A stretch of 64,000 nt of DNA, taken from positions 1-64,000 of the IMG/VR virus record IMGVR_UViG_3300028800_000081. One strand, given 5' to 3'. The first letter of the stretch is position 1; each line of letters opens with the position of its first letter. Below are positions 1-64,000 of the stretch, piece after piece. The stretch comes from a virus. The notes under the pieces were generated by a model. The model saw only the letters and a list, made by a program, of their open reading frames with translations. It was not told where the DNA came from and did not search any database. The position numbers and the translations under genes are program-made.

Positions 1-22
1 CCGACATGGGGCAGATCCCGCA

Positions 23-1447
23 ATGAGCAATCTACCCCCTCTCGTCATCACCGCTGCGGGGCCGCAACCCACGCCGCCTGCGACGCTCTACCAGCGGCTG
101 ATCGCTCTCGTGGCTGCTGCTGTCCCGGGCTACACGGCCAATCTCCCCGGCTCGCTGATTGACGATGTGGCGGGCACGGACGTCGGCGCTCTCGTGATTT
201 GCGACCAGGCGCGCATCGACCTCATAAATTCGCTCGATCCCTACACGGCAAATCCTCAGCTTCTCATCAGCCTCGGAAACATGCTGGGCGTGCCGCAGGG
301 GCTGGGATCAAATACCAGCGTCTACGTGGTTTTCTCCGGCACGGTCGGCTTCGTGATAGGCAAGGGCTTTGTCGTCTCGGACGGCGCGCATCAATACGCG
401 GTCCAGGATGGTGGGATCGTCAATTCGACCGGTTCATCGCTGCCGCTGTTCTGCCTCGCGACGGCGGCTGGCACATGGGCTGTTCCGGCCGGCACCGTGA
501 CGTCCATCGTCACCTCAGTGCCGGGCAGCATCACGCTCAGCGTGACAAACCCCGCGGACGGCCTGCCGGGCGTCGGGGAACAGAGCGAGGAGGACTATCG
601 CGCCCAGGTGCTCACCGCAAACCTCGCGACCTCGCAGGGCATGACGAGCTATTTGCGGACGCTTCTGAGCAATGTCTCGGGCGTTCAGCCGCGGCTCATT
701 TCGCCGCTGCAGACATCGGCTGGGTGGGAAATCATCGTGGGCGGGGGAGACCCGTACGACGTCGCCTATGAGATTTTCACTGCCTTGTTCGACATCAACA
801 CCCTTGTAGGTTCTACACTTTTCGTTTCGAACATCACGCAGGCGGCAAGCGGGAAGGTAACGACCGTCTTGAACCATGGGCTTTCGAACGGCAACATCGT
901 GGAGGTGAACGGCGTCGTCGGCATGACGGGAATCAATGGCCTGCCTCTCACCGTGACGGTTGTCGATGAGAAGAACTTCACGACCGGCGTCGATACATCC
1001 GGGTTTGGCGCATATGTGAGCGGCGGGATCGTCACGCCGAACCCGCGCAACACCGCAGTATCGATCGTCGACTATCCCAACACCTATTCGATCCCCTTCG
1101 TATTGCCGCCGCTTCAGACTGTTTCGATGGCCGTGACGTGGAACACAGATTCGCCCAACATCGTCTCTCCCGCAGCGATCGCGGCCGCAGCGGCGCCGGC
1201 ACTTGCCCTCTATGTGAATTCGATCCTCGTCGGCCAGCCGATGAACCTTTTCGTGCTCAACTCGACGTTTCAGCAAGCCGTGGCAAATATCGTCGACCCG
1301 CAGCTCCTGACGCGGCTTGTCTTCAGCGTCTCAATCAATGGCGTGGGAACGGCACCGGAAGCTGGAACGGGGATTATCGCGGGCGACCCTGAATCGTTTT
1401 TTCAAACTGCGTCCGACGGTTCGCAAATCGTCATAAGTCAGGGGTAG
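23..1447 (+). CDS. Baseplate J-like protein with an inserted FCCH-like module
   Basis: 474 residues. The N-terminal half reads as a baseplate J/gp47 wedge protein: a DVAGTDVGALV helix near residues 47-57, then VGEQSEEDYRAQ near 184-195, the usual signature before the conserved helical domain. Baseplate J proteins build the wedge at the tail tip of contractile-tailed phages. Residues about 276-336 (HGLSNGNIVEVNGV, GMTGINGLP, VDEKNF, YVSGG) look like the small beta module often annotated as ubiquitin-activating-enzyme FCCH-like in phage proteins. It is inserted before the C-terminal third. The gene is followed after 3 bases by the next tail gene. The start lies only 22 bases from the window edge, so upstream context is unknown. 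Confidence 0.9.
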   Translation: MSNLPPLVITAAGPQPTPPATLYQRLIALVAAAVPGYTANLPGSLIDDVAGTDVGALVICDQARIDLINSLDPYTANPQLLISLGNMLGVPQGLGSNTSVYVVFSGTVGFVIGKGFVVSDGAHQYAVQDGGIVNSTGSSLPLFCLATAAGTWAVPAGTVTSIVTSVPGSITLSVTNPADGLPGVGEQSEEDYRAQVLTANLATSQGMTSYLRTLLSNVSGVQPRLISPLQTSAGWEIIVGGGDPYDVAYEIFTALFDINTLVGSTLFVSNITQAASGKVTTVLNHGLSNGNIVEVNGVVGMTGINGLPLTVTVVDEKNFTTGVDTSGFGAYVSGGIVTPNPRNTAVSIVDYPNTYSIPFVLPPLQTVSMAVTWNTDSPNIVSPAAIAAAAAPALALYVNSILVGQPMNLFVLNSTFQQAVANIVDPQLLTRLVFSVSINGVGTAPEAGTGIIAGDPESFFQTASDGSQIVISQG

Positions 1448-1450
1448 GCG

Positions 1451-1840
1451 ATGTCGAACGGTCAATCGAGCCCCGGGTGGATCAAAGGCTACGTTCCTTC
1501 CGCTGATCAGTGGAATTCCGAATTTGCGAGCAAGCAGGACGCCAACCCTCCGGTCGTGGAAAACACCGGCAACTTCACCGTGTCGGCTTCCGGAACATAC
1601 GGATATTTCGGCAACACGAATGCAACGTGCACGATGTCGGTTCTTGCGTCAGGGATCACGCCGTATCGGATCAAGAATTTTGGCACTGCGCTGCTGACAG
1701 TCGTGGCAGACCCCGGCGATACGGACGTGATGTTCATTCCCGTCTCGGGATCGACGCCGCAAGCCTCGATCGTGCTAGCGCCCGGCGCCGATTATGACTT
1801 TGAGAATTTCGTGACGCAGCGCGTGTGGGCGCTCTTCTGA
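1451..1840 (+). CDS. Tail-associated hypothetical protein
   Basis: 129 residues, unrecognised beyond its position. The N-terminus (WIKGYVPSADQWNSEFASKQD) is a pattern common at the start of phage fibre or baseplate-associated proteins, and the rest looks beta-rich. It sits in a tight chain between baseplate J and the next tail protein (3-base gaps on both sides), so a small baseplate or fibre-attachment component is the best guess. Confidence 0.75.
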   Translation: MSNGQSSPGWIKGYVPSADQWNSEFASKQDANPPVVENTGNFTVSASGTYGYFGNTNATCTMSVLASGITPYRIKNFGTALLTVVADPGDTDVMFIPVSGSTPQASIVLAPGADYDFENFVTQRVWALF

Positions 1841-1843
1841 GCC

Positions 1844-2545
1844 ATGCTGCAGAAGATCCTTCCGTCCTATGTTTACAGTCAATTTTCTGACGACGACGAC
1901 ATCCAGGCGTTCAAGGACGCCTACAACACGTTGGCGCAGCAATATCTGGATTGGGATATCCAGATCAATCTGCCGGTCTACACCGGGCCGCTGATTGTCG
2001 GTCTGCTGCTAGATTGGGTTGCGCTCGGCCTCTACGGCATGAAGCGCCCGGTACTGCCTTTCGGCATCGCGGCAAAGGCCGGGCCCTACAATACGTTCGC
2101 CTACAATACGCTTCCGTATAACGCCATCGAGGCACCGAAGAACGTCCATCCGTTCGTCACGAGCGACGATGTTTTCAAGCGCTGCATGACGTGGGCGCTC
2201 TACAAAGGGGACGGCAAGGTCTTCGATATCCGCTGGCTGAAGCGGCGCGTCGCGCGATTCCTGTTCGGCGTGAACGGCACCGATCCGCCGGTGGATCAGA
2301 CGTATCGCATCAGCGTGACGTTCGGCACCGACAATCAGGTGGACATCAATATTCTGAGCGGCTTTGGTTCGCTCATCAACGGCGCGGTCTACAACGGGTT
2401 TGCGTACAATACCCAGCGCTACAACGGCCGCCTGACGCACTTCTCGCCGCTTATCCCGATCCCGCTAGCGCCTGTGTTCAAAGCCGCGATGGATGCTGGC
2501 GTGCTTGAAACCCCATTCCAATTCAAATTTGTCGTCGGAATCTGA
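1844..2545 (+). CDS. Baseplate/tail protein I-like
   Basis: 233 residues. Directly after baseplate J, in the place where tail protein I or DUF2612-type proteins sit in myoviruses. The N-terminus (LPSYVYSQFSDDDDIQAFKDAYNTLAQQYLDW) and the later DVFKRCMTWALYKGDGKVFDIRWLKRRV fit a protein that joins baseplate wedge to fibres. Two internal copies of a Y-N-x-F-A-Y-N-T-x-x-Y-N motif are present (bases 2087-2122 and 2390-2425), and a third variant occurs in the gene starting at 63105. Family assignment is by context and general look. Confidence 0.7.
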   Translation: MLQKILPSYVYSQFSDDDDIQAFKDAYNTLAQQYLDWDIQINLPVYTGPLIVGLLLDWVALGLYGMKRPVLPFGIAAKAGPYNTFAYNTLPYNAIEAPKNVHPFVTSDDVFKRCMTWALYKGDGKVFDIRWLKRRVARFLFGVNGTDPPVDQTYRISVTFGTDNQVDINILSGFGSLINGAVYNGFAYNTQRYNGRLTHFSPLIPIPLAPVFKAAMDAGVLETPFQFKFVVGI

Positions 2546-2553
2546 GGAAAATC

Positions 2554-3960
2554 ATGTCGCAAATCACTCTGCTCGCCGCGAACAATGCCACGACAACGCT
2601 CGCAGGCTCGATCACCAATGTCGCGACAACGGCCAACCTTGCGGTGGGGTCCGGCGCGCTGTTCCCGACGCCGGCTGCGGGACAGTTTTTCGTTTTGACG
2701 TTTGTCGATGCGGCGACCGGGCTTCTCAACGAAATCGTGCATGTCACGAACATCAGCGGCGACACGATCACGATGGTGCGCGCCCAGGAAGGCACATCCG
2801 CACTGGCATGGAGCGCCGGCGACCTTGCGCTATCGCTCGTAACGGCAGGCTCGGTCGAGCTCTTCACCCAGCCGCTGCAGCTTCAGTCTCAGTCTGGAAA
2901 TTCCGGAACCGATACCGGGACGGCGAACGCGCTGGTTCTGACGCTCGATCCCGTGCCGCAGACGTTCGCCGATCTTCTCGGGACGTCGCTTCGCATCAAG
3001 AAATCAGCAGCGGCAAATACCGGAGCGACGACACTCAACGTCAATGGCTTCGGCGTATTTAACGTCCTCCACGCGGACGGCTCCGCCCTTGGCTCCGGTG
3101 AACTGCCGGCGAATGGCTGGTTCAACGTTATCGTCGGGGCAGGCTCTTTCACGCTTTCGAGCGTTTCAGCGGCACCGAACAATTCCGTCGTTTCGCAGAA
3201 CTGCTGGGGCGGAACTTCGGGTGGGGCTGCAAACGTTCAGACATTGGCGACCACGCCGACCTTCGCGAGTTTGGTCGCCGGGCAAATGGTCACCTGCGTG
3301 GCCGGGTTCGCCAATACCGGAAGCGCAACGCTCAACGTGAACTCTACCGGTCCAAAAACCATAGGGAAGCGCACCGGCTCCGGAATCGCGGCGCTGAATG
3401 GCGGCGAGATCATCGTCGGAAACCAATACAGCTTCCAGTACGACGGCACAAATTGGCAGCTTCTGGCCCCATGGGTCTCGACTGCGGCGACAAAGAGCGC
3501 GTCTGATAACACACAGACAGGTGTTGCATCCGTCGTTGGCGCGACGACTGCCGGGCATATCGCGGAATTCAATGACACGGCAGGCTCGGTCAAGGACGGT
3601 GGTTTTGGCCTCGCCTTCTCGACCTCCGCTCTGAACGCCTCGTGGTCGGCCGGGGCCGGGTTTTCTGTCGCTCACGGTCTCGGCGCTGTTCCGACCATGG
3701 TGTGGGTCAAAGCGAAGTGCACGAGCGCACAGGGCAATTACTCCGTCGGTCAATTCATCAATCTCATTGCCGAGATCGACGCCACAGGTAGCGTGGGCAC
3801 AACCTACTATCGTGGCGTCACTGTCGCGTGGGACGGCACGAACATAATCGTGAACGTCGCGTCTACAGGCATCTTTGCGCTCGACGCTTCGAGCTTCAAC
3901 GGCTTCCAGCTCGACAACGCGCACTGGAGCCTTCAAACCACCGCAATGCTCGTCAGCTAA
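2554..3960 (+). CDS. Phage tail fibre protein
   Basis: 468 residues. The first 90 residues (AANNATTTLAGSITNVATTANLAVGSGALFP, then EIVHVTNISGDTITMVRAQEGTSALAWSAGD) match the well-known N-terminal attachment module of many phage tail proteins. Two similar downstream modules (NTGATTLNVNGFG and NTGSATLNVNSTG) are repeats of one beta fold. The C-terminus (AGFSVAHGLGAVPTMVWVKAKC) resembles a receptor-side fibre domain. SD-like GAGGAAA lies a few bases before the ATG. Confidence 0.8.
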   Translation: MSQITLLAANNATTTLAGSITNVATTANLAVGSGALFPTPAAGQFFVLTFVDAATGLLNEIVHVTNISGDTITMVRAQEGTSALAWSAGDLALSLVTAGSVELFTQPLQLQSQSGNSGTDTGTANALVLTLDPVPQTFADLLGTSLRIKKSAAANTGATTLNVNGFGVFNVLHADGSALGSGELPANGWFNVIVGAGSFTLSSVSAAPNNSVVSQNCWGGTSGGAANVQTLATTPTFASLVAGQMVTCVAGFANTGSATLNVNSTGPKTIGKRTGSGIAALNGGEIIVGNQYSFQYDGTNWQLLAPWVSTAATKSASDNTQTGVASVVGATTAGHIAEFNDTAGSVKDGGFGLAFSTSALNASWSAGAGFSVAHGLGAVPTMVWVKAKCTSAQGNYSVGQFINLIAEIDATGSVGTTYYRGVTVAWDGTNIIVNVASTGIFALDASSFNGFQLDNAHWSLQTTAMLVS

Positions 3961-3972
3961 GGAATTTGACGC

Positions 3973-4323
3973 ATGCCGAACATCGGACAGATCACGCCAC
4001 CGTTCCCGTCGCCTCCTCCCGCGACGCTGGGGGCGGGCTTGCATTGGGATTCCGGCATCATGCCATCAGGCGGATACACGGGGTTTCTCTACACCGCGCA
4101 ACTCGACCAGGCGGGGACGATGCAGATCACCCGCTATGCCGACCCGGCCGGGACACTTTCGCTCGGCACCGCACCGGCACAGGCGCTCACCGCGAACGTC
4201 CTCGGCTGGACCTACGTCAATGACAGGGTGCCGTATTCGGCGATTCAGATCCGCGTGACCAACCAGTCTGGCTCGACGGCCGCGCTATCCAACACCTTCG
4301 CCCTCGGTTCGATCGGAGCATGA
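3973..4323 (+). CDS. Tail-module hypothetical protein
   Basis: 116 residues, beta-rich with no family recognised. GGYTGFLYTAQLDQAGTMQITRYADPAG suggests a small beta-sandwich. Its stop overlaps the ATG of the next gene (ATGA), so the two are translationally coupled. Confidence 0.7.
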   Translation: MPNIGQITPPFPSPPPATLGAGLHWDSGIMPSGGYTGFLYTAQLDQAGTMQITRYADPAGTLSLGTAPAQALTANVLGWTYVNDRVPYSAIQIRVTNQSGSTAALSNTFALGSIGA

Positions 4324-6200
4324 CTATGAAGCGACTTCTATTTGCCGCGGCGCTTCTGTGCCCGCTTCCTGCGTTTGCGCAAGGCGGCGTCGGTCAGCCG
4401 GTGCAGATCCAGGATCCGACGACCCCGACGCAGAAGCTGAAGGTCAATTCCGATGGATCGATTCCTGTCACGGGATCGTTCTCAGCGTCTCTCGGCTCAT
4501 TTGCTCCTGGAGGCGCTTACGCCAATCTGACCGCAACAGGGTCGTCCGCGCGCGTTGCCCTTCCTGCCGGCCTCACCGTAGTGGCCTACAACAGTGGCAC
4601 CACGGCGGTTTCGTGCGTTCTCGGCAACGGGTCAGTCACGGCGGTTGCCAATGAGGATCAGATCGCGCCGGGCGGATTCTTTGCCTATGTCGTAGGATCG
4701 AATGTCGATCTCGCCTGTATCGACCAGACCGGCAGCGCGTCAAATGTCGTTGTCTTGTCCGGCGGCACAGGGTTGCCCGCGGGATCAGGCGGCGGAGGGG
4801 GAGGAGGCAGCGGCGGCACGGTAACGCAGGGATCGCCGCCTTGGTCCACGATCGACGGCGGAACGCTTCCGACGGGCGTCTCGCAGCCGACGGGCGGCGC
4901 TTCGTTGCTCGGCACGACCGGCCAGATCATGAAGGATCTCGATACGGCTGCTAGTCAAGCCAACACGCCTGTCGCGGGCCAAACGGCATCGGGAAGCGCC
5001 GGCGTGGCTCCGCCAGTGCTGATTGGCGGCACGCAGAATGCCGCGCAGACCGGCGTGGTTCAGAATCTCAAGATCGATTCCTCGGGTGAAGCTTCGATCA
5101 CGGCGGCGGCGTTGCCGCTCCCGACCGGCGCAATGCCTTCTTCGGGAGGATCTGTTACTGCGAACGCTGGGACAAATCTGAATACTTCCGCGCTTGAACT
5201 CGATACGACCGGCGCAACGGCAAACACGAACCTCGGCGCCCCTGGGGCCACGGCGTGCACGACGGACACCGCATCATGCTCACTTAATCAGCTTGCCCAG
5301 CGTCAGGCACAGCGGCTCACGACGATCAATACGACCCTCGGAACGCCGATGCAGGCGACGGGCGGCTCAGTCACAGCCAACGCCGGCACCAACCTCAACA
5401 CGTCGGCGCTCGCCACTGACGCGCATCTCACTCAGGCTCAGAGTGCCCCCGGGACGCCACAGACCCAAGCATTCACCATTCAAGGCAATTCGTCGGGCGT
5501 AGCGGTTCCGGTCACGAGCGGCGTTGCACAGGGTTCGACCACATCAGGTCAGACCGTTTCGCCCACGGGTTGCCGCACACTGACATCGGCTCCGACCGAC
5601 ACGACTGCGCAGACCAACATCCCTTGGTGCCGAACGAATGGCACTCAGGCGCAGGATTTGGCGTCGATCAACGGCACGACTGTTTTGGCGGGCACCGGCG
5701 CTGTCGGAACGGGGTCGCCTCGTGTTGCGGTCGGGACAGATACGGCAACAATCGCAGGGTCTTCCCCGACATCCCCCCTTGTCGCCGGAGGCATTGGAGC
5801 AACAGGGTCGGCACCACCTGCCAATGCCGTCTATCAAGGTGCGAACATAGGCGGCAATCTAACCGGGTTGGTCTCGTGCCAGAACTCCGTGATCTACGAC
5901 GCGTCTACAAACGGAGCAACGCAACTTGTTGCTCTCTCGTCCGGCAAGGTTGTCTACATCTGCGGCTACACGATATTCGCAGCAGGGACGGCAAACGTCG
6001 AACTCGACTATGGAACAGGTACGGCTTGTGCGACAGGTAACAACAAAATCACGCCGGCTTATCAGCTCACCGCCCAGACGGGTATCAGTGATCAGTCGCC
6101 ATATTATCGTGGACTGAATGCCATCGCGAGCAACGAGCTTTGCATCAAAACGAGTGCGGGCGTTGCGGTGCAGGCCGTCGTCTACTATTCGCAGTTCTGA
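4320..6200 (+). CDS. Secreted-looking repetitive fibre protein
   Basis: 626 residues. The N-terminus MTMKRLLFAAALLCPLPAFAQG is a textbook Sec signal peptide with an AFA-Q cleavage site. A Gly/Ser linker lies around residues 157-168. Two near-identical units (GGSVTANAGTNLNTSAL) recur in the middle, and the last 80 residues look globular and contain four cysteines. A signal peptide is unusual for a virion fibre. It is the first of five such genes in this region. The start at 4320 overlaps the previous stop; an in-frame ATG two codons later is also possible. Confidence 0.75.
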   Translation: MTMKRLLFAAALLCPLPAFAQGGVGQPVQIQDPTTPTQKLKVNSDGSIPVTGSFSASLGSFAPGGAYANLTATGSSARVALPAGLTVVAYNSGTTAVSCVLGNGSVTAVANEDQIAPGGFFAYVVGSNVDLACIDQTGSASNVVVLSGGTGLPAGSGGGGGGGSGGTVTQGSPPWSTIDGGTLPTGVSQPTGGASLLGTTGQIMKDLDTAASQANTPVAGQTASGSAGVAPPVLIGGTQNAAQTGVVQNLKIDSSGEASITAAALPLPTGAMPSSGGSVTANAGTNLNTSALELDTTGATANTNLGAPGATACTTDTASCSLNQLAQRQAQRLTTINTTLGTPMQATGGSVTANAGTNLNTSALATDAHLTQAQSAPGTPQTQAFTIQGNSSGVAVPVTSGVAQGSTTSGQTVSPTGCRTLTSAPTDTTAQTNIPWCRTNGTQAQDLASINGTTVLAGTGAVGTGSPRVAVGTDTATIAGSSPTSPLVAGGIGATGSAPPANAVYQGANIGGNLTGLVSCQNSVIYDASTNGATQLVALSSGKVVYICGYTIFAAGTANVELDYGTGTACATGNNKITPAYQLTAQTGISDQSPYYRGLNAIASNELCIKTSAGVAVQAVVYYSQF

Positions 6201-6203
6201 TCC

Positions 6204-6527
6204 ATGAGCATTGTAAATTTCGGCCCCTTTGCCTACCGGACGCTTGGAGGCGTGATGAAAGAGGGCGATACAACGGGAGGCCATGATCATAATTTCGATC
6301 ATGTGACAATCCTGTTCAGCGGCGCGGTGCGTGTGGAGGCTGACGGAAAAACGGAATTGTTTCGGTCCTCTGTAGGGCATCACCCGAAAATCTGGATCAA
6401 GGCCGGGGTTGTCCATAGCATCACGGCCCTCGAAGACAACACATATCTCGAATGCTGGTACGTCCATCGGGACGAGAACGGTTACGTTGTCGAAGAATAC
6501 CAAGGCAATATGGCGGCGGTGCAATGA
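6204..6527 (+). CDS. Cupin-fold small protein
   Basis: 107 residues. GGHDHNFDHVTILFSGAVRVEADG resembles cupin motif 1 (two histidines spaced H-x-H, then a later H and a Gly-rich turn), and IKAGVVHSITA resembles motif 2 with the third metal ligand histidine. Cupins bind a metal and act on sugars or small molecules; here it sits among surface-glycan-directed spike genes. Function not known. The stop overlaps the next ATG. Confidence 0.65.
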   Translation: MSIVNFGPFAYRTLGGVMKEGDTTGGHDHNFDHVTILFSGAVRVEADGKTELFRSSVGHHPKIWIKAGVVHSITALEDNTYLECWYVHRDENGYVVEEYQGNMAAVQ

Positions 6528-7243
6528 ACAGGCGCGAGGCTCTTCTGACTGGTGCCGCGCTGTCTCTCGCTCCGCAGATCGCGCGAGGAAACATCAGCAT
6601 ATCGGCTAAGGCCGGCTGCGAAATTCTGTTGCGCGTCAAGGATAACCGAAAAGACATAGGCGACGTGGCGCACGACAGCAAAACCGACCGCAGGGGAGAT
6701 GTATGCTTTGTCGCTCCCATCGGTTGGACGTGGGGCGATTGCGAGCGCGGCGGTCCGACCTACGAGCATGTCGAGACGACACCTGTTCCGCGTGAAAGGC
6801 ATTTCAAGATCGCCGACAGCGAATTGGAAACGGTTCGCCGCATTCATCCTGATAAGGTGAATGAAGACGGATTCCTCGTCGTTCGCAGCGTCGATCATGT
6901 TGAAGTTGCTCGGGAGGAGCGACCAATTCACACGCACATTCATGGCAATCATCCGTTCTGGCGCATTGTCCGACTTACGAATGTCAGGCGCAGCACGGCA
7001 ACGATCCTGGAGCATCCCGAGCAGCGGACGCATGAGAAGCAGCCTGAAACACACCTTCAGAGCCGGGGATACTATTTCGACATTGAAGCAACAAACGGTG
7101 CACTCCGTAAATTTCTTGATGATGATTCTCGCTCTGAACCAATCTTCGTCAGCGATATGAGCGAAACGGAATTCAAGGGACTGATCCGAAGACGGCCCAC
7201 GCTGCCTTGGGCGGTCGGTGCTATCCCGGGAGTGTTCGGATGA
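6524..7243 (+). CDS. Exported protein of unknown function
   Basis: 239 residues. The start MNRREALLTGAALSLAPQIARG resembles a Tat-type leader (RREAL followed by a short hydrophobic stretch and ARG), though the hydrophobic core is short. The mature part has many His and acidic residues (HTHIHGNHPFWRIVRL) but no family I recognise. ATGA overlap with both neighbours shows tight operon packing. Start chosen at 6524 because it overlaps the preceding stop. Confidence 0.65.
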   Translation: MNRREALLTGAALSLAPQIARGNISISAKAGCEILLRVKDNRKDIGDVAHDSKTDRRGDVCFVAPIGWTWGDCERGGPTYEHVETTPVPRERHFKIADSELETVRRIHPDKVNEDGFLVVRSVDHVEVAREERPIHTHIHGNHPFWRIVRLTNVRRSTATILEHPEQRTHEKQPETHLQSRGYYFDIEATNGALRKFLDDDSRSEPIFVSDMSETEFKGLIRRRPTLPWAVGAIPGVFG

Positions 7244-8244
7244 GCACTACCAGCTCAATCGGGACAACCTCACGAAATTACTCGACCATCGCTGCGTGGA
7301 ACAGCGCCTTCACGACAGGCGGCTGGATCGGTCAGTGTTACAATGACAGTGAATTTCTGGTCACCAGCACGATCACAATTTCTGCAGCGACAAATGCTTC
7401 TGATTTTTACACGCTTCAAACTGCTGCCGGTCAGGGCTTCAAGGATAACGTAAACGCGCAGACGAACGGTCTTCCAGGGTACAATCAGACAAATGGTGTC
7501 GGGGTTCGTACCACGACTGGGTATACGTCGATCATTTCGAATGCTTCAACTGATTACGTCACTATCCAATATATTCAATGGTACTGCGCTAATACTGGCA
7601 GCGGAGGAAATTCGTCTTTCTTCGCCGTGAGATTTTTCAGCACAGCGCAGACGCATTGCATCATAGATTCAAATGTCATGCAAAATACCGGGCCTGGGAC
7701 TACGGCAGACCCTCCTTTTGAGATGTCATCTGGAACGGTGATCAATAATTTCATCCTCGCTCTATCGAATAAGAGCGGAATGCAGACGAGTACCCCAGGC
7801 ACGCTAATTCTGTGCAACAACACCATAGTTTGCCCCGCATCCGTGGGAAACACGCAGGCCGCGTTCAAGACGGCAAATGGTGGGCTGACCGTAACGGCGA
7901 TCAATAATTGCTGGTTTGGGTTCACCTCGTTCCAGAGCGCCGCCGCAGTATTTTCCGGCAACAACAACGCCTCGGACCTTGCAATCAGCTTCGGCTCCGC
8001 CAATCAAGCGTCGCTGACCTACTCGGCGCAGTTCAACAACTCTGCATCGAATTGGATACCTGCGTCATCCGGCTCCGCTTTGGTGGACAATGGCGCGACA
8101 GCAACAACACAAATTCCGGCAGCAATCGATATTGTAGGGACCAGCAGGCCGCAGGGCTCGGCATGGGATATCGGATGCTGGGAGCTAAAGTCAGGCGCAC
8201 CTCCTGCAACGAAGCATCAAATGACTACGATGGGAGCCGGCTAG
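7240..8244 (+). CDS. Parallel beta-helix surface protein
   Basis: 334 residues. Repeated short beta strands with Asn/Ser-rich turns (IISNASTDYVTIQYIQWY, CIIDSNVMQN, LILCNNTIVC) indicate a right-handed beta-helix. The C-terminus (ALVDNGATATTQIPAAIDIVG then DIGCWE) resembles the choice-of-anchor tail of secreted bacterial beta-helix proteins. No signal peptide is visible with the start at 7240, which overlaps the previous stop by ATGA. Likely a fibre or tailspike partner. Confidence 0.7.
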   Translation: MSTTSSIGTTSRNYSTIAAWNSAFTTGGWIGQCYNDSEFLVTSTITISAATNASDFYTLQTAAGQGFKDNVNAQTNGLPGYNQTNGVGVRTTTGYTSIISNASTDYVTIQYIQWYCANTGSGGNSSFFAVRFFSTAQTHCIIDSNVMQNTGPGTTADPPFEMSSGTVINNFILALSNKSGMQTSTPGTLILCNNTIVCPASVGNTQAAFKTANGGLTVTAINNCWFGFTSFQSAAAVFSGNNNASDLAISFGSANQASLTYSAQFNNSASNWIPASSGSALVDNGATATTQIPAAIDIVGTSRPQGSAWDIGCWELKSGAPPATKHQMTTMGAG

Positions 8245-10359
8245 GTGATGTCTCGGCGTTTTATGCTGGCATCAACCGCTGTTTTTGGCTTAAGTGCCCC
8301 AGCTAATGCGGCGCTTTTTTCCGGCGGCATAGTCCAGCAATCCGCATCTGCCCTCACCGTCACCGAATTCAATATCGGTTATTTCCAAACCTTCTACTCA
8401 TGGACGAACCTGACGATCAGCGGCACGGCCGTTACCGATGCTGGCAACACAAATCAGTTCCTCGCCAACATGAATGGCCTGCCGTTCACGATTGCAGGGG
8501 TGGCGTATATTGTCGCCGCTTTTGTTAACTCGAATCACATCACGCTCGCGACCGCTCCGGGAAATGGCACTGGCGTTCATGCGACAATCGCCTACCCAGG
8601 CACTGTCATAAATCGCGCAGTTGGGTCGAATAGCAGATCGGTCACGCTTTCAGGAACGTACACTGGAAACTCGCCATCGTCTCTCGATTGCAAGCTGACA
8701 TATGCCGCAGCGTGTCAGGTAGCGACGCCGGGAGCGACATTTCAAAACTGGGCAACAATGAGCTCCTTGAGTGCGAGTGGCGGCACATGGACTGCGGTCA
8801 TCAATGTCCCGCTCTGCAACGATTGGGTCGTGGCGCAGATCAGGGACCACTATAACAATTCCGTTCTCTCAAACCTGCAGGTGAATTTCTGGGGCGTTGG
8901 TGTCAACGTCATGCTCTCAGGACAAAGCAATATCGACAAACTGATAGAGCTTGGACCGTCTTTGCTGAATACAAATCAAGACAGCCGCACAAGGGTTTTC
9001 GATCACAGTGGCTGGCACGCCGTCCATGTTTATCAGTTCCCCGGTGCGCCGTCGTGGGCGGGGGCGGACGGTGTTGCCAACGATAATGTAATCCGGCTCT
9101 CAAACGAGATTGCAAATTCCCTGAATTGCGTGACGGGAGTTCTGGTTTTTGAAGCAAGCGGAACGGCGATCAAACAGTGGCTTCTAGCTGCGAATGGGGG
9201 ATATGCAAACAACGACTCTCGCAATATCTGGGTAGCGAATGCAATTGGCGGGAACGGCGGCGGAACATCATCCGGCGATCTCGCGGGGCTGAACAGCACG
9301 ACGCTTCTGTATTCTACAGATTTTGAAGCTGCGGTGTGGCAGCAGGGCGAGAACGATGTCGGAAGCGTGGTCTATGGCACGCAACTCGCGGCGCTGTTCG
9401 GACAGATTCAGTCTGTCAATGGCCGAAGCGGAAACCAATTCAAATTCTGCGTCGTGCCGATCGGAACTCAGGTCATTGGGCCTAACGGTTATACGCCAGG
9501 CAGCAATTCCGGGTATGACTCGGTTCGGGAAGCGCAGCAGACGTGGATTTCAAGCAATGTTGGAGCAGGGTCGATTTATGGAGGCTCCGTACAGGATGCG
9601 ACCCACAATCCTTTTGATCCGGTTAGCGTCGGTGACTATGTGCATTGGTGCTATTCAGACCGCGTTTCTATGGGCAAGCGATACACGCAGGCGTTGTTGC
9701 AGGCACTCGGAGCGCAGGCTTATGGCGCGGCTGGGCCGGCCATCACCAGCGCCAGTATGTCCACTGGCTCAAGCACGATAATCGTTACGGTCACACAGGA
9801 CCAAGGAACGCAGCTTCTCGACGCCAATGGCAGCAACACAGGAGCCAACCTTCAGGGCTTCGTGGTCGTCATCAATGGGTCGCCTGTCGCAGTCACGAAT
9901 GCGCAGATCACGGGTGCAAGTCAGATCACGCTAACGACCGCTTCGCCTCGCGGCGCAGGCCAAACGGCAACGGTCTCGTACCAGAATGGCGCGAATCCTG
10001 ACGCTATCGTCTACGGGCAATGGACCAATCTGAGCTGCACGCACAATTCCCTGACGATCACGGACGCGAGCAATCTCGGCATCTTCAATTCCGTCATGGC
10101 CGGGGGAACGATTGTCATCAGCGCGGGAACGAATTTCGTACCCGGAAGCTACACGATCAACACCATCCCTGATGCGAACACCTGCACCGTCACGGCTACT
10201 CCATGCCCATCTGCGAACGGTACTGCTGGGGCTGCGGGCGTCTCTGTGAACGGCACGCCTGACGTGATATACGACAATTTCGCTTGGGCCGGCACGCTTT
10301 ACCCGGACACACGCGGAATGCCGCTGCAGCCGACCAACGGAGCGATTTCGATACCATGA
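8245..10359 (+). CDS. Secreted SGNH/sialate O-acetylesterase-like spike protein
   Basis: 704 residues. N-terminal signal peptide (MMSRRFMLASTAVFGLSAPANA). The central domain has the SASA/SGNH blocks: MLSGQSN with the nucleophile Ser near residue 227, WQQGENDV near 365-372, and a C-terminal DYVHW near 464-468 that would supply the catalytic His. Such enzymes remove O-acetyl groups from polysaccharides, and phages use them as capsule-modifying tail enzymes. N-terminal residues 40-120 and the C-terminal 200 residues are beta modules (for example NGLPFTIAGVAYIV) like those in neighbouring spikes. The catalytic assignment is from motifs only. Confidence 0.75.
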   Translation: MMSRRFMLASTAVFGLSAPANAALFSGGIVQQSASALTVTEFNIGYFQTFYSWTNLTISGTAVTDAGNTNQFLANMNGLPFTIAGVAYIVAAFVNSNHITLATAPGNGTGVHATIAYPGTVINRAVGSNSRSVTLSGTYTGNSPSSLDCKLTYAAACQVATPGATFQNWATMSSLSASGGTWTAVINVPLCNDWVVAQIRDHYNNSVLSNLQVNFWGVGVNVMLSGQSNIDKLIELGPSLLNTNQDSRTRVFDHSGWHAVHVYQFPGAPSWAGADGVANDNVIRLSNEIANSLNCVTGVLVFEASGTAIKQWLLAANGGYANNDSRNIWVANAIGGNGGGTSSGDLAGLNSTTLLYSTDFEAAVWQQGENDVGSVVYGTQLAALFGQIQSVNGRSGNQFKFCVVPIGTQVIGPNGYTPGSNSGYDSVREAQQTWISSNVGAGSIYGGSVQDATHNPFDPVSVGDYVHWCYSDRVSMGKRYTQALLQALGAQAYGAAGPAITSASMSTGSSTIIVTVTQDQGTQLLDANGSNTGANLQGFVVVINGSPVAVTNAQITGASQITLTTASPRGAGQTATVSYQNGANPDAIVYGQWTNLSCTHNSLTITDASNLGIFNSVMAGGTIVISAGTNFVPGSYTINTIPDANTCTVTATPCPSANGTAGAAGVSVNGTPDVIYDNFAWAGTLYPDTRGMPLQPTNGAISIP

Positions 10360-10766
10360 TGCGGCCCCGCTCGATTGTCCTTGCGCTTGCGCTGATCGTG
10401 CCGCAGCCGGTGCTTGCCGCCGGCGCCGCGATCTTCCTCTCGACGCACATGGTAGCGCCGCCGAACGCGACGACGTTCCTGCAGGAAGACGCAGCACAAG
10501 GCTGCTCGCTCAGCGTTCCCGATAAGGCGCGTTACAGTCTGCTGTTCATGACGCTGAACCGGGACGCGGTTCCGTTGTCGCAGTTCGACCGCATGACGCT
10601 CCCTGGGCTGGCGCCGGATCAATGCAGCGCCAACATCGTCGCGGCCACTCCGACCTTCGCGGGCTACTACCTGTTTCCATACGGAGCGGTGTTCGGCGGC
10701 GCGATCTCGCCTTGCCTCCAGACCGTTCAAAAGGTCGGAAATCTCAGCCGACTCCCAACATGCTGA
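10356..10766 (+). CDS. Small secreted protein
   Basis: 136 residues with a signal peptide (MMRPRSIVLALALIVPQPVLAAG). The mature part has four cysteines, probably two disulfides, which fits a periplasmic or virion-surface protein. The ATG overlaps the stop of the esterase gene (ATGA), so it is probably made with it. No family recognised. Confidence 0.7.
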   Translation: MMRPRSIVLALALIVPQPVLAAGAAIFLSTHMVAPPNATTFLQEDAAQGCSLSVPDKARYSLLFMTLNRDAVPLSQFDRMTLPGLAPDQCSANIVAATPTFAGYYLFPYGAVFGGAISPCLQTVQKVGNLSRLPTC

Positions 10767-10782
10767 TCGGAGCTATCTTCTG

Positions 10783-13200
10783 ATGCGTCGTCCGGTGATT
10801 CTCTTCCTAGCGGCTCTTTATGCTCTTCTCGTTGGACACGTCTCCGATGTGGCGCTCGCGCAAGGGCAGGGTCCGGCAACAATCCTTTATCCGACGACGC
10901 CTGGAAATTGCATTCAGACCGACCCTACGATGGGCGCGGGGTACCTATCCAACTCTGGCGCCCCCTGTCCGGTACTTAAGGATGCTTTTTATTATGGCGC
11001 TAAATGCGACGCAGATGCGAACGACACTGCTGCCTTTCAGGCTTACATTGATGCGGCCGGTCCTGGAGTGGTGGAAGTTCCAGCCAAGCGTACATGCGTC
11101 GTCAGTTCTCTCAATTTGCCCTCTGGGACGTATCTTCGTGGCGGCGGGATGGGGAGTTCTGTCCTTAAACTAGGATCGAACATCGGCAGTGGCGGCGCTG
11201 CTGGAATGCTGACTCTGGCGTCAGCCAGTCACGTCACGATCAGCGATCTTACACTAGATGGCAACCGCTCGACTTTCTCTAGCACAAACAACAACGCCAT
11301 CTATGGTCCGGCCTCCGGGTCCGGTCTTTCCGATATCGCCATTGATCGCGTCGAGGTCAAATCTCCGGCTGGCGCATGCGCGCTCATTCTTGGCCCCAGT
11401 TCTGCCGTGCGAGACTCGCGCATCGCGGTGCGAAGCTCCTATCTTCATGACTGCGGATACCACGGCGTCATAACGCAAGGATATGTCGATCACGTCAGCT
11501 ATTCGCACAATCAGGTTTTCAACTGGGGTGAGCTGGTAGCGAATTCCGTTGGCCTCGTTTGCGGCCGCTACGCGACGGACTGTCTTATCGACGGCAATCA
11601 GGTAAGCGGAGACCTCGTAAATGAAACGGGTCCCAGCAGCCACGGCATCAGCCTCGATAATTGCGCCAATGGCAACGTCATCAACAATTATGTGACTTCA
11701 ACAATAGGCTACGGCATCGAGGTCGGCGAGTGCTCAGGCGTCACCGTTGGCCACAACGTCATCATTGGAACTACGCGCTCCGGAATTTCAGTCGACGGAA
11801 GCGGCACGGGGTCGTCTGTCGCCGATGGTGTGACTACTGCAAACTCGACCGCCATCACGTCCGCGACGGCAAACTTCTTTCCCGGAATGAAGGGGAAGGG
11901 AATTGCGGCGTCTGGCTGTCAGGCCAATGGCGGCACAGAAGTGACATGGGTCACCGCCTTCAATAGCCCAACATCGATCAGCGTTTTTACGCCGTGTGCC
12001 AACTCTCAGACAGGCGTCACGCTGACGTGGCCGGCAACAAATTCGAATGTCACTGTGGTCGGGAATTCCTTGCAGTCCGCCGGAACGCTGGCGCCTTCTG
12101 CGGCAGTGTATTCCGTGATCAACGGCCCAGTCAGCAAGTATGTGAATGCGACCGACGTTACGTGCACCAGCGGATCGACAACGATCGCTTCGCCAACCGT
12201 CCCATTTGCCTCATGGATGGTGGGACAGGGTGGCACGTTCACCGGCTGCGCAGCCGGGCCGGGAACGCTAACCGCAGTCATAGCGGCGATCATCGACGCT
12301 CATGACGTAAGGATTTCAAAGGCCGCCACAGCGACGAACTCGGGCGGCTCGACCATGAACATCAGCACACCTTATAGTTTGAACAATCGAGTCTCAATTG
12401 TTGGGAATGTTGAAAGCGCCGCTGCTGGACTCGGGTACTTTATAAACAACGCCGAGTATGTGACACTGCAGGGCAACGTTGCGATGGACAACCCGCAATC
12501 TGGGATTGAATTGGCGAACTCCAACTATGTTTCCGTTGCCTCCAACACGGCGGAGTTGAACAACACATCCTTGACTGCCGGGCAAGCAGGCATTGTGGCG
12601 TTGATGACAACCTCCATCGGAAGCGTTTTGACGGCGTATGGCAATCAATCTCTGGCGAACGGAGATGGGACTGGAGGAGCGGCGGACGAGATATACGATC
12701 TCGACAGTTTGCCTTCGAATTTCAACTTCGACCCCATCCAGATCGCCAACTCCTTGATTCCTAATACGCCCAATACTGGCGCGTTGGGCACCACTAGCAA
12801 TCCTTGGTCATTGGTTATCGCCGGCACGAATGCGAGTGCTGCAGTTCCGCAAGGCGCTCGCAGGGCGTCAACGATATTCGTGGACTCGGCACTTTCTCCG
12901 ATCACGTTGGCAACGGCGAGCAACGCTTCGCTTGGCGCGTATGGAAGTCTCGTTCCTCTTGGAGAATTTGTTATCTACGACGTCAACGGGGCGTTCTGTA
13001 AATTCTTTCTTCGTGGTCCGTCAAACGCAACAATCAAAGAGTATGATGCGGGCACCGACGGCGGGTGCTCTGTGACAAAAGGTAACGCGAGTACGACAAA
13101 CGTCTATTATGATGCGGCCGGATCTTCTGGAGCGGGATATTACATCGAAAATCAAATCGGCTCGACGCGAACGTATTATGTCATCACGCAGGGGACCTGA
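10783..13200 (+). CDS. Pectate-lyase-fold tailspike with signal peptide
   Basis: 805 residues. Signal peptide (MRRPVILFLAALYALLVGHV...ALAQ) followed by the pectate lyase superfamily entry motif YYGAKCDADANDTAAFQAYI and PAKRTCVVSSLNLPSGTYLRG, typical of phage tailspike depolymerases. A long beta-helix follows (repeated N-x-V-I and H-N-V-I turns). Two inserted beta modules (VADGVTTANSTAITSATANF near residues 347-366 and CTSGSTTIASPTVPF near 462-476) resemble modules often found in phage spikes. Probable surface-polysaccharide degrading spike. Confidence 0.8.
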   Translation: MRRPVILFLAALYALLVGHVSDVALAQGQGPATILYPTTPGNCIQTDPTMGAGYLSNSGAPCPVLKDAFYYGAKCDADANDTAAFQAYIDAAGPGVVEVPAKRTCVVSSLNLPSGTYLRGGGMGSSVLKLGSNIGSGGAAGMLTLASASHVTISDLTLDGNRSTFSSTNNNAIYGPASGSGLSDIAIDRVEVKSPAGACALILGPSSAVRDSRIAVRSSYLHDCGYHGVITQGYVDHVSYSHNQVFNWGELVANSVGLVCGRYATDCLIDGNQVSGDLVNETGPSSHGISLDNCANGNVINNYVTSTIGYGIEVGECSGVTVGHNVIIGTTRSGISVDGSGTGSSVADGVTTANSTAITSATANFFPGMKGKGIAASGCQANGGTEVTWVTAFNSPTSISVFTPCANSQTGVTLTWPATNSNVTVVGNSLQSAGTLAPSAAVYSVINGPVSKYVNATDVTCTSGSTTIASPTVPFASWMVGQGGTFTGCAAGPGTLTAVIAAIIDAHDVRISKAATATNSGGSTMNISTPYSLNNRVSIVGNVESAAAGLGYFINNAEYVTLQGNVAMDNPQSGIELANSNYVSVASNTAELNNTSLTAGQAGIVALMTTSIGSVLTAYGNQSLANGDGTGGAADEIYDLDSLPSNFNFDPIQIANSLIPNTPNTGALGTTSNPWSLVIAGTNASAAVPQGARRASTIFVDSALSPITLATASNASLGAYGSLVPLGEFVIYDVNGAFCKFFLRGPSNATIKEYDAGTDGGCSVTKGNASTTNVYYDAAGSSGAGYYIENQIGSTRTYYVITQGT

Positions 13201-13231
13201 TGATGCGGTCCAGTAAGGAGCGCAGAGAGAC

Positions 13232-13318
13232 ATGAGGGGATGGTGGATTGTGCCGTGCGTTATTGGCGGCGCTGGAATGTGGGCGCTTGCAATCATGGCT
13301 GCGATGGGAGCGCTATGA
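13232..13318 (+). CDS. Tiny membrane peptide, candidate lysis protein
   Basis: 28 residues, about 20 of them one hydrophobic span: MRGWWIVPCVIGGAGMWALA then IMAAMGAL. A good ribosome site (AAGGAG) sits 11 bases upstream, and the TGA overlaps the endolysin ATG. A one-span peptide coupled to an endolysin suggests a pinholin or lysis-timing peptide, but it is too short to assign by family. Confidence 0.5.
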   Translation: MRGWWIVPCVIGGAGMWALAIMAAMGAL

Positions 13319-13950
13319 TGGTCACAATGTTGAAGCCTATCACACCCGGCATTCTCTCCGTCTTGGTCAAGGGCGGCGACATCCATCTGCTCGCCGATCT
13401 CGCGCCGGAACTTGAAGCGCAGCTCGCGCCAGCCGGGATCGACACGCTGCTCCGCAAGGCTCACTTTCTGGCGCAAGCGGCTTACGAGAGCGGCTACTTT
13501 TCGCGACTTGACGAGAACCTCAATTATTCGGCTGCGCACATCGTCGAACTCTACGGCAAGACTCATCCCGACGTGGCACGGCGCGCGAATGTGCTGGCCC
13601 ATGATCCAAAGGCGTTCGGAAGCGCCATCTATGCCAACCGGTTCGGGAACGGCAATGAGGCGAGCGGAGACGGGTATCGGTTCCGCGGGCGCGGCATTCT
13701 GATGACAACTTTCCGCGACAACTATCGCGCGCAAGGCGTGGAGGACGACCCCGATTCCGTCGCCACGCCGGCGGGCGCGGTCAAGACGGCAATCGCCTAC
13801 TGGAATTCGCGCAAGTGCAACGAGGCGGCCGACGCCGACAACTGCCCGCGCGTGACGTTCCTGATCAACGGCGGGTCGAACGGCCTCTCGGATCGATCTA
13901 TCCTGAAGGCGCGGGCGATGGAATTGCTTGCAGACGGACAGAGCACATGA
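13315..13950 (+). CDS. GH19 chitinase-like endolysin
   Basis: 211 residues. The sequence HFLAQAAYESGYFSRLDENL carries the GH19 catalytic Glu (AYESG) and the DENLNYSA follow-up; YRFRGRGILMTTFRDNY is the second conserved block. GH19 endolysins cut the glycan strands of peptidoglycan to release progeny. No signal peptide or membrane anchor, so it needs a holin. The start at 13315 (or the adjacent ATG at 13318) fits a GGGAG site and overlaps the 28-residue ORF. An upstream start at 13240 would only add unrelated sequence. Confidence 0.9.
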   Translation: MMVTMLKPITPGILSVLVKGGDIHLLADLAPELEAQLAPAGIDTLLRKAHFLAQAAYESGYFSRLDENLNYSAAHIVELYGKTHPDVARRANVLAHDPKAFGSAIYANRFGNGNEASGDGYRFRGRGILMTTFRDNYRAQGVEDDPDSVATPAGAVKTAIAYWNSRKCNEAADADNCPRVTFLINGGSNGLSDRSILKARAMELLADGQST

Positions 13951-14084
13951 AACGCACATTTGCCGCCCTATGCCTGGCGCTCACAGCCTGTACCGGTGCC
14001 GTCACGCCTTCGATTCGTGTCGGCGATGGTCGTGCATCGTGGCACGGCTTCTTGCGTCACGGCGAATGGGAAGTGTGCAAATGA
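13947..14084 (+). CDS. Small lipoprotein, spanin-like
   Basis: 45 residues: lipoprotein signal MKRTFAALCLALTACTG with lipobox L-T-A-C, and a 30-residue mature part. ATGA overlap with the endolysin and with the next gene. Short lipoproteins just after the endolysin are often o-spanins or outer-membrane-disrupting factors; this one has no proline-rich mature part, so the role is uncertain. Confidence 0.6.
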   Translation: MKRTFAALCLALTACTGAVTPSIRVGDGRASWHGFLRHGEWEVCK

Positions 14085-14470
14085 CGCGCGCGCCCGCAAT
14101 TTTCGCCGCCCTCACTCTCTCCGCATGCGCCAACATCTCCACTGTAGTCCCCTACGCGCCCCAGCCAGAGATCAAGGACCAGGCGGCGTTCAATGCCGAC
14201 CTTGCCACCTGCAGGGGATACGCGACAGGCTATCAGCCGGGGTTCTCCGTATCGAGCATCGGAAACGCGGGGCTGCAGGGCGGGCTCGGCAATCTCGGCG
14301 GCGTTGCGATCAATCCGCTCGTGCCCGTGGCCGGGGCGGCGGGCGGAGGCGGGGCAGAGTTCATGCGCGAGCTCGGGCTGTTGAACGACGCTCAACGGAA
14401 AGTGTTGACGCTGTGCATGGACAAAAAAGGCACTGCGAGCGGCAAATATATGATATTGGATCCCGGCTAG
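14081..14470 (+). CDS. Glycine-rich lipoprotein
   Basis: 129 residues. Lipobox L-S-A-C at residues 13-16. The mature part has two more Cys, a Gly-rich stretch (GNAGLQGGLGNLGG and AGAAGGGGAE), and an ending AQRKVLTLCMDKKG, like small bacterial outer-membrane lipoproteins of unknown function. Could take part in outer-membrane lysis or be a lysogenic-conversion factor. Confidence 0.65.
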   Translation: MTRAPAIFAALTLSACANISTVVPYAPQPEIKDQAAFNADLATCRGYATGYQPGFSVSSIGNAGLQGGLGNLGGVAINPLVPVAGAAGGGGAEFMRELGLLNDAQRKVLTLCMDKKGTASGKYMILDPG

Positions 14471-14663
14471 CGGGTCGGCGCGCGCTTCTCCAGTCGGTAG
14501 AAGATGGCTCGGCAAAGCGGGGCTCGCTGGCCGCCCCATCTGGGGCACGTTCGCAATCCGGCCATCGAGCAAGAATCCCTTTCCGGAGACTGCCCTTCGC
14601 CCAGGATTCGAACGTGCGCCACGTGCGGCGATCTTGCCGCGCGAACCCGGAAAGGCTTTCACC
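14471..14663. other. Non-coding gap with GC-rich hairpins
   Basis: No convincing ORF. A hairpin GCCCC-atct-GGGGC and another GCGGC-gatctt-GCCGC are visible. The string GGATTCGAAC inside looks like a tRNA T-arm on the minus strand but the stem does not pair. The last bases provide the GGAAAGG ribosome site of the next gene. Confidence 0.4.
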
Positions 14664-15044
14664 ATGTCACAAGCAGGAACATCACCCCCGGCAGTCGTTA
14701 CGCCGGACTTCTTCAGCCAGGTTTGGGCCGACGCCGACGCGCTGGCCGTCAAGGTATGGGACGAGATCAAGACCGATGCGGTCGAGGTCGCGCAGGTCGC
14801 CTATGCGGACTTCAAGGACATTCTGAGCGTCGGGCTTCCGCTCGCCATTCAGGCGGTCGCGGCGCAGGTGCCTGGGATCATTGCAGGCACGGAAAAGTTC
14901 GGTAATGCCGCGACGAGCGTCGGACAGCAGCTCGAGGCGCAACTCGGCCCTGTCGCATGGAACGACGTGCAGACCGTGACCCAGCTCGCCTATAACAAGC
15001 TCATGGGCATTGCCGGCGGCGCGCCCGGTCCGGCACCGAAATAA
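14664..15044 (+). CDS. Hypothetical protein of the lysis region
   Basis: 126 residues. A mostly helical protein with one hydrophobic stretch (VGLPLAIQAVAAQVPGIIAG near residues 55-74). It is preceded by GGAAAGG. No family recognised; a membrane-associated lysis-region accessory is possible from position only. Confidence 0.6.
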   Translation: MSQAGTSPPAVVTPDFFSQVWADADALAVKVWDEIKTDAVEVAQVAYADFKDILSVGLPLAIQAVAAQVPGIIAGTEKFGNAATSVGQQLEAQLGPVAWNDVQTVTQLAYNKLMGIAGGAPGPAPK

Positions 15045-15083
15045 ACCCTATCGCGACGGTCCACCCCTGCCGATCGCGACGTG

Positions 15084-15129
15084 CCGGGCCGTGCGTAGTG
15101 CCCTCGGGTTTTAAATGCGTACGGCCCGG
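15084..15129 (+). other. Inverted repeat before the holin-like gene
   Basis: CCGGGCCGT at 15084-15092 pairs perfectly with ACGGCCCGG at 15121-15129 around a 28-base loop. No T-run follows, so a simple terminator is unlikely; it may protect or regulate the mRNA whose SD (AAGGAG) follows. Confidence 0.4.
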
Positions 15130-15149
15130 AACCCTTAAGGAGAATGTGA

Positions 15150-15572
15150 ATGACCGGAATCGATCTTTCGCCTCTCGCTGGCGTCGCCAATCTGGCGATT
15201 ACCACGTTCACAACCGTGGCAACGGCGGCAATCCCCATCGCTGGATTCTATTGCATCCAATGGTTGAGAGCACATGCGGCGCAAACCAGGCAGGCAACGC
15301 AGGTCGCTGCGGCTCCGCAGGTCGACAACGCGATCCAGAAGGGCTTTTCCTATTCTCAGCAGCAGGGCATTGACCCCATCGCCGGCGCGGTCGACTACGC
15401 GATCAAACAGGTGCCGCAACAGCTCAAGACGCTCGGCTTTGACCCGGCTACCGAAGACGGCAAAGCCGCTGTTACCCGCATGGTGACGGCGCGGCTTGTC
15501 CCGGCACCGACGCCGCCGGCAACGCTGGACCTGAATGTCACGACGGCGAAAGACACTTCGACCAAGAGGTAA
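15150..15572 (+). CDS. Holin-like membrane protein
   Basis: 140 residues. One N-terminal membrane span (LAITTFTTVATAAIPIAGFY) then a soluble helical part with DNAIQKGFSYSQQQGIDP and VDYAIKQVPQQLK. This layout (single N-terminal span, then an Ala-rich helix repeated as AI..G) resembles phage holins with a cytoplasmic helical tail. It lies 1.2 kb after the endolysin and has a clear AAGGAG site. Assignment by topology and context. Confidence 0.6.
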   Translation: MTGIDLSPLAGVANLAITTFTTVATAAIPIAGFYCIQWLRAHAAQTRQATQVAAAPQVDNAIQKGFSYSQQQGIDPIAGAVDYAIKQVPQQLKTLGFDPATEDGKAAVTRMVTARLVPAPTPPATLDLNVTTAKDTSTKR

Positions 15573-15576
15573 GCCC

Positions 15577-15876
15577 ATGCGCACACTGATCGACGTTTGC
15601 AAACATTTGGCGATGCTGGCCGGATACGGCGAAGGCGATGCGGCGGACATTGCGGATAAGCTGCACAAGGCGGCGGCGCTCGAGCATCAGCAGAGGCACG
15701 CGGAATCAGAGGCGCATATTAAGGCGCTTGAAAGCAGCCTGACTGCGCACGTTGAAGTCTCAGAGCCCGTTACTGACGTTTACAAATCGCTCAACGTCAA
15801 GCGTCCGCGCAAGGCTAAGAAGAAGCCCGTCTCCAAACCCAAGCCCCGCGCCAAGCGTAAGAAGGCGAGGAAGTGA
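15577..15876 (+). CDS. Small basic-tailed hypothetical protein
   Basis: 99 residues. A helical N-terminal part, then a lysine/arginine/proline tail (KRPRKAKKKPVSKPKPRAKR) that could bind nucleic acid. Unrecognised. The stop overlaps the next start. Confidence 0.65.
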   Translation: MRTLIDVCKHLAMLAGYGEGDAADIADKLHKAAALEHQQRHAESEAHIKALESSLTAHVEVSEPVTDVYKSLNVKRPRKAKKKPVSKPKPRAKRKKARK

Positions 15877-16139
15877 TGGCAACAACCCGCACACAACTTC
15901 TCGGATGGATCGAACATTGCGAGCGAGAGCATCCTGGAAAGGGGACGCATATTCCTGTCTGGCTTTGCTCTATGCACGCAGTACATGAGGCCGTCGCCGA
16001 TGGCGATGTAAAGGAAATTGGAAAGCAACCGTTTCGCAGCACGGAATCGTTCGTTATTTACGGCCTTACGGAACAAGGGCGGTGCAAATTCTATGCGTCG
16101 CTTCCGGTCTTAACCGAACAAACCGCAAAGGTCGCGTGA
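15876..16139 (+). CDS. Hypothetical protein
   Basis: 87 residues, soluble, unrecognised. The ATG at 15876 overlaps the preceding TGA; a GTG one codon earlier is also in frame. Followed directly by the spanin-like pair. Confidence 0.65.
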   Translation: MATTRTQLLGWIEHCEREHPGKGTHIPVWLCSMHAVHEAVADGDVKEIGKQPFRSTESFVIYGLTEQGRCKFYASLPVLTEQTAKVA

Positions 16140-16140
16140 C

Positions 16141-16359
16141 GTGTCATGGCTCTCCTACATATGGGCTGCGATCAAGGCGATATTCAGCGGCTATGTCGGG
16201 GCGAAGCAGCAAGTCGGGGTGGATCAAGGCCGTGCCGAAGCCGAGCGTGACATGAGCGTAGCATCTGCAAAGACCGAATCGCGTGTCGCACAAGCCGAAG
16301 TAGACGCTCCCCATAGCATTACTGAGGCGGAGAGGAGGGCGGAAGATGGGACGCTGTGA
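16141..16359 (+). CDS. Candidate inner-membrane spanin (Rz-like)
   Basis: 72 residues with a GTG start. Short N-terminal hydrophobic segment (WLSYIWAAIKAIFSGYVG) then a charged, likely coiled-coil tail (RAEAERDMSVASAKTESRVAQ). The following lipoprotein gene starts inside its last 14 bases, the classical overlapping Rz/Rz1 arrangement. Spanins join inner and outer membranes at the end of lysis. Assignment by topology and overlap. Confidence 0.5.
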   Translation: MSWLSYIWAAIKAIFSGYVGAKQQVGVDQGRAEAERDMSVASAKTESRVAQAEVDAPHSITEAERRAEDGTL

Positions 16360-16720
16360 GGAAATTTGCTGCGGGCCGGGCTCGAAACCGGCTGTCCCTT
16401 TTGGGGGTGAATTGGGTACTGGGTCTCCGCCAGCAAGGCGGTACATACGTTCCCCAACGGACGGCGACCATTTCCGTGCTTCCTTCAGCACCGCCGCAGC
16501 CCTCGCACTATGCGCCCTCACAGCCTGCTCTACAAGCCCGCCAGTGCCTCCGGTTCAAACGGTATGCCTGCCAATGGCGACCTACTCCCAAGCCGCACAG
16601 ACCGCCCTAGCGAAGGAATGGCGCGCTCTCGACCCCAACAGTCTGACGGCGAGCCGGTTCATTCCTGATTCGATCGCATTGAGGGACAGCAACCGCGCCG
16701 CATGTGGGGCCAAACCGTGA
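16346..16720 (+). CDS. Candidate Rz1-like o-spanin lipoprotein
   Basis: 124 residues as drawn. A lipoprotein signal AALALCALTACSTSPPVPPV lies at residues 50-69, with a proline-rich start of the mature part and a TYSQAAQTALAKEW helix, as in Rz1-like proteins. The lipobox is far from the annotated ATG; a later start (for example the in-frame TTG near residue 23) would give a more normal leader. The gene overlaps the Rz-like gene in another frame. Confidence 0.55.
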   Translation: MGRCEEICCGPGSKPAVPFGGELGTGSPPARRYIRSPTDGDHFRASFSTAAALALCALTACSTSPPVPPVQTVCLPMATYSQAAQTALAKEWRALDPNSLTASRFIPDSIALRDSNRAACGAKP

Positions 16721-16995
16721 CCGCTCGAAAATCTCACAAAGCCTATGACGAGCCAGAGGCAGGGGAATGGGTACGCCCTATCCATAAAGGATACAAACTA
16801 GCGTGTTGCTCGTGCGGGCTCGTTCACAAGATGGACTTTCGTATCGTTCGTGGAAGGGTGCAATTTCGAGTATTCAGCGCGCCTCGGGAAACGGCGGCGA
16901 TACGCAGACGGCCCCACAAGTTCATCCCCAGAGATGTTGCTGAGCAACTGGCCAGCCAGATTCTTCTGATGGAAAAGCGGGCGGCGAAATCATGA
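16717..16995 (+). CDS. Small zinc-binding phage protein
   Basis: 92 residues from a GTG that overlaps the previous TGA; an ATG at 16702 would add five residues. Core YKLACCSCGLVHKMDFRIV with a C-x-C pair and a following His is a recurrent small phage protein whose function is unknown. Confidence 0.65.
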   Translation: MTARKSHKAYDEPEAGEWVRPIHKGYKLACCSCGLVHKMDFRIVRGRVQFRVFSAPRETAAIRRRPHKFIPRDVAEQLASQILLMEKRAAKS

Positions 16996-16996
16996 A

Positions 16997-17173
16997 ATGG
17001 CCCATGACTCCGAATATTTTCGTAGCCTCAGACGATTTTTGTACGATCTCGAAGGCGACGACGCTCAGCGCAAGGTGCCGCGAAAGCCGAACGGTGAGCT
17101 TCTCTATCCGAGGCGGGAGAGGCTGATTCGCATGTCGCTGGCTTGGCAGAAAAGATATGGGCGGGCGGTGTGA
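16997..17173 (+). CDS. Short basic hypothetical protein
   Basis: 58 residues: begins MAHDSEYFRSLRRFLYDLEG and ends MSLAWQKRYGRAV. It fills the space between the neighbouring genes almost exactly (1-base gaps), which supports it. Highly basic; unrecognised. Confidence 0.6.
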   Translation: MAHDSEYFRSLRRFLYDLEGDDAQRKVPRKPNGELLYPRRERLIRMSLAWQKRYGRAV

Positions 17174-17174
17174 C

Positions 17175-17645
17175 GTGGATAAGACGGCCACAGATTGGAC
17201 GTTTGCCACGCTATTTCATCACGTCGATGAGCGGCTTAACGCGCTCAATGCCAAGATCGACGAACGCGACCGACTTTATTCCGATCTCCGCTCAGCCGAC
17301 AAGGACGCCATCGAAACGGCCTTTCAGGCTCAGAAGGAAGCGATTGCCGCCGCTCTTGCTTCCGCAGATCGTGCCGTCGCCAAGTCTGAGAGCGCGAACG
17401 ACAAGCGGTTCGACGGCGTTAACGAGTTTCGATCCAGTCTCAGCGACGCGGCTTCCAGGATGATGCCGCGCACGGAAACCGAAGCATTGATCCGAGCCCT
17501 GACCGAGAAGATTGCGGAGACGAATTCGCGGCTTGACCGTTCCGAGGGGCACGGCGGCGGGGTGCGGGATACGTTCAACTGGCTCACGGCATTACCTTGG
17601 GTGGCGATAGCGGGGCTACTGCTTTGGATCGCTAGGGGGCACTGA
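17175..17645 (+). CDS. Tail-anchored coiled-coil membrane protein
   Basis: 156 residues from the GTG at 17175 (an ATG at 17157 adds six). A long helical body (ALNAKIDERDRLYSDL, KIAETNSRLDRSE) ends in one membrane span (WLTALPWVAIAGLLLWIA). First of four small one-span proteins in a row, none recognised. Confidence 0.6.
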   Translation: MDKTATDWTFATLFHHVDERLNALNAKIDERDRLYSDLRSADKDAIETAFQAQKEAIAAALASADRAVAKSESANDKRFDGVNEFRSSLSDAASRMMPRTETEALIRALTEKIAETNSRLDRSEGHGGGVRDTFNWLTALPWVAIAGLLLWIARGH

Positions 17646-18026
17646 ATGAGCGAAGAAACCATAGACCATGAAGCCCGAGGAGGGATAGCCCGTCTGGAGC
17701 AAAAGATCGACGGCGTGCGTTCCTACTTCGATGACAAGCTCAATACATGGACGCAGGGCTACGATGCGCGGCTTACCGGAGGGCTGGCTACCGTCCGGGA
17801 CAATGACGTGCGCAACTCTGCCGGCATGATCGCCATGGAAGGGCGGCTCAATACGAAGATTTCCGAGACTGAAGGCCGCATGATAATCGCGATCAATGAA
17901 GTGAAAGCGGCTGTGTCTAGCGGAAGCACTCGCTTCTGGGATACGTCCACGAAGATTATTCTTTCCTTGGTCGCTGCTATTTTCTCCATTGCCATGCTAT
18001 ACGTGACGCTTGGGAGGCATCCGTGA
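17646..18026 (+). CDS. Tail-anchored coiled-coil membrane protein
   Basis: 126 residues. Same plan as its neighbour: helical body, then a C-terminal span (IILSLVAAIFSIAMLYVTLG). Starts one base after the previous stop; its own stop overlaps the next GTG. Confidence 0.65.
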   Translation: MSEETIDHEARGGIARLEQKIDGVRSYFDDKLNTWTQGYDARLTGGLATVRDNDVRNSAGMIAMEGRLNTKISETEGRMIIAINEVKAAVSSGSTRFWDTSTKIILSLVAAIFSIAMLYVTLGRHP

Positions 18027-18355
18027 GCGACAAGGGCATGACCGCAGAAGGGGCATCGGCCATTAGCAACGTCCAGCTTGTCTTGCCGCCTGAGAGCGCC
18101 AAGAGTCTATTCAACATGCTCATTGCGTCCATGGTTTTCTCGGCTATGGCGTGCCTTCTGGCAGTTGGATCGATTACCTATTCGATAGCGAGAGTGAACG
18201 GACTGAGCGACGAAGTTGGCGCATACAAAACCGACGCAAAGCTGGCGCAATATGACGCGAGCGAGCTTCGCGATACGATCATCCAAGATGGTATCAAAGT
18301 GCCGCTTAGCGCGGCGGAACAGGCCGATGCGGCCAAACTCAGGAGAAAGCCATGA
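18023..18355 (+). CDS. Single-span membrane protein
   Basis: 110 residues with GTG start. One central span (MLIASMVFSAMACLLAVGSI) between a short N-terminal part and a helical C-terminal part rich in Asp and Ala. Function unknown; possible holin or antiholin from location. Confidence 0.6.
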   Translation: MSDKGMTAEGASAISNVQLVLPPESAKSLFNMLIASMVFSAMACLLAVGSITYSIARVNGLSDEVGAYKTDAKLAQYDASELRDTIIQDGIKVPLSAAEQADAAKLRRKP

Positions 18356-18546
18356 CCAAGCACACTCACCCCCCCGATGGCGGTAGCGTTATAATCATAA
18401 CTGGCCAGAAAGCACCGGGCGATCTCGTAAGCGAAAATCTCTCGTGCGCCGAACTCGGAACGATCATCAATTCGATCCCTGCCAATTCCGCGAACGCCGC
18501 GCTGATTGCGAAGCTGACCGCTGTGCAAAGTGCAGCAGGCTGCTAA
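18352..18546 (+). CDS. Small hypothetical protein
   Basis: 64 residues, soluble, ends in Cys. ATGA overlap with the preceding gene and immediate junction with the next. Unrecognised. Confidence 0.55.
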   Translation: MTKHTHPPDGGSVIIITGQKAPGDLVSENLSCAELGTIINSIPANSANAALIAKLTAVQSAAGC

Positions 18547-18876
18547 ATGCCTCCCGCTCTGAAACGTATCGGAGAGGTAGCGGCCACCGTCATGGCGATT
18601 GGTGGCCTGCTATCGGGCTTCGTGTGGATCATGGGAGGCTCTGTCCCTCCGTGGGTGACTACCGCTGCAGGACAATCAATTCTCCAGCGGCTCGACCATG
18701 AGGACGCCTTCCAGAACTCGATTGCGCTGGAAGTTCTGGACGAGAAGCTCGACCACGCTTGGGAGCGTCACAGAGCGCACATAGACGATCCGGGAGCGGT
18801 GGACGATATCCGAAGGCTCAATCGCGAGATCAAAAAAATCGACCCGACAGAGACGCTCGCGCCGCCTCCTGATTAG
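18547..18876 (+). CDS. N-terminally anchored membrane protein
   Basis: 109 residues: span near the N-terminus (VAATVMAIGGLLSGFVWIMG), then a soluble helical part (LDHEDAFQNSIALEVLDEKL). Last gene before a non-coding stretch. Orientation differs from the two upstream tail-anchored proteins. Confidence 0.6.
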   Translation: MPPALKRIGEVAATVMAIGGLLSGFVWIMGGSVPPWVTTAAGQSILQRLDHEDAFQNSIALEVLDEKLDHAWERHRAHIDDPGAVDDIRRLNREIKKIDPTETLAPPPD

Positions 18877-18901
18877 TCCGCCGTTCCGTATCTGCCTCAG
18901 G

Positions 18902-19102
18902 ATGGACCATAATCACACTTGCCACCGCCATGGCTGCGGGGTAGAGTTGCGTGCTGCGGCGGCGTTGGAAGCCATCACACCGAGGGAAACTGTCGCGGGT
19001 GGCAACGGACGAAACGCTGGCCTTGATCCGCAAGTAGCCGAAGCCGCTGTAATGCGGCACCGTGAGGGTTATCGCTTCGAAGGCGCAAGTATCGGCTGTT
19101 AG
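18902..19102 (+). CDS. Doubtful small ORF with Cys/His pairs
   Basis: 66 residues. Begins MDHNHTCHRHGCGVE, reminiscent of small phage zinc proteins, but the rest is Ala/Gly/Arg-rich like a chance ORF, and it overlaps a stretch with strong RNA hairpins. No clear ribosome site. Confidence 0.3.
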   Translation: MDHNHTCHRHGCGVELRAAAALEAITPRETVAGGNGRNAGLDPQVAEAAVMRHREGYRFEGASIGC

Positions 19103-19223
19103 GAAAGTCGCCTACGGCGTCGGATTGCCTCGAAGATGAAAGTCCCGCAGGCGAAGTCGGGTAGCGACAAACGGTGGAGCGGTCTAGAACGCCCTTCCGT
19201 CAGCCAGAGGTGGCGGCTGGCCC

Positions 19224-19231
19224 GCAGCGTC
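19224..19231. repeat. Left 8-bp target duplication (GCAGCGTC)
   Basis: GCAGCGTC immediately before the left terminal repeat; the identical octamer occurs at 22378-22385 right after the other end. Eight bases is the usual duplication length for the IS1595 family. Confidence 0.9.
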
Positions 19232-19254
19232 GGGAAGTATCAGGTTGACGTAGC

Positions 19255-19473
19255 ATGAGCGATTCGAATACTAAATCTGGTGACAGGCCGTCACCGCTAG
19301 AAATCGAAGTCACCCCCGAGATGATCGCCGCCGGGAGCGATGCCGTTTGGTCCCCGCTTGGCGGCTCTGACTTGCATCCTTCTTTTGACCCGGACGCTCT
19401 GGCCAAGCGGGTCTATCTGGCAATGGCTGCAGTTGCGTCCCTTTCCAAAACAAATCGACGACGCGGGCGATAG
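19255..19473 (+). CDS. Transposon passenger: small hypothetical protein
   Basis: 72 residues. IEVTPEMIAAGSDAVW...DPDALAKRVYLAM matches the pattern of a small protein common in rhizobial phages and genomes (TPEMIxAG then AxxVYxAM). The ATG lies on the inner edge of the left terminal repeat, so the element may have captured the gene's 5' end. Its 3' half overlaps the opposing passenger gene. Confidence 0.5.
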   Translation: MSDSNTKSGDRPSPLEIEVTPEMIAAGSDAVWSPLGGSDLHPSFDPDALAKRVYLAMAAVASLSKTNRRRGR

Positions 19474-19996
19474 TCACGGCGTGCTTGTGCAGCGCGGCGG
19501 CACGCTCCCGATAAACGCGGAACTCTTTTAGGAGATTTGCCCTTTTTAAGGACTTCGCCAACGGATTGCCAAAAATGTCTTTCGCGACAAACTCTCCGGG
19601 GTCGCCAACCAAAAACGCAACTGGCGAGTGTGCCGCTGCATCGCGACGCGGCCCCAATTTGTCGGCGCTATCCACAAGCCAAAGAATATCGGCCCACAAA
19701 GCAGTCGCAAATTTGCTCGCGTTTGGGTTTTTTACGCCGCCCTCGTGGATTGAATGTTCCGGGTTGAACATGAAGGACGCCAACTCGCGCAACATATTCC
19801 GCTGAAACCTATCGTTCGGAATAGCGTGCCAGATCGCGCGGCCCAAATCATGATTGCTATGGCAAACCAATGACGCGAAAAGAGAGCCAAGCCGCTCTTG
19901 AAGCTGATTCCATTCTCGAAGCAGAAACCCGATTTCAAGCGCGTATGGCCGAAACGCCTTGTCCCATTCCTGCTCTGGCAGAATCTCGTCCGTCAC
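19310..19996 (-). CDS. Transposon passenger: helical protein with HEPN-like motif
   Basis: 228 residues. Helical throughout; contains WNQLQERLGSLFASLV near residue 33 and RRDAAAHSP near 136-144, where R-D-A-A-A-H fits the R-x4-H signature of HEPN-type ribonucleases. Homolog-like proteins without assigned function are, as I recall, common in Bradyrhizobium. The last 35 residues are basic and low-complexity (KRHRSRRRSSRG) and overlap the opposing gene, suggesting the original C-terminus was lost when the left end was captured. Possible toxin or defence role is inference. Confidence 0.65.
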   Translation of the reverse strand: MTDEILPEQEWDKAFRPYALEIGFLLREWNQLQERLGSLFASLVCHSNHDLGRAIWHAIPNDRFQRNMLRELASFMFNPEHSIHEGGVKNPNASKFATALWADILWLVDSADKLGPRRDAAAHSPVAFLVGDPGEFVAKDIFGNPLAKSLKRANLLKEFRVYRERAAALHKHAVTIARVVDLFWKGTQLQPLPDRPAWPERPGQKKDASQSRQAGTKRHRSRRRSSRG

Positions 19997-20010
19997 GATA
20001 CAATCCCCCC

Positions 20011-20184
20011 ATGAAGGCCAAAGAATCCGACGATCAATTCACTCCCGCAGAGATCGCGCAACGCCGCGACACGCTGCTTTTCCAGCTTTTGAAAACGCCG
20101 CCGAAGCCACGGGCAGCCCCGAAGGCTAAGCGGAAACCGAGTCGGGCCAAGGGCGCGAGTCGCAAGGCGCGAACGGTTGCCTGA
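20011..20184 (+). CDS. Transposon passenger: small basic protein
   Basis: 57 residues: DDQFTPAEIAQRRDTLLFQL then a Lys/Arg/Pro tail (KRKPSRAKGASRKART). Divergent from the 19996 gene with a 14-base gap. Resembles short basic proteins of Hyphomicrobiales; could be an antitoxin-like or DNA-binding partner of its divergent neighbour, but that is inference. Confidence 0.5.
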   Translation: MKAKESDDQFTPAEIAQRRDTLLFQLLKTPPKPRAAPKAKRKPSRAKGASRKARTVA

Positions 20185-20221
20185 TATCCACAGATTCGCG
20201 CGGTCGAAACAGGGGGGAAAG

Positions 20222-20716
20222 ATGCGCGCATTCGGGATGATCGTCGCGGCAATTCTTGTTTTCAATGGCACGTCTGCAATCGCGCAAACGCCGCTATCTA
20301 CCCAGCCTGTCGACAACGTGGATCCATGCGCGCCCGATGATGGGATGTGCTGGGCGTCGCATGATGACTCCCGGAATTACGTCAAAGCCAGGAAGGCGTT
20401 CGAACATCTTGCGGAACATGGTGACGCTATTGCCGCGCTGTGGCTCGGTGAATCGTACGATGAACCCGCATGGGTCCGCGTCCCCATAGACCATGTGCAG
20501 GCATACAAATGGTATGACATTGCCGCTGCATTGAAAGCGCGCGAAATAGCCAAGGATGGTCCTGCGCCAAACGGATCGCTGACGCCACCCGACGATAACA
20601 AAACAGAGATAAATTATCGCGATGAATGCATCCAGTATCTGAACAACGTGCAACTCATGCTCGCGCGGCACTGGTCACATGAGTGGCAATCGGAACATCC
20701 TGAGGCCATGAAATAA
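20222..20716 (+). CDS. Transposon passenger: secreted Sel1-like protein
   Basis: 164 residues. Signal peptide (MRAFGMIVAAILVFNGTSAIAQ). The body KAFEHLAEHGDAIAALWLGESY and VPIDHVQAYKWYDIAAAL resemble Sel1-type helical repeats, which bind proteins in the periplasm. GGGGGAAAG ribosome site just before the ATG. Confidence 0.65.
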   Translation: MRAFGMIVAAILVFNGTSAIAQTPLSTQPVDNVDPCAPDDGMCWASHDDSRNYVKARKAFEHLAEHGDAIAALWLGESYDEPAWVRVPIDHVQAYKWYDIAAALKAREIAKDGPAPNGSLTPPDDNKTEINYRDECIQYLNNVQLMLARHWSHEWQSEHPEAMK

Positions 20717-20764
20717 CGACCTATGACCTACCCGCTTCCGCAACGGCGTTCAGTGGAGTAGCAT

Positions 20765-20798
20765 GAAAAAAATTGGGCCGAGGTGCTAGCCTCAGCCC
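20765..20798 (-). terminator. Intrinsic terminator of the 20932-21246 gene
   Basis: On the minus strand, GGGCTGAGG pairs with CCTCGGCCC around a 6-base loop and is followed by AATTTTTTT. Correctly placed after the stop of the minus-strand gene. Confidence 0.75.
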
Positions 20799-20931
20799 GT
20801 TGGAATTCGATGCAGCGACGCGTCGTTATCCTCGAAAGAGGATATACGAAATGCTGTCGCACGCAACCGCTCATTTCACAGATATAAAATCCGTCGCATC
20901 GGCGGACGTAGCGCAACAAATTTTGAGCGTC

Positions 20932-21246
20932 TTACCAATCACCCCCGGCATTTCGCTGTTCCTTGATTGCGATGTCAGCGGCGAACTTCTGCCGGGCTTC
21001 GGCGTTGATCCTATAACCCTTGCTCGCGCACCATTGCGGGAATGTACGCGGATTGATGTAGATGCGTCTGACGGCCTTACCGCCGCTCTTAAAGTCATTC
21101 TCAGCGCGCTCAAATGTGCGGACAAAATCTTTCCAGAGCGGCGGCAGTTCGTTGGCGTCTTCGCAGATAGCGAGGAAGGCGTCGTAATCTTCCTCCCGAC
21201 ACCACGGAAGGCCGAGGGGAATTAGCTTTGGATCAAATGCTGGCAT
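20932..21246 (-). CDS. Transposon passenger: hypothetical protein
   Basis: 104 residues, soluble: LGLPWCREEDYDAFLAICED near residues 12-31 and YINPRTFPQWCASKG near 69-83. It looks like a conserved small protein of Hyphomicrobiales genomes but has no function that I know. TAGGAG ribosome site 9 bases upstream, intrinsic terminator 134 bases downstream. Confidence 0.7.
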   Translation of the reverse strand: MPAFDPKLIPLGLPWCREEDYDAFLAICEDANELPPLWKDFVRTFERAENDFKSGGKAVRRIYINPRTFPQWCASKGYRINAEARQKFAADIAIKEQRNAGGDW

Positions 21247-21289
21247 TGTTTTGGAACTCCTAGGCGTTTGGCGATTCCTAGGATAACGG

Positions 21290-21319
21290 CGAAGCCCACC
21301 GGAGTCATTCGGTGGGCTT
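21290..21319. terminator. Hairpin between transposase and passenger gene
   Basis: GAAGCCCACCG pairs with CGGTGGGCTTC (11 perfect pairs, loop of 8). On the plus side it is followed by TGCCTCTT. Probable terminator or insulating hairpin between the minus-strand transposase and the next minus-strand gene. Confidence 0.55.
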
Positions 21320-21359
21320 CTGCCTCTTCTGCCAGCGCAGGAACGCTTTCGCGTGCTGC

Positions 21360-22310
21360 TTAGGCGTTCGCGGTTTTGTTAGTCTGATGATATTGCAGGC
21401 GCTTGCCCTTCGCTCCCGCCAATAAGGCGTCGGCGCGCGCTGCATCCGTCATGTGACGGCCATTATATCGGAAATCGAACTCGGCAAGATAACGTGGCAA
21501 ATGTTGCTCGCTGATGCTGTGGAACGTGCCGTAAACGCCGCGCTTCAGGATCGCAAAATAGCTTTCAATCGTGTTGGTATGCATGAAGCCGCCAAGGCGC
21601 ACATATTCGTCCGCCGAATGATTGACCGTGCCGTGACCGGAGAACTCCGCACCGATTGACGGATAAACCGTGCTTTCGTCCGTCATCAGGTACGACTTGC
21701 GGCTTGCGTGCTTCACGATGATAGGGCGAAGCGTCTTGGAGTTCACGTTCGCAACATGGAAGGAGCGGACATGTCCGCCGTCACGCTCGACAAGGGCGAA
21801 CACGGGAGACTTTTTCGGGATCGGGCCAAACGCCTTATTCTTCGCCTTGCCTCCGATATACGTTTCGTCACCTTCAACGACCTTGTTCTTACCGCCTAAA
21901 GGGCGCGGCTTCTTCGCAATCGGGCATTCCCGCAAACGATGCGCGAGGAACCAAGCCGCCTCGTAACTGATATCCAGCATCCGATGCAGTTGAAGGGCGC
22001 TAATGCCTTTCTTGCTCGCCATCATCAGGTGCGAGGCCATGACCCATTTTGTCAGCGGGATATGGCTGCGCTCCATGACGGTTCCGACCGTGACGCTGAA
22101 GGGCTTGCGGCAATCTTTGCAGTTGTAAACGCCCGGGCGGGTGCTCTTCCCGGCAAGCTTTGTGATCCGGCCCCCGAACTGGCCACAACGCGGGCACGTA
22201 GCCCCGGCGTCCTTCCACAGGACGCTTTCCAGATGTTCCCGCGCCTTGTCCTCATCATTGAAAATGGGGTTGCGGATATCGAACGATTGCTTGGGGAATT
22301 TCTTGGACAC
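21360..22310 (-). CDS. IS1595-family transposase
   Basis: 316 residues with a GTG start. N-terminal zinc ribbon (CPRCGQ ... YNCKDCRKPFSVTVGT), then the ISXO2-like DDE catalytic domain: first Asp in VEGDETYIGG, second in MTDEST, Glu in NTIESYFAILKRG. The final YLAEFDFRYNGR motif is typical of the family. All catalytic residues are present. Cuts and pastes the surrounding 3.1-kb element. Confidence 0.93.
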   Translation of the reverse strand: MSKKFPKQSFDIRNPIFNDEDKAREHLESVLWKDAGATCPRCGQFGGRITKLAGKSTRPGVYNCKDCRKPFSVTVGTVMERSHIPLTKWVMASHLMMASKKGISALQLHRMLDISYEAAWFLAHRLRECPIAKKPRPLGGKNKVVEGDETYIGGKAKNKAFGPIPKKSPVFALVERDGGHVRSFHVANVNSKTLRPIIVKHASRKSYLMTDESTVYPSIGAEFSGHGTVNHSADEYVRLGGFMHTNTIESYFAILKRGVYGTFHSISEQHLPRYLAEFDFRYNGRHMTDAARADALLAGAKGKRLQYHQTNKTANA

Positions 22311-22335
22311 GGGCAGAACCTCGATTTGTGAGGCG

Positions 22336-22364
22336 ATTCTAGCCCTAGTTTCGTGTTACGTCAA
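22336..22364 (-). promoter_or_regulatory. Transposase promoter
   Basis: Minus strand: -35 TTGACG (22359-22364) and -10 TAGAAT (22336-22341) separated by exactly 17 bases, with the transposase GTG about 25 bases beyond. The -35 box lies inside the terminal inverted repeat. Confidence 0.7.
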
Positions 22365-22377
22365 GCCGATACTTCCC

Positions 22378-22385
22378 GCAGCGTC
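22378..22385. repeat. Right 8-bp target duplication (GCAGCGTC)
   Basis: Identical to 19224-19231; directly follows the right terminal repeat GATACTTCCC. Confidence 0.9.
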
Positions 22386-22441
22386 TTTCCCGCCCCATGC
22401 GCGTTCTCTCAAAGAGGCAGTCCGCCTCACGGAGAACTTCC

Positions 22442-22549
22442 ATGACAAACACCCCCAAGCCTGATCCGAAGCCACAGCCCAATCCGCAGCCTGTCCAGAA
22501 CCCAAATCCGGGCCAAGGACGGCCAAACCCGAACTACCCGAACAAATAG
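22442..22549 (+). CDS. Proline/asparagine-rich short peptide
   Basis: 35 residues made almost only of Pro, Asn, Gln, Lys and Gly (PKPDPKPQPNPQPVQNPNPG). Ribosome site GGAG 8 bases upstream and a hairpin GAGGC-agtcc-GCCTC before it. Such low-complexity mini-proteins occur in rhizobial phages; function unknown. It would be the first gene after the non-coding stretch now split by the transposon. Confidence 0.55.
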   Translation: MTNTPKPDPKPQPNPQPVQNPNPGQGRPNPNYPNK

Positions 22550-22604
22550 ACCGCTCAGACGGGGGCTCGCCTCGTGCGGGCTCCCTGTCGCTTTGGAGGC
22601 CACA

Positions 22605-22820
22605 ATGGTAGGCTTGCTTATAACGCTTCTGGTGATTTGCCTCATCGCCTCTGTGGTGTGGTGGATTCTGACGATGATCCCGATTCCGCCGCCATTCGTG
22701 TGGATCGTGCGGGTTATTTTCGCGGTCATATTCCTGATCGTTTTGCTAGATTTGCTGCTCGGCGGTGGATTCGGCAATCTGAGCCTTGGCGGTGGCAATC
22801 TCTTCGCGAGGCGCTGTTGA
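22605..22820 (+). CDS. Two-span small membrane protein
   Basis: 71 residues, two membrane segments (LLITLLVICLIASVVWWIL and WIVRVIFAVIFLIVLLDLLL) with a Pro-rich hinge. The form resembles the Thivi_2564-type membrane proteins. GGAGG ribosome site. Function unknown. Confidence 0.7.
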   Translation: MVGLLITLLVICLIASVVWWILTMIPIPPPFVWIVRVIFAVIFLIVLLDLLLGGGFGNLSLGGGNLFARRC

Positions 22821-22849
22821 ATTGTCACACGGGCGGAGTATTGTGCCCC

Positions 22850-23158
22850 ATGTTCCGAAACCCCTTCCGCAGCATCGGCGAGAAGCTCGATAGGCTGCTC
22901 AGACAACAGGAGTGCATTATGACCCTCGCAACCGATCTCGCCACCGCTGTTGCCGCCGTAGACGCGAAGCAACAGGCCCTCCAAGCCTCAGCAGACCAGA
23001 TTGTGGCCGACATTGCCGCCTTGAAGGCTGCAATCAATTCGGGCGACGAACAGGCCATGCAGGACGCTGTAGCGGACCTCACGGCAACGGCTGGCAAGCT
23101 CGACTCCACGAATACCGAGCTCCAGGCTGCGCTGCCCACGCCTCCCGCAGGCCCCTAA
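22850..23158 (+). CDS. Coiled-coil hypothetical protein
   Basis: 102 residues from the ATG at 22850; an internal ATG at 22919 has a better ribosome site (ACAGGAG) and would give 79 residues. Alanine-rich helices (ATAVAAVDAKQQALQASADQ, DIAALKAAINSGDEQAMQDA) predict a coiled coil. Recurrent phage protein type with unknown role; last rightward gene before the leftward operon. Confidence 0.65.
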   Translation: MFRNPFRSIGEKLDRLLRQQECIMTLATDLATAVAAVDAKQQALQASADQIVADIAALKAAINSGDEQAMQDAVADLTATAGKLDSTNTELQAALPTPPAGP

Positions 23159-23220
23159 CCGCCCGCTACCCCCAACGGTGTGCGTAACTTGGCCTCGCGG
23201 GCGACTGCAGGGCCACATTT

Positions 23221-23940
23221 TTATGCGCGGCAAACACGACATTGGAGCGCGGCCATTGGGTCGCGGCGCGTCTCTCGCGGAACGCGGCCCTTCTCAAATT
23301 CGGCCCGCAACAGCCGAAGCGATGCAGGCCATGTGTCCCGTTGAGGCGAGCGAAACGTGAAGCCAGTCAATTCCTCATAAGCCTCGCCTTCGAGGTATGC
23401 GGGCAGATTGTCCCTCCAAAGCTCAAACCACTGAATGAGTCGCTGGAAAAAACACAACATGCAATCCGTCCGGGCCGGAATTATGATCCCGCGTTGAGCG
23501 TTGAAAGACAGAACTTCGGCCAGCCCCATTCCAGCTTCCCGGAGCGGGAAAAGCATCTCGACGTTTGGCACATTCTGATAGTCTCCGCCCTCGCGCGCCG
23601 GTTCATCCGCGCGCAAGCCAACATAGAACTTTGCTGGCGAATGCTGCATCAGATAGGCGGCAAACGGCTCAATCTTCAGGACGCGCGTGCACCAACGCTG
23701 TCGCCAATTGGGAAGCGCCTTCCATTGGCGAATGAGCCCGTCCAGTCCGCCAGGGTACATCAGAGGCAGAATAGGGCCGATACGGTCCCGCAAGACCTTC
23801 ATGTGAGAGAACCACTCCGGCGGCTCATTGCCGGTCGGCGTGCAGACCCATTGAAAATCAATTTCAGGGTGCGTTTCTTTGAGCAACACAGCCATCGCAA
23901 CGCTGTCCTTGCCGCCTGAGATCGCGCCAATATGGTTCAT
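23221..23940 (-). CDS. PAPS reductase/PP-loop family protein
   Basis: 239 residues. The PP-loop SGGKDSVAMAVLL at residues 8-20 binds ATP or an adenylylated substrate. VCTPTGNEPPEW and the Cys pairs WCTRVLKIEPF and DCMLCFF fit phage and prophage phosphoadenosine phosphosulfate reductase-like proteins. Family members reduce PAPS, modify tRNA, or help in DNA phosphorothioation; which applies here is not visible. Last gene of the leftward operon, ATGA overlap with the gene before it. Confidence 0.8.
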   Translation of the reverse strand: MNHIGAISGGKDSVAMAVLLKETHPEIDFQWVCTPTGNEPPEWFSHMKVLRDRIGPILPLMYPGGLDGLIRQWKALPNWRQRWCTRVLKIEPFAAYLMQHSPAKFYVGLRADEPAREGGDYQNVPNVEMLFPLREAGMGLAEVLSFNAQRGIIIPARTDCMLCFFQRLIQWFELWRDNLPAYLEGEAYEELTGFTFRSPQRDTWPASLRLLRAEFEKGRVPRETRRDPMAALQCRVCRA

Positions 23941-24158
23941 CTCTCTCCGTCCTTTGCCCGCTGACGACCTTCGTCAACGCGCTCCCAATATCGCTGTTCT
24001 TCGTCATACTGGCGCTGACGCTCTGTCTCGTTCGCAAGCTGTACCGCCTTCAGATACCAGCGATGTCCGCACATGCCGCACGTCGCCCTGCCGGTGAGAA
24101 TGTCGGTCTCGTATTCATCGTGGTCGCAGTCCTCGGCGTCGTCAAAATCGTTGCTCAT
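23937..24158 (-). CDS. Small zinc-ribbon protein
   Basis: 73 residues. Acidic start, one C-x-x-C (ATCGMCGHRWYL), and a charged helical tail. ATGA overlaps with both neighbours. Unrecognised. Confidence 0.65.
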   Translation of the reverse strand: MSNDFDDAEDCDHDEYETDILTGRATCGMCGHRWYLKAVQLANETERQRQYDEEQRYWERVDEGRQRAKDGER

Positions 24159-24331
24159 CTCACGCCGCCCGGCGCGGAGAGGGGCGCATATCGTCTAGGC
24201 CACCAATCGCAGGATGTGAACCCGCGCCTGACCGCCCCGAACAGCTTGTCGCATGCTGGCCCGTTACGGCAATCCGCGCACGTCTTGCCGGGCGGCAATT
24301 TCATTTCGGCGGCGTAGTCTGGCTCGCCCAT
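24155..24331 (-). CDS. Small Cys-rich protein
   Basis: 58 residues: TCADCRNGPACDKLFG and FTSCDWWPRRYAP hold four Cys likely binding zinc, a pattern repeated in many small phage proteins. Start ATG with a strong GGGAGGG site; the stop overlaps the next gene's ATG. Confidence 0.65.
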   Translation of the reverse strand: MGEPDYAAEMKLPPGKTCADCRNGPACDKLFGAVRRGFTSCDWWPRRYAPLSAPGGVR

Positions 24332-24373
24332 CACACACCCTCCCCGCGCTCTGGCTTGTCCATGGTTATCCGG

Positions 24374-24892
24374 TTAGCGGACAGGGGGGATAGTCGTTGA
24401 CGCTAGCAGTTCGGCGCGAATCTCCATCCAGAGCTTGCCGAGCATGTTCTGGCCTTCACGATACGGACCCCAACCCCAGAAGTTGTCGCGCCACGAATTT
24501 TCGATCAGTGTCCGCTCGCCCGTCGCCAATAGCTTGCGCCTAACATATTCGTGTTGAATGGTTTTGGCACGAAGGATGTCGCGCATGACGCCAATCTTCA
24601 CCGTATCCCAATCACGGCGCTGGAAGCTCTTGTTTTCCTGTGCAAGCTTGAACGCCTCATGGGCGGAAGCGGCGAAGCGGATATTGTCGGCAATGAGCCA
24701 CGCTTGCGCCCCGATGGCTGGGCTTTGTCCTTCCTGTCCGGTAGCGAACCTTTCCCAATGATATGCCGCCTCTGATGTATCGAAATCCCTTCCGCGCCAC
24801 TGAATGCGGAAAGCTGAGAAATTCGATAGGACATAGAAATCCTGTTCGTAGAAAAACACCTGCGTCTCATTGTCGAGTCCGTGAATTTCCAT
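24374..24892 (-). CDS. NADAR-family protein (YbiA-like)
   Basis: 172 residues. VLSNFSAFRIQWRGRDFDTSEAAYHWERF and SWRDNFWGWGPYREGQNMLGKLWMEIR are the two hallmark regions of the NADAR family, including the conserved Trp-Gly and Asn residues near the C-terminus. NADAR enzymes cleave N-glycosidic bonds of ribosylated compounds: E. coli YbiA acts on riboflavin intermediates and others remove ADP-ribose from guanine in DNA. In a phage this could reverse host DarT-type ADP-ribosylation; inference. ATG at 24892 has AAGGAG at good distance; a GTG one codon upstream is possible. Confidence 0.85.
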   Translation of the reverse strand: MEIHGLDNETQVFFYEQDFYVLSNFSAFRIQWRGRDFDTSEAAYHWERFATGQEGQSPAIGAQAWLIADNIRFAASAHEAFKLAQENKSFQRRDWDTVKIGVMRDILRAKTIQHEYVRRKLLATGERTLIENSWRDNFWGWGPYREGQNMLGKLWMEIRAELLASTTIPPVR

Positions 24893-24975
24893 CACCTACT
24901 CTCCTTCTGTGTCATCGTATCGGTATCAGCGCGCTCTGGCTTGGGCTCGACCGTGGAGCGTGGCGTGGCGGTATA

Positions 24976-25203
24976 TCATGGCAAGCCGCTCCGCAATTTT
25001 GCGAAATCCATTGTCGCAAAAAGCATCGCTTCGTCGAGTTGCTTGATAACGGATAACATCATGGCAACGTCGTCATATAGTAGTTTTGGCCCGGACCAAC
25101 GCCCCGTTGCTTTCCATTGCTGAACAGAGATTTCTAGCTGTTGAAGTCGTTCGCGCTGGCGATCTCTCGCGTCATCCATTGTTGCGATGTTTGCTCCCAT
25201 CAC
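24976..25203 (-). CDS. Hypothetical protein
   Basis: 75 residues, helical, unrecognised. After its TGA the same frame stays open and encodes a tail (TVEPKPERADTD) like the end of the upstream gene (TVEPKPERVEHS), so the stop may have truncated a longer protein or the tail is a repeated linker. Confidence 0.55.
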   Translation of the reverse strand: MMGANIATMDDARDRQRERLQQLEISVQQWKATGRWSGPKLLYDDVAMMLSVIKQLDEAMLFATMDFAKLRSGLP

Positions 25204-25745
25204 CCCTCTCCCGTTGCGGAATGCTCGACGCGCTCTGGCTTGGGCTCGACTGTACGGGCTCGGATGGCGGCGGCGATACCATCAGCAATGGCGTACCCTC
25301 GCAGGAAAATTGGGCCTTCGCGCTTTGGAAAGTCAGGCTTTTCCATTTCGGCATTCTCGGCTGCTGCCCACTCGTCCGCAATCTTCGCTGCTTCCTCGAA
25401 TGCCTCCGCTCTGATACGCGCACTCTCTCCCCCTGCCCCGTCTGCGCCGTGTGGCCGTACCTTTTCGAGCCAGAATTGAACGTGGCCGAACGCTTTTTTG
25501 TCGTATCCCTGCGCACACTCCGCAGGATGATCGTGAGCGTAGCCCCATGCCAGATGAAATTCCGATATGCCTGCCCCGTCTGCGGTGGGCTGGAGGCGGG
25601 AGAGGGCGGCGAATTCGCAAAGCAAATCGACAACCGCGACCGACGATATTGAGGCCGCGTCTCTGTAGCCTTTCGAAACAAGGAATTGTGCGGCCTTGGA
25701 TACCTGTTCAGTCAGCGCAACGTCGCCGGGCGGACGGTCGGTCAT
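25200..25745 (-). CDS. Hypothetical protein
   Basis: 181 residues, mostly helical, start at 25745 overlapping the previous stop. AFEEAAKIADEWAAAENAEM and YAIADGIAAAIRA resemble a common phage early protein type (AxxxEEAAxIAD). Ends with the TVEPKPER linker repeat. Function unknown. Confidence 0.65.
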   Translation of the reverse strand: MTDRPPGDVALTEQVSKAAQFLVSKGYRDAASISSVAVVDLLCEFAALSRLQPTADGAGISEFHLAWGYAHDHPAECAQGYDKKAFGHVQFWLEKVRPHGADGAGGESARIRAEAFEEAAKIADEWAAAENAEMEKPDFPKREGPIFLRGYAIADGIAAAIRARTVEPKPERVEHSATGEG

Positions 25746-25990
25746 GGGTTCACCTTTAGTAACTGGAAACGCGGGCATACGTGGTCTGAGCGCACAGGCA
25801 TATAGCCGTAAAAGTCGCTCTCCAGATCGCACGTCATTTGACGCTTGTTCATTGTGTATCCTTTGTGGGCGCAGTAACCGCAACAGGCACCATCGGAACG
25901 TAACTGCGCAACCATGGCGTCTCGGAGAGTTTTTGTAATTTTCGCTCGCAAGCGAAGACGCGCCTTTCTAGCGGGGCTCAGTTTACTCAT
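25742..25990 (-). CDS. Small Cys-containing protein
   Basis: 82 residues. Basic N-terminus, then ACCGYCAHKGY and later Cys at C54 and C72 that could form a zinc site. ATGA overlaps on both sides. Confidence 0.6.
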   Translation of the reverse strand: MSKLSPARKARLRLRAKITKTLRDAMVAQLRSDGACCGYCAHKGYTMNKRQMTCDLESDFYGYMPVRSDHVCPRFQLLKVNP

Positions 25991-26220
25991 TCTCCATCTC
26001 GCTTGGTGACAGCGGCGGCGCGGATCGCGTCTCTAGTCTTTTCGACGCCAAGCCAAAAAGCGTGCGTGGATTCTTCGGAGCCGCTTTCTTCATCGGGATA
26101 TTTCGGCATGGCCCTATCAACCGCCCGCTCAAGCCTCTCCACCTTATCAAGGAGCGATTCTACTGTCGCGTCGCCGTTGAACATCTTGCGGATTGTAGTG
26201 GTGTCTGGGGGCGTGGTCAT
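25987..26220 (-). CDS. Small hypothetical protein
   Basis: 77 residues, helical (VESLLDKVERLERAVDRAMP), acidic. Unrecognised member of the tightly packed leftward operon. Confidence 0.6.
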   Translation of the reverse strand: MTTPPDTTTIRKMFNGDATVESLLDKVERLERAVDRAMPKYPDEESGSEESTHAFWLGVEKTRDAIRAAAVTKRDGE

Positions 26221-26477
26221 AGTCCTAAATCCTTGGCATCTTCATTCGCGACGAAGCCGTTGCAGCGGTCGCAGATGCGGCCTTCATCGCCCATGGTATC
26301 CGTATATGGTCGCCAATCATGGACGCAGGCGTCGAAATGTGCGCGCCACTCCTTCACGCAAGCCTCGCAGAACCAGCAATCCTCCATCATCGTCATTGTT
26401 TCTATGGGAAACGCTTTCTCGCAATGCTCACATTGCTGCATGTCTGCCAGCGTCACGGGTTTGGTCGGGTGGGTCAT
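26217..26477 (-). CDS. Double zinc-ribbon protein
   Basis: 86 residues with three C-x-x-C pairs: CEHCEK, CWFCEAC and CDRCNG. Probably binds two zinc ions and a nucleic acid or protein. No specific family. Confidence 0.65.
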   Translation of the reverse strand: MTHPTKPVTLADMQQCEHCEKAFPIETMTMMEDCWFCEACVKEWRAHFDACVHDWRPYTDTMGDEGRICDRCNGFVANEDAKDLGL

Positions 26478-26866
26478 TGGGCGGCCTCATAGAATTTTGA
26501 CTTCGGGGTCTTGCCGTCCTGGTCGCTTTCCCAAGCGGCAAACATGCGTTCAACATCGGCACTCGGCAGAAATTCGACAAGCGCGTCGCATTCGGTGCAC
26601 ATGCCGTCCCACATCAAATCGTAGGCGCGCTGGAGCATAGCGTCCCTCAGTTCGTCCGTAGACCGGCTACTCGGAAGCATATTGAACTTGGTACGCTGCC
26701 GGCCGATCCGCCGCTCTTCGTCATCAAGGAACCGGCCCTCCGCTTTCGTTGATGCTTTCCATTTTGCGTTCTCGCGCAGATCCGCAATCAGCTTTGGATT
26801 GCCGCCTTCCTGCTCAAGCCGCGCGGCAGCGACCATGAGCATGTGAATGCGAGAGCGCGGCGTCAT
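26474..26866 (-). CDS. Hypothetical protein
   Basis: 130 residues, helical; a single C-x-x-C (MCTECDALVEF). Ends ...KTPKSKFYEAAQ. Unrecognised; coupled to the HNH gene by an ATGA overlap. Confidence 0.6.
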   Translation of the reverse strand: MTPRSRIHMLMVAAARLEQEGGNPKLIADLRENAKWKASTKAEGRFLDDEERRIGRQRTKFNMLPSSRSTDELRDAMLQRAYDLMWDGMCTECDALVEFLPSADVERMFAAWESDQDGKTPKSKFYEAAQ

Positions 26867-27228
26867 CGTTTCCTCATCTTCCTACTGCCGAAATGCTTGA
26901 AGCCTTCCGGCGCCTTGGCGAACTTGCGCGTCGGGATCTTGCGCTTCGGCCCCTGCTTCGTGACGCCGGTAATGCGATCGATCTTCGCGAGGGCTTGGAC
27001 GTCGCGCTTCGATTTCGGCTTGTGCGCCGCCTTCAGAACCGGCCGGAAGTTCCTATACTCGTGCTTGCCTCCGAGCGCGTCGGCATGGATGTGATCGATC
27101 TCCACCGGATCACCTGGGCGCATAGGTTCGCCGGAGATCGCACACTTCAGCGGCTCACCAAACTGCATCTCGACGCGATACAGGAGCGTGTCGATTATCT
27201 CGCGCTTGGTGAAGGGCTTGCGGCTCAT
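26863..27228 (-). CDS. HNH endonuclease
   Basis: 121 residues. CAISGEPMRPGDPVEIDHIHA holds the D-H pair of an HNH site, followed by the Asn in YRNFRPVL. Lysine-rich C-terminus. May be a free-standing homing nuclease or a DNA-processing enzyme. The start at 27228 overlaps the previous stop. Confidence 0.8.
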   Translation of the reverse strand: MSRKPFTKREIIDTLLYRVEMQFGEPLKCAISGEPMRPGDPVEIDHIHADALGGKHEYRNFRPVLKAAHKPKSKRDVQALAKIDRITGVTKQGPKRKIPTRKFAKAPEGFKHFGSRKMRKR

Positions 27229-27431
27229 GGCTTCACCTTGTGCTTTTCGTTCCACGCCTTGCTGCCGGCAAAGAATTCGGAATCGCGCCACGGGCATTCG
27301 AATTCGCACCATTCCGAACCGGCCATCATGCATTGACCGTCCGCCATGAGCATGCACTCGTCATCGCCGAATTCATCTTCTGGCTCTTCGTCGTCGTCCA
27401 GATAGTTTTCGTCGTCGGATGGATTGCCCAT
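27225..27431 (-). CDS. Acidic Cys-containing protein
   Basis: 68 residues. Very acidic N-terminal half (DDENYLDDDEEPEDEFGDDE), then four spaced Cys (CMLMADGQCMMAGSEWCEFE). Acidic small phage proteins can mimic DNA; that is speculation. Confidence 0.6.
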   Translation of the reverse strand: MGNPSDDENYLDDDEEPEDEFGDDECMLMADGQCMMAGSEWCEFECPWRDSEFFAGSKAWNEKHKVKP

Positions 27432-27682
27432 CACCCGTCTCCCACCAAATAGCTCAGCGTCGTGCCGAGCGCGTCCGCAAGCAGTCTTAACATCCACATC
27501 TGCGGCACCATCGTCTTTTCGTAGCGGCTGATTTGCGACCCCACGGCGCCGACTCTGCGCCCGAGCTCGCCCTGGCTCATGCCGGCCATTGTGCGGAGAT
27601 GATAGAGCCGCGGGCCGATCTTGCGGTCTTCGGCTCGTGCAGCGGCGCGTTTCGCGGCTTGGGCTTTGCTGATCGTGGACAT
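27431..27682 (-). CDS. Cro/CI-family HTH regulator
   Basis: 83 residues. LYHLRTMAGMSQGELGRRVG then GSQISRYEKTMVPQMWMLRL is a canonical XRE helix-turn-helix. It lacks a dimerisation or cleavage domain, so it is Cro-like in size. Candidate ligand of the palindromic sites upstream of this operon (32256-32328). Confidence 0.8.
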   Translation of the reverse strand: MSTISKAQAAKRAAARAEDRKIGPRLYHLRTMAGMSQGELGRRVGAVGSQISRYEKTMVPQMWMLRLLADALGTTLSYLVGDG

Positions 27683-27683
27683 G

Positions 27684-28082
27684 CTATTTCTTCTCTGCCA
27701 AGAATCTGCTGGCTTCCAAGATCGGTAGGTTTGCCTCGGTCGGGACGTAGATCGTCTCGTCGCCGTCGCGCTCTTCCATCATCTTGATCCACTGCCAGCG
27801 CAGATAGAGGTCATGCTGTTTCAGACCTTCGCCGATCTCTTTGATCTGGGCGGCGACGGCCTGCGCTTCGATGATCGCTGCCTGCTTATTCAATTCGGCG
27901 GCGTTCAAACGCCCTTGTGCTTCGGCAACTTGGATCGTTTGCTCATTACGGGCCTGCGCGAGGTCAGCGAGCCCCCGTTGATGCGCTGCCCATACGCGCC
28001 AGAGCGGGTAAAGCCACAGGATCCAAATCAGAATGATCGCGAAAGCCGCAAGAACGACCAACAAAATGTTCTCCACGTCCAT
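27684..28082 (-). CDS. Membrane-anchored coiled-coil protein, prohibitin-like tail
   Basis: 132 residues. One N-terminal span (ILLVVLAAFAIILIWILWLY), a long coiled coil (AEAQGRLNAAELNKQAAIIE), and LRWQWIKMMEERDGDETIYVPT, which resembles the C-terminal end of prohibitin/stomatin proteins. May modulate membrane proteases or the lysis decision; inference. Confidence 0.65.
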   Translation of the reverse strand: MDVENILLVVLAAFAIILIWILWLYPLWRVWAAHQRGLADLAQARNEQTIQVAEAQGRLNAAELNKQAAIIEAQAVAAQIKEIGEGLKQHDLYLRWQWIKMMEERDGDETIYVPTEANLPILEASRFLAEKK

Positions 28083-28085
28083 CTC

Positions 28086-28145
28086 CTATTTCCCCGCCTT
28101 CGCCTTGGCGCGTTGAGCCGCGACGATTTCCTTTTGCTGTTTCAT
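28086..28145 (-). CDS. Possible 19-residue peptide
   Basis: Short basic peptide (MKQQKEIVAAQRAKAKAGK) whose ATG overlaps the stop of the upstream gene. Fits the operon spacing but is too short for independent support. Confidence 0.3.
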   Translation of the reverse strand: MKQQKEIVAAQRAKAKAGK

Positions 28146-28657
28146 GACGGTCTATTCTCCTCCAGTTGTTTCCGCGCGACGCCGATCAGGTCAGACACCC
28201 AATCGAGTGTCGCCTGTTTCGAAGCCTGAAAGTCCTGTTTTCCCATTGCGCGCATCGACTGGCTCTTCGCCGTGTAGCGCGTCACCGTAGCCTCTCGAAC
28301 CGTCACGACCCCGAATTCGTCTGTCGGCCGGATGAATGCCGCAACGCGCTTCGCCTCGGCCTTGGATGCGCAGACAAGGGTTTGCGTGTCGCAGTAGCCG
28401 GTCTGGATCAGTGCGCGCTTGCGGAGATGTTCCGGCGAGGGATACATCCCGGCGATCGTCTCAGGCAAATTCATCCAAGAATCTTTGAGCATCGCGAAAT
28501 AATGCCTTCTCGACGCTTCCGAGGCCGGATGAACGACGCTGACGAGATACCTCTCGCCAATGACAAGTTCAGCGTCGCAATCCCGTTGCCAGCGCTGCGA
28601 CGCGGGGCGAAGTAGATCGCCCTCCCACACGAACAGGATTTGCTTGTCGTCGCTCAC
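28142..28657 (-). CDS. Phage early protein of unknown function
   Basis: 171 residues. RRHYFAMLKDSWMNLPET and SPEHLRKRALIQTGYCDTQT recall small DNA-replication-associated phage proteins of the DUF1367/NinB-like sort, but the match is loose. Follows the Bet gene by 3 bases, so a recombination-related role is plausible. Confidence 0.6.
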   Translation of the reverse strand: MSDDKQILFVWEGDLLRPASQRWQRDCDAELVIGERYLVSVVHPASEASRRHYFAMLKDSWMNLPETIAGMYPSPEHLRKRALIQTGYCDTQTLVCASKAEAKRVAAFIRPTDEFGVVTVREATVTRYTAKSQSMRAMGKQDFQASKQATLDWVSDLIGVARKQLEENRPS

Positions 28658-28660
28658 TGC

Positions 28661-29782
28661 CTACGCCTTCGCGCCTTTCAGCCGATCGCGGTTTGTCTTA
28701 TAGGTCGCGTTCCACTTCGGCCGGAGATCGTCTTCGCGGTTCTTCTGTGCCAGTTCGCGGCACACCTGATCGTCGATATGATCGAGGTCCGACATGGCGT
28801 CGCAGGAATCGGCGAGATCGGATTGCTTGCCAAGCCAGTCCGCCGTCTCGTCGGGCTCGCGTTGCTGCTCGGGCGCGGGCTTCTGATCCGCCGCTTGTTC
28901 TGGCGCATTGATGGGTTCGGGCTTCACTTCCGCCTTTGGCTTCGTCTCAGGCTCGATGGGGGCCTTGGCAGACGTTTCCTGCGGCACTTCGATCGCCGGC
29001 TTGCCGAGATAGTCCTCGCGCCGTGGGCGCTCTGTGGGCCGCGTTGCTGGCGCTCCCCCGTGGTCTACAACGCGGCCGGCCATTTCCTCGGCGGCGTATT
29101 CGCCCCCAAGCTCTTCCGGGTAGGCGCGACGCAGGGCCGCCGCTTCGGCACATTTCTCGAGCTGCCCGCGCGGCCTGCCTTCCCACATCGAATTTGGCAG
29201 TTCAGAAAAGTGGCTCTTCGTCGCGTAGGTTTCCTCCCAATAAACGCGCGGCCCAGGGAACGGCACGCGGTTCCCCTGTAGCATCCGGTAAAGCGTAATC
29301 TGCGCCCATTCCGGGAACGTGACGGTGGCCTGCTCTTCCTTGTGATCCCTGTTCTCGCCGAAGAAGGTTTTCTCGATGTCGTCGCCGAACACACATGGAT
29401 CGCAACCAGCATAGGAGCCGGTTCGCATCGCCGTGGTGCGCAGTTCCGATATGCTCGGCCAAACGGTTTCAACGGTTTTCCGCAGCGCCGAATTGTAGAC
29501 GGGCACGATGTGCACCGGCCTCTTGAACGGATCGAGTTGGCGGGCGCGGCAATACGAAAGCGCCATGATGACGGATTCGAGGCTTTGAGCGCCGGGCCAA
29601 ATGGATTCGACCAGTACGCGCCAGCCAGCACGATCGACGCCGAAGCGTTCCTCGATCAGCGGGTGGTATGGAAGCCTCTCGGCCGCCAGGCGGACGACTT
29701 CCTGCCCCTTGGTGGGCTGCTCCGGCGGCAATGTCTGCGCCTGCGTCTTGTCCTTCGTGGTGGTGGATTTCGCCATTGTCAT
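28661..29782 (-). CDS. bet: Bet/RecT single-strand annealing recombinase
   Basis: 373 residues. AFR-like Bet core: GAQSLESVIMALSYCRARQLDPFKRPVHIVPVYN followed by SISELRTTAMRTGSYAG and KCAEAAALRRAYPEELGG, all diagnostic of phage recombination protein Bet (RecT superfamily). The C-terminal 130 residues are low-complexity with Pro/Glu/Ala, a known variable tail. Anneals complementary strands during phage recombination. No exonuclease partner was recognised next to it. Confidence 0.9.
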   Translation of the reverse strand: MTMAKSTTTKDKTQAQTLPPEQPTKGQEVVRLAAERLPYHPLIEERFGVDRAGWRVLVESIWPGAQSLESVIMALSYCRARQLDPFKRPVHIVPVYNSALRKTVETVWPSISELRTTAMRTGSYAGCDPCVFGDDIEKTFFGENRDHKEEQATVTFPEWAQITLYRMLQGNRVPFPGPRVYWEETYATKSHFSELPNSMWEGRPRGQLEKCAEAAALRRAYPEELGGEYAAEEMAGRVVDHGGAPATRPTERPRREDYLGKPAIEVPQETSAKAPIEPETKPKAEVKPEPINAPEQAADQKPAPEQQREPDETADWLGKQSDLADSCDAMSDLDHIDDQVCRELAQKNREDDLRPKWNATYKTNRDRLKGAKA

Positions 29783-29786
29783 GTTC

Positions 29787-30062
29787 CTACTTGTCGACGT
29801 CGTCGAAGATTGATCGGTTGCCGTTTTCGTCCAACATGGTGCCGTCCAGAGCGAACATCGGCCGTTCGTTCGGATGAAGCTTTACCTCCCAGTCTCCGCA
29901 GAATTCTTCGGCCTGCGTTGGCGGGAAGGCGGATCGCGTTTCGAACACGCGGCCGGTCTCGTGGTCCCAGGATGTGTCTATGACGGCTGGCGACCGATGG
30001 TGGCATTCGCCGTTCGCCCACCACCGGCACGTCCCGCACGTCAGCCCCTGGATCGCGCTCAT
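29787..30062 (-). CDS. Small zinc-binding protein
   Basis: 91 residues. LTCGTCRWWANGECHHRSPA is a typical small-phage zinc motif (C-x-x-C then C-H-H), and a later FCGDW Cys. Between Bet and its upstream partner; unknown role. Confidence 0.65.
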   Translation of the reverse strand: MSAIQGLTCGTCRWWANGECHHRSPAVIDTSWDHETGRVFETRSAFPPTQAEEFCGDWEVKLHPNERPMFALDGTMLDENGNRSIFDDVDK

Positions 30063-30937
30063 GCGCCCCTCGTGCTGGCTTCTTCGAAAATGACGGCGCC
30101 GCGGATTTCACGTCCGCCCGATTTCACGAAAGCCCTGACTGCCTGCTCGAGCCCAGCCAGCGGGATGTGCTGACGAAGCTTCTCAAGGTCCAGCGTGGCG
30201 CGGTCCAAATCACGGAACGTCCACTCCGTCTTGAGGCTCGAAACGCCTCCATGACCTCCGCGCGCGCGGGAAAGGTCCGCAAGATTGGCCGATGCCGACT
30301 TGTCCGCGGCCGCGCGGGCCTCGGCTGCGACCCGTTCCGCCGCCGCCGCTTCGTCGGCCCGCGCCTTCGCTAGCGCGGCCGCTCGGTCAGCCTTCTCGCG
30401 CTCTTCGACGTTCCGCTTGCGCGCCGCCGCACGCGCCGCCTCGTCGGCCGCCTGCTGTGCCCTGAGGGCTTCAGCACGCCGCTTGTCTTCCTCGGCTCTG
30501 GCCTTCGCTGCCTCGGCTTCGCGAATGTGCCGCTCTTCCTCGGCAATCTTCAGCTTGTACCGGGTCTGGGCCGACTGGACGCGCTCCTTCACGCCGGGGG
30601 GGGCGTTCTTCGTCGGGGCCGTTAGCTTGTCCATCGGCCCGCGAAAGAAGGCGTGCACGCGGCTCGCCTCGGTATCGTAGGGCTCCTTCTCGCCCTCGCG
30701 GGCAGCATCGAGCGCCTTCACGCAAGCCTGTATCTGCTTGACGAATTCGGTCGCCTTGCTGTCCGCTTCCGGGCTGTCGATCTCCGGCATACGCGATTCC
30801 GCGGCGATCAGATCCTCGGCGCGCTTCGTCAGTTCTAGGTGCGTCAGGGTCAGATGGTCGTCTAGCTCGGCTCCCTTGCGGAGACCGGCGAGAATGTTGT
30901 GGCCGAGGCCGGTATCGGCTGCGGTGGCGTCGTTCAT
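30059..30937 (-). CDS. Coiled-coil protein of the recombination module
   Basis: 292 residues. Residues about 135-225 are a long Ala/Glu/Arg coiled coil (EEERHIREAEAAKARAEE). The C-terminal WTFRDLDRATLDLEKLRQHI and FVKSGGREIRGAVIFEE end matches a phage protein type commonly beside recombinases (as I recall). Strong AGGAGG ribosome site. Possibly a partner of Bet. Confidence 0.7.
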   Translation of the reverse strand: MNDATAADTGLGHNILAGLRKGAELDDHLTLTHLELTKRAEDLIAAESRMPEIDSPEADSKATEFVKQIQACVKALDAAREGEKEPYDTEASRVHAFFRGPMDKLTAPTKNAPPGVKERVQSAQTRYKLKIAEEERHIREAEAAKARAEEDKRRAEALRAQQAADEAARAAARKRNVEEREKADRAAALAKARADEAAAAERVAAEARAAADKSASANLADLSRARGGHGGVSSLKTEWTFRDLDRATLDLEKLRQHIPLAGLEQAVRAFVKSGGREIRGAVIFEEASTRGA

Positions 30938-30946
30938 GAATTCCTC

Positions 30947-31375
30947 CTAGAACGGGGTTGGTAGCTTGTTGAAGTCGATAGGGCGCTCCGGTTGAGACAC
31001 AGGATCGTTCGGATCGTTCTGCTCGCACCACCGCTGGTTATCCATCATGTAGTCGTATTCCTCGCGCGGGATCGGGTGCGAAGCGAGATAGGTCCACTGA
31101 TCGGCTGGATCGCGCGCTTTGCCGCCGACTTCGCATTTGAGAACTTCGTCCGATGCCAGCGAGCCGTCTTCATCGGTCTCCGCTTCAAGCCAGATGCGCG
31201 CCGCGACCCACGGCCCATTGCGGACAAGGCGGCGGCGGTAGAATCCTGGCTGCGGCTCGTCTGTAATCCGCACCCCTGCCGCATCGCACCCCCGCATGGA
31301 GCCGTTGCGCTCATGGTATTCGAGCGCGCGCGTCCACCATGCGAGGGATTGCGACTCGGGGGTTGGGCTACGCAC
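30947..31375 (-). CDS. Hypothetical protein
   Basis: 142 residues with a GTG start. Charged, WVAARIWLEAETDEDG in the middle; unrecognised early protein. Overlaps the upstream gene by 8 bases. Confidence 0.6.
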   Translation of the reverse strand: MRSPTPESQSLAWWTRALEYHERNGSMRGCDAAGVRITDEPQPGFYRRRLVRNGPWVAARIWLEAETDEDGSLASDEVLKCEVGGKARDPADQWTYLASHPIPREEYDYMMDNQRWCEQNDPNDPVSQPERPIDFNKLPTPF

Positions 31376-31568
31376 TCGGGGCTGGTTCCTTCATCAGATT
31401 ACGGAACGCGGCCACGAGCGCGGCAATGTCCTCGTCCGACTTGCCGTAGAAAAACAGCACCACGTCCGATCCGTCCTTGTCCTCGATGCGGACAGAATGC
31501 GCCTGCGTGCTAATGTGGCTGTAGTGACTGACCTTGGCGGGCCAGTGTATTGAAGCGTTCATGCTCAT
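31368..31568 (-). CDS. Small hypothetical protein
   Basis: 66 residues, beta then helix (VRIEDKDGSDVVLFFYG, DEDIAALVAAFRNLM). The start at 31568 overlaps the stop of the membrane peptide (ATGA); an ATG two codons later exists. Confidence 0.6.
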   Translation of the reverse strand: MSMNASIHWPAKVSHYSHISTQAHSVRIEDKDGSDVVLFFYGKSDEDIAALVAAFRNLMKEPAPSA

Positions 31569-31678
31569 TTCGCCACCACATAGAACACGATCACGATCAC
31601 AAATATTGCCAGCGCTGCCATGACGGCCGCTGCGTCTTCCAGTGCGGAAGGCTTGGGCGGGAGAGGTTCGTAGGTCAT
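31565..31678 (-). CDS. 37-residue membrane peptide
   Basis: MTYEPLPPKPSALEDAAAVM then a hydrophobic span ending FVIVIVFYVVAK. Fills the gap between two operon genes with an ATGA overlap downstream and a one-base gap upstream. Function unknown. Confidence 0.55.
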   Translation of the reverse strand: MTYEPLPPKPSALEDAAAVMAALAIFVIVIVFYVVAK

Positions 31679-31679
31679 G

Positions 31680-31982
31680 TCAGGAACCCTTTGCCTTGGA
31701 GATGGCGGCATGCATCTCTTCGGTCAGCGCGGCGATTGCTTCGGTAGAATTCCCGCCCAATCTGGCGCACGCTTCGAGCTTGCGGACCGCGATATCCAGC
31801 GCCCAAAGCAATTCCGGCGCGGCTGAGCACAGGCGGGCATTCTCTCGCGCATCCGGCCCGTGAAACGTCGCAATGATGAATCCGCCGTTGTCGTTTGCGG
31901 AATGATTGAGCCGTTTGGCGCGCACCGTCGGCTCGTGGCTGACGTTGTGGGCGTCGACCCACGGTCCGGGTGTCACGCTCAT
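31680..31982 (-). CDS. Conserved small phage protein
   Basis: 100 residues. TPGPWVDAHNV ... IATFHGPDARENARLCSAAPELLWALDIAV is a widely shared small phage protein pattern (xPGPW then NARLxxAAPELL) of unknown function. Confidence 0.7.
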   Translation of the reverse strand: MSVTPGPWVDAHNVSHEPTVRAKRLNHSANDNGGFIIATFHGPDARENARLCSAAPELLWALDIAVRKLEACARLGGNSTEAIAALTEEMHAAISKAKGS

Positions 31983-32218
31983 GCCAGCACCAGCCGCACC
32001 TTGGCCCGCTTGGCTTCAAACCATTCGCCGAGCACCCTCAGATGGTGCGCACGCTTGCCTTCACGGGCGTCGTCATCCACAGCCATGTCGCAGAGCAGCG
32101 AGCCGATTTCCTGCGCCGGGACGCCGACCGATTCGCCGTCGCCCCGCTCGATCGTCGCCTGGCTGAAGTCGCGACCTATGCGGCAGGAAAGCGCGTAGAT
32201 ATGGGCATTTTCTGGCAT
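31979..32218 (-). CDS. First gene of the leftward operon
   Basis: 79 residues. MPENAHIYALSCRIGRDFSQ; helical C-terminal half (DDAREGKRAHHLRVLGEWFEA). AAGGGA ribosome site fixes the start at 32218; the promoter sits 41 bases further upstream. Function unknown. Confidence 0.65.
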   Translation of the reverse strand: MPENAHIYALSCRIGRDFSQATIERGDGESVGVPAQEIGSLLCDMAVDDDAREGKRAHHLRVLGEWFEAKRAKVRLVLA

Positions 32219-32255
32219 TGCGTGTCCCTTCGAGAAAGGCGCTTCGAACTCGCCC

Positions 32256-32328
32256 TTGCTGGAATAGCATAGGGGGCCCTTGCTCGCCATGCAAGGGGGT
32301 ATTGCACAAAGCAATAGATTGCCTCAAT
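32256..32328. promoter_or_regulatory. Palindromic operator-like cluster
   Basis: Four inverted repeats in a row: TTGC-N7-GCAT (32256-32270), TTGC-N7-GCAA (32280-32294), TTGC-N5-GCAA (32302-32314), ATTG-CCT-CAAT (32318-32328). The first two overlap the -10 and -35 of the leftward promoter. Repeated half-sites of this kind are expected for a dimeric HTH repressor. Confidence 0.6.
32266..32294 (-). promoter_or_regulatory. Leftward early promoter
   Basis: Minus strand: -35 TTGCAT (32289-32294) and -10 TATGCT (32266-32271), 17-base spacer, about 41-base leader to the first operon ATG at 32218. Confidence 0.65.
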
Positions 32329-32352
32329 GTGATTCGACCCAAAGAAGCCCCG

Positions 32353-32469
32353 ATGGATTGTGGGTTTCCTGCCAATGATAACGATGGAGGCGGAAATGAG
32401 CGGGATGCAAGAGGCGAGGAAAAGCCCTTGAAAGCCGCGATACACTCTCAGAAGTGCTCGATATCCTAG
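32353..32469 (+). CDS. Possible small ORF
   Basis: 38 residues (MDCGFPANDNDGGGNERDAR...). The FPANDN string is common in small rhizobial proteins, but there is no good ribosome site. It would be the first rightward gene after the control region. Confidence 0.3.
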   Translation: MDCGFPANDNDGGGNERDARGEEKPLKAAIHSQKCSIS

Positions 32470-32473
32470 AGCG

Positions 32474-32499
32474 GGGCGCGGCGATTGGATGCCGCGCCC
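32474..32499 (+). other. Stem-loop in the rightward leader
   Basis: GGGCGCGGC pairs perfectly with GCCGCGCCC around GATTGGAT, 24 bases before the next ATG. No T-run; may act as attenuator or mRNA-stability element. Confidence 0.5.
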
Positions 32500-32522
32500 G
32501 CGCATTTCGTGAAAGATCGTAA

Positions 32523-32711
32523 ATGACACCCAAGCAGCTCCTATCCCAGATTAACGCTCACCTGAAAAAGACGAAGGAGAGCCCTTCGGCATTCGGCAAG
32601 CGCGTTCTGAACGATCCAGCGTTCGTGCTGAAGCTAAAGCGGAAACCCGCTCGGAAGCCATTCCCGCACACCGTCGACAAGGTGCTTGCGGCGATAACCC
32701 CAACCCAATGA
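32523..32711 (+). CDS. Small HTH-like phage regulator
   Basis: 62 residues: LLSQINAHLKKTKESPSAFG, then KRVLNDPAFVLKLKRKPAR and HTVDKVLAAI. This pattern (SxxAFGKxxLxDPxFVxxLxxGR) recurs in small alphaproteobacterial phage proteins that look like DNA-binding regulators. First certain rightward gene after the divergent operators, so a role as repressor or activator at that switch is plausible. Confidence 0.65.
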   Translation: MTPKQLLSQINAHLKKTKESPSAFGKRVLNDPAFVLKLKRKPARKPFPHTVDKVLAAITPTQ

Positions 32712-32724
32712 AGGATTGAACCAC

Positions 32725-33342
32725 ATGGCAGCAAAACGAGGAACGCGCGCTAAGACGCCCGCGAAGGGCAAAGCAAAGCGCGGAGGCAAAAAATCACGCG
32801 CGGAATCCATGACCGGCAAGAAAGCCGCCGAAGTCGAGGGCCGCACGGGCGAACTGGAACTCAAGGAAGTTGAGATCGACGACGGCGACTTTGACATGCA
32901 TTTCCGGGCACTGAAGGGCGCAACGGATCGCATGAAAACTGCGAAAAACTTGTTCGATGGCTGCTGCAAAGCCGCGAAGAAGGTCAGCCCGGAACTGCTC
33001 GACGCCGTGAAGCGCGCGATCAAGTTCGAAGGCATGGACACCGAGGACATCAAGCGGCAGTTGCAGATCGACGGCTATGTGCTGCGGAAGACCGGGGCCC
33101 CGATCCAAATTACGTTGCATGACACGCTTCTCGGGGACGTTGATGACGCCGCCGAGGCGCGCGGGCGCAAGGATGCGGAAGGCGGGAAGTTTGCCAGTAA
33201 TCCATACCCGGCCGGCTCCTCGCTGCACGAGCGCTATAAGATCGGCTGGGGCAAAGTGTCGGCCGAGCGGATCGCCGGCGCCGACGAGCATCCCAACAAT
33301 GGTGCCATCGAACTCCGCGAAGAAGCCGAGGCTGCGGAGTGA
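32725..33342 (+). CDS. Basic protein with C-terminal Rmf/CrpP-like motif
   Basis: 205 residues. Lys-rich start, helical centre, then ARGRKDAEGGKFASNPYPAG-S-x-W-type ending (YKIGWGKV), which resembles ribosome modulation factor/CrpP-like modules (GRxA...NPYPxGS...W..GW). Start at the ATG 32725; a TTG at 32716 is possible. It may act on ribosomes or single-stranded DNA; unknown. Confidence 0.65.
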   Translation: MAAKRGTRAKTPAKGKAKRGGKKSRAESMTGKKAAEVEGRTGELELKEVEIDDGDFDMHFRALKGATDRMKTAKNLFDGCCKAAKKVSPELLDAVKRAIKFEGMDTEDIKRQLQIDGYVLRKTGAPIQITLHDTLLGDVDDAAEARGRKDAEGGKFASNPYPAGSSLHERYKIGWGKVSAERIAGADEHPNNGAIELREEAEAAE

Positions 33343-33860
33343 TCCTGGCCTTGGACCTGTCGACCGTCAAAACCGGGTTTTCCTTCGGCGGCCAGAATGA
33401 CGGCGCGCCGAAGGGGGGCGTGTGGCGCATGCCAGGCGCTGGGGCCGACGTGTTCGATCGCACGCTTGGTGGCATTTACGAGTCCGTCCTGATGATGGCG
33501 CGCGCGATCAAGGCCGAGCGCGTCTGCATCGAAGCCCCGCTCCTGCTCAATGACAGCGAGCACGGGGCGGCGATCACCATGGCGCTGGTCCAGCTTACCG
33601 GGGCGGCGCGCGCGGGGGCGCACAATGCCGGGTGCCTCGTGAAATGCGTTGCCGTCTCGACGGTTCGAAAGCATTTTATCGGGATAGGCAACCTTCCGAG
33701 CAAGAAGGCAAAGCAGGCCGTCATGGACCGGTGCACGCTGTTCGGATGGCCCTACGAGGACGACAACCAAGCCGACAGCAACGCGGTCTGGAGTTGGGGT
33801 ATGTCGACCTACTATCCAAAGTGGAGTCCGCGCTCGACGCCTCTCTTCGCCAAGCGATAG
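33339..33860 (+). CDS. RuvC-like Holliday junction resolvase
   Basis: 173 residues with a GTG start. ILALDLSTVKTGFSFGG gives the first catalytic Asp, RVCIEAPLLL the Glu, and EDDNQADSNAVW the C-terminal acidic pair of the RuvC fold. Resolves branched DNA during replication and packaging. ATGA-type overlap with the upstream gene. Confidence 0.85.
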   Translation: MILALDLSTVKTGFSFGGQNDGAPKGGVWRMPGAGADVFDRTLGGIYESVLMMARAIKAERVCIEAPLLLNDSEHGAAITMALVQLTGAARAGAHNAGCLVKCVAVSTVRKHFIGIGNLPSKKAKQAVMDRCTLFGWPYEDDNQADSNAVWSWGMSTYYPKWSPRSTPLFAKR

Positions 33861-33868
33861 GAGATCAA

Positions 33869-33954
33869 ATGCCAGCCTCCCGAAACGACCAATGGTCCGA
33901 AGAGGACAAGGAAACGCTCCGGAAGAAAAGTGCGCCGTTAACTATCTGTTTGAC
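33869..33954 (+). pseudogene. 5' fragment of a gene broken by a TnpB element
   Basis: Good ribosome site (AGGAGAT) and ATG, then about 28 codons starting MPASRNDQWSEEDKETLRKK, an N-terminus like small HTH regulators, before the mobile element at 33955. Joining the flanks across the element gives a stop two codons later in this frame; in the neighbouring frame the flanks join as an open reading frame VNYLFD-RIIPLRNYWPFL. The original gene is uncertain. Confidence 0.5.
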
Positions 33955-35213
33955 ATTTCTTCGCCGCCGCCCGATAAAGTTCGGGCTGATCCGACGTTTC
34001 CGCGTCGCCCAGCCCTGACCTTGACGGAGAGTAAGTCCGTGTCGGCTGACACCAACATAGCCACCCAATTTTTGACGTACAAGACGCGTCTGTTGCCCTC
34101 GCGCGGCCAGCACGACAAGATGCGCGCGGCCTTGGATCACACTCGCGATTTGTACAACGCAGCTCTCGCCGAGAGGATTGACTGCTATCGCAAGACTGGC
34201 AAAGGCCGAAGCTGGCCAGACCAATGTAAGGGCCTGACCGAATTACGCGCTGAGTCGGCTTGGACAATTTATCCTGTTTCTCTGCAACGATGGCCGCTGA
34301 AACAACTCGATTTGGCTTTTGCGGCATTCTTCCGGCGAGTCAAATCTCGTAACGGTCGGCCCGGCTTTCCGCGTTTTCGTGGCCGCGAATGGTTCAAGAC
34401 ATTCGGCTTCTCGGATCGTTTGGGCTGGGCAGTGAAAGGCTCTCGCCTTCGTATGAAGGGCATCGGGTCCGTTCGGTTGCATTTGCACCGCCCGCTGCCA
34501 TCAAAACCAGTCGCCTGCAAGGTGAAGCGCGAAGGCCAAAACTGGTACGCGCTGTTGACTGTCGAAATTCCGTGCGTTGCTGAACATCGCGGCCCCGCAG
34601 TCGGGATCGACGTTGGTATCACTACGTTGGCAGCGCTTTCGACCGGTGAATTGATTGCCAATTCTAGGCCGTCCCGCCTGGCGCAGGCAGAAATTCGGCG
34701 TCGTCAACGCGCGCTCGCGAGGTGCAAGCGTGGGTCCAATCGGAGACGCAAGATTAAGGCGAGGCTGGCGGATCAGCATGCGAAAATCGCTCGCTCTCGC
34801 GAGACCTATTTGCATCAGATTACGGCCTCTATTGCCGCGCGGTTCAGTTTGATTGCGGTAGAGAAACTGAATCTCAAGGGCCTCGCTGGCGGAATGCTGG
34901 CGAAGGAAGTTCACGATGTTGCATGGGGGCGCTTCAATCAATTTCTCCGCTACAAGGCCGCAAGAGCCGGTGGCAGTGTGATCGAAGTTGATCCAAATTA
35001 CACTTCGCAGATATGTCCAGAATGCGGCGTCATCAAGCGGAAGGAACTCTCTGAGCGGGCGCACTCGTGCCCGTGCGGTTGTGTGCTTGACCGCGATGTT
35101 GCTGCCGCAAAGGTCATTCTGCAGCGGGCCGGGAATGGTCCGTGGACACATAACGTGCCGGATGCGGCGCGTGTGTCCAGAAAGGTGCGGAGGGCTGCCT
35201 GATGTCAGTCAAC
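33955..35213 (+). mobile_element. TnpB-only IS605-type element, copy 1
   Basis: 1259 bp. Preceded by TTTGAC, as is copy 2 at 45195. Shares left-end AGTTCGGG 23 bases inside and a CCCTGACC string, with a hairpin CGACG...CGTCG between, as in IS605 left ends. Right end ATGTC...CAAC is shared with copy 2. No TnpA transposase present, so it is mobilised in trans or stranded. Boundaries come from comparing the two copies. Confidence 0.75.
34039..35202 (+). CDS. tnpB: TnpB RNA-guided nuclease, copy 1
   Basis: 387 residues from a GTG with GGAGA upstream. The OrfB N-terminal motif RAALDHTRDLYNAAL, then the split RuvC domain: Asp191 in GIDVGITTLA, Glu275 in AVEKLNLKGLA, Asp353 in LDRDVAAAK, and zinc knuckle CPECG...CPCGC. 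All catalytic residues intact. TnpB cuts DNA guided by an omega RNA from the element's 3' end. Roughly half of its residues match copy 2. Confidence 0.9.
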   Translation: MSADTNIATQFLTYKTRLLPSRGQHDKMRAALDHTRDLYNAALAERIDCYRKTGKGRSWPDQCKGLTELRAESAWTIYPVSLQRWPLKQLDLAFAAFFRRVKSRNGRPGFPRFRGREWFKTFGFSDRLGWAVKGSRLRMKGIGSVRLHLHRPLPSKPVACKVKREGQNWYALLTVEIPCVAEHRGPAVGIDVGITTLAALSTGELIANSRPSRLAQAEIRRRQRALARCKRGSNRRRKIKARLADQHAKIARSRETYLHQITASIAARFSLIAVEKLNLKGLAGGMLAKEVHDVAWGRFNQFLRYKAARAGGSVIEVDPNYTSQICPECGVIKRKELSERAHSCPCGCVLDRDVAAAKVILQRAGNGPWTHNVPDAARVSRKVRRAA

Positions 35214-35260
35214 CGTATAATTCCCCTCCGGAACTACTGGCCATTTCTCCGGCATTGACC

Positions 35261-35533
35261 ATGAGCGCCTCCCGGAAAGGTCTGAAGCGTCTCGGGCTTC
35301 GCCGGTATATCGTGGAAGGCCCGCGTCCGATGGTCATAGAGCGGGACCGCCCCTGGCGCTGGTTTGTTAGGCCGGCGTCCTATCCCAACGCGCCCGGCGG
35401 GTTCTTCTCGCAGACATTCCGGCGCCTTCGGTGCGCGCGGGCCTATGCGGAAGCGCAGGCGGGGATCGAACCATACCCCTATCTTGATATTCCTGTCTGT
35501 CTTCGCCGCTGGAAGCCGGGAGCGCGGACTTGA
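35261..35533 (+). CDS. Small basic hypothetical protein
   Basis: 90 residues, Arg-rich (RKGLKRLGLRRYIVEGPRP). Begins 47 bases beyond the TnpB element. Upstream reading stays open into the element, so its original start may have been changed by the insertion. Unrecognised. Confidence 0.6.
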   Translation: MSASRKGLKRLGLRRYIVEGPRPMVIERDRPWRWFVRPASYPNAPGGFFSQTFRRLRCARAYAEAQAGIEPYPYLDIPVCLRRWKPGART

Positions 35534-35599
35534 CGAATCTCGCGGGACAGTCATTAACTATTCGCGTCGGGGCGACGGTCTCGGCAAATGCGGCTGTCA

Positions 35600-35653
35600 G
35601 CCAGTCTCAGAGCGTGAATGCTGCAAAGCACTCCCTTCGAGGCTGAGACTGGC
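35600..35653. other. 11-bp perfect inverted repeat in a gap
   Basis: GCCAGTCTCAG (35600-35610) pairs with CTGAGACTGGC (35643-35653) over a 32-base loop. Lies in the 145-base gap 35534-35678 in which no gene is seen. Could be an mRNA structure or an origin-type signal ahead of the replication genes. Confidence 0.5.
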
Positions 35654-35678
35654 GGCAGTTCCTTGAAGGGGAAACGAC

Positions 35679-35807
35679 ATGCCTCAATCACTCAAAGACG
35701 CACTTGAACGCCTAGCGGTTGCGGGCCGGTATCGTCCGCCTGGCGACATTCTGGCTGGCCCGCGCCGTCCAGAGCCGTTCCGCTGGTGGGTCGATAGGGC
35801 GAACTGA
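35679..35807 (+). CDS. 42-residue hypothetical protein
   Basis: MPQSLKDALERLAVAGRYRP then PEPFRWWVDRAN. AAGGGG ribosome site; TGA overlaps the next ATG. Unrecognised. Confidence 0.55.
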   Translation: MPQSLKDALERLAVAGRYRPPGDILAGPRRPEPFRWWVDRAN

Positions 35808-36112
35808 TGGGCAAACAATCCTCGGTCAATTTCAGTGACAAGGCGAAGCGCGCGCGCGGCATTGAGCCGAGCGATGCGCTGAAGGAAAACGAGCGGCTGC
35901 ATCTCGAGCTGATGGCGGCACAGCGGGCCGTGACGGCCAAGGAGGCCCTGATGCGGGGCCGGCTCGAACGCATCCGTTCCGACGTCCGCGCGGCCGTTGA
36001 GGCTATGGACGCCGGACGTCGCGGCGAAGGCATGCAGATCCTCCGCGCGCTTGTGCGGCCCAAGGACGGCAAGCTTTCCAGCGGTGAGCCCGCAGAGCCG
36101 GACGCGGCATGA
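35807..36112 (+). CDS. Helical hypothetical protein
   Basis: 101 residues, coiled-coil-like (ALKENERLHLELMAAQRAVT). Operon gene coupled on both sides. Function unknown; possible accessory of the replication genes that follow. Confidence 0.6.
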   Translation: MGKQSSVNFSDKAKRARGIEPSDALKENERLHLELMAAQRAVTAKEALMRGRLERIRSDVRAAVEAMDAGRRGEGMQILRALVRPKDGKLSSGEPAEPDAA

Positions 36113-37302
36113 GCGAAGATCAACCAAAATTCGAATATCGGTACATCCAGACTCGTCCGTGCGAGTGGTCCGTTTTTTTGATTTTCGACGACGAGTCGAA
36201 CGTCTGGCGCCGCGTCGCCGTCTTTGTGAGTGAGGCGCGCGCGAAAAGCTACGCCGAAATCGAGCAGATGCGCGACGAGTGGGAAGGTGACAAGGGCGGC
36301 GAGGAAGGCGAACTGCTGTGCCAGATAACGGCGCGCGAACTCCCGGCCTCCCGCGTCACGCCTGATCGCATGATCCGCCGCGAGAGCATCGCGCACACCA
36401 GGATCGAACGTACCGAGGAAATCAGCCGAGCCGCTGTTGCGCTATTAACGCGCGAGGATCTCGCTGAGCTTCCCGCCGCGGTCATTGCGGAATTGAGCCC
36501 TGCCGCGCAGGCAGTTGCACTTTCACCCCCGGAACCTGCAATTGAGGCCACGCCTGTTGCTGTTAAAGGCAACACTCCAGAGCCGCCCGACGACGGCGCC
36601 GAGGAATATCCGCCCCTGCCAGAAGCGATCGACTGCGCGACGCTTGAGCCGCTGACGGCGCTTCAGTTCAAGGTGCTTTCCGCCGTCCTCATGACGCGCG
36701 GCGCGGAAACATCCGGCGTCGCCTTGGACAAGGCGTCGGGCGTCATTGGCGCGTCGACACACACTCTTTCGCTCGCGAAAAAAGGCTACATCAGAATCCG
36801 CAAGCTTGGAAAGCATCGCTACGCCTATGACGGCCTGACGTTCGGGGCCCCGCGCGTAGGCGTGTACGATTCGAAAGCTGGGAAATGCGTCGGAAAATAT
36901 GACGCGCCAGCCTCATTGCCTTCCAAAGCCGTTGAGCACCGACCTGCAGAGGTTGCAGCGGCTACCAAACCAGCGCAGAAATCAGAACCGGCGCGGGTCG
37001 CACCTATAAGTATCAGCCCCTCACCTGCAAGTAAGCCGTCTCACGCCCGCCCGACGCCTCCCAACGGCACACGCTTCCCCATCGCTGGCGACCCCGAGCA
37101 TGGCCGCAGCGCGCTCGACGCCGACGATGGCCGCATCCATGTCATCTCCTACCTGACGCGCAAGGGTCACACGGTGTCGCTGGCTGAAGGTGGCTGGCGG
37201 GTGGATGGGCGGATCAAGCGCGTCGACGAAGCACTGGAGTTGATCAACAGCTACCGCGCCAAGGCGGAACTTCCGCCCGCGCTCGCGAGCATGCTGGCAT
37301 GA
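36109..37302 (+). CDS. Replication-module protein with winged-helix-like centre
   Basis: 397 residues. N-terminal 50 residues look like a small beta protein (FLIFDDESNVWRRVAVFVSE). Residues about 180-240 (LTALQFKVLSAVLMTRGAET ... HTLSLAKKGYIRIRKLGKHR) suggest a winged helix. A Pro/Ala-rich linker and a helical end (DEALELINSYRAKAEL) follow. Just before DnaB, so an initiator or helicase-loader function is plausible by position. Confidence 0.6.
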   Translation: MSEDQPKFEYRYIQTRPCEWSVFLIFDDESNVWRRVAVFVSEARAKSYAEIEQMRDEWEGDKGGEEGELLCQITARELPASRVTPDRMIRRESIAHTRIERTEEISRAAVALLTREDLAELPAAVIAELSPAAQAVALSPPEPAIEATPVAVKGNTPEPPDDGAEEYPPLPEAIDCATLEPLTALQFKVLSAVLMTRGAETSGVALDKASGVIGASTHTLSLAKKGYIRIRKLGKHRYAYDGLTFGAPRVGVYDSKAGKCVGKYDAPASLPSKAVEHRPAEVAAATKPAQKSEPARVAPISISPSPASKPSHARPTPPNGTRFPIAGDPEHGRSALDADDGRIHVISYLTRKGHTVSLAEGGWRVDGRIKRVDEALELINSYRAKAELPPALASMLA

Positions 37303-38804
37303 ACAAGCCGGAGAAAGACTTCAGACGATCGCTGCCCTGTTCGATCGAGCTTGAACAGGCCGCCATCGGGGCCTGTTTGGTCGACAACCGGCTGATCGAA
37401 GTCCTCGCCGCCGACCTTGAGCCCGAAGCTTTGTTCGACCCGCTTCACCAGCGCATCTATGGGCTCATCCTCGCGCTCTCGGCCGAAGGCAAAGTCGACC
37501 CGCTGATCCTCAATTCCGTGATGGCGCACGATGACGGCCTCAAGATCGTCGGAGGCATCGGCTACCTCGCGAATCTCGCCCAGGCGGCACCGGCTCGCCC
37601 GAACGTCACGGAATACGCGCGCGCGCTCAAGGAACTCGCCCAACGCCGCCGGCTGATCGAGATAGGCGAATCGCTTCTTGACGACGCCTATGCGGCGACG
37701 GGCGATCGGTCCTCGGATGAACTCGTGACCCGCCACGCCGACGCGCTGCTCCGAATCGGGGAGGGGCGAAAGACCGGGACGAAGCACCTTGCCGACGTTG
37801 TCACGGCCAGCCTCACGCAAGCCGAGAAGCATCTGGCGGGCGAGAAGATTGCGGCCGTCGAGACAGGTATCGGCCCGTTTGATCGCGCCATAGGCGGCCT
37901 ACAGCCGGGCGACCGGGTAGCGATCGCGGCTCGCACCGGAATGGGCAAGAGTTTGACCGCCTCGGCAATCGCCAACGGACTGGCGCGGAATGGTGCACCG
38001 GTCTTCATCGCAAGCGGTGACATGCGGGCGAAGCAATGGGGCGATCGCGCGGCGTGCGACGTTGAGTCGTTCCTGCATCCAGGAGAGCCCTACATTTCGT
38101 ATTCGAAGTTCCGGGCCGGCCTGCTCTCTAACAAGGAAATCTATCGCCTGGCGCTCGCGCAACACGAGATGCAGGCATGGGCGATCGACATAGACGACAA
38201 TCCGACGATCAACGTGGCGACGTTCCGCGGCCGGGTGCGCGAGATGGCGCGGCGGTATCCGGGCCAGCAAGGCGTTGCGATCCTGGACTTCATCCAGAAG
38301 GTCAAGCCCGAGAAGGGCGGAAAGCGCGACCAGCGGCGCGACGAAGACCTGACGGAGATATCCTACGACCTCGGCGATATCTGTGGAGAACTCGGCTGGT
38401 CGCTGATTGCCTTGGTGCAGCTCAAGAACAAGGCGACCGACGCCAAGGGACAGCTTTCCGAGGCGCCGCCCAGCGTTGCCGATATCCGCGAATCGGGCGG
38501 GATCGAGATGGCCTTCGACATCATCGTCAGCCCGTTCCGCAAGGCGTTTTTCATCGAGCGCCGTGAGCCTGAAGGCAAGCACAACGCCGGCGGCCCGCCG
38601 CCTGAATGGATCTCGTGGAACGCCGAAATGGCGGAGCATCGGAACAAGCTTCGCCTGCTCGGGTGGAAGAATCGGGACGGCAACGCGGCGGTGCTCAATC
38701 TCGATCTGTGGTGCAACCCCGCGACCGCGACGGTCTGCGAATACGCGCCGGAACGCAGCACGCAACAGACAGCCGACCTTCTGGCGTTCGGAGCGCCGGG
38801 GTGA
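37299..38804 (+). CDS. dnaB: DnaB-like replicative helicase
   Basis: 501 residues. N-terminal DnaB domain (LEQAAIGACLVDNRLIEVLA; GIGYLANLAQAAP), then the RecA-like motor: Walker A ARTGMGKS at about 211-218, Walker B VAILDFIQ, and arginine-rich C-terminal region. Unwinds DNA at the phage fork as a ring hexamer. ATGA overlap with the upstream gene, GTGA overlap with the methyltransferase. Length is normal for DnaB. Confidence 0.92.
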   Translation: MNKPEKDFRRSLPCSIELEQAAIGACLVDNRLIEVLAADLEPEALFDPLHQRIYGLILALSAEGKVDPLILNSVMAHDDGLKIVGGIGYLANLAQAAPARPNVTEYARALKELAQRRRLIEIGESLLDDAYAATGDRSSDELVTRHADALLRIGEGRKTGTKHLADVVTASLTQAEKHLAGEKIAAVETGIGPFDRAIGGLQPGDRVAIAARTGMGKSLTASAIANGLARNGAPVFIASGDMRAKQWGDRAACDVESFLHPGEPYISYSKFRAGLLSNKEIYRLALAQHEMQAWAIDIDDNPTINVATFRGRVREMARRYPGQQGVAILDFIQKVKPEKGGKRDQRRDEDLTEISYDLGDICGELGWSLIALVQLKNKATDAKGQLSEAPPSVADIRESGGIEMAFDIIVSPFRKAFFIERREPEGKHNAGGPPPEWISWNAEMAEHRNKLRLLGWKNRDGNAAVLNLDLWCNPATATVCEYAPERSTQQTADLLAFGAPG

Positions 38805-39841
38805 GCGCCTACTACAATGAAATCGACCCCTATGCAGCACAATGGCTGCGCAACCTTATTGCTGCGGGACACATTGCCGATGGTGAAGTTGACGAACGAT
38901 CAATCATCGACGTTCCCGCCGCCGATCTCCGCGACTTCACGCAATGCCATTTCTTCGCTGGAATCGGCGGGTGGTCTGTCGCACTCAGGCTCGCAGGATG
39001 GCCCGATGATCGACCTGTTTGGACAGGAAGTTGCCCCTGCCAGCCCTTTAGCGCCGCCGGAGCGGGCAAGGCGGCCGATGACAGCCGTCACCTGTGGCCT
39101 GCGTGGTTTTCTCTCATCTCCGTCGCACGCCCTGCAATCGTCTTTGGAGAGCAGGTTGAAGCGGCAATTGGATGGGGTTGGCTCGACGCTGTTTTCGCTG
39201 ACATGGAAGGCGCGGGCTACGCCTGCGGGGCGTCCGTACTTCCAGCTTGTGGCATCGGCGCGCCGCACATCAGACAGCGAACTTGGTTCGTGGCCGACGC
39301 CAATGGCGGGGACGCCGGCGCAGCGGGGCTACAACGAAGCGGGGAACACGGACAGCGGGCGCAAGACGGTCGCGCTGGTGAGTTCCTGGCCGACTCCGCG
39401 CGCGGAAGACAGCGAGAGTTCGGGAATGCGTCACGGCCGCGGAGTGGCGGACACTCTGACGGCGGTATCGAGCCTAGCGGCTTGGACAACCCCGCAAGCG
39501 CACGACACGCACAAGCGCGGCGCGGGGAATCGCCTCAATCCGAAGGGCGGCGGGGGATGTTTGGCGTCGGAAGCGATCCTCGCGAGTTGGGCGACACCAA
39601 CGGCGGACGACGCGGACAATGTGACGAGGGCGAGCGGCCAATATCAATCGCTAACGCGACAGGCGATGACGCTTGGTCAAATCTCGAATGGCTCGCCTGC
39701 ACAGACGGAAGATCGCGGCCAGTTGAGCCCGGGACATTCCCGCTGGCTCATGGGATACAGCGTCGAACATCTAAGCTGCGCGCCTACGGCAATGCCATCG
39801 TCCCGCAAGTCGCGGCGGAGTTCATAAAGGCGTTCGCGTGA
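38801..39841 (+). CDS. C5-cytosine DNA methyltransferase
   Basis: 346 residues from a GTG overlapping the helicase stop. FFAGIGGWS (motif I, about 51-59), PCQPFS with catalytic Cys80 (motif IV), GEQVEA replacing the usual ENV motif VI as in many phage enzymes, GAPHIRQRTWFVADA (motif VIII region), and a C-terminal RAYGNAIVPQVAAEF (motif X). Methylates cytosines, probably to escape restriction. A Gly/Arg/Asp-rich middle of about 120 residues is overprinted by another frame (39006-39827). Confidence 0.9.
   Translation: MSAYYNEIDPYAAQWLRNLIAAGHIADGEVDERSIIDVPAADLRDFTQCHFFAGIGGWSVALRLAGWPDDRPVWTGSCPCQPFSAAGAGKAADDSRHLWPAWFSLISVARPAIVFGEQVEAAIGWGWLDAVFADMEGAGYACGASVLPACGIGAPHIRQRTWFVADANGGDAGAAGLQRSGEHGQRAQDGRAGEFLADSARGRQREFGNASRPRSGGHSDGGIEPSGLDNPASARHAQARRGESPQSEGRRGMFGVGSDPRELGDTNGGRRGQCDEGERPISIANATGDDAWSNLEWLACTDGRSRPVEPGTFPLAHGIQRRTSKLRAYGNAIVPQVAAEFIKAFA
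39006..39827 (+). CDS. SWPTP-repeat protein overprinted on the methyltransferase
   Basis: 273 residues in the +2 frame inside the methyltransferase gene. N-terminus MIDLFGQEVAPASPLAPPER, then LQSSLESRLKRQL and GSTLFSLTWKARATPAGRPY, then four W-x-T-P units (SWPTPMAG, SWPTPRAE, AWTTPQAH, SWATPTAD). This whole arrangement matches a recurrent phage protein family I know from many genomes, always near cytosine methyltransferases. The frame has no stop for over 1 kb. Function unknown. The two frames share the same repeat DNA, so both are probably real. Confidence 0.75.
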   Translation: MIDLFGQEVAPASPLAPPERARRPMTAVTCGLRGFLSSPSHALQSSLESRLKRQLDGVGSTLFSLTWKARATPAGRPYFQLVASARRTSDSELGSWPTPMAGTPAQRGYNEAGNTDSGRKTVALVSSWPTPRAEDSESSGMRHGRGVADTLTAVSSLAAWTTPQAHDTHKRGAGNRLNPKGGGGCLASEAILASWATPTADDADNVTRASGQYQSLTRQAMTLGQISNGSPAQTEDRGQLSPGHSRWLMGYSVEHLSCAPTAMPSSRKSRRSS

Positions 39842-40070
39842 CGTTCCCTCTTGCATCGCGCCCGTTGTGATTCGTCTCGCGGAGGCACAAGACATAGCGG
39901 CTTGCGATTTTCCGAATCTGGGCCAATCGTGAGGGGCTTGACGGGCGCGGTCGACTTGCCGCACATTCCGTCCGCTTGATGGCCCTAAGCAAGCCATCTG
40001 TTCGCGGTTGTCGGCCGGGCCTGGGCGTTCCAGGTCAGGCTCGGCGGCAGCTCCCTGGAACCGTAGGAAC
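39842..40070 (+). promoter_or_regulatory. Leader with alternative hairpins
   Basis: No gene seen. Near its end GTTCCAGG (40038-40045 region) can pair either with CCTGG just upstream or with CCTGGAAC just before the next ribosome site. Two exclusive hairpins ahead of a start codon suggest attenuation or translational control. Confidence 0.35.
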
Positions 40071-40532
40071 ATGAACTCAGTCACAAATACGCCCAGAAGC
40101 AATCAGCACGATCCAGCCAGAGACGCGCGGATCGTTGCTCACTATCTGACGCCGCACTCAATGGAAGAGACGGGCGCGGAATTTGGCATCTCGAAGCAGC
40201 GCGTTCATCAAATTTTGGACCGCGTTGGGGTAGCTATTAGGCACGGCATCGGCGCCACAATGGCTGCGAGAATCGCTTCAGGGCAAGTCGCTCGCGCAGA
40301 GGCTGAAGCTAAGACAAAGGTCAAACGGGATCGCCAATTGCGGCAAAAAACCATTGCCGCGCTTGCTTTTGGCGATGGATATAGATTGCGCGAAATCGCT
40401 CGGTTTCTTGATTTTAATAGTCCGCAGCATGTGAATTCGTTGCTTCGAAAGATTGGCGCCCCTTTCCGAAAGCCAGAGGCGCACGAGCATATGAAACGCC
40501 GATGGGAAATGCGGCGCGAGTTAGCGAAATGA
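40071..40532 (+). CDS. Protein with two HTH motifs
   Basis: 153 residues. SMEETGAEFGISKQRVHQIL is a sigma-4-like helix-turn-helix; YRLREIARFLDFNSPQHVNS is a second. A regulator or nuclease-associated DNA-binding protein. Strongly basic. Isolated between two non-coding stretches. Confidence 0.7.
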   Translation: MNSVTNTPRSNQHDPARDARIVAHYLTPHSMEETGAEFGISKQRVHQILDRVGVAIRHGIGATMAARIASGQVARAEAEAKTKVKRDRQLRQKTIAALAFGDGYRLREIARFLDFNSPQHVNSLLRKIGAPFRKPEAHEHMKRRWEMRRELAK

Positions 40533-40611
40533 AAATTACGCCTTCCACATTCACGCAAAGCCGCCCGGCATTATGCCGTCTGAGCGGTCAGCATGGCTAT
40601 GGAAAGCGAAA

Positions 40612-40643
40612 CGGCCCGGTGCCTTTGAGGGCGTTCCGGGCCG
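40612..40643 (+). other. Hairpin after the HTH gene
   Basis: CGGCCCGG pairs with CCGGGCCG over a 16-base loop. GC-rich, no T-run; may end the preceding transcript or begin a structured RNA. Confidence 0.4.
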
Positions 40644-40789
40644 CTTGCGTAGGGAGGAAAAGCCTTCCGAGGGGCGCGCTTGATATAGCGTTTCCCCACT
40701 CCCCGCGCAAGCCGATCCGTCCTCAACGGCCCGGCGGTCGCCTAGACCGTCACAAATCGCTGGCTCTGCTCCCCACGGCACCCAGCGGC

Positions 40790-41031
40790 CCAAACGGAGC
40801 GCGCGCGAGCGCGAACGTATGAGATGGTGACGGTCGGGAAACCCCAAGTCCAAAGCCTCGTAGGGTTTTCCAGGAGGGCGGCCATAACAACGCTCTCAGG
40901 CGGACGGCCTTAAGGACAGGGCCGGGGCGAAAGCCCGAGTGACGAGTACGCGGGGGAGGAATCCTCTTGGCCATAGGCGGCCTCCACCATACTCCGGTGG
41001 GCGGAAAGTGGGGAAGCTATGGAGAGGCGCG
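40790..41031 (+). ncRNA. Candidate structured RNA before a GIY-YIG gene
   Basis: Within the 500-base gap 40533-41031 no real gene is visible. From about 40790 the sequence is dense in hairpins: GGGC-gaaa-GCCC, GAGG-aat-CCTC, CCACC-atactcc-GGTGG, and GGCC...GGCC pairs. The GIY-YIG gene follows at once. It recalls RNA elements associated with homing nucleases (group I intron or similar), but no family core was recognised. Confidence 0.35.
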
Positions 41032-41481
41032 ATGAAGGCGACGGTCGGAAGCAAAAAGTGGCACAAGCGCCACAAGCGAAAGATGCACAAACGCAGAGGC
41101 GCTTCGTGGTGCCTCGTGTACGGGCTCTATGACCCGCGCGACGAAGCAAAGGCGATCCGGTATGTCGGGCAAACGAGGAATTCTAAAGTTCGCCTCGCCT
41201 ATCATCTGAAAAACGCGCGCGACGGGAAAGCCGGCCGCGTTCTCGCTTGGATACGCGAACTATTGGACGCTGGCGTTGCTCCCGTGCTGGCGGTCCTCGA
41301 CGGCGATGGCGCGTGGGACGTCTCAGAGATTATCTGGATCGAACGGCTGCGCGTCGGCGAAGCCGATCTTCTGAATGTGCTTCGCGGTGGCTGCGATCAA
41401 ACGCAACGCCGCGGACGGATCGAACGACATCCTGACGCAATCGCGCTGAACGAAGAATTTCGCGCGGTGATCGGCCCGTGA
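41032..41481 (+). CDS. GIY-YIG nuclease-like protein
   Basis: 149 residues. A basic N-terminus, then LVYGLYDPRDEAKAIRYVGQT, the GIY-YIG pattern (GLY ... YVG), and LAYHLKNARDG with the conserved helix. EIIWIERLR gives the catalytic Glu candidate. Possible homing or DNA-processing nuclease. Confidence 0.7.
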   Translation: MKATVGSKKWHKRHKRKMHKRRGASWCLVYGLYDPRDEAKAIRYVGQTRNSKVRLAYHLKNARDGKAGRVLAWIRELLDAGVAPVLAVLDGDGAWDVSEIIWIERLRVGEADLLNVLRGGCDQTQRRGRIERHPDAIALNEEFRAVIGP

Positions 41482-41518
41482 ACCACATCAACCCGAGCGA
41501 ATGGAAAGGCGAACTGCC

Positions 41519-42250
41519 ATGAGGGAAATTGACAAGACTGCGATGTCGTACTGGTTCCCGAAGATTGAGGCGGCTGGGCTTCCTGTCCCTCGCACGACGA
41601 TGGTGCCAATGCCGACTGATGCACAGCGCGACTTATTCCGAAGCTTTGACCAAGAACAGATGCATGGCGAATACGCTGCGTTCGTCAAGACACTTGAGCC
41701 GATAGCCGAATCCCTTGGATATCCATGTTTTGTGCGGACGGAATTCACATCCGCGAAACACGATTGGGAATTAGCATGTTACGTCAAGGCGTACGCGGAA
41801 TTGGCCGACCATATTTCGCACATCGTATATTTCAGCGAGTGCTGCGCTCCCGGAGGAGAGTTAGGTTACAACTTTTGGGCAATCCGAGAGTTCCTTCCTA
41901 CGATGCCCATCGGCGTCTGCCGCGGATACAGCAACATGCCGATTTGCCGAGAGTTTCGGTTTTTCGTCGAAGACGATAAAGTTGTGTGCTGGCATCCCTA
42001 CTGGCCTCGTCACGCGCTTGACGATGGCAACCCGGTATATTCCGGACCCCCTATGAGTTACGAAGAATTCTGCACGCCGCCAGACTTGGCCGCGCTAGAA
42101 AAGATCGCATCTGATGCAGGGCGCGCTGTTGGCGGAGCTTGGTCGGTCGACCTTCTCGAAACGAAGCGCGGATGGTTCCTGACTGACATGGCAGAAGCGC
42201 ACAGGTCTTTCCATTGGGAAGGTTGCCAAGTTCACGGAAAGCAACGCTGA
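41519..42250 (+). CDS. ATP-grasp-like protein
   Basis: 243 residues. Features of an ATP-grasp ligase: LGYPCFVRTEFTSAKHDWE, an acidic EFRFFVEDDKVVCWHPYW strand, and C-terminal WSVDLLETKRGWFLTDMAEA (acidic residue pairs that bind Mg-ATP). Substrate unknown; could add a modification to a small molecule or peptide. ATG 41519 has an AAAGG site. Confidence 0.7.
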   Translation: MREIDKTAMSYWFPKIEAAGLPVPRTTMVPMPTDAQRDLFRSFDQEQMHGEYAAFVKTLEPIAESLGYPCFVRTEFTSAKHDWELACYVKAYAELADHISHIVYFSECCAPGGELGYNFWAIREFLPTMPIGVCRGYSNMPICREFRFFVEDDKVVCWHPYWPRHALDDGNPVYSGPPMSYEEFCTPPDLAALEKIASDAGRAVGGAWSVDLLETKRGWFLTDMAEAHRSFHWEGCQVHGKQR

Positions 42251-42834
42251 TGGACGACACGCAATTCGCCAACGGCCTGCTCGAATTGTGGACGGCTCAC
42301 GACACAGCCGGGTCACGAACCTACATCGCATCGAACGGCGGCATGTCTCGTGTCATTGCCCTCGCTGTCCGCGGCGCCGTGCGGGCAAAGCGTGATGCGA
42401 CCAAGACCGCGAAGGGCACGCCGCTGTCTGCGGACTTCCCGGACCGAATCGCCCTCGACAACGCCCTCGAATACTGGCGCAAGCACAAGCGGCCCGACAT
42501 CTGCCTGAAGATCGAAGAGGTCTCGGATCACTTCCGCCGTCACCACGCGGAGCACAAGGCGCTGAGCTGGCCCCGCACCTGGGCGACGTGGTACTGCAAT
42601 CAGATCAATTTTATCCGCGCGCCGGCGTCGATGCAGACCGCAACCGTCATTCCCATCAACGGCACGCCGCAAGAGTGGGCGAATCGGGTGCGGATTTGGG
42701 ACGGCACGAGCGGCGACGCTGACCTTCCGCCCGGCACATGGTCGGACAAATGGGGCCCGAAGCCCGGCGAGCCCGGTTGCCGAGTCCCGGACGAAGCGTA
42801 TGGTCTGGCGAGACCGAAAGCAGCGAGGGCGTGA
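42250..42834 (+). CDS. Replication accessory-like protein
   Basis: 194 residues. FPDRIALDNALEYWRKHKRP and FRRHHAEHKALSWPRTWATW resemble the C-terminal helicase-interacting module of phage replication initiators (F..HH ... W...W). ATGA overlap at its start. Possibly a helicase loader or primosome helper. Confidence 0.6.
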   Translation: MDDTQFANGLLELWTAHDTAGSRTYIASNGGMSRVIALAVRGAVRAKRDATKTAKGTPLSADFPDRIALDNALEYWRKHKRPDICLKIEEVSDHFRRHHAEHKALSWPRTWATWYCNQINFIRAPASMQTATVIPINGTPQEWANRVRIWDGTSGDADLPPGTWSDKWGPKPGEPGCRVPDEAYGLARPKAARA

Positions 42835-43628
42835 TGGGTGAGAGAACCGAAATTTCATGGGCGGACAGCACGTTCAATCCGGTCGTGGGATGCACGAAGG
42901 TGAGCGCGGCATGCGATCATTGCTACGCGGAATCTTGGGCCAAGCGGGCCGGTCAGCCGGAGTTGTGGCAGGGCGAACGCCGCCGCACGACGCCTGAGAA
43001 CTGGCGCAAGCCTCTGAAGTGGGATCGCGATGCCGCGCTGTCGGGGCGCCGACCGCGCGTGTTCTGCGCTTCGCTGTCGGATGTGTTCGACAATCAGTGG
43101 GAACCAGAATGGCGTAGAGACCTGTGGCAACTGATAGCCGAGACACCGCATCTCGATTGGCTGTTGTTGACGAAGCGGCCGCAGAACATCGCGAAAATGC
43201 TTCCGAGCGGCGACCTCGCAAAATTCCTCCCGTGGCCGTGGCCGAATGTTTGGCTCGGCACGACGGCAGAAAATCAGACTGAGGCTAACAGGCGGGTGCC
43301 GCACCTCGTCGCAGTTCCTGCGGCCGTCCGGTTCCTCTCATGCGAGCCGCTGCTCGGACCGATCAATCTCGCACTGGCGGGATTGGAGGTATGCTTGAAC
43401 GACTTCGACACGCCATGCACGACGAACATTTCGTGGGTGATTTCAGGCGGGGAGAGTGGGTCGCATCATCGCCAAACGGACCCCGCGTGGATCCGGTCGT
43501 TGCGCGATCAGTGCTACGCTGTGGACATTGCGTTCCATCACAAACAGAACGGCGGCAAACGGCCGAAAGATGGCGGATGTTTGCTCGACGGTCGCGAGCA
43601 CAAAGAGTTTCCGAGGATGGCAGCGTAA
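42834..43628 (+). CDS. DUF5131 / phage Gp37-Gp68 family protein
   Basis: 264 residues. The opening TEISWADSTFNPVVGCTKVS-AACDHCYAE is the signature of this family, with Cys residues like a radical-SAM iron-sulfur site (C-x6-C-x2-C). Later FCASLSDVFD, LLTKRP and WVISGGESG are its usual blocks. The biochemical role in phages is unsettled. ATGA overlaps at both ends. Confidence 0.88.
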   Translation: MGERTEISWADSTFNPVVGCTKVSAACDHCYAESWAKRAGQPELWQGERRRTTPENWRKPLKWDRDAALSGRRPRVFCASLSDVFDNQWEPEWRRDLWQLIAETPHLDWLLLTKRPQNIAKMLPSGDLAKFLPWPWPNVWLGTTAENQTEANRRVPHLVAVPAAVRFLSCEPLLGPINLALAGLEVCLNDFDTPCTTNISWVISGGESGSHHRQTDPAWIRSLRDQCYAVDIAFHHKQNGGKRPKDGGCLLDGREHKEFPRMAA

Positions 43629-45007
43629 TGGCAAAGGTTGGAACACGAGCGGCCCCGAAGCTCCCCGCGCAGGCGAACGGCAAGCCGCTCGAGATCGTGT
43701 ACCGCGATCCGAAGGAACTGAAGCCGGATGCGAGAAATTCTCGTGTCCATAGTCCCGAGCAAATTGAACAACTCAGGGCCTCGTATCGACGCTTCGGATG
43801 GACGTCGCCGGTCTTGCTTCGTCCTGACGGTTCAATCGGTGCCGGTCACGCTCGCGTGCGCATGGCGATCCTCGAAAAGATCAAATCCGTCCCCACCGTC
43901 ACGATCGACCTCACCGAGAAGCAATGGCGCGCGTACGCAATTGTGGACAACCAGTCCGCACTCAATGCTTCTTACGATCTCGACATTCTCCGCACCGAAC
44001 TCGACGAGCTAAACGGCGACTTCAACCTAATCGAGGAAATGGGCTTTTCACTCGACGAACTCGCGGACCTCGAAGTCCCAGGATTCACGCTCGACGAAAC
44101 AAACGAGCGCGCCGAAGAGACGCCGCCTGTTCCTGCAAATCCGGTCGTGAAGCGCGGCGAGCTTTGGCTGCTCGGGAAGCATCGTGTGCTATGCGGCGAC
44201 TCGACGAAGGCTGACGACGTGGCGCGGCCTCTCAACGGCGCGAAGCCGCATCTGATGGTCACCGATCCGCCGTATGGCGTGAACTACGATGCCGACTGGC
44301 GCAATCGCGCCGACAGAGCAAACGGGCGTCCCTACGGCGCTCGCGCGGTAGGGAAAGTGACGAACGACAACCGATCCGATTGGCGCGAAGCGTGGGCGCT
44401 CTGCCCTTCCGACGTAATTTATGTTTGGCACCCGGCGGGTGCCAAACAGGTGGAATTTTTCCACAGCATCGTCGATTCTGCATTCGAATTTCGAATGCAG
44501 ATCATCTGGGCGAAGCAACAATTCCCAATCGGCAGAGGCGACTATCACGTCAAGCACGAACCTTGCTGGTACGCGGTGCGCAAAGGCAAGACCGCGCACT
44601 GGAACGGGAGTCGCACAGAGTCGACGCTGTGGGAGATCGACAAGCCGCACAAATCAGAAACGGGGCACTCGACACAGAAACCGATTGAGTGCATGCGCAA
44701 GCCCATCCTAAACAATTCGAAGCCCGGAGATTCCGTCTACGACCCGTTCCTCGGCTCTGGAACAACGCTCATCGCAGCCGAGATGGAGAAGCGCATCTGT
44801 CTAGGAATTGAGATCGCGCCAGAATATGTCGAGGTCATCATCCGACGCTGGGAAAAGTTCACATCCAAAACTGCGAAACGCGAAGACGGCGCAACGCTTG
44901 AAGACCTTCTCGACGCCAGAACGGCTGGTAAGGCTGTGGCTGGCATCGCGACCGGCAAGACGAAGCTCGTCCGTGGCAAGCGGCTCGCCAAGGCTCTGGC
45001 GACGTGA
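43628..45007 (+). CDS. ParB-like domain fused to a DNA methyltransferase
   Basis: 459 residues. N-terminal ParB-type domain (LKPDARNSRVHSPEQIEQLR and GSIGAGHARV), then a beta-class amino-methyltransferase: DPPYG at 213-217 followed much later by FLGSGTT near 374-380 and a GIEIAPEYVEV end. Methylates adenine N6 or cytosine N4. Together with the C5 enzyme it gives the phage two kinds of methylation. The start overlaps the preceding stop. Confidence 0.9.
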   Translation: MAKVGTRAAPKLPAQANGKPLEIVYRDPKELKPDARNSRVHSPEQIEQLRASYRRFGWTSPVLLRPDGSIGAGHARVRMAILEKIKSVPTVTIDLTEKQWRAYAIVDNQSALNASYDLDILRTELDELNGDFNLIEEMGFSLDELADLEVPGFTLDETNERAEETPPVPANPVVKRGELWLLGKHRVLCGDSTKADDVARPLNGAKPHLMVTDPPYGVNYDADWRNRADRANGRPYGARAVGKVTNDNRSDWREAWALCPSDVIYVWHPAGAKQVEFFHSIVDSAFEFRMQIIWAKQQFPIGRGDYHVKHEPCWYAVRKGKTAHWNGSRTESTLWEIDKPHKSETGHSTQKPIECMRKPILNNSKPGDSVYDPFLGSGTTLIAAEMEKRICLGIEIAPEYVEVIIRRWEKFTSKTAKREDGATLEDLLDARTAGKAVAGIATGKTKLVRGKRLAKALAT

Positions 45008-45186
45008 CCCGCGTCCTGCAATGGGCACGCACGGAAGCCGAGGCGAAGCGCATGCAGGCCGAGGGCTGGATCGTGCCCGAGCAGGCCGTGACGCATCACA
45101 CGCGCTGGTCGATCCTGCTCGAATGGCCCGGCCCCGGCGATCCTCCCGGACTTGACGCCGCCCCGCCACAGGCCGCAGATGGCTGA
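45004..45186 (+). CDS. Small hypothetical protein
   Basis: 60 residues, GTG overlapping the methyltransferase stop (GTGA). EAEAKRMQAEGWIVPEQAV looks like a short helical domain. The TnpB element starts 9 bases beyond the stop. Confidence 0.6.
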   Translation: MTRVLQWARTEAEAKRMQAEGWIVPEQAVTHHTRWSILLEWPGPGDPPGLDAAPPQAADG

Positions 45187-45194
45187 GATTTGAC

Positions 45195-46437
45195 TTATGC
45201 GCGCGCCTGGGGGTAAAAAGTTCGGGCCGATGGGCGTGTCACCGCCGAATCGACCCTGACCGTAGCGACTGGAGATCGCCTTGGCTAAGCAAGCCGTACC
45301 AAAACTCATCCGAACGTACAAGTTCCGATTGCTGCCGCGCAAGGCGCAGCACGTCCGTTTGCGCGCTGCGCTTGATCACACACGAGATATTTACAACTCC
45401 GCGCTGGAGTCCCGCATCTCTGCCTACCAGAAGCTCGGCAAGACGATGGGCTATGTGCGCCAGTGTCGTGAGCTTACGGAATTGCGCGGCGATCCCGGTT
45501 ACACGGAATTTCCAGTCGCTCTCCAGCGCTGGCCGTTGAAGCGGCTTGACGACGCGTTCGCCGCATTCTTCCGCCGTGTGAAAGCAGGCGATAGCCCTGG
45601 CTTTCCTCGCTTCAAGGGCCGCGACTGGTTCAAGAGCTTCGGCTTTTCTGATCGCTATGGCTGGAAGCTAGACGGCTCGCGCCTCTACATGAAAGGTATC
45701 GGTCGCGTGAAGGTGCATATGCATCGTGCGTTGCCATCCGCGCCGATTTTGTGCCAGATCAAACGCGATGCGAATGGTTGGGCTGTTCTACTCGTCTGCG
45801 AGGTAAGTGCCGAGCCATTGCAGGAAACTGGCAGAAACATCGGCATCGACCTCGGCATAACGTCGTTCATCGCCACGTCGGACGGCGAGACGGTGCCAGG
45901 GTTTCACGCGGCGAGGCGTGCGCAAGCGCAGATGCGCAGGCGTTCGAGGGCGCTTGAAAGATGCAAGCGGGGTTCGCGCAACAGGCGGAAGGCGAAGACT
46001 TGCGTTACGGCGGCGCATGAAAGCATCGCCAACGAGCGCCGAACGTTCCTGCATCAAGTGGCAGCGAAACTTGTGCGCGAAAATGACATGATCGCCGTCG
46101 AAAATCTAAACGTCAAAGGTCTTGCGCGCGCCATGCTTGCCCGCGATGTCAACGATGCTGGATGGTCCACCTTCACACGCCTCCTAATCGAAAAGGCTGA
46201 GAGAGCCGGTCGGTTGGTCGTAAAAGTCGATCCTAGATACACGAGCCAAGCCTGTTCCGGCTGTGGGGTTATCGTGCCGAAGGCGCTAGGCGTCCGCGTG
46301 CACGATTGCCCAGATTGCGGATTGCGTTTGGATCGTGACGTAAACGCAGCAAAAAATGTGCTGCACAGGGCGGTAACGCGCCCTGACGCGCTTCAATGCC
46401 GGGAGTCACTGGTATGCGCGTAGAAATGTCGGGCAAC
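45195..46437 (+). mobile_element. TnpB-only IS605-type element, copy 2
   Basis: 1243 bp. Preceded by TTTGAC (45189-45194). Left end shares AGTTCGGG and CCCTGACC with copy 1 and has a small hairpin GGCG...CGCC between; the right end shares ATGTC-n-G-n-CAAC. A hairpin AGGGCG...CGCCCT near 46370-46386 is a plausible omega-RNA stem. The element carries only tnpB. Confidence 0.75.
45281..46423 (+). CDS. tnpB: TnpB RNA-guided nuclease, copy 2
   Basis: 380 residues from a TTG with GGAGA upstream. RAALDHTRDIYNSAL N-terminal block, Asp190 in GIDLGITSFI, Glu274 in AVENLNVKGLA, Asp353 in LDRDVNAAK, zinc knuckle CSGCG...CPDCG. Catalytic set complete. Similar to copy 1 but clearly diverged, so the two came in separately or long ago. 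Confidence 0.9.
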   Translation: MAKQAVPKLIRTYKFRLLPRKAQHVRLRAALDHTRDIYNSALESRISAYQKLGKTMGYVRQCRELTELRGDPGYTEFPVALQRWPLKRLDDAFAAFFRRVKAGDSPGFPRFKGRDWFKSFGFSDRYGWKLDGSRLYMKGIGRVKVHMHRALPSAPILCQIKRDANGWAVLLVCEVSAEPLQETGRNIGIDLGITSFIATSDGETVPGFHAARRAQAQMRRRSRALERCKRGSRNRRKAKTCVTAAHESIANERRTFLHQVAAKLVRENDMIAVENLNVKGLARAMLARDVNDAGWSTFTRLLIEKAERAGRLVVKVDPRYTSQACSGCGVIVPKALGVRVHDCPDCGLRLDRDVNAAKNVLHRAVTRPDALQCRESLVCA

Positions 46438-46602
46438 CGATTCGTTACCGTATGTCTCGCGTTGCGCTTCGCACGCCTTCTCGCCATGGCAGAGCGCGCA
46501 CGCAAACAGCCACGCATAGCGACATTCCTCCGCGCATGTGCGGATCGCGCGCAAGGCGAAGGCGAGTTCTATCAAGGCGCACCGGGAGGTAGACTGCGAT
46601 GA
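46414..46602 (+). CDS. Hypothetical protein, start inside the TnpB element
   Basis: 62 residues. MRVEMSGN is read from the element's right end, then RFVTVCLALRFARLLAMAER from the phage flank. The native start was probably displaced by insertion. ATGA overlap with the next gene supports translation. Confidence 0.4.
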   Translation: MRVEMSGNRFVTVCLALRFARLLAMAERARKQPRIATFLRACADRAQGEGEFYQGAPGGRLR

Positions 46603-46787
46603 GCGATAACAAGATAACCGAAGCGTTTGAAACGTACCTGCGCGATCCTGTCGTGCAACGCGCGTTGGAAATGCGGATGACAAGCGGCAAGTTATCGGTC
46701 GACCTGCTCCGCGATTGTTTCATGAACGGCGCGAAGTGCGCAGCCGATCTCCTTGTAAAGCAGAAAACCGAGGCAAGACGCTCATGA
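46599..46787 (+). CDS. Small hypothetical protein
   Basis: 62 residues, helical (TEAFETYLRDPVVQRALEMR). Good GGGAGG site upstream. Unrecognised. Confidence 0.6.
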   Translation: MSDNKITEAFETYLRDPVVQRALEMRMTSGKLSVDLLRDCFMNGAKCAADLLVKQKTEARRS

Positions 46788-46939
46788 GATACGAACCGAG
46801 GAACTACACGCTCGACGCGGAGCACGGGCTCGCGCCTGACTGGCTTGAGAAGTTCCCGATGGTTACGCCGTTCGCGCGGAACTGCATCGTCGGCCTCGCA
46901 ATCGCGCTGGCTTTAATCGCTTTCGCAATCATTCATTGA
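46784..46939 (+). CDS. One-span membrane peptide
   Basis: 51 residues; hydrophobic C-terminus (CIVGLAIALALIAFAIIH) preceded by a short soluble part. ATGA overlap with upstream gene. Confidence 0.6.
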   Translation: MRYEPRNYTLDAEHGLAPDWLEKFPMVTPFARNCIVGLAIALALIAFAIIH

Positions 46940-46958
46940 CCACTCGGAGGGAAACAAC

Positions 46959-47168
46959 ATGCGCGACAGAGAACAACAGAGTAGCGTGCTGATGGGCGCG
47001 CTGGACGAGGCTGAAATCTGGCAGCGTTCCCCGGTGAGACGCTGGAACTATCTGATCCTGGCCGCGACGTATCTCTGCGGCATGGCGATATTCGCAGCGT
47101 TTATGACAGCGATCGTTGCCGGCGTCTGGCTGGTGATCGGATTCGTGCAATCGCTTTTCGGAGGATGA
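46959..47168 (+). CDS. Two-span membrane protein
   Basis: 69 residues: spans YLILAATYLCGMAIFAAFMT and AIVAGVWLVIGFVQSLFG. GGAGGG ribosome site. Unknown role. Confidence 0.6.
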   Translation: MRDREQQSSVLMGALDEAEIWQRSPVRRWNYLILAATYLCGMAIFAAFMTAIVAGVWLVIGFVQSLFGG

Positions 47169-47169
47169 C

Positions 47170-47373
47170 ATGGCATTGGACAGAGTTCTACACGGCGGAG
47201 AGAAGCCGCGCTCCCACGCTGCGGCGATGGTCGACGGGCTGAAGTGGGATTCTGGCAATAACGCTTGCCTGAGCTTCCACGCGCTTGCGGAGCTGGCGCG
47301 CCGCGGCGATCTGACGATCGAGCACGCAACCGGCGAGTCTGGCGCGATACATCTCAGGATTGACCCGCGATGA
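47170..47373 (+). CDS. Small hypothetical protein
   Basis: 67 residues, compact (LSFHALAELARRGDLTIEHA). Unrecognised; coupled to next ORF by ATGA overlap. Confidence 0.55.
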   Translation: MALDRVLHGGEKPRSHAAAMVDGLKWDSGNNACLSFHALAELARRGDLTIEHATGESGAIHLRIDPR

Positions 47374-47486
47374 GCGACGAAACAACGTGGATGAAGTTTC
47401 ATGTCGGCCAGCGCGTGTGGTGTGTGAACGACAAACCGCACAATCCAAATCGGATACAAGCCCCTCATCGCCCCGCGAGAGCGTGA
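47370..47486 (+). CDS. Short ORF, possibly truncated
   Basis: 38 residues: MSDETTWMKFHVGQRVWCVN then NRIQAPHRPARA. VGQRVWCVND looks like the start of a longer KOW-like phage protein, so a frameshift or truncation is possible. Confidence 0.4.
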   Translation: MSDETTWMKFHVGQRVWCVNDKPHNPNRIQAPHRPARA

Positions 47487-47542
47487 GGCTCTCATCTCGG
47501 CAATGTGCGGCTTGTGACCCCACCCAACCCGAAAGGTGAGAG

Positions 47543-47866
47543 ATGAGCTATCGGATGTTCCGGCAGCAATGCAGCGACTGCAAAGCGGTCTGGAACGCGG
47601 CGTTTGGGATCGTCGGCATGACGAAGATCGCCGAGCCTCCGTCGAAGTGCCCGAAGTGCGCCTCGCCGAAAATTGCCTTCTTCGATCACGGGTGGGCAAT
47701 GGATGACGGCTCGATATATCCCAAGCCTGTTGTAACGCACGTTGGCGATGCGGTTGTGCATGGCGACCGTGCTATGTCCGACAGCGAGATTGAAGCGATT
47801 GCGCTGATCGTCGAGGCTGCGAAGCAGAAGTTCGCATCCCCCACCCCACCAAAGGAGAAGACGTGA
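47543..47866 (+). CDS. Zinc-ribbon protein
   Basis: 107 residues. CSDCKAVW and CPKCASPKI give a zinc ribbon at the N-terminal end; the rest is an acidic helix. Overlaps the next GTG. Confidence 0.6.
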   Translation: MSYRMFRQQCSDCKAVWNAAFGIVGMTKIAEPPSKCPKCASPKIAFFDHGWAMDDGSIYPKPVVTHVGDAVVHGDRAMSDSEIEAIALIVEAAKQKFASPTPPKEKT

Positions 47867-48063
47867 TCTGCTCTGTCTGTGAAGGCGCGGGCAACATCAT
47901 AGCTCGCAGCGATAGCGGCTCAGACTGGCGCGGGCGGTATGCGTCATGCCCTTGCTGCCGTGGTCGCGGCGCTCTGGATGGTGAAGGTGCCGCGCTAGAC
48001 GACGCCACCCGCCGAATGCTGTATCCCATGCCGTCGCGATATAGGAGAGGCAACCGTGACTAG
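47863..48063 (+). CDS. Small DnaJ-type zinc-finger protein
   Basis: 66 residues with GTG start. CSVCEGAGNI and CPCCRGRGAL are DnaJ-like C-x-x-C-x-G-x-G repeats, which bind zinc. May chaperone a phage protein. Confidence 0.65.
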   Translation: MICSVCEGAGNIIARSDSGSDWRGRYASCPCCRGRGALDGEGAALDDATRRMLYPMPSRYRRGNRD

Positions 48064-48271
48064 CTTCCTGACAGTATCTTCGACTGCGGGCTTCGAAAAA
48101 GGTGACATAATAGCCTTCCCTCCGGAGTGGAGGCCTGCCAAAGACCCCTGGTGGATTAGGGCATGGCGCTTGATCGTGCTGATGACCGTACGATACGAAG
48201 AAACTACAAGTATGATGGCCATTACCGACGTATGTAATGGAACCACGCTCAAAATATGTCCAGCGCCATGA
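48056..48271 (+). CDS. Hypothetical protein
   Basis: 71 residues with GTG start overlapping the previous gene. FEKGDIIAFPPEWRPAKDPW then RAWRLIVLMTVRYEETT, ending in an uncharged tail. Unrecognised. Confidence 0.55.
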   Translation: MTSFLTVSSTAGFEKGDIIAFPPEWRPAKDPWWIRAWRLIVLMTVRYEETTSMMAITDVCNGTTLKICPAP

Positions 48272-48498
48272 TGCCCGCTCTCGCCCTCTCCGCCTTACTA
48301 GCCGCGCAGCCGGTGGTGAAGCCGTGTGCGGGCAATCATTTTTGCTACGTCAAATTCCCGGACGACGATTTAGTATGGACCAAAGGGGTTGGCCCTGAAT
48401 ATCTCTACATCCCAGATTGGTGCACGCAAGTCGCGCCGCACGTGTTCGCATGTGAGCATACAATCACGCTCCCCTCCCCACACAAGGACAAACCATGA
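48256..48498 (+). CDS. Small exported protein
   Basis: 80 residues. MSSAMMPALALSALLAAQPV looks like a signal peptide; four Cys in the mature part. Unknown function. Confidence 0.5.
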   Translation: MSSAMMPALALSALLAAQPVVKPCAGNHFCYVKFPDDDLVWTKGVGPEYLYIPDWCTQVAPHVFACEHTITLPSPHKDKP

Positions 48499-48752
48499 CC
48501 GATACCGCGCCACTTCCAAACTGCAAGGGCTCGTGGGCGATTGGCACGGCGTGCAAGAAATGCGACCGCTGCATTCAAGAAGCGCTAGCGACGCATCAAG
48601 GACTGCTCGATAGCCTGAAGGCTGCACGCGCCGCTACGGAATTCACGTTGAGGTTGCTGCCAGAAAAAACTGACGGCCACGATGTCGGTGATCAATTCAA
48701 GATCGCATGCTTTGACGAACTGAGGCGCATGATGTGGGGAGCGAAGAAATAA
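48495..48752 (+). CDS. Cys-rich hypothetical protein
   Basis: 85 residues. CKGSWAIGTACKKCDRCIQE and CFDE: a likely zinc site at the N-terminal end followed by helix. Coupled to both neighbours. Confidence 0.6.
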   Translation: MTDTAPLPNCKGSWAIGTACKKCDRCIQEALATHQGLLDSLKAARAATEFTLRLLPEKTDGHDVGDQFKIACFDELRRMMWGAKK

Positions 48753-48937
48753 TGCCTGACCTGAGCCTCGCCGATTCCGCAGTTCTGCTCGCTGGAGCGA
48801 TTGCGGCCGGCATTCTGTTCGCATGGGTTCGGCCGTTGACGGCGCGTAGGGGCTACACGCCTCATCATGGCGGCGACAAATCTCGACCTCCAAAAGGATC
48901 TGCGGTATGGACCAGTCGCACAACTCGCCACTTTTGA
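48752..48937 (+). CDS. One-span membrane protein
   Basis: 61 residues: N-terminal span (AVLLAGAIAAGILFAWV) then a basic soluble tail. Start overlaps the preceding TAA. Confidence 0.55.
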   Translation: MPDLSLADSAVLLAGAIAAGILFAWVRPLTARRGYTPHHGGDKSRPPKGSAVWTSRTTRHF

Positions 48938-49353
48938 CCTACTCCGACAAATCGAACGAAGAGCTAGCCGACGCGCTGACCGGCATGCTTGCCACGGCGG
49001 CACAGCTCAAACGCGACGGCGACATCGAGATCGCGGATTCGATCTGGGATGGACAGATTGCGCCGCTGCTCACAGAATGCGCGAGGCGGTTGCGCGTGAC
49101 GAAAAGCGCGCCGCGCCCATACGTAGACCTCCGCGCGGTACCTGGCTCCGTATACTTTCGCGATTGCCACGGCGCGTTTTACCACTTGCGTCAATGCCAG
49201 TTCCCAATTGACGTTCTGGACGCCGCCCATTACCCAAATTCTTTCGGTCGTGCGGTCAACGAATCGGACGCGCAGCAATTGATCAGCGACATATTCTACA
49301 AAACTCCGCCCGGCACCGTAATCGCCATTTCCGATCGGGTTCTCGATCTATGA
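48907..49353 (+). CDS. Hypothetical protein
   Basis: 148 residues. Helical first half (DKSNEELADALTGMLATAAQ) and a beta second half (SVYFRDCHGAFYHLRQ). Overlaps the small membrane gene upstream and the NusG-like gene downstream. Function unknown. Confidence 0.6.
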   Translation: MDQSHNSPLLTYSDKSNEELADALTGMLATAAQLKRDGDIEIADSIWDGQIAPLLTECARRLRVTKSAPRPYVDLRAVPGSVYFRDCHGAFYHLRQCQFPIDVLDAAHYPNSFGRAVNESDAQQLISDIFYKTPPGTVIAISDRVLDL

Positions 49354-49895
49354 CAGTCACGCACGCCAACGGGTCCAAGCCCAAAAAGCCGCAAGACCAT
49401 CTCCGCTGGTACGTGGTGCGCACGGAATCCCGCCGGGAGAAGCGCGCGGCGCTCGAGATCGAAGCCATGGGCGTCACGGTCTTTCTCCCTCTGCACTACG
49501 AATTCGTGAAAGACGGCAAGTGGTACAAGCCGGAGGCGCGAGGCCCGCTGTTCCCCAGATATATCTTCATCATGGCCCGGCAGCGATCGCCCTGGGGAAA
49601 GATCCGCGACGCCCGCGGCGTCGAGCGCGTGATCTGCAAGACAGACGGCACGCCGGTCCCCGTACCCTACCGGCAAATGCGCTTCATCCGCACCCGTCAC
49701 AAGCGAGGCGAGAAGAAACGCATCGAGCCTAAATTCAAGCAGGGCCAGCGGGTCCGCGTGACAAACGGCCCATTCGAAAGCTTCGAAGGCACATTCGACG
49801 GCTCGGCACAGAACCGCGTCAAGGTGCTGCTCAGCATCTTCGGACGCGAGACTGAGGTCCAGATACCCGAAACAGATTTGCGAGGCGTGGCGTGA
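49350..49895 (+). CDS. NusG/RfaH-like transcription factor
   Basis: 181 residues. NGN domain: LRWYVVRTESRREKRAALEI, VTVFLPLHYE, GPLFPRYIFIM. KOW domain: FKQGQRVRVTNGPFESFEGT then VLLSIFGRETEVQIP. NusG binds RNA polymerase and prevents pausing. Phage versions act as antiterminators for late genes. It sits 1.7 kb before the terminase. Confidence 0.87.
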   Translation: MTVTHANGSKPKKPQDHLRWYVVRTESRREKRAALEIEAMGVTVFLPLHYEFVKDGKWYKPEARGPLFPRYIFIMARQRSPWGKIRDARGVERVICKTDGTPVPVPYRQMRFIRTRHKRGEKKRIEPKFKQGQRVRVTNGPFESFEGTFDGSAQNRVKVLLSIFGRETEVQIPETDLRGVA

Positions 49896-49926
49896 GGAAC
49901 AAGGAACGCGCTGCAAAGGTGAACGC

Positions 49927-50124
49927 ATGAGCGAGAAGACGACATGGAAGCGATGGCACGAGGGAGCCAATCCGCAGCTTGACGCGATAGTGTTGCGGCG
50001 GTTCGGGAGCGACCATGACAAGCCGTGCCACAATCCAGAAATGCTCACATGCGCGCTATGGTCCTGCCAAGTCCATGATCGCTGCCGTTTGTCCCCCACC
50101 CCCGACCAGAAGGCGGCACAATGA
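49927..50124 (+). CDS. Small Cys-rich protein
   Basis: 65 residues. PCHNPEMLTCALWSCQVHDRC carries four Cys and two His. Begins MSEKT, as does the following gene. Unrecognised. Confidence 0.6.
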   Translation: MSEKTTWKRWHEGANPQLDAIVLRRFGSDHDKPCHNPEMLTCALWSCQVHDRCRLSPTPDQKAAQ

Positions 50125-50312
50125 GCGAGAAAACATTTATGTGCCCAGATTGTCGCAAGCCCAATGCGATAACGGCCAGACAGAAAGCCGCTCATAATCA
50201 TTGCGACGAATGCACGGAATCGTGCCGACGCATGATGGAGCCTGCATCTCACGTCGTTCTGACCTTCACTGGCATGCCCGTGTTCCGGCGTGAATTTCCG
50301 ACATCGCCATGA
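50121..50312 (+). CDS. Small zinc-ribbon protein
   Basis: 63 residues. CPDCRKPNAI and CDECTESCRR form a zinc ribbon. Its stop overlaps the next ATG. Confidence 0.6.
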   Translation: MSEKTFMCPDCRKPNAITARQKAAHNHCDECTESCRRMMEPASHVVLTFTGMPVFRREFPTSP

Positions 50313-50701
50313 CCCAATCGACCACAGAGAAATGCGCCAGAGCGTTGGCTGAGGCTGATGTCCGAAGCAAGGTTCCGGCTTTGTGGGATGATGCTGTGCG
50401 CCGCCATGTCGATGCAAATTGGCGCGACTACATCCCCCAGGTTCGGACGGTTTTCCAGAACGCGCGGGAGCCTACGGAGGCGATGTGGGGCGGGCTCGCG
50501 CGGCAAATCGTATTCTGGCAACGCGGAGGGCCGGGACAGACTGGGGCGTCTCTCTATCGCTTCCTAGAGCCTGTCGGGTTCGAAGCGCCGGAATGGCTCA
50601 GAAAGGAAATTCCAGACGACAATCGCGTCCCGCCAAAAGGTACGATTGCCGCCGTAATCTGGCAAGCCATGCTAGACGAGATCATGAAGGAGGAGCCATG
50701 A
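50309..50701 (+). CDS. Early protein, paralog of the next gene
   Basis: 130 residues. Contains AREPTEAMWGGLARQ and a C-terminal AAVIWQAMLDEI. Shares this layout with the next protein (AMREPTHEMCRAGERQ and IWRDMLDAAL), suggesting a tandem duplication. Function unknown. Confidence 0.6.
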   Translation: MTQSTTEKCARALAEADVRSKVPALWDDAVRRHVDANWRDYIPQVRTVFQNAREPTEAMWGGLARQIVFWQRGGPGQTGASLYRFLEPVGFEAPEWLRKEIPDDNRVPPKGTIAAVIWQAMLDEIMKEEP

Positions 50702-51000
50702 CCGACATGGTGGAGCGAGCTATGCGCGCGGCCCTTGATGCTTCGGGATACACCTCAGAAGGAGATAGGGCAGCGATTCTTTCTGGAAAACTTCACGGCA
50801 TTTTCAGCCTTCCAGTCATCATTCGCGCCGCAATCCAAGCCATGCGCGAGCCGACCCATGAAATGTGTAGAGCCGGAGAGCGCCAAGCCTTCAATTCGGC
50901 GGGACCAGATGTTCATTCCGGGGAGGCTGGCGACATTTGGCGCGATATGCTCGACGCCGCCCTCTCCACCCCACCTATTGACAAGGACACAAAATCGTAG
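50698..51000 (+). CDS. Early protein, paralog of the previous gene
   Basis: 100 residues. VERAMRAALDASGYTSEGDR start and MREPTHEMCRAGERQ core are a common phage protein pattern. Shorter copy of its neighbour. Overlaps it by ATGA. Confidence 0.6.
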   Translation: MTDMVERAMRAALDASGYTSEGDRAAILSGKLHGIFSLPVIIRAAIQAMREPTHEMCRAGERQAFNSAGPDVHSGEAGDIWRDMLDAALSTPPIDKDTKS

Positions 51001-51248
51001 GATTTCTCCTGCGTCGAACCGCTGGGGGCGTTCCGCCACCCACTCCGTAGGGGTCTCCAAAACCGGAGCAGTTCTGCCCCTCGAAAACCCAATAAAATCA
51101 GCACTTTCTGAGCAATAAAGGGTCAAGCGGTTACGACCGCGACACCCGGCCCGAATCCCCTGCAATCCGTAGCACCTTGGCCGGGCAGTTTGACGACCGC
51201 GTATACACTCCTTGCCATCGCCTCGGCAGTCCGCGTATACAGATCGGC
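51001..51248. other. Gap with direct repeats and a tRNA-like string
   Basis: No gene seen. Holds a direct repeat CCGCGTATACA at 51197 and 51231 (34 bases apart), just before a small gene and the terminase. Also GGTCTCCAAAACCGGAG (51052-51068), which matches, from memory, the anticodon arm of many tRNA-Trp genes. The repeats could be packaging or regulatory sites. Confidence 0.4.
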
Positions 51249-51593
51249 ATGAAGGCCGTGAAGTGCAAAACGTGTGGCAAAGAGGAATGGCGGCATACTT
51301 GCGGCCCTGGCGCTCCGCCTCTCGCAACGCTCGCCCTCGGAACGCCTATTGCCTTCATCGCGTCTGCTACGAACACCGGCCCCTCAACGACCCAAGGCCG
51401 AGGCGGAAAAGCCGTCACGCTCAAACACCCTGACGGCTCGGCACTGAAAGCCGGAGACATCGCGCAAGGTGATATCATGACGGTCGATAAGGCGACCGGC
51501 ATCGTCAAATCCAGTCTGAGCCGCAAGGAATACCTGAAGCTCAAAGCCCGTGACCGTCGCGCTCGCGTGAAAGCGCAGAAGCAGACGGCTTAA
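51249..51593 (+). CDS. Small zinc-knuckle protein before the terminase
   Basis: 114 residues. MKAVKCKTCGKEEWRHTCG zinc site, then PPLATLALGTPI and a basic end (LKLKARDRRARVKAQ). Could bind DNA. No ribosome site is obvious. Confidence 0.6.
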   Translation: MKAVKCKTCGKEEWRHTCGPGAPPLATLALGTPIAFIASATNTGPSTTQGRGGKAVTLKHPDGSALKAGDIAQGDIMTVDKATGIVKSSLSRKEYLKLKARDRRARVKAQKQTA

Positions 51594-51614
51594 CCCACCA
51601 CAAAGGTCAATCGT

Positions 51615-52187
51615 ATGGCGCGTGCCGCCAAGCCGAAGAAGGCCGCGCGCTCACTTCCCCCAGCCGGCCCACCGCGGAAACGTGGAAGACCATCTGGCTA
51701 CAGGGCCGAATTCGCCGCTCAAGCGCGAGAGATGTGCGAAGGAGGCGCCACCGATTTCGAGGTCGCGCGCGCACTCGGCACAACGGATCGAAACCTCTAT
51801 CGCTGGGCGATTGAATATCCAGAATTTCGTCAGGCCCTAAAACTTGGCAAGGACGGCCCCGACGATCGCGTGGTGCGCAGCCTGTTCGAGAAGGCCACTG
51901 GCTACCGGATCATCACCGAGAAAATCTTCCTTCAGGCCGGCTCACGTGAGCCCATCCGCGTCCCATTCATCGAGCATGTTGCGCCTGACACAACGGCTTG
52001 CATCTTTTGGCTCAAGAATCGTCGCGTCTTGGAGTGGCGCGACAGACAGGCGACCACGACGGAAGACGGCGACGAAACGGTGACGATCAAGGTCGAGGGT
52101 GGATTGCCGGCAGAGATCGAGGCGCCTGTAGCCCCTACGGTGCCGGCGGATGTAGACCCTACACCGGACGACAATGCCGGTTCTTAG
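51615..52187 (+). CDS. terS: Terminase small subunit
   Basis: 190 residues. Arg/Lys-rich start; AAQAREMCEGGATDFEVARALG is a helix-turn-helix typical of small terminases, followed by DRNLYRWAIEYPEFRQALKL. Recognises the packaging site. Overlaps the large subunit by 14 bases. Confidence 0.8.
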   Translation: MARAAKPKKAARSLPPAGPPRKRGRPSGYRAEFAAQAREMCEGGATDFEVARALGTTDRNLYRWAIEYPEFRQALKLGKDGPDDRVVRSLFEKATGYRIITEKIFLQAGSREPIRVPFIEHVAPDTTACIFWLKNRRVLEWRDRQATTTEDGDETVTIKVEGGLPAEIEAPVAPTVPADVDPTPDDNAGS

Positions 52188-53499
52188 GGTCACGCTTCCG
52201 ACGCTGCACGCCGATCAGGTACGGGCGTGGCGGTTGCCCGGAAAGCGCAAGGCCGTCAGATGCGGGCGTCGTTGGGGTAAGTCTCTCCTCGGAGAAACGA
52301 TTGCCGGAGACGGCGCGGTCAAGGGTGAGCTCGTCGGATGGTTTGCTCCGACGTATCGCTATCTCTCCGAGCCCTACAACGACCTCGTCGAGATTCTTCA
52401 GGGCGTGCTGCAACGATCATCGAAAAACGAGGGCGTGATTCGCACGCTGACAAAGGGCCAGATTGATTTCTGGACCATGGACGACGAGCGCTGCGGGCGC
52501 GGCCGCAAGTATCACAAGATCATCATCGACGAGGCGGCGTTCAACAAACCGAACGCACGGCAAATCTGGGAGCAGTCTATCGAGCCAACGTTGCTCGACT
52601 ATTCCGGCACCGCCTATGTGCTGAGCAACACGAAAGGCAATTCGCCGGAGAACTTCTTCTGGCAGGTCTGCAACGATCCAAGCCTGCACTTCCTCGAGCA
52701 CCACGCCCCCACGATGAGTAACCCGCTTGTGCCGCTACGGCTCAAGGGCGAAGACGAGATCACCTACCAGGAACGCCGTCTAACGGTGTTTGAGAAGCTC
52801 AAGGCCGACAATCATCCGCTGGTGTATCAGCAGGAATATCTTGCCGAGTTCGTCGACTTCTCCGGCGAGGCATTCTTCGCGTTGGACAAATTGCTGATCG
52901 ACGGCAAGCCGGCACCGAAGCCGAGATACTGCGACACCGTCTTTGCCGTATTGGACACGGCGGTCAAAACAGGAACTGCAAACGACGGAACGGCCGTCAC
53001 GTATTGCGCGGTCATCCGCCACGTTCTGCCATACGAACTCATCATCCTCGATTGGGACATCGTCCAGATTGAGGGCGCGATGCTCGAAACGTGGCTCCCC
53101 AGCGTCTTCAAACGGCTCGAGGAATTGTCCGCAGAGTATGGCGCGCGCCGGGGTTCCATGGGCGCCTTCATTGAAGACGCGGCAAGCGGGACGATCTTGC
53201 TCCAGCAATCGGCGCGACACGGATGGCCGGCGCGCGCGATCGATTCCGAACTCACTGCGGCCGGCAAGGATGGGCGCGGAATTTCGGTCTCGGGCTACGT
53301 GTATCGCGGCCTCGTGAAGTTTTCCGAGCACGCCTACAACAAGACCAAGGCCTACAAGGGCGTGACGCGCAATCATCTCGTGAGCCAGGTTGTCGAGTTC
53401 CGGGTTGGCGACAAGGACGCGGCGAAGCGCGCGGACGATTTATTAGACGCGTTCGTCTATAGTGTGGCGCTGTCACTCGGAAACGCTGAAGGCTACTGA
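52174..53499 (+). CDS. terL: Terminase large subunit
   Basis: 441 residues. Walker A GRRWGKS at 31-37, Walker B IIIDEA with Asp119/Glu120, and nuclease-domain acidic residues near LDTA (Asp261) and IEDAAS. Powers DNA packaging and cuts concatemers. Directly followed by the portal. Confidence 0.93.
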   Translation: MPVLRVTLPTLHADQVRAWRLPGKRKAVRCGRRWGKSLLGETIAGDGAVKGELVGWFAPTYRYLSEPYNDLVEILQGVLQRSSKNEGVIRTLTKGQIDFWTMDDERCGRGRKYHKIIIDEAAFNKPNARQIWEQSIEPTLLDYSGTAYVLSNTKGNSPENFFWQVCNDPSLHFLEHHAPTMSNPLVPLRLKGEDEITYQERRLTVFEKLKADNHPLVYQQEYLAEFVDFSGEAFFALDKLLIDGKPAPKPRYCDTVFAVLDTAVKTGTANDGTAVTYCAVIRHVLPYELIILDWDIVQIEGAMLETWLPSVFKRLEELSAEYGARRGSMGAFIEDAASGTILLQQSARHGWPARAIDSELTAAGKDGRGISVSGYVYRGLVKFSEHAYNKTKAYKGVTRNHLVSQVVEFRVGDKDAAKRADDLLDAFVYSVALSLGNAEGY

Positions 53500-55044
53500 A
53501 TGGGCCAGGTGACGGTTTACAGTGCGGACAACGGGCCGCTCCCGGGCTCATGCCTTGGAACGCCGTTGACGCAAATCCTCAACAGCGAGGATGCGCTTCC
53601 GGGCAGTGATGCGTCGTACGAGCTCGCAAAATTGCTCTACGTCTATCATCCGCTGGGCGACAAGATTGCGCGAAAGCCTATCGAACTCGCGCAGTCGCAA
53701 TCCCGGGAAATCACCATCCCGGATTCTCCCGAGGAGCACGTCAAGAAGGCGTTCATCGACCAGTGGACGGCGGACAAGGTCGACGAGGTCATTTCGAACC
53801 TGATGACGCTTGCCCGCGTCTATGGGCTTGCGACAGTTGGCGTGCTGACCCGGGGCGACAACGCCAACACGGCGCTCGACTACAAGACGCTCTGGGAAAA
53901 GGAAATCGCGTACAACGTTTGGGATCCGTTGAACACGGCTGGCAGCATTGTGCTCAACCAGGATCCGAACGCCATGGATTTCCTGAAGCCGCAAAGCGTC
54001 ACGGTGTCGGGCACCGCGTATCACCGCTCTCGCACCTGCGTGGCGATGAACGAGAAGCCGATCTACATCCAGTACACGACGTCCGCCTACGGGTATGTCG
54101 GCCGCTCCGCGTATCAGCGCTGCCTCTTCCCGCTGAAATCCTTCATCCAGTCTATGCAAACCGACGATCTCGTGACGCTGAAGGCCGGCGTGCTGGTCGC
54201 AAAGCTCAAGCCAGCGGGATCGATCGTCGACAACATCATGGCGTATTTCGCCGGGCAGAAGCGCCAGCTCATCCGTGAAGCGCAGAATTACAACGTCATC
54301 TCCATCAATGCGCCGGACGAAGCGATTGAGTCGCTCAACCTGCAGAACCTGGACGGCGCATCGAAGAACGCGCGCGACAACATCCTGAAGAACATCGCCA
54401 TGGGCGCCGACATGCCGGCGCTGGTGCTGAACGAGGAAACCTTTGTCGACGGCTTCGGCGAGGGCACGGAAGACGCCAACAAGATCGCCCGCTTCGTCGA
54501 TCGCATCCGCCTCCAGATGTCAGGCGTCTATGCGTTTCACGACAACATCACCCAGTATCGGGCGTGGAACCCGGATTTCTATGCAGGGCTGCAGAACGAG
54601 TTCCCGGCTTGGCGCAGCGTCCCTTTCGACGTGGCGTTCAATCGCTTCCGCAATTCCTTTGCAGCCGTGTGGCCGAACTTCCTGCAAGAGCCGGATAGCG
54701 AAAAGGTCAAGATCGAGGACGTAAAGCTCAAAGCCGTGATCGCCATCGTGGAAATCCTCACCCCGGCGCTGGACCCGAACAATAAAGCCGCCCTGTTCCA
54801 GTGGGCGTGCGACTGCTTCAACGAAAACAAGCTGCTCTTTCCCTCTCCACTCGACCTCGAATTCGACGACGAGTTCATGGCGTTTGCCGAGGAATCGGCT
54901 GCGCAACTCAAGGAACCGGAACCGTCCAAGCCCTTCGCCGCCAATGACGCGCAGCGGATGCTGAGCGAGGCTGTAGCCCGGCTACCTGATCGTGATCCCA
55001 GGCGCCGGCGCGTGGCGGACCTCGTCAAGCTCGTGAATGCATGA
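53500..55044 (+). CDS. Portal protein (DUF1073)
   Basis: 514 residues. ELAKLLYVYHPLGDKIARKP and AYNVWDPLNTAGS, FAGQKRQLIREAQNYNV, MPALVLNEETFVDGFGEG fit DUF1073-type portals. Dodecameric ring through which DNA enters the head. Length normal. Confidence 0.88.
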   Translation: MGQVTVYSADNGPLPGSCLGTPLTQILNSEDALPGSDASYELAKLLYVYHPLGDKIARKPIELAQSQSREITIPDSPEEHVKKAFIDQWTADKVDEVISNLMTLARVYGLATVGVLTRGDNANTALDYKTLWEKEIAYNVWDPLNTAGSIVLNQDPNAMDFLKPQSVTVSGTAYHRSRTCVAMNEKPIYIQYTTSAYGYVGRSAYQRCLFPLKSFIQSMQTDDLVTLKAGVLVAKLKPAGSIVDNIMAYFAGQKRQLIREAQNYNVISINAPDEAIESLNLQNLDGASKNARDNILKNIAMGADMPALVLNEETFVDGFGEGTEDANKIARFVDRIRLQMSGVYAFHDNITQYRAWNPDFYAGLQNEFPAWRSVPFDVAFNRFRNSFAAVWPNFLQEPDSEKVKIEDVKLKAVIAIVEILTPALDPNNKAALFQWACDCFNENKLLFPSPLDLEFDDEFMAFAEESAAQLKEPEPSKPFAANDAQRMLSEAVARLPDRDPRRRRVADLVKLVNA

Positions 55045-55268
55045 GCCACCTTGACCGCGACATGGAGGCATCAGTCCGCGCCATGGATGCGGGCCGCCTG
55101 CGATACGGCGCGCTGTCCGAGCAATTCCAGGCCGAGTGCATGGCTGGCAACTGGCCGGCAACGGAGCGCCTGCGGTTCGAAGTCGTAACGGCCGTTGAAG
55201 GATATCTGGACGCCATGGCCGCCGCGTATCGCAGGATGGAGATCGCCAAAGCGACGCAGGGCCGATGA
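55041..55268 (+). CDS. Small head-module protein
   Basis: 75 residues, helical (DMEASVRAMDAGRLRYGALS). ATGA overlaps on both sides between portal and Mu F-like gene. Unrecognised. Confidence 0.6.
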   Translation: MSHLDRDMEASVRAMDAGRLRYGALSEQFQAECMAGNWPATERLRFEVVTAVEGYLDAMAAAYRRMEIAKATQGR

Positions 55269-56086
55269 CCACCCGGGCCTACAACGACATCCTGTCCGAA
55301 GCGATCGAGGACATTTCGCTCAACGGGTATGACACCCCAGACCGTATCGCCTACTGGACCGAACGCCTCCGGATCGCTGCCGAAGAGCAGGCCCGCAAGC
55401 CGGACGAAATGGAGCGGATGCTTCAGGAGGCGATGCGGGCCATCTACACGCGCCTCGTCGAAAAGGGCAAAGCGCTTCAGTATCACCAAGGCATTGCGCG
55501 CTTCACGCTTGAGAAGGTGCGGCCGGAACTCAGGGGCGAACTTGATCGCCGTATACTGGCTGCCGCTGACCTCATCAGGCTCAACCGCACCGAGGCCATT
55601 CGCAATACCCTGCACAGGTTTCAAGGATGGGCAACGAGCATACCGCGTGGAGGATTGGCGGACGTTGACCGGGGCAAGGTGAAATCCGACCTCAAAAAGC
55701 CTATGCAGCGCCTCCCCTACTCGGAGAGATTCGTACTTACGGATCAGGCCCACAAACTCAGGGCGTCCATTTCGGAAGTCTTGGCTCAGGACGGTGGAGC
55801 GCTAGGAGGCATCTGGCACTCGAACTGGCGCCAGAGTGGATACCAGGCGCGCATCACGCACAAGGAACGCGACCTCAACTTCTACACGATGCGAGACAAC
55901 TGGGCGATCCGCGCAGGGCTGATGAAAGTTGGGCCATACGGGTACTACGACGATATCACGCCGGTCGCATTCGAGCCCAATTGCAGATGCTTCATGCAGT
56001 GGCGCTACTCACTTCGGGCTATCCCGCCGGAGCAATTGACGGTAAAAGGAAGGGCCGAACTTGATCGCGTGCGAGTCGCAGCTTGA
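55265..56086 (+). CDS. Mu F-like head morphogenesis protein
   Basis: 273 residues. Helical body and a C-terminal part with WRQSGYQARITHKERDLNFY and FEPNCRCFMQW, the Cys-containing ending common to Mu gpF-type minor head proteins. Probably injected or needed in head assembly. A homing endonuclease starts inside its stop. Confidence 0.8.
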   Translation: MTTRAYNDILSEAIEDISLNGYDTPDRIAYWTERLRIAAEEQARKPDEMERMLQEAMRAIYTRLVEKGKALQYHQGIARFTLEKVRPELRGELDRRILAAADLIRLNRTEAIRNTLHRFQGWATSIPRGGLADVDRGKVKSDLKKPMQRLPYSERFVLTDQAHKLRASISEVLAQDGGALGGIWHSNWRQSGYQARITHKERDLNFYTMRDNWAIRAGLMKVGPYGYYDDITPVAFEPNCRCFMQWRYSLRAIPPEQLTVKGRAELDRVRVAA

Positions 56087-56862
56087 TCGAAAAGACAGAT
56101 TTCTACGTCTACGTCTATTTCAGATTGGATGGGTCTCCCTGCTATGTGGGGAAGGGGCGCGGAGAGCGGTGGCTCGTTCATGAACGGCAAGAGTCGCACA
56201 ACCAGCATTTTAACCGCATCATTTCAAAGGCCGGCGCGTCTCTGCCTAAAGTAAAGACCCGCGAAGGCCTGACAAACGCCGCAGCGATCGAAACGGAAAT
56301 AGCTCTTATAGCCGCGATTGGGCGAGCCGACCTCGGGTCCGGTCCGCTGGTAAATCACACCATTGGTGGCGATGGATCGCGGGGCCATATTCACACTATG
56401 TCAGCATCTTCCCGCAGGAAGCTAAGTGCTGCAAAAATGGGCCACGCGGTATCCAAAGAAACTCGGGAAAAGATATCGCGCGCCCTTCGCGGTAGATCAC
56501 TCTCGTCAGAGCACAAGGAAAAAGTCAGCGCCGGCATAAAAGCGTCCGGCAAGGCTGCGGCGCATATCCTTGATCTTGCAAATCAGTGTCGCGGCAAGCG
56601 TTTGTCGCAAGAGCACTGCGAGAAAGTGCGGCTAGCTAATATCGGAAAGAATCGGTCTCCAGAAGCGCGCGCGGCAATGAGTGAGGCTCAGCGCCGCAGA
56701 AAGCATGGTCCGATGTCTCCTGAGGCGCTCGCGCGGCGTCGCGAAAAGACGAAGCATCACACCAAGAGCCCTGAGACGAGAGCGCGAATAAGTGCGGCAG
56801 CAAAGGCGCAGCACGCTAGAGCGAGGGCCGAACGTGAACGCGACCGACCAACTCTCCTCTGA
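56083..56862 (+). CDS. GIY-YIG homing endonuclease with NUMOD repeats
   Basis: 259 residues with TTG start. FYVYVYFRLDGSPCYVGKGR is the GIY-YIG core (Y-V-Y ... Y-V-G), Glu in AAAIETEI. The C-terminal half has repeated NUMOD3-type DNA-binding units (SKETREKISRALRGRSLSSE, SPEARAAMSEAQRRRK). Free-standing selfish nuclease between head genes. Confidence 0.88.
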   Translation: MIEKTDFYVYVYFRLDGSPCYVGKGRGERWLVHERQESHNQHFNRIISKAGASLPKVKTREGLTNAAAIETEIALIAAIGRADLGSGPLVNHTIGGDGSRGHIHTMSASSRRKLSAAKMGHAVSKETREKISRALRGRSLSSEHKEKVSAGIKASGKAAAHILDLANQCRGKRLSQEHCEKVRLANIGKNRSPEARAAMSEAQRRRKHGPMSPEALARRREKTKHHTKSPETRARISAAAKAQHARARAERERDRPTLL

Positions 56863-57022
56863 TATTCAGGCCGTTTACGACAGCGTCGTTTCGGAGATGC
56901 GCGTTGCTCTCGGGCGAGAACTTACGATCCCTGAAACAGTAGAAGCATTTCAAGCCAGCCGGGAGCGCATCGCGCGCACCATCCAGTGCGCGACGATCGA
57001 AACGGCAGGGCCTCGAAACTGA
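56834..57022 (+). CDS. Small hypothetical protein
   Basis: 62 residues with GTG start, within the end of the homing gene. LSSDIQAVYDSVVSEMRVAL then TIPETVEAFQASRER. Phage head-module size; unrecognised. Confidence 0.55.
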   Translation: MNATDQLSSDIQAVYDSVVSEMRVALGRELTIPETVEAFQASRERIARTIQCATIETAGPRN

Positions 57023-57029
57023 GGACCGC

Positions 57030-57215
57030 ATGAGCAACCATCCGACCGTCAAACCCTTCACCGGAACATCCGAAGCAGCACTGTCGATCCTGTGCCGCGT
57101 TGAGTGCGTGGACGGCAAGATCGTGCGCTGCATCCCGATCCACGACGTGAGGATCATGGAGCAGGAAGTCGCGGGCCGCAAAACCGTGTTCGCCTCGTCA
57201 AAGTCGCAGAGTTGA
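57030..57215 (+). CDS. Small hypothetical protein
   Basis: 61 residues, beta-like (ALSILCRVECVDGKIVRCIP). Ordinary phage gene of unknown role. Confidence 0.55.
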   Translation: MSNHPTVKPFTGTSEAALSILCRVECVDGKIVRCIPIHDVRIMEQEVAGRKTVFASSKSQS

Positions 57216-57222
57216 GGGCAGC

Positions 57223-57420
57223 ATGAACGCGAGCAAGCTCGACGCTGCACTGGCGAAGTGCGATGCGATTGTGAGCCGCTCTGATGCCAGCAAAAGCGTT
57301 GCGCTACTGTCACCAGAGGAATTGCGCCGCCTGAAATACGATCCCCTGACGACGCACGTCGGGGCTACATCGTCAAAAAAGTACTGGCACCCGCAATACG
57401 GTTATTTTGAAATCCCATGA
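57223..57420 (+). CDS. Small hypothetical protein
   Basis: 65 residues, charged, ending YWHPQYGYFEIP. ATGA overlap with the next gene. Confidence 0.55.
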   Translation: MNASKLDAALAKCDAIVSRSDASKSVALLSPEELRRLKYDPLTTHVGATSSKKYWHPQYGYFEIP

Positions 57421-58502
57421 TCCGAGCCGCAGGCATTCTCTTCCTCACCCCGGACAATAAATGCCTCTTCCTGCAGCGCGGACCCGGCGGCGATCACCCA
57501 AACGAATGGTGCTTCCCCGGCGGGCAGACGGAAGCGGAAGAGACCGCGGAGCAAACCGCAACCCGTGAGGCGCTTGAAGAAGTCGGCGTGATGCCGCAAG
57601 GCTCGCGCACGCTGTTGACGCGCTCGGTATCGCAGCCCGTGGTGGGCATGGAGCCGGCGCAGGAACCCGTAGACTTCTCCACGTTCCTGCAAAAGATCGA
57701 CGCGCGTTTCGAGCCGACAATCTCCGATGAAAGCGTGGGCTTCGCCTGGGCGCCGGTGGATCAACCACCTGAACCGCTTCACCCGGGATGCAGAATTGCG
57801 CTGAAGAGATTGAATTGGCATGAGCTCGATGTGGCCCGCGCCATGGCGGCCGGAGAACTCACCAGCCCGCAGCGGTACATCAACGTCACGCTGTTCGACA
57901 TTCGCATCACCGGGACCGGCGTTGCCTACCGCGGAGCATTCCGAAAAGACGGCAAGATTGTTCGTCGCGAAGAGTATGTGTTTCGCGACCCCGCGATATT
58001 TCTCAACGACGATTTTGTACAGCGCTGCAACGGCCTCACGGTTATCCTCATTCACCCCGAGAAGGCGCTGCTCGATTCCAAGGAATTCGGCGACCGCACG
58101 ATAGGCTCCATCCTGCTGCCCTATGTCAAAGGCGACGAAGTGTGGGGCATTGCGAAGATTTACGACGACGACGCAATCAATCTCATGACCTACGGAGAGT
58201 CGTCTACCTCGCCGGGCGTGTTGATCGGAAGCGAAGCCGACCAGCGCATCACTCTCGCGGACGGCAAACCGGTTTTGATCGAAGGTTCTCCGAAACTCAT
58301 CGACCACCTCGCAGTCCTGCCAAACGCTCCGGGCGTATGGGATAAAAAATTGGGCCTCAAAGGTGTTGTTTCTTCTGAAGTGCGCGCAGACAAAGAGATA
58401 TGCGAAGTTTGTGTTGTAGTACCCAACAAATTGGATATTGCAATCGGGAAGATGCGAGACATGCAATTCAGGAATCGCATCGCCGAACTTATAGCGCGCT
58501 AA
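57417..58502 (+). CDS. Nudix hydrolase fused to DUF2213 phage protease
   Basis: 361 residues. N-terminal Nudix box GGQTEAEETAEQTATREALE-EVG at about 35-58 fits G-x5-E-x7-R-E-x-x-E-E-x-G. From about 140 on, LTSPQRYINVTLFDIRI, FRDPAIFLNDDFV, NGLTVILIHPE and VSSEVRADKEICEV match DUF2213, whose members process the head scaffold. A nucleotide-clearing enzyme joined to a maturation protease is unusual. Confidence 0.8.
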   Translation: MIRAAGILFLTPDNKCLFLQRGPGGDHPNEWCFPGGQTEAEETAEQTATREALEEVGVMPQGSRTLLTRSVSQPVVGMEPAQEPVDFSTFLQKIDARFEPTISDESVGFAWAPVDQPPEPLHPGCRIALKRLNWHELDVARAMAAGELTSPQRYINVTLFDIRITGTGVAYRGAFRKDGKIVRREEYVFRDPAIFLNDDFVQRCNGLTVILIHPEKALLDSKEFGDRTIGSILLPYVKGDEVWGIAKIYDDDAINLMTYGESSTSPGVLIGSEADQRITLADGKPVLIEGSPKLIDHLAVLPNAPGVWDKKLGLKGVVSSEVRADKEICEVCVVVPNKLDIAIGKMRDMQFRNRIAELIAR

Positions 58503-58641
58503 CAATCTTCCTGTTTTTGATCAAATTATCTTTGGCCCACAGTGTTTGGGACTTCATTCCTAGCCGCCTCTCCAGCCGCTCCCGCAAGGCCTGGATCTTT
58601 CAAGGCATGTCCAACTGCGGGTTTCCCCGATAGGAGCCACC
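58503..58641 (+). other. Gap before the scaffold gene
   Basis: 139 bases, AT-rich at first (TTTTTGATCAAATTATC). A weak promoter is possible but no good -35/-10 pair is seen. GATAGGAG before the ATG at 58642 is the ribosome site. Confidence 0.4.
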
Positions 58642-59547
58642 ATGGCCGCCGAAACTGAAGAAGAGAAGAAGGCTCGCGAGGACGCCGCGAAGGCCGATGC
58701 AGCGCGTGCTGACGAAAAGCTGGACCTTCTGTTGAAGGGCCTCGATAGCGTGAAGTCGATGTGCGATGCGGTGACGCAACGCATGGACGCCGTCGAAGCC
58801 AAGGCCGATGCAGCGGTGAAAGCCGATGCGGCGCGCAAGGACGCGGAATCCGAGAAGGAAAAGGAAGCCGAGGCCGAGAAAGAGAAGGCCAAGGCGGATC
58901 GCGCCAAGAAGGACGGCGAGTCCGAAGAGGCCTATGCCGACCGTATCGACTCGATGCGCAAGGACGGCGAATCCGAGGAAGGCTTCAAGGAGCGCATGGC
59001 GGCCAAGGCGGACAAAAAGAAGAAGGCCGACGCGGAAGAGGAAGATGCCAAAAAGAAGGCCGATGCCGATCTCGCGTCCCTCACCAGCCAGGTGAACGAT
59101 CTCGCGTCCCGCATGCCGGTCGTGCGCACCGACGAAGACCTCGCGACCCTGGCGGACATTCAGTCCCGCGCCGATCATGTCGCACTCGCCTTTGGAGAAC
59201 GCGCTCGCCCGCCGATGATTGGCGAGACCCCGCAGGCCTACCGCCGCGCCATGGCGACGAAGTTCAAGTCCCACAGCACGAAATGGAAAGATTTCGATCT
59301 TGCCAAGGCGGATTCTGGCTTGCTCGAGATCATCGAGGCGGACGTCTACAAGGACGCGGCCGCGGCTGCTTCCAGCCCTGCAGCGCTTCCCGCCAATACC
59401 ATTCGGGCGCGCGAGCGCACGTCCGCGGGCGGACACAAGATCACGGAGTTCGTTGGCAATACGTCCTTCGTGCGCCAGTTCTCCCGGCCATCCCGCCGGC
59501 TGATCGGCATGCCGGGGCTCGAACAGCGCGCCGGTCGCGCGCGCTAA
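58642..59547 (+). CDS. Capsid scaffolding-like coiled-coil protein
   Basis: 301 residues. First 160 residues are a charged Ala/Glu/Lys/Asp coiled coil (EEKKAREDAAKADAARADEK). C-terminal part (ARPPMIGETPQAYRRAMATK; HKITEFVGNTSFVRQFSRPS) is globular. Location between the DUF2213 protein and the cement protein fits a scaffold; homologs are often annotated only as phage protein. Confidence 0.75.
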   Translation: MAAETEEEKKAREDAAKADAARADEKLDLLLKGLDSVKSMCDAVTQRMDAVEAKADAAVKADAARKDAESEKEKEAEAEKEKAKADRAKKDGESEEAYADRIDSMRKDGESEEGFKERMAAKADKKKKADAEEEDAKKKADADLASLTSQVNDLASRMPVVRTDEDLATLADIQSRADHVALAFGERARPPMIGETPQAYRRAMATKFKSHSTKWKDFDLAKADSGLLEIIEADVYKDAAAAASSPAALPANTIRARERTSAGGHKITEFVGNTSFVRQFSRPSRRLIGMPGLEQRAGRAR

Positions 59548-59598
59548 TCCGCGCACGCTGTTCCACCCCACCCCTAGACCAAACGAGGAATCACCCAA

Positions 59599-60459
59599 AT
59601 GGTCGCGACTGTCCCCTTCAATCCGAACCTCACGACCAACGGTCTGGGGTCTTTCAATGTGTCGTCCACCGGGCTCGTACAGGGCACGGCCTTTGACGAT
59701 CCCTCGGCTCGCTTCCGCCTGCGTGGCGGCTGGCTGTCCAACTCCGAAACCATCCCGATGTGGGGCGGCGTCGGCATTTATGAGAATATCCCGGGCGTTG
59801 CCGGACAGCCGGGCAATGTCCTCGGCCCGGCAGTCGGTCGCGCCACGACGCTGACATCCGGCGTTGCGGGATCTCTCGCGGGATTCGCGGTGTTCGATCA
59901 GAACTATTCCGCGCTGATCACGACATCTTCGCCGGTGCCGCTCACTCCGTCCTACGGGCGGGTCCAGTATTACCCGCTCGGCTCCAAGGCGCGCATCGCC
60001 GTGGCTGTCGATCCTGCCATTGCCGCACTGGCAGGCGATCCGTCATCGCAGGCAGTATCGTGGGACTTCGTCAATCAGCAGCTCGTCGACTATGCGAGCG
60101 CAACGGCGGCGAGCCAGACCTACAACAACACGACCGGCGCGGTTGTCCTGACGTTCTCGCCGTCGGCTCCGGCCAATGTCGGCGTGGGCGACATCGTCAT
60201 CGTGTCCGGCGCGACCGGCACGGCGGCTGCTTCAGTCAACGGCGAGCATGTCGTGACAGCCGTCACGGGCACGACCGTCACCTATGTGATCGCTTCCGGC
60301 CTGTCCGCAGCGGTGACCGGCACCATCGCAATCGCGACGGGCGGTATCCTCCCCTGCACAATCCTGCTGCTCGAGATCGGCAATTCCATGACGGTCAACT
60401 ACGACGGCACGAACGCCACGTGGAATCGCACGGGTAGTGCGGCAATAATTTCCATATAG
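59599..60459 (+). CDS. Structural cement protein (Gp24-like)
   Basis: 286 residues. MVATVPFNPNLTTNGLGSFN, DDPSARFRLRGGWLSNSETI and PMWGGVGIYENIPG match phage structural cement proteins, which clamp capsomers on the outside. Residues about 170-260 hold a beta module (VGVGDIVIVSGATGTAAAS, TAVTGTTVTYVIASGL) like the FCCH-type inserts elsewhere in this phage. Confidence 0.85.
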   Translation: MVATVPFNPNLTTNGLGSFNVSSTGLVQGTAFDDPSARFRLRGGWLSNSETIPMWGGVGIYENIPGVAGQPGNVLGPAVGRATTLTSGVAGSLAGFAVFDQNYSALITTSSPVPLTPSYGRVQYYPLGSKARIAVAVDPAIAALAGDPSSQAVSWDFVNQQLVDYASATAASQTYNNTTGAVVLTFSPSAPANVGVGDIVIVSGATGTAAASVNGEHVVTAVTGTTVTYVIASGLSAAVTGTIAIATGGILPCTILLLEIGNSMTVNYDGTNATWNRTGSAAIISI

Positions 60460-60507
60460 CCCCCGCTTCAGACGACTGACGCGATCCACAACTAGGAGAA
60501 CCTTCTC

Positions 60508-61530
60508 ATGCCCAACATTGCCCCGGCCCGCGTAGTCGTCGAGCCGTCCTACTGGATGCCGGAAATCCTGCTTCCATACAGCCAGGCCTCCGGCGCCTTC
60601 GAGCTTCTGCCCACCGGTCAGCCGCTTACCCGACTCTCGGAAGGCGACCTCTACGCCTACATCAAGCGCGCGGACATCCGCACCAAGCTTGCGACGGGCC
60701 AGAGCGCTGCGAACGAGTTGCCCAGCGTTTCGATCGTCATGGGCTACATGAGCACGCCGACCTATCTGCAGCGCGTCCGTGCGGAATACGATCACCACGA
60801 CACGGCCGCGATGGGGCGATGGGACGTCTCGATCGTCGCCGCGCAACGCCTCGGCATGCGGCAGGGCCACAATCAGCTCCTCCGCTCCGCGCTGCTCTAC
60901 GGGCTCAACCCGCAGAACGGCGAGGGCTTGCTGAATTCCAACGGCGCGACAGCGATCAACCTGCCGCCCGATCCGTTCGGCAACACGACGTTCTCGACCT
61001 ATGACAACGGCTCGATGGCGTTTTTCCTCCTCAGTGTCATTTCGGCGCTGAAGTCACGCACCAATCAACTCGGGATCGGACGCAAGTTCACCATCCTGGG
61101 ACCGCAGCGGGACCTGTCGATCTTCGAATATCAGGGGATCGTCCAGGTGACGCAGTTCCAGCGCATCGGCGCAGGTGCGTCATCGGTGGCCGGCGTGGTC
61201 AAGGAAGTGCTGGACTGGAACGGCGACGAGTTCATCTGGGCGTATGACGACACGCTGATCGGCAAGGGCGCCGGCGGCACGGACGCCATCGTTGTCGTCA
61301 TGCCGGAGGTCGAGAACCCGCAAGCGGAAGGCGCGATCGACACCAACGCATTCGCCAAGCTGGCGCCCGGGCTCGACGCCTGCACGCTGATGCTGAACGA
61401 CATGGTGGCGCCGCGTGAAATCACGGCTCCGTTGGCCGGCGGCGCGGTTGACATCGTGTCCGAGTTGCGCACGACTTCCGGCTGGGGCGTTCGTCCGGAG
61501 GCCATCACCATCATATCCGGCGCGAACTAA
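60508..61530 (+). CDS. Major capsid protein (DUF2184-like)
   Basis: 340 residues. PSYWMPEILLPYSQASGAFE, RAEYDHHDTAAMGRWDVSIV, GLNPQNGEGLLNSNGAT and GRKFTILGPQRDLSI fit the DUF2184-type HK97-fold capsid. It follows the cement gene. AGGAG ribosome site. Confidence 0.87.
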   Translation: MPNIAPARVVVEPSYWMPEILLPYSQASGAFELLPTGQPLTRLSEGDLYAYIKRADIRTKLATGQSAANELPSVSIVMGYMSTPTYLQRVRAEYDHHDTAAMGRWDVSIVAAQRLGMRQGHNQLLRSALLYGLNPQNGEGLLNSNGATAINLPPDPFGNTTFSTYDNGSMAFFLLSVISALKSRTNQLGIGRKFTILGPQRDLSIFEYQGIVQVTQFQRIGAGASSVAGVVKEVLDWNGDEFIWAYDDTLIGKGAGGTDAIVVVMPEVENPQAEGAIDTNAFAKLAPGLDACTLMLNDMVAPREITAPLAGGAVDIVSELRTTSGWGVRPEAITIISGAN

Positions 61531-61567
61531 GCGCCCGGCCCGGCTCACTGAAAAAGGGAGGCTTTCC

Positions 61568-62101
61568 TTGCAGCTTTTTGTTGCCAACACGACGAAGCAG
61601 ATCCAGGCGTTCGCCTGTGCGGTTCCGGAAATGACCGGGATCAAGATCGCGATGATTCCCATCGGCCAGCAAATCCCGGTATTCGGCGATTTGAACCGAC
61701 CGCAGATCGACGCGATCATCGAGCAGCACCGCAGGTACGGAATGGTCAGTGCGGACGAAGTGGACCGCACCAAGCCCTTCATCGGCATGTGCTATTCGGA
61801 GGGCAAGAAAATCCCTCTCGGCAAGCTCATGCACGCCTTCGATCACAACCGGGAAGTCCTCGAAGCGCGGGGTGCGGAACTCCGCAAGCTCGCGGCCATC
61901 CAGGTCAGCAATCAGATCGAGGGCGAACTCGGCCGCGTCGTGCAGGATCCGACTCTGAAAGCCTTCGACGTCACGTTGACGGAAGAGGACAGCAAGGAAG
62001 GCAACGCGGATCACAAGCTGCTGAGCGAGAAGATCGTGCTGGACCACACGGGCGATCGCGATAGAGGCGGCGCCCCAAGGCCGCGACGCCGCGGGAAGTA
62101 A
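61568..62101 (+). CDS. Hypothetical protein of head/neck region
   Basis: 177 residues. TTG start at 61568 has a strong GGGAGG site seven bases upstream. QLFVANTTKQIQAFACAVPE and LTEEDSKEGNADHKLLSEKI; unrecognised, probably neck or head-decoration related. Confidence 0.65.
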   Translation: MQLFVANTTKQIQAFACAVPEMTGIKIAMIPIGQQIPVFGDLNRPQIDAIIEQHRRYGMVSADEVDRTKPFIGMCYSEGKKIPLGKLMHAFDHNREVLEARGAELRKLAAIQVSNQIEGELGRVVQDPTLKAFDVTLTEEDSKEGNADHKLLSEKIVLDHTGDRDRGGAPRPRRRGK

Positions 62102-62601
62102 TGCCTTCCCTGGCCCCGACCGTCACCGGCTATCTGGCGTTCATTCGCAACCAGGCGCAGATACCGACCTCCGCGCTGCCGGACGCCTCGCCCTACATCC
62201 AGGGCACGTTCAACATGGCGCTGACGAACGCGAACGTCCAACTGGCCTGCATGCCGGTGTTCGGGGATAGAACGGGACCGACGCCGTACCAGTTGGCCGT
62301 CTACAATCTAGGCGTGAGCAACCTCATCAACTTCGCGCCGGACCAGCCCGGTGCACCGGCGGTCCCGGGAAGCCAGCCGCCGGAGCAGTATTTCACCTAC
62401 TGGCGCAACAAGTGGAACCTGCTCGCGCCGATCTCCGGTGTTGTCTCATCCTCTGCGGATGAAAGCACGTCGGTCTCGCTCGAAGTCATCGACCAGTTGA
62501 AATACCTGACGCTGGCTGACCTCGCGCTGATGAAAGACCCGTACGGCCGCGCGTACCTCAATCTCGCCTCGCGTTCCGGGTATCTGTTGGGGCTGTCATG
62601 A
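62101..62601 (+). CDS. Head-tail connector-like protein
   Basis: 166 residues. FIRNQAQIPTSALPDASPYI and YQLAVYNLGVSNLINFAP; helical then globular, as in head-tail adaptors. Position immediately after the capsid supports it. Confidence 0.65.
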   Translation: MPSLAPTVTGYLAFIRNQAQIPTSALPDASPYIQGTFNMALTNANVQLACMPVFGDRTGPTPYQLAVYNLGVSNLINFAPDQPGAPAVPGSQPPEQYFTYWRNKWNLLAPISGVVSSSADESTSVSLEVIDQLKYLTLADLALMKDPYGRAYLNLASRSGYLLGLS

Positions 62602-63104
62602 AACTGATCCTCGGCGCGGTCGACATACCGTACGCCTTCGAGCCGAAGGAAATCCGCGCCACGAAGCGCCGCATCGGCAAGGCCCGCAAGGCTCCGAAAT
62701 CTGCGAACCCGAACAACACGATCACCACGGGAGATGTGGCGGAAATCCTTGAGGCGAAATATCACGTCATGGAGAACTTTTTCGAGCTGCACAAAGCCGA
62801 TATTGCGCACGATCTCGAAGAGGCAATTGGTGGCCGTCTTGAAAACATCTTGGCCGGAGCGCCCATTTCAAATTCTGCCTCGGCGTTTGCAGAGGCGGAA
62901 TCGGCAATAGAAACGCGCTTTCGGAACATGCTCGCGACAAAAGAGCTGGATCAGTTAGGATACCCAGGGATACCAACACGCGCGTCACTCGAAGGCGTGT
63001 CGCATCGTTTCAAACACCCATACGCAAAAAGAGCCCCGAGACCCAGTTTTGTGGACACAGGACTCTTCAGCAGTGCATTCGCGGCCGAAATTAAGGACGA
63101 CTAA
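62598..63104 (+). CDS. Neck/tail-completion-like protein
   Basis: 168 residues. Basic start, helical centre, and a C-terminal HPYAKRAPRPSFVDTG-LFSSAFAAEI. This terminal pattern is common in phage neck proteins. ATGA overlap with the preceding gene. Confidence 0.6.
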   Translation: MKLILGAVDIPYAFEPKEIRATKRRIGKARKAPKSANPNNTITTGDVAEILEAKYHVMENFFELHKADIAHDLEEAIGGRLENILAGAPISNSASAFAEAESAIETRFRNMLATKELDQLGYPGIPTRASLEGVSHRFKHPYAKRAPRPSFVDTGLFSSAFAAEIKDD

Positions 63105-64000
63105 ATGCCCAGCGTCGATGAAGCAGCGGAGACGCAATCACCGATCCGCGCGGCGCTCGACCAGGGCATTCAGACGGTATCGCTTTCGCAGGTCGTCCGG
63201 TTCACGCTCTACATTCGGCTCGTGCTGCCGATCGACGGCTTCGTCTTCTGGGTCCGCGCCGATCATGTGACGAAGAAGGCGGCCTTCAACGCCTTCGCCT
63301 ACAACCAGTCGTACTACAACGAGGGACCGGTCCAGACCTTCCCCGTGCTGTCAGGCGGCATCGGTGACTTCATCATCGGGGTCACGCCCATAGGGGGCTA
63401 CGAAGCGTATGTCGGGGAGCCGGATAGCCCGGCTACATTCCTCGACGCACAGGGCTCGCTTCACTACGCGAGCACGCGCCATCAGGACGAAGACGCGGAG
63501 TTCATCCAGAACAGCGTGATTTTCACGTCCGAGCAGATCGTCAACGACTTCGAGGCCGTGGGGCCCGAGGCCATGTATGTCGGGGAGTTCGAGGGGCTGA
63601 AGTTCGCCTGGTCGGCCCGCCGGCAGAATTATCAGCAGGCCGGAATCTTCCACTACGTCGGCGATGCGATCAACGCCTATGCGGCGACGCAGCTTGTAGA
63701 TGATCCCCGGACGCTGGACACGAAGAACGTCATCGTTTCGAACAGCCTGCCGTTCTGGCTCGCGATGAAGGGCTACCAGACGCAGCCTTGGGAACCGATC
63801 CCCGCGCCGTCGTTTCCCATCTATCCGTCGTTCCTCCTGCCGTTCAATCTGAAGCCGCCCTACGGCGTGGTGCACATTCCGGAAGAAAACACGGAATCTC
63901 TCGCCCTGGCGCCGACGCTCGGACCCACCCTGTCCCATAACCAGCTTGTGAGCGAAGACGTCGAGATCACGCTGTACGGAACGCGGAACTTCAACGCGAT
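63105..64000 (+). CDS. Structural protein, cut by the window edge
   Basis: At least 298 residues, 3' end outside the window. VVRFTLYIRLVLPIDGFVFW and KNVIVSNSLPFWLAMKGYQT suggest a phage tail/neck protein. Contains FNAFAYNQSYYNEG, a variant of the Y-N-F-A-Y-N motif in the tail protein at 1844. Open to base 64000. Confidence 0.7.
   Translation, partial: MPSVDEAAETQSPIRAALDQGIQTVSLSQVVRFTLYIRLVLPIDGFVFWVRADHVTKKAAFNAFAYNQSYYNEGPVQTFPVLSGGIGDFIIGVTPIGGYEAYVGEPDSPATFLDAQGSLHYASTRHQDEDAEFIQNSVIFTSEQIVNDFEAVGPEAMYVGEFEGLKFAWSARRQNYQQAGIFHYVGDAINAYAATQLVDDPRTLDTKNVIVSNSLPFWLAMKGYQTQPWEPIPAPSFPIYPSFLLPFNLKPPYGVVHIPEENTESLALAPTLGPTLSHNQLVSEDVEITLYGTRNFNA

Follow-up and report, generated by a model that had tools for sequence, protein, structure and literature searches.

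The viral DNA analysed here, a window of 64,000 nucleotides from a virus record of 73,132 bases, contains two long proteins read from the same strand in different frames, which are probably two parts of one enzyme. We put at roughly 0.83 the probability that the outer frame, alpha, encodes the catalytic subunit of a split C5-cytosine DNA methyltransferase and that the frame nested within it, beta, encodes its recognition and motif IX subunit, so that one stretch of DNA would encode both subunits. Alpha (frame 0) would supply the S-adenosylmethionine and catalytic motifs I-VIII, plus motif X. Beta (frame +1), with its own start codon inside alpha, would provide the target-recognition small domain, made up of a structured N-terminal hairpin, an array of W-x-T-P units and motif IX. 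The two chains would assemble on DNA, and alpha without beta should fail in target recognition. The parts of the locus in the window are as follows.

37299-38804, + strand: DnaB-like helicase gene, upstream (Pfam DnaB_C, 3e-35)
38801-39841, + strand: alpha, C5-cytosine methyltransferase frame; 346 aa, GTG start, stop at 39841; motifs I, IV, VI-like, VIII and X
38951-38971, + strand: alpha motif I (FFAGIGG), upstream of the proposed beta start
38995-38998, + strand: AGGA, Shine-Dalgarno-like by consensus match only, 7 nt before ATG 39006
39006-39827, + strand: beta, nested +1 frame protein of 273 aa; ATG at 39006, stop at 39827; W-x-T-P array and motif IX; phrog_1008 match, 3e-29
39035-39049, + strand: alpha motif IV (PCQPF, catalytic Cys), aligned to M.HhaI
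39146-39157, + strand: alpha motif VI-like; GEQV replaces the usual ENV
39189-39272, + strand: beta conserved hairpin LFSLTWKARATPAGRPYFQLVASARRTS; best-folded part of beta, alpha-silent changes suppressed
39266-39280, + strand: alpha motif VIII (HIRQR)
39291-39302, + strand: W-x-T-P unit 1; beta SWPTP, alpha VADAN
39338-39652, + strand: alpha residues 180-284, the variable region; near-neutral in the alpha frame, predicted unfolded
39387-39398, + strand: W-x-T-P unit 2; beta SWPTP, alpha LADSA
39483-39494, + strand: W-x-T-P unit 3; beta AWTTP, alpha LDNPA
39588-39599, + strand: W-x-T-P unit 4; beta SWATP, alpha LGDTN
39720-39779, + strand: beta motif IX (QLSPGHSRWLMGYSVEHLSC); hhalign match to canonical C5-methyltransferase motif IX, equalled by 0/200 shuffles
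39788-39808, + strand: alpha motif X (GNAIVPQ)

Both frames lie at 38801-39841 and 39006-39827, exactly where a sequence-only reading of the window had placed them, and the four W-x-T-P units of beta are indeed the VADAN, LADSA, LDNPA and LGDTN segments of alpha, as it had proposed. The stop of the helicase gene overlaps the GTG start of alpha, and the +1 frame around beta is open for 340 codons in all. Alpha matches phrog_363 (2e-81), Pfam DNA_methylase (2.4e-14) and, by Foldseek, M.HhaI (1.7e-7); PHROGs labels both phrog_363 and phrog_1008 'DNA methyltransferase'. Across the family, W-x-T-P arrays mostly comprise 2-5 units per protein, spaced about 36 residues apart. Further downstream, a DUF5131 gene occupies 42738-43628 of the window, and the ORF at 43340-45007 encodes an N6/N4 methylase that shows a weak ParB-like match; these two ORFs overlap by 289 nt, and the start of the second has probably been set too early.

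Conservation of the nested frame

Many of the homologs have a G+C content of 60-68%, at which long spurious frames are common, and the nested frame could in principle be a by-product of GC-rich coding DNA. However, when the synonymous codons of the window alpha were permuted, the longest open +1 run averaged 179 codons, compared with the 340 observed (P = 0.0006), and the same permutation revealed no open-run excess in the +2 frame. When applied to six phages of 47-56% GC (Redbud, R9.1, Lc-Nu, C72C1, N15 and K1ind2), it gave P values between 0.0002 and 0.0066. Among 120 distinct homologs, the nested frame contained 0.74 stops per 100 codons, mostly near both ends, as against 3.8 in the +2 frame and 1.25-2.5 on the other strand. 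Additionally, homology links the nested frames across phyla, those of the Firmicutes phages Redbud, R9.1, C72C1 and Lc-Nu aligning with those of proteobacterial phages (hhalign E 5e-24, probability 99.6). A chance open frame was ruled out by the permutation, the stop density and the asymmetry of substitution rates described below; a compositional origin is scarcely credible, and we regard the dual coding as virtually certain.

Both profiles were present in 292/292 loci, with beta always at +1. These comprise 80 viral loci retrieved via beta, 80 via alpha and 46 via the K1ind2 alpha, together with 80 genome loci (beta profile) and phage records; the 80 loci retrieved with the alpha query alone also carry beta. 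No homolog that keeps one frame while the other is broken was found among the 292 intact loci, nor was a stand-alone beta, and in one locus (L283) a single indel shifts the alpha and beta frames together. In a second sample of 299 whole genomes, evenly drawn from one phylum and searched with each profile separately, every retrieved alpha-family locus again had beta at +1. The same genomes contain 14 canonical C5-methyltransferases, which match alpha in the conserved core only (below about 57 bits) and in which beta was absent or present as scraps below 15 bits. Since these 14 enzymes lack a convincing beta, it is the alpha family that beta accompanies, and not C5-methyltransferases generally. 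One beta-like match without alpha in the genome sample (L337, genome G198) was set aside, as it scored 23 bits and contained stops.

The overlap occurs in phages of at least four phyla, Proteobacteria, Firmicutes, Bacteroidetes (the nested frame is also found in Bacteroides phage BKO1-TP3) and Actinobacteria. It is ancient and widespread, not a rare local event, and on this point the sequence-only reading needs correcting. In annotation the two proteins are usually entered separately, or one is missed; the K1ind2 and Redbud ('g50 internal gene') records annotate both frames, unlinked.

Several loci have an unusual organisation. One viral contig carries tandem alpha/beta copies (L002:2805-3785 and 4900-5877), both with the nested frame and about 49-63% alike to the window. 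In EBPR siphovirus 2 gp44 (L298:1136-3631), alpha motif IV is interrupted between PC and QPF by an intein-like insert that keeps the frame; since the beta profile resumes past the insert, the beta start is probably downstream of it. In Komagataeibacter phage phiKX1 (L163:1700-3289) an insertion of about 400 bp splits the common C-terminus of alpha and beta. In Paenibacillus phages Lily and Harrison (H275, H286) the match to Redbud gp51 is limited to the first 108-113 beta residues; their repeat region has been replaced, which points to a swap of the recognition part in both frames at once.

Selection and predicted structure in the two frames

Rates were estimated from 35 independent pairs, with each possible change classed by what it does in either frame. 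In the variable region, dNN/dNS was 0.16 (0.12-0.21) for beta and 0.74 (0.57-0.95) for alpha, so that the methyltransferase frame is nearly unconstrained across the repeats and the nested frame is constrained. A sham +1 frame in flanking genes gave 0.63 (0.47-0.81); this control may include some wrongly chosen shadow frames (the L133/L136 pair shows an inverted pattern) and is thus conservative. In the first 60-odd codons of alpha, before the proposed beta start, the nested-frame dNN/dNS was 0.82 and the alpha-silent rate (dSN) 0.42. The proposal that the same DNA is dual-coded is therefore borne out by conservation of both frames and by purifying selection on the nested one, which is strong in the variable region.

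The asymmetry between the frames also shows in the individual classes of change. In the variable region, changes that alter alpha but are silent in beta occurred at 0.33 per site, versus 0.07 for those silent in alpha and altering beta, and this inversion was found in 42/47 pairs. Alpha-silent changes ran at 0.34-0.47 per site before the overlap, mostly at 0.08-0.30 in the catalytic stretch and at 0.03-0.08 under most of the repeats and motif IX, rising again to 0.2-0.44 at motif X. The nested frame has a dNN/dNS of 0.52 over the catalytic stretch, which overlaps with the control from flanking genes, and it is the loss of alpha-silent changes alone that is clear there (42/50 pairs, p 3e-10). 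The window and its nearest relatives (L002-L005) show the same direction of rates, at few sites. Since the rates are inverted in the variable region, the methyltransferase frame under the repeats amounts to hardly more than a shadow of the nested frame. The 'variable region' of alpha is thus largely a shadow of beta, and beta dominates selection there.

In the AlphaFold2 model, residues 1-170 of alpha and its end at motif X are folded, and the alpha fold matched M.HhaI in Foldseek. In contrast, residues 180-284 were left unfolded (pLDDT about 42), with no secondary structure. The AlphaFold2 model and the near-neutral evolution of this segment both indicate that a folded recognition region between motifs VIII and IX is absent from alpha. 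These results bear on a different explanation, in which alpha is self-sufficient, its variable region being a fast-evolving recognition domain, and beta modifies specificity as an additional subunit. The alpha frame does remain open and retains motif X, and a predicted recognition domain has been assigned to the large subunit of M.EcoHK31I (PMC3404938). However, not only is the variable region unfolded in the model, but its rate of alpha-altering, beta-silent change (0.33 per site) is near the silent rate elsewhere (0.42), and those silent in alpha are less frequent there by a factor of four to five. That combination argues that diversifying selection on alpha is not the cause, and we consider a self-sufficient alpha very improbable.

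Beta alone was modelled poorly (pLDDT 61, pTM 0.29), the better-modelled parts being a helix-hairpin at residues 39-85 and the motif IX helix, and a Foldseek search of the beta model against the PDB found no methyltransferase. A chain that depends on a partner would be expected to model poorly, although this is not evidence by itself.

Motif content and proposed start of the nested frame

Alpha contains motifs I, IV and VIII in order, with the catalytic PC present and GEQV as motif VI. The sequence-only reading had taken it for a complete C5-cytosine methyltransferase. It is a methyltransferase, as judged by motifs I, IV, VI-like, VIII and X, but it is not complete, since motif IX lies in the nested frame. 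As Pfam assigned no family to the actinophage betas, motif IX was sought with a IX-X profile built from the canonical methyltransferases of the 299-genome sample. With alpha, this profile aligned at motif X only, and motif IX was not found in the same chain. With the nested beta it aligned at motif IX only, at LNPxHSRWLMGLPPEW, with a score of 22.5; the match is short (hhalign probability 28%), yet it lies above every one of 200 column shuffles, the best of which reached 16.1. We conclude from this alignment that beta carries motif IX, which in known structures is part of the small, DNA-recognising domain (PMC3404938). The window copy is divergent here, with GYSVEH for GLPPEW, a trait of its subclade. 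In that subclade (the window with L002-L005) the end of motif IX reads GYxxEHLSC for GLPPEWDxC, and alpha has a matching change, RRTSK for ARVGR.

The actinophages divide the enzyme at a different point. In GordTnk2, NotAPhaseMom, CloudWang3 and KBurrousTX, alpha stops right after motif VIII and the overlapping +1 frame continues via PTP repeats to motifs IX and X (alpha/beta pairs gp78/77 and gp91/90). The canonical IX-X profile aligned to the actinophage beta at both motifs (E 5e-9, probability 96); a PDB search with the actinophage IX-X segment was uninformative. Furthermore, alpha and beta are fused in a single frame in ShiLan gp70, Ramsey gp69, MelBins gp5 and Gudmit gp58. Since beta has motif IX, and the actinophage beta also has motif X or is fused to alpha, a natural split C5-methyltransferase is the most likely explanation.

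The beta family gave no credible Pfam or NCBIfam match and no PDB sequence match, and W-x-T-P repeats have no known fold. Beta might therefore be a genuine overprinted protein that has nothing to do with methylation and acts, for example, in anti-restriction or regulation. Such a function would not account for the C-terminal motif IX, the actinophage fusions, the motif X of the actinophage beta or the constant co-occurrence of beta with alpha, and we judge it quite unlikely. Thus, where overprinting had been suggested, a second selected frame is indeed present, but rather than an unrelated protein it is most likely the recognition and motif IX subunit of the same enzyme.

A further indication comes from the codons around the proposed start of beta. 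At codons 33-38, 162 alphas read R-S-x-x-D-V. Among these homologs, the Asp is encoded by GAT in 76%, versus 37% elsewhere in these genes (p 1e-23), the Arg by AGG in 40%, versus 8% (p 2e-28), and the Ser by AGC or AGT in 70%, versus 46%. The favoured silent codons of alpha spell AGGAGC...GATG, that is, a Shine-Dalgarno sequence and an ATG in the beta frame; a Shine-Dalgarno-like motif and the ATG are both present in 92/162. This bias indirectly supports the view that beta is translated from a start of its own. The window copy lacks the family's usual start, having CGA TCA ATC ATC GAC GTT at alpha codons 33-38. Its beta would start at the later ATG 39006, preceded by a weak AGGA. The lost start is the weakest point for the window copy itself.

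The missing start in the window would be less of a difficulty if ribosomes reading alpha moved into the beta frame by programmed frameshifting and so made a chimeric methyltransferase of a catalytic half and a W-x-T-P/motif IX half, and the in-frame actinophage fusions are of just this kind. Against this, synonymous codon usage in alpha favours a Shine-Dalgarno sequence and an ATG in the beta frame. Moreover, a frameshift after motif VIII would skip the N-terminal half of beta, under the catalytic motifs, yet that half is itself constrained. Frameshifting is therefore unlikely. Returning to the two-subunit enzyme, we infer that beta would be translated from the window copy, bind alpha and set the sequence specificity, and that the enzyme may protect or mark phage DNA.

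It is possible, although we hold this only tentatively and think it somewhat improbable, that beta is a modular recognition subunit in which each W-x-T-P unit helps to read the target, and that gain, loss or swapping of units in beta rewrites the methylation specificity. If so, the variable region of alpha would be an almost meaningless translation of the W-x-T-P units, carried along because the alpha frame must stay open to motif X, and a large family of phage methyltransferases would have its specificity in the frame that annotation usually discards.

Comparison with known systems

The closest parallel is M.EcoHK31I, a two-polypeptide C5-methyltransferase with the site YGGCCR, whose beta frame was reportedly found by Lee, Kam and Shaw in 1995 to be nested in alpha in another frame; nesting of the small-subunit gene in another frame was likewise observed here, in 292/292 loci at +1. 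Judged from the published description, the motif split is also the same as in the window: the large subunit of M.EcoHK31I contains motifs I-VIII and X, along with a predicted recognition domain, and the small subunit motif IX alone (PMC3404938). The systems nevertheless differ in several respects. M.EcoHK31I is part of a restriction-modification system, whereas the window pair is a phage gene adjoining a DnaB-like helicase. The W-x-T-P array is a feature of the window beta, and selection places the recognition region in beta here, not in the large subunit. What is new beyond M.EcoHK31I is therefore the spread through phages of multiple phyla, the W-x-T-P array and a variable region that is mostly a shadow of beta. 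A search for an EaeI/EcoHK31I-like restriction system on plasmids yielded a Klebsiella aerogenes match, which was dropped since it lay among phage recombination genes and had frame breaks.

In M.AquI, too, the catalytic part and the recognition/motif IX part are on two chains (PMC3404938). The window differs from it, in that M.AquI has motif X together with motif IX in the small subunit and its chains divide the variable region; the pairs of GordTnk2, NotAPhaseMom and CloudWang3 resemble AquI.

The families matched by the window alpha and beta, phrog_363 and phrog_1008, are two separate PHROGs entries. Nowhere did we find it stated that a single stretch of DNA encodes both in two frames, and literature searches found no paper describing the alpha/beta overlap in phages. 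A homologous pair is annotated in Paenibacillus phage Redbud, a low-GC Firmicutes phage, where gp51 lies inside gp50 at +1 and is entered without a function. In lambda Rz/Rz1, too, one phage gene (the embedded spanin gene) lies wholly inside another in an alternative frame, a nesting mentioned in PMC9409062. The two lambda proteins act in a single complex; they are unrelated to the window pair, and their overlap is much shorter.

Long same-strand dual coding that is conserved across phages of several bacterial phyla is rare. The two chains here look like the halves of a single enzyme, and so their joint production may be aided by the overlap itself. The arrangement also makes predictions of specificity testable for a large class of phage methyltransferases, with the recognition region to be read in the beta frame and not in alpha. 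One frame is nearly neutral here and the other strongly selected, which makes the locus a clean natural benchmark for programs that look for overlapping genes. Where an annotation pipeline keeps a single frame of an overlapping pair, the recognition subunit is lost, or else the catalytic one. The latter is seen in Stenotrophomonas phage SOVA965 (L295:2484-2984), in which the beta frame alone is annotated, as 'DNA-cytosine methyltransferase', and the true alpha frame is unannotated; its beta has a single PTP unit and is possibly a minimal version.
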